In this document: piece by piece, positions 1-10,495 of the stretch | Numbering within the stretch: the first letter of the stretch is position 1 | How the letters are laid out: every line of letters begins with the position of its first letter | Source: Anaerolineales bacterium | GTDB lineage: Bacteria > Chloroflexota > Anaerolineae > Anaerolineales > Villigracilaceae | Direction: 5' to 3' | NCBI GenBank assembly: GCA_025056515.1 | Contig: JANWWB010000170.1 | Coordinates: 1-10,495 of the forward strand | DNA: 10,495 nt | Notes under the pieces: generated by a model | The model's database searches: none | What the model was told of the DNA's origin: nothing | The model's input: only the letters and a program-made list of their open reading frames with translations | Translations under genes and position numbers: made by a program

Positions 1-17
1 AGACGGTCTCCCTGGTC

Positions 18-66
18 GCGCTGCGGCACCTTCGCTAGTTAACAGCGAGGAGGGATGCCGCAGCGC
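18..66. repeat. 11-bp perfect inverted repeat (hairpin or cruciform)
   Basis: Bases 18-28 (GCGCTGCGGCA) are the exact reverse complement of bases 56-66, separated by 27 bases that contain a smaller TCGCT/AGCGA pairing (32-36 with 44-48). There is no T-run after it, so it is not a classical rho-independent terminator. It could be the end of an upstream transcription unit or part of a repeat. No gene is supported between base 1 and the FGE-domain frame. Confidence 0.5.
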
Positions 67-128
67 TTCGTTTCAAACTACTGTCCATGTCTTGGCACCA
101 CCTCCTCTTCTGTTAGGATGGCGGTCGA

Positions 129-842
129 ATGTTTGCCCCCCGACACAGGGGCGAGTATCACACAAAATACCTCAGATGTCAATGGCAAAAACCAACTCAA
201 ACTCCAGACAAAATGGGCAGCAAAAACGGCGATGACAATGAGCGCCCGGTGCATCCCGTTTATCTGGACGCCTTCTACATCGATACCTATGAGGTGACCA
301 ACGCCCTCTACCGCGCCTGTGTGCAGGCCGGCGCCTGCACCCCGCCGCACAACACCCGCGATTACGATGACGCGACCTACGCCGATCACCCGGTCGTCTA
401 TGTGGACTGGTTTCAGGCCAGCGCCTACTGCGAATGGCGCGGGGCGCGCCTGCCCACCGAGGCCGAGTGGGAGAAGGCCGCCCGCGGCACGGACGGCCGG
501 ACGTATCCGTGGGGCGAGGGAATCGACTGCGATAGAGCAAATTACTCTGGCTGCGTCGGCGGCACGACCCCGGTGGGGAAGTACCCGAGCGGCGTCAGCC
601 CGTATGGGATTTACGACCTGGCCGGCAACGTCCGGGAGTGGGTCGCAGACTGGTATGACGAAAAGTACTACGATCGGTCGCCGGCCCGCAACCCGCAGGG
701 GCCCTCGAGCGGCAGCCAACGCGTTCTGCGCGGCGGTTCGTGGAACGTCGTCGAGTACGTCGTCCGCTCCGCCCTCCGCGACAGGTTCGGACCCGGCGTC
801 AGGTGCGACAACTTCGGGTTTCGTTGTGCGCTCTCGCCGTGA
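129..842 (+). CDS. FGE-sulfatase (formylglycine-generating enzyme-like, C-type-lectin fold) domain protein; probable DGR target, N-terminus doubtful
   Basis: The domain runs from the MGS motif (residues 29-31) to the C-terminus. Family hallmarks are present: [21 protein letters not shown] near residues 38-57, [14 protein letters not shown] near 111-124, [22 protein letters not shown] near 158-175, and RGGSW at 201-205 followed by a closing GFR. The fold is shared by formylglycine-generating enzymes and by many DGR-diversified ligand-binding proteins; a truncated reverse transcriptase follows at once, so a binding role is inferred rather than sulfatase activation. The start is unclear. Family members normally have an extra strand (hydrophobic-PGG-F) before MGS, but residues 1-28 here look unlike the family. 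The ATG at 213 would begin exactly at MGS, yet neither start has a convincing ribosome-binding site. No signal peptide is visible. The 5' end has probably been lost or rearranged. Confidence 0.72.
726..842 (+). other. Putative DGR variable region at the 3' end of the FGE-domain gene
   Basis: Codons after RGGSW match the frame of DGR variable regions with this fold: W-N-(variable)-V-R-S-A-x-R-x-R-x-x-P-x-x-R-x-x-x-x-G-F-R. The family's usual Asn positions are here V207, V208, Y210, V211, L216, D218, F220, G221, V224, C226 and D227. Nearly all are NNC codons (GTC, TAC, CTC, GAC, TTC, TGC), as expected if AAC codons of a template repeat were altered only at the two adenines. The scaffold codons (CGC TCC GCC, AGG, GGG TTT CGT) contain few adenines. 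G221 (GGA) does not fit an AAC origin. No template repeat was found in the window, so adenine mutagenesis is inferred from codon pattern alone. Confidence 0.55.
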
Positions 843-880
843 TTCTGAAATTCTGGATTCTGAGATTCTGGATTTCTGAC
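841..880 (+). repeat. 15-bp tandem repeat, about 2.6 copies, after the FGE stop codon
   Basis: GATTCTGAAATTCTG (841-855) is followed by GATTCTGAGATTCTG (856-870), one base different, and by a partial copy, GATTTCTGAC (871-880). The array starts inside the TGA stop codon and lies between the variable region and the hairpin at 888-902. Confidence 0.75.
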
Positions 881-887
881 TCCCCCT

Positions 888-902
888 CCCGCCGAAGGCG
901 GG
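888..902 (+). other. GC-rich hairpin downstream of the putative variable region
   Basis: CCCGCC-GAA-GGCGGG forms a 6-bp perfect stem with a 3-base loop, 46 bases after the FGE stop. DGR variable regions are often followed by a short GC-rich hairpin or cruciform that aids retrohoming, and the position fits. It could also serve as a weak terminator: the downstream sequence contains a T-rich stretch, but not directly after the stem. Confidence 0.5.
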
Positions 903-926
903 CCGAGTTTAAAACTTTTTCAAAAA

Positions 927-1223
927 ATGGACACTTATGCTCAAATTTACAGCCTGCTCAATCCATGGTAGGCGTTTATCCAAGCCTCCCGGGGGCGGCG
1001 AAGCAGGCCGGGCGTAGCGCAGTTCGAGTACAATTTGGAAGGCGAACTGATTCGCCTGCGGGATGGATTCCAAAGCGAGACGTACCGTCCCGGAAAATAT
1101 GAGAGTTTCATTGTCCACGAACCCAAGCGGCGCAAGAGTTCAGCCACGCCCTTTCGCGACCGGGCGGTGCACCATGCCTTGATTAACGTCATTGGCCCGC
1201 CGCTGGAGCGGGGCGCGAGGTAG
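927..1223 (+). pseudogene. DGR-type reverse transcriptase, N-terminal remnant with in-frame amber
   Basis: Reading from ATG 927 gives MDTYAQIYSLLNPW, then TAG (969-971), then in the same frame AFIQASRGRRSRPGVAQFEY and on to a second TAG at 1221-1223. The post-amber part carries the N-terminal signature of DGR reverse transcriptases: (R)RGxRxRPxVAxFEYNLE, TYRPGxYxSFxVHEPKRR and ATPFRDRAVHHALxNVI, ending at PPLERGAR. It stops at about residue 98, whereas DGR enzymes are usually about 350-400 residues long. The fingers/palm core with the YxDD catalytic pair is absent, so it cannot polymerise DNA. There is no ribosome-binding site before 927. The position directly downstream of an FGE-domain gene with a variable-region-like end supports a DGR rather than a group II intron or retron. 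A TTG at 1035 permits a 62-codon frame, but this is only part of the remnant. Confidence 0.8.
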
Positions 1224-1406
1224 GGCAATCTCCGATTGGCCGTTTACATCTCCCTATACGTGGAAGTCGGCCGGAAGCCGGTTTGAGGCGGGGAGTCCAT
1301 CCCCGCTTGAGATTACACGACCACACCCGGGGCAGCGCGTGGATGCTAAACCTGTCCCAACAAGAATGGCCGAATAGCAAGACGGGTGATACTGTATAAT
1401 ATATTC
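1224..1406. other. Intergenic stretch; decayed sequence with one hairpin
   Basis: No convincing gene. In the frame of the reverse-transcriptase remnant, the bases directly after its second TAG encode GNLRLAVYISLYV. This weakly resembles the reverse-transcriptase segment IGNxTSQxFxNxYL and may be internally deleted palm sequence; it is speculative. A perfect 7-bp hairpin, GCGGGGA-GTCCA-TCCCCGC, lies at 1288-1306 and may end transcription from the DGR side. No adenine-rich copy of the FGE variable region is present. Confidence 0.35.
1395..1400 (+). promoter_or_regulatory. Consensus -10 box (TATAAT) for the HEPN/MNT pair
   Basis: A perfect TATAAT ends six bases before ATG 1407. Transcription would therefore start at or very near the A of the start codon, giving a leaderless mRNA, which fits the lack of a Shine-Dalgarno sequence. 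No good -35 box is visible 16-18 bases upstream, so the call rests on the -10 match and its position. Confidence 0.45.
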
Positions 1407-1806
1407 ATGAGCATCCGCAAGGACACCCAAAACTGGATTGCGCTGGCGAAATATGACCTAGAAACGGCGCGTCACATGCTGGCGACAGGCCGATACTTGT
1501 ACGTCATCTTCATGTGTCACCTGGCTTTGGGAGAGAATGCTCAAAGCGCATGTGACCGAAGTCACACAGTCCATTCCGCTGAAAACCCACGATTTGATTT
1601 ACCTGGTCAAAAAGTCCATGTTGGAATTGCCGCCCGCTCACCTTGATTTTATCGGTAAAATCAACACGGCCAGCATCCCCACCCGTTACCCGGATGACTT
1701 GCAACGTGCGCTGCAAGAGTACCCTGAACCGGTGGCGCGGGATTGTTTGAAACAGACGGAAGAGGTAGTCGAATGGCTCAGACACCACTCGAACTTAAAC
1801 AAATAA
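1407..1806 (+). pseudogene. HEPN-domain toxin (HepT-like), frameshifted
   Basis: Two overlapping frames together encode one HEPN protein of about 132 residues. The first half (MSIRKDTQNWIALAKYDLET and on to CHLAL) is in the frame of ATG 1407. The second half (MLKAHVTEV, then KTHDLIYLVKK, then [15 protein letters not shown]) is in the next frame and ends at 1806. Removing one G from the GGG at 1529-1531 restores CHLALERMLKAHV, the usual HEPN helix. HEPN proteins of this class are toxins, often ribonucleases, neutralised by a partner MNT nucleotidyltransferase, and that partner overlaps this gene's 3' end. The break is either a real inactivating mutation or a sequencing error in a short homopolymer. 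As written, translation from 1407 ends at 1646 with an unrelated tail. An upstream in-frame ATG at 1386 lies before the -10 box and is unlikely. Confidence 0.8.
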
Positions 1807-2099
1807 TCCAACGCTTCTGTACCCAACTGGAAAGCATGGGCATCCATCCCGAAAAAGTGCTGCTCTACGGCTCGCAGGCGGCAGGCACATCGCAGGAAGG
1901 CAGCGATATTGACCTGATTGTCATTTCCAGCGATTGGTCAAACTACAATCAACGTGAAAGGCTCGAAATCCTGGGCGTGGCCGCGGCGCGTATTTTGGAA
2001 CCCATCCAGGCGCAGGGCTTCACTCCTTCCGAAATTAGCGGAAACCAAATCATGCCTTTTTGGGCGCAGGTGCTGAAGGAACAGGCTGTTGCAGTCTGA
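1773..2099 (+). CDS. MNT-type minimal nucleotidyltransferase (MntA-like antitoxin)
   Basis: The 108-residue product has the polymerase-beta nucleotidyltransferase signature: LLYGSQAAG near residues 30-38, followed by SDIDLIVIS near 44-52, giving the G-S and D-x-D metal-binding elements. In HEPN/MNT systems this small enzyme is the antitoxin; characterised MntA proteins AMPylate the HEPN toxin on a tyrosine. The start at 1773 is preferred over an in-frame ATG at 1743 because it has an AGAGG ribosome-binding site (1761-1765) with 7-base spacing and gives the normal family N-terminus. It overlaps the HEPN reading frame by 34 bases, implying co-transcription and coupled translation. It appears intact while its toxin is frameshifted, consistent with the antitoxin outlasting a dead toxin. 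Confidence 0.85.
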
Positions 2100-2125
2100 C
2101 CGCGCTTGTTCCGCGCCTTTGTCGC

Positions 2126-2161
2126 CGCAGTCCGCTCCCGCACTTGTTGAAGCGGACTGTG
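2126..2161 (+). terminator. Hairpin after the MNT gene, possible terminator
   Basis: CAGTCCGCT (2128-2136) pairs perfectly with AGCGGACTG (2151-2159) around a 14-base loop, and can extend by a G-T and a C-G pair at the base. A pyrimidine-rich stretch (GTTCTCTTTC) follows. It lies 27 bases after the MNT stop and just before the glyQS -10 box, so it probably insulates the two units; a role in glyQS control is also possible. Confidence 0.45.
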
Positions 2162-2176
2162 CGTTCTCTTTCAAGG

Positions 2177-2182
2177 TATAAT
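2177..2182 (+). promoter_or_regulatory. Consensus -10 box (TATAAT) upstream of glyQS
   Basis: A perfect TATAAT lies 30 bases before ATG 2213. With a start about 7 bases downstream it would give a leader of roughly 24 bases. The -35 element is weak: TTGAAG at 2147-2152 is too far away (24-base spacer), and nothing close to consensus sits at 17 bases. No T-box (tRNA-sensing) leader fits in the short space. Confidence 0.45.
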
Positions 2183-2212
2183 CTCCGTAGAAATCTGTCA
2201 TTGGAAACGCAA

Positions 2213-5194
2213 ATGACCAAATCCACCTTCCAAGAAATCATCCTTAAACTCCAAAACTATTGGGCAGAGCGTGGCTGCCTCATCTGGCAACCTTACTACA
2301 CGCAGGTCGGCGCAGGGACGATGAACCCGGCCACCTTCTTGCGCGTCCTTGGCCCGGAACCGTGGAATGTCGCCTATGTCGAACCTTCCGTCCGCCCCGA
2401 TGACGGGCGCTACGGCGAGAACCCCAACCGCTTCCAGGTGCACTACCAGTACCAGGTCATCCTCAAGCCCGACCCAGGCAACCCGCAAGAACTCTATCTC
2501 GATTCGCTCAAAGCCCTCGGCATCGACCTACGCCAGCATGACATTCGCTTTGTGGAAGATAACTGGGAACAGCCTGCTATCTCGGCCTGGGGCTTAGGTT
2601 GGGAGGTCTGGCTCGATGGGCAGGAAATCACCCAGTTCACCTACTTCCAACAAATGGGTGGTGTCACGCTCGACCCTGTCTCGGTGGAACTCACGTATGG
2701 CCTAGAGCGTATTCTCATCGCCCTCAACAACGCCAAAGCCATTTGGGATGAACCCTGGAACGAAGAGGTCACCTACGGTGAGATTCGCCGCCGCGAGGAG
2801 TTCGAGCACTCGAAGTATTACTTTGAGATTGCTGACATCGAGCGCGCTCGCCATATGTATGATCTGTTTGCCGCCGAAGCCGAGGCCTGCTTGGAGCGAG
2901 GGCTTGTCCTCCCTGCCCATGACTATGTCTTGAAGTGCTCACATACCTTCAACATCCTGGATACGCGCGGTGCAATCAGCGTAGCCGAACGTCAGGCTTT
3001 CTTCCGACAAATGCGTGCCCTGGCACGTCGCGTTGCTGAGGCTTATCTGGAACAACGCGAAAAACTCGGTCATCCCTTGCTTAAGGTAGTAGACCGTGCG
3101 GCAAAGACCGTGCAAGCCAAACCCCCGATTGTCGATCATCCCGCGTCGTTTCTGTTGGAGATCGGTGTTGAAGAATTGCCCGCCGCCGACGTAGACGCCG
3201 CTCAAGAACAACTTGCCGCCCGAGTCCCCTCCCTGCTCGATGAACTATATCTCGCCCACGGCGGCGTGCGGGTCGCTGCGACCCCGCGCCGGCTTGCCGT
3301 TTTCGTTGAGGCGCTTTCTCCCCGTCAGCCCGACCGCGAAACCCTCGTCAAAGGCCCTCCCGCCGACAAAGCCCTCCTCGTCGATCAAGAGAATAATGTG
3401 ACCTATACGCCTGCTGCCATAGGTTTCGCCAAAAAGAACGGTGTAGACGTGAACGACCTACAAGTTCGGGAAGAAGGTGGCGGCAAATACGTCTTCGCCG
3501 TGGTCAAACAGACTGGACGACCGACGCCCGAAGTCTTGGCTGAGGCGCTCCCCAAACTGATAGCCGAACTCAAGTTCGAGAAAACTATGCGATGGAACGA
3601 GTCGGGTGTCTTCTTCCCGCGTCCTATCCGCTGGCTGGTTGCCCTCTTTGGCGAAACGGTTATCCCCTTTGCGTATGCCGGCGTCGTCTCCAGCAACGTC
3701 ACACGCGGTTTGCGCCCCTACGACTCGCCTGAAATTGTCATCCCGTCTGCTGATCGCTACTTTGATCTCCTGCGCGAAGCCGGCATTGTCCTCGATAAGG
3801 AAGAGCGCAAGGCTTTGATTGTCGAGCAAGCGCGCAGAGCAGCGACCTTCGTGCAAGGCGAAGTGCTGTTGGACGAAGATGTACTAAGCGAAGTAGCCAA
3901 TCTGGTCGAGAAACCGACTGCTGTCCTGGGCAGTTTCGACCCCGAGTTCCTACAACTGCCGCGTGATGTGCTGATTTCTGTCATGAAAAAGCATCAACGG
4001 TACTTTCCGATCACCTCTCGCGAAGGGGGGGAGAGCCTCCTCCCGTATTTCATCGCCATCCGAAACGGCGACGATTTGCACCTTGACCTCGTCCGCCAGG
4101 GCAACGAACATGTCCTCTCGGCCCGCTTTGCCGATGCCAATTACTTCGTCCGTGAAGACCTGAAAGTCCGATTGGAAGATTTTCGCCCGAAATTAGCCGA
4201 CCTCACCTTTCATACCAAACTCGGTTCGATGCTTGATAAATCCGAGCGCATGTTGAGCCTCTCTGAACCGATTGCAGACATGCTTCATCTTTCGGAGGCA
4301 GAACGGAATCATCTTAAACGTGCGACCTATCTGGCCAAAGCCGACCTGGCGACTCAAATGGTCACCGAGATGACTTCGTTGCAAGGGAGGATAGGGCGCG
4401 AGTATGCTCTTCATTCCGGCGAACGATCTGAAGTTGCCGAAGCAATTGGCGAGCAATATCGTCTCGTCCCTCGAACGCTGCTTGGCCTTGCACTAGCGTT
4501 GATCGACCGACTGGATTCGCTGGTTGGGTTGTTTGCGGTTGGAGCTGCGCCCACCAGCACGAAGGACCCCTTTGGCTTGCGTCGCGCTGCCATCGGCATC
4601 GTTCAACCTCTCATCGAGCACGATGTAACCTTTGACCTTGTTGAAGCTGTCAAACAGGCTGCCTTCCTCCAACCCGTTGAGGTCACTGAAAAAACACAGG
4701 CGCAAATTCTAGAATTTCTCACAGGGCGGCTGAATGTCTTGCTGCGAGAAATGGGCTATCGCTACGATGTGGTGGATGCCGTCCTAGCAGAGCAATTTGC
4801 TAACCCAGCAGGAGCACGACATGCGGTGGAGCAATTACAAGCCTGGGTCTTACGTCCGGATTGGGGTACCATTCTGCCCGCCTATGCCCGTTGTGTTCGT
4901 ATTCTCAAGACGGCCGACATCCTTCCACAGACTGTAGAAGAAAGCCGTTTGGTGGAGCAAGAGGAAAAAGCATTGTACGATACAATCTGCTCGACTGTCC
5001 AAAAACCGCCGTCAGACATCAACGAATTCTTAGAGAAGCTTGTCGCTCTCATTCCCGCTATCAACACCTTCTTTGATAAAGTCTTGGTCATGGCTGAAGA
5101 CGAGGCTCTACGTCGTAACCGCTTAGCGCTGGTTGGTCACGTTGCGTCGTTAGCGCGCGGCCTGGCCGATTTAAGTAAATTAGAAGGCTTTTAG
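2213..5194 (+). CDS. glyQS: Glycyl-tRNA synthetase, fused alpha-beta chain
   Basis: This 993-residue enzyme charges tRNA-Gly with glycine in the cytoplasm. Residues 1 to about 300 are the alpha (GlyQ) catalytic subunit: [55 protein letters not shown] and LTYGLERI. From about residue 310 ([12 protein letters not shown]) the chain continues as the beta (GlyS) subunit, with [17 protein letters not shown], the [20 protein letters not shown] segment near 709-728, and a C-terminal DALR-like anticodon-binding helix bundle ending [20 protein letters not shown]. Most bacteria with this heterotetrameric type encode alpha and beta separately; fusion occurs in chlamydiae, Chloroflexota and some others. 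ATG 2213 is chosen because the alpha-subunit homology starts there; the frame is open back to 2060, but the extra residues are unlike the family and would overlap the MNT gene. The ribosome-binding site is weak (GGAA at 2203-2206). Confidence 0.96.
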
Positions 5195-5206
5195 AAATCA
5201 TGACTT

Positions 5207-5238
5207 GCCTTTCTCCCTTCCGAATAGGAAAGAAAGGC
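5207..5238 (+). other. Hairpin between glyQS and the thioredoxin gene
   Basis: GCCTTTCT (5207-5214) pairs with AGAAAGGC (5231-5238) and TTCC (5218-5221) pairs with GGAA (5227-5230), with a 3-base CCC bulge and a GAATA loop. No T-run follows. It may stabilise or partly end the glyQS transcript; the next gene begins 27 bases further on. Confidence 0.4.
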
Positions 5239-5265
5239 GAAAGAGGTTCGGATTTACGGTGAAAC

Positions 5266-6579
5266 ATGGGTTCTGAAGCTGGAATCATCGAGTATGCGCG
5301 CATGTTGCTTGAAGAAGGCAAGAAGCGGGAGGCGCAACTGCTCTTGGCCGCCTACCTGAAACGTCACCCAACCCATGCCGAGGCTTGGTGGGTCATGAGT
5401 CAGGCGGTGGAGAGTGAACAACAGGAACGAGACTGTCTAGAGCGAGTGCTCCGACTCAATCCCGAGCATCTTCAAGCACGGCGACGTCTAGAGGCCCTCA
5501 ATGCCCGTTCCGCTTCTACGACAAAGCTGCCATTTTCTGCACCAGCTGTTCAGCCCTTTGTTGTGCCGCTTGATGAAGATACCCTTGAACAGGCCTCGCA
5601 GCGAGCCGAAGAACTTCTTGCAGAACAAGGTTTGTCCACAGCAGAGCCAACACCACCTAGCTGGGCCGCTTTTTGGAAAGGCGAGGAGCAAGCACAACAG
5701 TCCGAACAACCGCCAGAGAGGGGGTCTCCTTCCTATCCGTCTTGGGGGGAGTCGTCTTCTGGCAAAGAACCTGTTGCTTCGCTACCCGGCAGGGCGCCCG
5801 TCCAAGCGCCGCCGCCCCGTAGACGGAGCGGATTTTTGGTGTGGGCGCTCTTGGGAAGTATATTTTGTCTATTCCTCATAGGCGGTGCTTTGTTCTTCAC
5901 CCAAGAAATGTGGAAAGCCACAACCGTGAATTGGGCGGAAACACAAACAGTAGCGGCCTACCTGACCAATCTACCTCGTCCAACGTTGCCGCCCACTTGG
6001 ACACCCACCCCTCTCCCTTCGCGTACGCCTTCTCTCACGCCCCTTCCTCCCACAGAAACCGCTCCTCCCACGCCGACTTCTCTCTACACCCCGACCAAAA
6101 CACCCATCCCCACGACCGCGATCGGGTTGGTTGTCGGCAAACATCCGCCCGATTTTGCTTTGCGCGAGGTCTCAACCGGAGCATTTGTGCGTCTCTGGGA
6201 CTATCTTGGCGAGCGTCCAATTCTCTTGTTCTTTTGGGCAACTTGGTGCCCGTATTGTCAAAATGAGATGGACGACTTAAAAGAGTTGTATGCCTCTTAT
6301 GAAGCGGACGGCTTGATGATTCTAGCAGTTGAAATCGGCCAACCTATCGAGGAGGTCTTGGCATTCAAGAACCAATATGACCTGACCTTTCCGGTCTTAT
6401 CCGATTCGACACAAGAAGTTGCCTCTCAGTACAAAATCTCCGCGATCCCTCATCATTTCTTTATCAGCCGTAGTGGGAAAATTGTCACGGTGGTCAGGGG
6501 GGCCATGACGATAACGCAATTAGAACGCCAAACGGCAGGCATCTTGCGCGTCTTCCCTACCGCTACGGCTACGCCCTAA
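5266..6579 (+). CDS. Membrane-anchored TlpA/ResA-like thioredoxin with N-terminal TPR-like region
   Basis: The 437-residue product has four parts. Residues about 1-85 are helical and TPR-like (EYARMLLEEGKKREAQLLLA, AEAWWVMSQAVES, CLERVLRLNPEHLQARRRLE). A low-complexity linker ends in a basic PPRRR stretch, followed by one membrane segment at about 189-212. Residues about 238-286 are a Pro/Thr-rich stalk. The C-terminal domain (about 290-430) is thioredoxin-like, of the AhpC-TSA/redoxin type: PDFALREVSTG, FFWATWCPYC with the redox pair C328 and C331, and the cis-proline region AIPHHFFISRSGKI. The basic residues before the membrane segment predict a cytoplasmic TPR part and an extracytoplasmic thioredoxin that reduces or exchanges disulfides. 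There is no N-terminal signal peptide. It follows glyQS by 71 bases on the same strand. Its partners are unknown. Confidence 0.85.
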   Translation: MGSEAGIIEYARMLLEEGKKREAQLLLAAYLKRHPTHAEAWWVMSQAVESEQQERDCLERVLRLNPEHLQARRRLEALNARSASTTKLPFSAPAVQPFVVPLDEDTLEQASQRAEELLAEQGLSTAEPTPPSWAAFWKGEEQAQQSEQPPERGSPSYPSWGESSSGKEPVASLPGRAPVQAPPPRRRSGFLVWALLGSIFCLFLIGGALFFTQEMWKATTVNWAETQTVAAYLTNLPRPTLPPTWTPTPLPSRTPSLTPLPPTETAPPTPTSLYTPTKTPIPTTAIGLVVGKHPPDFALREVSTGAFVRLWDYLGERPILLFFWATWCPYCQNEMDDLKELYASYEADGLMILAVEIGQPIEEVLAFKNQYDLTFPVLSDSTQEVASQYKISAIPHHFFISRSGKIVTVVRGAMTITQLERQTAGILRVFPTATATP

Positions 6580-6597
6580 AGCAATCTTTTGTCAATA

Positions 6598-6639
6598 GGC
6601 TTCCTCTGCTTCCGTTTATGGGACGGGGCGGAGGTAGCC
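6598..6639. terminator. Imperfect hairpin between convergent genes, possible bidirectional terminator
   Basis: Nested pairings are symmetrical: GGCT (6598-6601) with AGCC (6636-6639), CCTC (6603-6606) with GAGG (6631-6634), and CCGT (6612-6615) with ACGG (6623-6626) around a 7-base loop. It lies in the 73-base gap between the thioredoxin and methyltransferase stop codons. The internal loops and lack of a T-run make its strength doubtful. Confidence 0.35.
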
Positions 6640-6652
6640 AAGGCCATCGCAC

Positions 6653-7300
6653 TCAGCTAGGTTTTTCAGCAACTACCAGAATGGCCGTAGCAAGATGTCG
6701 TGCCGGTCGCGACACCCAGTTCAGATAGAACCGTTTCAAAAAGAAAAAGCGCCAAACGCCCAACACATCTCGAATGGAAAAGCGGCGGCCGACTTGCTCG
6801 AGCCAGAAGGCGCGTTCGCGGCGGTGGACATGCGTCGGATCGGTATCCAGCCTGTTGACCAACCAGCCTAACGGTCCATCATAGACTGGGACGGTCAAAA
6901 CCAGTAAACCACCGGGACGGAGCAGCCTCTCCAGATTCTCCCAAGCTATCTCCAAGTCCGGGATGTGTTCGAGGACGTCGAAGCAGGTTATAACGTCATA
7001 AGGCCTATCGCTCGAGAGCGAGCCAAGTGCCCCTGGAAAGAGGTTGACCTCAGGTGGTAAGATTTTCCGTGCCTCTTCAAGGGCATGGTGCGAAATGTCG
7101 CTCCCGCTACAGACGAAATAACGCTGGGCTTCTAGCAAGAACAATCCATAGGCGCAACCGACATCGAGCAGGCGGCCGGATTGGCGGAAGCGAAGAATCA
7201 CTTTCAGAAAAGCGCGCCACTTATAGGGGGGATTGCGTCTTCGGTAGTTTCCCTGATATTGGTTTAGGAAGTAATTTGTTTCAAAAAGCCCATTTGACAT
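6653..7300 (-). CDS. Class I SAM-dependent methyltransferase
   Basis: The 215-residue product has a Rossmann-type methyltransferase core. Motif I, LLDVGCAYG, near residues 44-52 binds S-adenosylmethionine; an acidic loop follows (SGSDIS, D68). DVITCFDVLEHIPD near 102-115 and LLRPGGLLVLTVP near 126-138 are the next motifs. This arrangement fits the Methyltransf_11/23 families, often acting on lipids, sugars or small molecules; the substrate cannot be told from sequence. ATG 7300 is preferred over an in-frame TTG at 7309; a GATAGG about 11 bases upstream is a mediocre ribosome-binding site. It is the last gene of the minus-strand group, 46 bases after the glycosyltransferase, so a role in the same glycolipid or surface pathway is plausible but unproven. 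Confidence 0.88.
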   Translation of the reverse strand: MSNGLFETNYFLNQYQGNYRRRNPPYKWRAFLKVILRFRQSGRLLDVGCAYGLFLLEAQRYFVCSGSDISHHALEEARKILPPEVNLFPGALGSLSSDRPYDVITCFDVLEHIPDLEIAWENLERLLRPGGLLVLTVPVYDGPLGWLVNRLDTDPTHVHRRERAFWLEQVGRRFSIRDVLGVWRFFFLKRFYLNWVSRPARHLATAILVVAEKPS

Positions 7301-7346
7301 CGGATTCAAACCTATCAGCGTGCAGAGTCAAATCGAGAGAGACGTG

Positions 7347-8102
7347 TCAAGCCGACTTTCGATGTCGTAGCCGGTACAATCGTTCTCGCCAAGCTAGGCG
7401 GAGAGTCTCACGTATGGTTTTGGCGACCTTCATCTTGCTCTTGCCGATTTTGTTTTCATAATGCAAGACAAGTGGGACTTCGGTCATGATCGCGTTCAGA
7501 CGATCGAGTTTGAGCAGGATGTCTACCATGCAGCTGAAACCGGATTGGCTAATGAAATCCTCCCCCCAGCGCTCAAAGGCGCGGCGGAGAATCTCGACCC
7601 GATAGGCGCGGTAACCGCAGCTATAGTCACGCACGCCGCGGATAGGGAGTAGAATCTGAAATAGCCAGCGCATGCCCGCGCTAAGAAACTCTCGCCACGG
7701 CGAAAGACCGACTACCCGTGCCCCAGGCTGGTAACGAGAGGCAATCACAACATCGTTTCCACCTTCTAGAGTAGAGATCATGCGCGGTAACAAGCCTGGG
7801 GTATGCGTGTTATCCGCATCCATGGTCACGATGATGTCATCGGGGTTGGCCAGCTCCAGTGCGCGCAGCAAACCGGTTTTGATGGCTTCACCGAGGCCGC
7901 GGTTGTGTGGATGTTGCACCAGGAGCGTATGTTCATCTTCCAAGGCGCGCACGCGGGCGGCGGTGTCGTCGGCGCTGCCGTCGTCCACCACAATCACTTT
8001 AACCGGCTCGAGAAACCTTCGACGAGCCACGGCGCGGATTTGCTCAATCAATGGCGTAATGACCTCGGCTTCATTATATGCAGGAAGAACGACAAAGATC
8101 AT
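7347..8102 (-). CDS. Family 2 glycosyltransferase, polyprenol-phosphate sugar transferase-like (DPM1-like)
   Basis: The 251-residue product has the GT2 fold motifs in order: VVLPAYNEAE (4-13), VIVVDDGSADDT (36-47), HNRGLGEAIKTGL (66-78), the metal-binding VTMDADNTH (92-100), and VIASRYQPGA (119-128). GVRDYSCGYRAYR (156-168) corresponds to the acceptor-side motif of dolichyl/undecaprenyl-phosphate mannosyl- or glucosyltransferases. KIGKSKM near 218-224 matches the late basic motif of that group. It lacks a C-terminal pair of membrane helices, so it is probably a soluble or peripheral membrane enzyme loading a sugar onto a polyprenyl phosphate. Its ATG overlaps the stop of the upstream gene by four bases (ATGA at 8099-8102), a sign of translational coupling. 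Confidence 0.9.
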   Translation of the reverse strand: MIFVVLPAYNEAEVITPLIEQIRAVARRRFLEPVKVIVVDDGSADDTAARVRALEDEHTLLVQHPHNRGLGEAIKTGLLRALELANPDDIIVTMDADNTHTPGLLPRMISTLEGGNDVVIASRYQPGARVVGLSPWREFLSAGMRWLFQILLPIRGVRDYSCGYRAYRVEILRRAFERWGEDFISQSGFSCMVDILLKLDRLNAIMTEVPLVLHYENKIGKSKMKVAKTIRETLRLAWRERLYRLRHRKSA

Positions 8103-9424
8103 GGCGTGGTCCTCTGTAACTCCTCCATATAGTTTCGGATGGTCGGCACAGCGGTCAATTTCTCGTAAAAGAAGTTGTTAATAATGTTGATTAGCTCGGC
8201 ACGCGCTGCCTCTGCCTCGGCGTTTAGTCCCGTTCCTGTTTGTGCCTGGTCAAGGGTGCGACGCAATTTCAGCAGATGGCGCACCACGGCGGCTTCTTGG
8301 TCGCCCTCGAGGACGCGGATAACGGCTAGAATCAACTCGTCCGCCTGCTGACGTACACTCTCCATGTCGATGCTCGTTCCGGCCTGACAGCAATCATCCA
8401 AGGTGCGAATCAGCGACCAGACTTGATACAACATCGAAGCCGGTTCGTCGAATAATTCGCGCAGGAACGCCGCTTCTTGGTAGCGGCCTGTCAGGCGAAA
8501 GATATTGTACATGCGTTTGGCCGCTTTGCCGTAATTGATGTCTTTGGTCAGATATTTACGTACCTCATTGGTTAATTGTTCCACATACTCATCGAGAGCG
8601 TTGGCCGAAACGTGTTGGGCAAGTTTGGCGAAAATCGGCACCGATTCAGCCTCAAGATAGACCTCTTGGAAATACGGGTCCAGGTATCCATCGAGCGGGG
8701 TGATGGTCCCGTCGGGCGCCTGCCAGGTGACATCGAGCATGTTGCTGGCGCTTGCCAGTTGACCTCTCACCGGGTCGGCCACGACCCAATCGAGCTTACA
8801 CCAGCCTGGGTTGGCCGATACCTGCTCCCAGGTGATGACGACCGGTTGTCCGCTTGGGGTCAGCGCCTCGATCTTTCCGGCACAGACCTCTTCTGCTGTC
8901 CAGGAAATCGGACTACCTTTCGGACAGCGTCGTCCACTCTTAATCACCTCTTGCGGATAGGAGCCAAATTTCACCTCGATGAACTGATAGGTCGGTCCGT
9001 GTAGGGTATCAAGGATTTTTTGGCGCATAAGGTCGGCTAGAATGAAGCAGGCCTCCTCACGCGTGGCGGCGAGGATGTTGATGCGTTCAAAGTAGTCGGC
9101 ATCCCCTGGGTAAGTTTGAATCTTGGATTGTGCCGAGGAACCAGAAAGCGCCAACGCTGTTTCAACTTTTCCGGGAATATCCTTGAATTCCACTAACCGA
9201 CCGATACGGCGAAAATGCTCCAGGTCGGTCGGACTGAAATCGAGCATGGTGATGCGATGACCGAAGACGCCCACGCGGTCATCGATCACAACCTCCTCGC
9301 CTTGTGAAACAGCCAAGGCAGTCAACCATTGGAGCGCCTCAGCCTCGTCGAGTTCAATGCCTAAGCGTCGTGCCGATTCGACGATGCGCCTCAAATCATC
9401 TGGAGGGGAAGTGGAACAATTCAT
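8099..9424 (-). CDS. Uncharacterised 441-residue protein with a nucleotidyltransferase-like signature
   Basis: I do not recognise a named family. Residues 93-111 read LSGSSAQSKIQTYPGDADY. This fits the polymerase-beta-type nucleotidyltransferase pattern of Gly-Ser on a turn, 10-13 residues, then D-x-D (G94-S95, D108, D110). FIEVKFG (148-154) and KLDWV (210-214, D212) are candidates for the strand carrying the third acidic residue. From about 265 to the end the protein is predicted helical, with a basic stretch, KAAKRMYNIFRLTGRY (300-315), and HLLKLRRTLDQ. There are no membrane segments or signal peptide. The start is firm: AGGAG (CTCCT at 9431-9435 on the + strand) lies 6 bases before ATG 9424. 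It is coupled to the glycosyltransferase downstream by an ATGA overlap. Function, substrate and even the fold remain inference. Confidence 0.8.
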   Translation of the reverse strand: MNCSTSPPDDLRRIVESARRLGIELDEAEALQWLTALAVSQGEEVVIDDRVGVFGHRITMLDFSPTDLEHFRRIGRLVEFKDIPGKVETALALSGSSAQSKIQTYPGDADYFERINILAATREEACFILADLMRQKILDTLHGPTYQFIEVKFGSYPQEVIKSGRRCPKGSPISWTAEEVCAGKIEALTPSGQPVVITWEQVSANPGWCKLDWVVADPVRGQLASASNMLDVTWQAPDGTITPLDGYLDPYFQEVYLEAESVPIFAKLAQHVSANALDEYVEQLTNEVRKYLTKDINYGKAAKRMYNIFRLTGRYQEAAFLRELFDEPASMLYQVWSLIRTLDDCCQAGTSIDMESVRQQADELILAVIRVLEGDQEAAVVRHLLKLRRTLDQAQTGTGLNAEAEAARAELINIINNFFYEKLTAVPTIRNYMEELQRTTP

Positions 9425-9446
9425 GATGATCTCCTTTCAACATAAC

Positions 9447-9472
9447 GCCAATCGGGTGCCAAACCGATTGGC
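9447..9472 (-). terminator. Perfect 9-bp hairpin between exonuclease and the 441-residue gene
   Basis: GCCAATCGG (9447-9455) is the exact reverse complement of CCGATTGGC (9464-9472), with an 8-base loop. It starts directly after the TAA stop of the exonuclease (9473-9475) and ends 11 bases before the ribosome-binding site of the next gene. No long T-run follows, so it may act as an attenuator, an RNA-stability element or a weak terminator. Confidence 0.45.
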
Positions 9473-10021
9473 TTAGACCAGGTCAGGCAGGCGCGTCTGG
9501 GCTTTCGGCAATGGACAGCGGAAAAGTTCTGCTTGCACAAGCGCGTCTTGCCGGGCATTGTGACTCAACACCATGTCCCGACCGCAGTAACGAGCGACCT
9601 TGGAGAGGCCGGTCTCTTGCCAAGAGATACCGCTCAAGGCCATATCAAAGGTTTGAATGTCCAGCGCTGCGTGTCCAAAGGGATTGCGCCCCAAGTAACG
9701 ATGAACATACTCTGTGACAAACATCCAATCGAACCCAGCATTGAACGCTACGAAGACGGGGCGGTGCAAACCCGCAACTTGTTCCACCCTCGTTGCAAAC
9801 CGGTGCATGGTCTCCTCAGCCGGAAAGCCTTCGCGTGTCAATCTTTTGAGCGAGAGACCGCTGATTCGCCAGGCAGCTTCGGGAACACTGTGCCGGTCTG
9901 GGCGCAATTCCATGTAAAACCTCTCTTGTGGGCGAAAGACCTCGCAAGCGCCAATCGCAAGCAAAGCATATTGTCCAGGTGTAGGACTGGCAGTCTCGAC
10001 ATCTACAGAGATACATGTGCT
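9473..10021 (-). CDS. DnaQ-like DEDDh 3'-5' exonuclease; no usable start codon for full domain
   Basis: The frame encodes STCISVDVETASPTPGQYAL and continues to the end at 9473. All three exonuclease motifs are present: Exo I VDVET (D and E), Exo II FNAGFDWMF, and Exo III HNARQDALVQAEL (H and D). This marks a DEDDh 3'-5' exonuclease, related to proofreading, RNase T or oligoribonuclease-type enzymes. The 5' end is odd. A TAG at 10022-10024 closes the frame just upstream, and no ATG, GTG or TTG occurs before the catalytic VDVET. The first possible start, TTG at 9964, would lose the two Exo I acidic residues. A palindromic repeat lies 19 bases upstream of the TAG, and a good ribosome-binding site lies beyond it, so the original start was probably displaced by insertion. 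It may be a pseudogene. It precedes the 441-residue gene by 48 bases. Confidence 0.75.
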   Translation of the reverse strand, partial: STCISVDVETASPTPGQYALLAIGACEVFRPQERFYMELRPDRHSVPEAAWRISGLSLKRLTREGFPAEETMHRFATRVEQVAGLHRPVFVAFNAGFDWMFVTEYVHRYLGRNPFGHAALDIQTFDMALSGISWQETGLSKVARYCGRDMVLSHNARQDALVQAELFRCPLPKAQTRLPDLV

Positions 10022-10042
10022 CTATTGCAAACATCGGTTAGT

Positions 10043-10146
10043 GTGTCACTGCGAGCGCAGCGCCTGCCCCGAGCGAAGCGTGGGGGAAGCAGTCTCCTGG
10101 ATTGCTGGGAAATTGCTTCGGCGGCTACGCCGCCTCGCAAAGACAC
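10043..10146. repeat. Palindromic MITE/REP-like intergenic repeat
   Basis: The ends are inverted repeats: GTGTCACTGCGAG (10043-10055) against CTCGCAAAGACAC (10134-10146), 11 of 13 matching. A second nested pair lies inside, GAAGCAGTCTCC (10086-10097) against GGAAATTGCTTC (10108-10119), 10 of 12 matching. A GGCGGC-TAC-GCCGCC hairpin sits beside it. The 'cattgcgag...gaagcaatctcc...ggagattgcttc...ctcgcaatgac' layout is one I associate with dispersed intergenic repeats of Chloroflexota and other bacteria. It has no coding capacity. No clear target-site duplication was found. Confidence 0.7.
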
Positions 10147-10362
10147 TTATGAGTTTGACTCCTTGCAACAGAGCAAGATAAATGCTTCGTCGTTGAGGTG
10201 CATAATTTTATTATAGTCCCAACTTGACCCTCTTGTCTTGTGCTTTTGGCCGACCTCGTTGGGCTTGTATCTCTGCCTTACCGATTCGGAGGGCAAGTCC
10301 GGCGGGTTGAGGTCATCAGTGTCTGCCCGCAAGCTCTTTTCGACATGTTTGATCACTTTCAC
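10147..10362 (-). CDS. Doubtful small hypothetical ORF (71 residues)
   Basis: A GTG start at 10362 is preceded by GGAGGA with suitable spacing, a better ribosome-binding site than most in this window. The product is hydrophilic, with no recognised domain or membrane segment. Its TAA stop (10147-10149) falls exactly at the edge of the palindromic repeat, so it may be a truncated gene, or simply an open stretch of leader. A good promoter for downstream transcription lies inside it (10210-10239), which argues against a real gene. Confidence 0.25.
   Translation of the reverse strand: MKVIKHVEKSLRADTDDLNPPDLPSESVRQRYKPNEVGQKHKTRGSSWDYNKIMHLNDEAFILLCCKESNS
10159..10163 (-). promoter_or_regulatory. 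Orphan Shine-Dalgarno AGGAG beside the repeat
   Basis: CTCCT on the + strand gives AGGAG on the minus strand. Eight bases downstream, where a start codon should be, stands ATA, and the palindromic repeat begins immediately after. This fits a ribosome-binding site cut off from the exonuclease gene by the repeat. Confidence 0.4.
10210..10239 (-). promoter_or_regulatory. Minus-strand promoter reading toward the exonuclease
   Basis: The -10 box is a perfect TATAAT (10210-10215) and the -35 box is AAGACA (10234-10239, 4 of 6 matching), with an 18-base spacer. Transcription would start near 10203 and run through the orphan AGGAG and the repeat into the exonuclease frame. Confidence 0.4.
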
Positions 10363-10391
10363 GCTTCCTCCGCCAAACTCGCTGGCGAAAC

Positions 10392-10420
10392 TTGTGAGAC
10401 TGTTCCAAACATGGCATAAT
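10392..10420 (+). promoter_or_regulatory. Sigma-70-type promoter for the gene at the right edge
   Basis: TTGTGA (10392-10397, 4 of 6) and CATAAT (10415-10420, 5 of 6) are separated by 17 bases. The predicted start near 10427 gives a leader of about 22 bases before ATG 10449. Confidence 0.55.
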
Positions 10421-10448
10421 CGGCCCAGATTTTCTAGGGAGAAAAACG

Positions 10449-10495
10449 ATGCCTCAACTACCTGAAGTACCGACGTCCTTCTTGATTGATTTTCT
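10449..10495 (+). CDS. N-terminus of an unidentified gene, cut by the window edge
   Basis: ATG 10449 begins MPQLPEVPTSFLIDF and the frame is still open at the window end. The start is well supported: AGGGAG (10436-10441) lies 7 bases upstream and a promoter precedes it. Too little sequence is present to name a product. Confidence 0.6.
   Translation, partial: MPQLPEVPTSFLIDF

Follow-up and report, generated by a model that had tools for sequence, protein, structure and literature searches.

A probable remnant of a diversity-generating retroelement behind an FGE-fold gene in an Anaerolineales genome

The window analysed here is the whole of contig C408 (10,495 bases), part of an Anaerolineales assembly of 2.34 Mb in 442 contigs that is 83.75% complete. 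Its proximal part holds a gene with an FGE-sulfatase domain, a spacer with a TTCTG array and a hairpin, and the 5' fragment of a reverse transcriptase (RT) resembling those of diversity-generating retroelements (DGRs) (Table 1). The first 102 bases are probably the overlap of neighbouring contigs, and otherwise a repeat; the gene ahead of the matching bases in contig C242 is presumably phosphofructokinase-like. Beyond the RT fragment, the HEPN gene beside the MNT-type nucleotidyltransferase gene is split over two frames (1407-1806), and a related HEPN gene in genome G003 (L109 3707-4094) is also split, apparently elsewhere. Positions 2213-5194 encode a fused glycyl-tRNA synthetase (glyS), with alpha and beta domains in one chain of 993 residues. 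The two minus-strand open reading frames (ORFs) at 8099-9424 and 9473-9964 have no Pfam match at 0.001, and the latter reads by eye as what we take to be a 3'-5' exonuclease.

Table 1. Features of the window, with RT pieces and array-associated genes of other genomes of the genus
Feature	Location	Strand	Remarks
Contig end	1..102	+	90% identity to the final 102 bases of contig C242, same assembly, same orientation
Long inverted repeat	18-66		Within the contig end; z -3.8 when 1-110 is folded as DNA
5' extension of the FGE ORF, lacking FGE homology	129..212	+	Listed alignments start at residue 25 or later
FGE-sulfatase (C-type-lectin fold) domain, putative DGR target protein, 209 aa	213..842	+	PF03781, 4.6e-56
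Variable-region-like C-terminus	720..839	+	24 core codons at 744-815; NNC at 10/10 template-Asn columns
(TTCTG)n array, 5 copies	843..878	+	Common to variable-region flanks of relatives' DGRs
GC-rich hairpin CCCGCC-GAA-GGCGGG	888..902	.	After the variable region; 6-bp stem, 3-nt loop
5' fragment of a putative DGR reverse transcriptase	927..1223	+	Homology 927-1211; in-frame stop 969-971; ORF ends 1223
Non-coding stretch past the end of RT homology	1220..1312	+	Resembles DNA downstream of the G027 FGE gene
HEPN (split over two frames) and MNT-type nucleotidyltransferase	1407..2099	+	PF05168, PF01909; outside the DGR
G003, RT core piece	Positions 176-249		Follows an FGE gene that has a TTCTG array
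G002:C7, N-terminal RT stump in two frames			Directly behind an FGE gene with CTCTG units
G002:C6, 31-position RT piece			Near an array
G007:C363, C-terminal RT piece			Array on one side, Avd gene (3.1e-29) on the other
G007:C143, N-terminal RT piece			At a contig end, beside an array
L229 (G004:C31), Avd-like/S23 gene	Arrays within 329-714, gene 791-1102 (contig coordinates)
L230 (G005:C88), Avd-like/S23 gene	Array 14434-14466, gene 14066-14362 (contig coordinates)

The ORF at 129-842 scores the FGE-sulfatase family at 4.6e-56 and reaches no NCBIfam cut-off, the assignment being by fold match alone. Among the matches listed, alignments to other genomes begin at ORF residue 25 or later, with the best ones at 28. 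Thus, bases 129 to ~210 probably lie outside the FGE domain, and the gene call P0001 (209 aa) agrees with a start at 213. A blastn comparison of bases 1-215 with 73 loci of relatives (L039-L113 less two) gave no match. Together with the alignment starts, this places the beginning of the domain at ~210-213 and indicates that an upstream part of the target is missing. The corresponding upstream part is a TIR domain in two close relatives (G012 and G026) and an AAA-TPR region in a third (G027). By this comparison, the FGE gene appears truncated at its 5' end as well, with the upstream domains of the target protein lost here. The closest FGE domain found is that of G027 (79% identical), and FGE matches occur in 59 of 61 genomes, own included. 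Identities of 51-68% were found for the 119 listed homologues other than the query, from a search confined to proteins of 0.55-1.75 times the query length, in which longer fusions were never candidates; the best 80 of 584 FGE loci from a wider contig scan, from which the own record was possibly left out, are 44-66% identical and come from many phyla. The same assembly carries a second FGE gene, a protein kinase-FGE fusion (L002 502-2184, G000:C351), and TCTG is absent from the 90 nt that follow this gene.

The C-terminal tail of the FGE protein looks like a variable region (VR) written by a DGR. Template-Asn columns were defined as those with Asn in at least four of seven template repeats (TRs) recovered as peptides, these seven coming from 16 known repeats. 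All ten window codons at such columns have the form NNC, compared with 92 of the 185 codons ending in C in the remainder of the gene (Fisher p 0.0012), NNC codons being common in GC-rich genes; eight of the ten no longer encode Asn. An earlier note on this DNA had named, as the contrary case, an FGE gene with the same C-terminus in related genomes. Comparison with G027 argues against such a fixed tail, showing changed residues in 18 of 40 C-terminal codons versus 27 of 170 body codons. With G026 as the third sequence, changes unique to the window have N/S counts of 12/26 in the body and 11/3 in the VR, for a neutral expectation of about 3. Changes unique to G027 number 20/17 and 7/5, so that the contrast between body and VR is weak or not seen on that branch. 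Across the 119 listed homologues and the window, columns from RVLRGG onwards have a mean entropy of 1.99 bits and columns 31-169 one of 1.24 bits, some few body columns matching VR columns in variability. As for population variants of the VR, the listed matches of 0.55-1.75 times the query length include no close homologue.

The RT homology begins with the ATG at 927, 84 bases after the FGE stop codon (842), and extends further 5' than the ORF at 1035. An RT model built from 14 relatives' enzymes and the window piece itself matches 927-1211 at E 2.0e-39 with a single in-frame TAG (969-971). The 83-residue piece encoded by 972-1220 matches PHROG 1423 (Reverse transcriptase) at 6.1e-20 and only one distinct PDB sequence at E<=1 (8ub7, 'Reverse transcriptase', 3.1e-11), which we take to be the BPP-1 DGR enzyme. 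Neither Pfam nor NCBIfam gave a match to the piece at E<=1. It is about 71-73% identical to the enzyme of G012 (L039) and aligns with 14 enzymes, the majority of which come from loci that carry TR/VR pairs. The whole homology spans model positions 5-99 of 351; thus, the catalytic YxDD core is absent. These results agree with the earlier note, which had described an FGE gene followed 84 bases later by the N-terminus of a DGR RT without its polymerase core, and the RT motifs that it quoted are present in the fragment. A preferred end point for RT stumps was considered and rejected, since the ends differ between loci (residue ~66 in G002, ~90 in G012:C8, ~99 in G107, ~102 in the window and ~119 in G094); N-terminal stumps are over-represented in this set because the search query was N-terminal. 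In L018 and L035, a frameshift makes the RT frame short while the remainder of the enzyme persists.

A search with the RT piece gave matches in 38 of 150 genomes, own included. The best outside match, in G012, is a near-complete enzyme with YVDD lying 85 bases behind a TIR-FGE gene; that contig stops 102 bases past the RT frame, and no TR was seen there. In all, 50 loci and the window were scanned for pairs of repeats with mismatches at adenines of one member. Pairs with adenine-specific changes were recovered from 16 of the 29 RT loci fetched (L010-L038, out of 55 outside matches), with none in the G012 locus or the window. The order of the elements is VR-RT-TR in 11 of the paired loci and VR-TR-RT in five; an Avd-like frame separates VR from TR in four of the latter (L011, L013, L019 and L025). 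The frame of L013 is only 51 residues long, and the product of L011 scores PF22296. A group II intron or retron origin, which the earlier note had set out as the contrary case, does not fit these results. The TR/VR pairs of the related loci, the single PDB match and the PADLOC scores (1.3e-8 for the generic RT model versus 0.0022 for the sole matching DRT model) all place the fragment, by homology, in the DGR clade.

The spacer between the FGE gene and the RT fragment resembles those of the related loci. The 90 nt after the VR contain 2-7 TCTG units in the 16 paired loci (at least two in 16/16 and at least three in 13/16), compared with at least three in 0.7% of random 90-mers from the same loci. 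No comparable array was noticed behind the TRs, where only CTG was counted (0-4 per 80 nt). Among FGE genes without a local RT, three TCTG units follow those of G027 and G020 (L113), two that of G026, one that of G017 and none that of G002:C2. The array as a general FGE feature was rejected, as at least three units occur in only three of 79 loci with at least 100 bases past the FGE match, drawn from the best 80 of the 584; L182, the sole locus of the 79 with a DGR-like RT, has two. However, an RT piece adjoins the array in only five of 22 genus contigs with an array match, a point against reading the array as an exclusive DGR mark. Of the 17 remaining contigs, 14 belong to G004, G005 and G010 and carry largely TTCTGCC-type heptamer repeats. 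Pairing of the template RNA spacer (CAGAA) with the array was dropped, as loci with a different template spacer, such as L024 and L015, keep TTCTG- or CCTG/TCTG-type units and no covariation was seen by eye. Avd-like/S23 four-helix-bundle genes adjoin TTCTG-heptamer arrays in two of the four congener loci viewed (L229-L232).

In the G012 hairpin (CTCGCC-GAA-GGCGAG), one pair is altered on both sides and pairing is kept. Stems of the form C(C/T)CGCC-G(T)AA-GGCG(G/A)G are present in G012 and six of the 16 paired loci (L022, L028, L032, L033, L036 and L037). Most of the remaining paired loci have another GC-rich hairpin; that of L011 is AT-rich or weak only, and L019 and L024 have none of at least 6 bp. 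When the entire stretch 843-930 is folded, the structure is not significant (z -0.91).

RT homology stops at 1211, and DNA resembling that behind the G027 FGE gene begins at 1220. Local alignment of this stretch with G027 scored 54, the best of 500 mononucleotide shuffles reaching 36, and G027 has no RT behind its FGE gene at the matching stretch. The same alignment test against G026, G002 and G003 showed no similarity. As in the window, glyS is preceded by an FGE gene in G027, G026, G002 and G017. None was seen in eight other congener glyS stretches (L095-L102), several of which are cut by contig ends, so that positional orthology within the genus is tentative. The DNA upstream of glyS resembles a turnover spot, with FGE genes of differing N-terminal domains; in G017, the start of glyS is present a second time (L111 1881-2000), and transposase-like frames were noted by eye.

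These comparisons bear on two further explanations. The stump might have come from an intact locus that was joined to the HEPN/glyS region by mis-assembly, as the assembly is a metagenome-assembled genome of short contigs with a repeat or overlap at the end of this one. However, the G027-like DNA after the stump, the FGE genes upstream of glyS in the four relatives, the in-frame stop inside the stump and the different broken pieces in congeners make such an artefact highly improbable. Just as hard to credit is an ordinary fixed FGE-fold gene lying by chance beside an unrelated RT scrap. The abundance of FGE genes would favour such a coincidence, as would the G026, G027 and G017 genes upstream of glyS without a local RT, whereas a similar spacing, array and hairpin link FGE to RT in G012 and in intact DGRs, and the tail carries the NNC signature and is on average more variable than the body among homologues.

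The machinery missing from the window was sought in the rest of the assembly. The RVT_1 profile (PF00078) found no match, a blank that is informative because the same profile detects the near-complete G012 enzyme at 3e-16, and no second RT piece was found. A blastn search with 700-960 for a TR gave, besides the self match, five matches at E 0.28 or weaker. Two pattern matches were rejected as TRs, as they lie in genes read as an aminotransferase and a superoxide dismutase. A search with L011 508-837 found no clear Avd in the genome, the best match being a weak Avd/S23-like one at E 0.0036; G007 alone in the genus has a clear Avd. The earlier note had reported the lack of a TR, which these searches bear out for window and assembly alike, and had left two readings side by side, fixation after decay of the enzyme and service by another DGR of the same genome. 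The results favour the former. That the orphan target continues to be diversified in trans, by a DGR missed in the assembly, is unlikely but retains some weight because the assembly is 84% complete. Such service would fit a body under purifying selection next to a VR rich in replacements, and the retention of VR, array and hairpin; in Thiohalocapsa, loci with no RT nearby are reported to be diversified in trans (PMC10907252). However, the assembly offers no other RT, TR or clear Avd, an intact DGR enzyme was seen in none of the ten congeners, and neither codon patterns nor N/S contrasts date the last diversification.

Across the genus (11 genomes with the present one), the RT model matched in five and revealed no intact DGR enzyme. 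Six broken loci were found in four genomes, the window included, and five of them lie beside a TTCTG-type array (Table 1). The match in the fifth genome (G005:C213) is distant, with 33% identity, and is probably another kind of RT. Hypervariable loci assemble badly. Since this difficulty may hide intact elements, and since the contig end may explain the G007:C143 piece, repeated decay in the genus is something we infer from the series of pieces.

Taken together, the evidence supports the window as a degenerate DGR locus whose target was frozen after its DGR was deleted, with a probability of roughly 0.8. The remnant reading of the earlier note thus stands, but it had missed the 5' truncation of the FGE gene, the spacer array and the hairpin. 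The ancestral target would have had an upstream effector or signalling part fused to the C-terminal FGE-fold binding domain. It would have been followed by the VR flank with array and hairpin, the RT and the TR, the commonest order among relatives. In copying the template RNA, the RT would have placed random bases across from adenines, and the resulting cDNA would have taken the place of the VR, turning AAC codons into NNC. Adenine-directed copying and VR replacement are established for BPP-1, and we infer the same mechanism here. Later, the RT core and any TR and Avd would have disappeared, possibly in one deletion, from the DNA beyond RT residue ~100, and the upstream part of the FGE gene would have been lost as well. 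The present VR would then be a frozen read-out of the last diversification; the TR that wrote it was not found in the 83.75% complete assembly.

DGRs are thought to make sensor repertoires in bacteria, and to our knowledge their fate after loss of the machinery is little studied. A genus with several broken DGRs and retained targets allows one to ask whether a useful binding variant is fixed. The array is the least explained part of the locus, and no paper on it was found in the open-licence PMC literature, judged by title and abstract start; a link between Avd-type proteins and the TTCTG repeat is possible. It is conceivable, though doubtful, that the array is a new target-recognition element of the DGRs of this order, perhaps read by Avd, and a scar marking frozen or trans-acting targets after loss of the enzyme. 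If so, the genus would display, as a natural series, the repeated freezing of a diversifying sensor repertoire. As a conserved element behind the VR, the array provides a handle for finding orphan targets and a candidate for target-site recognition. The metagenome survey of PMC8144416, by its own account, cannot see remote targets.

The literature on degenerate DGR loci sets the locus in context. Such loci, in which the RT or TR is damaged or absent, are described in the cited part of PMC10907252, as are FGE/CLec targets linked to conflict proteins of the TIR and NTPase kinds. By that account, the locus is ordinary as a kind. No paper on DGR variable regions in Anaerolineae was found in the open-licence PMC literature. 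The Thiohalocapsa PB-PSB1 loci (Dore et al. 2024, PMC10907252), as described in that part, resemble the window in their C-terminal CLec/FGE VR targets and missing or broken RT or TR. However, PB-PSB1 retains intact DGRs, maybe acting in trans, and its VRs vary in situ, whereas no intact machinery was found here. Intact DGRs of the same order (G022 L033/L046, G020 L022, G050 L037 and others) retain an RT core with YVDD and a TR, whereas the window is without both and its target is without the 5' part; they share with it the FGE-type C-terminal VR, the TTCTG-rich flank, the hairpin and an RT start close behind. The DGR of Bordetella phage BPP-1 has an alignable RT N-terminus (3.1e-11, with 8ub7 taken as its enzyme) and likewise a hairpin 3' of the VR. 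The window differs from it in its cellular setting, its target, its shorter stem with a 3-nt loop and the TTCTG array between VR and hairpin. In phage DGRs, according to the cited part of PMC3240598, a hairpin 3' of the VR is required for efficient homing and has a stem of 7-10 bp with a 4-nt GRNA loop; the hairpin of the window, with 6 bp and a 3-nt loop, falls outside this rule.
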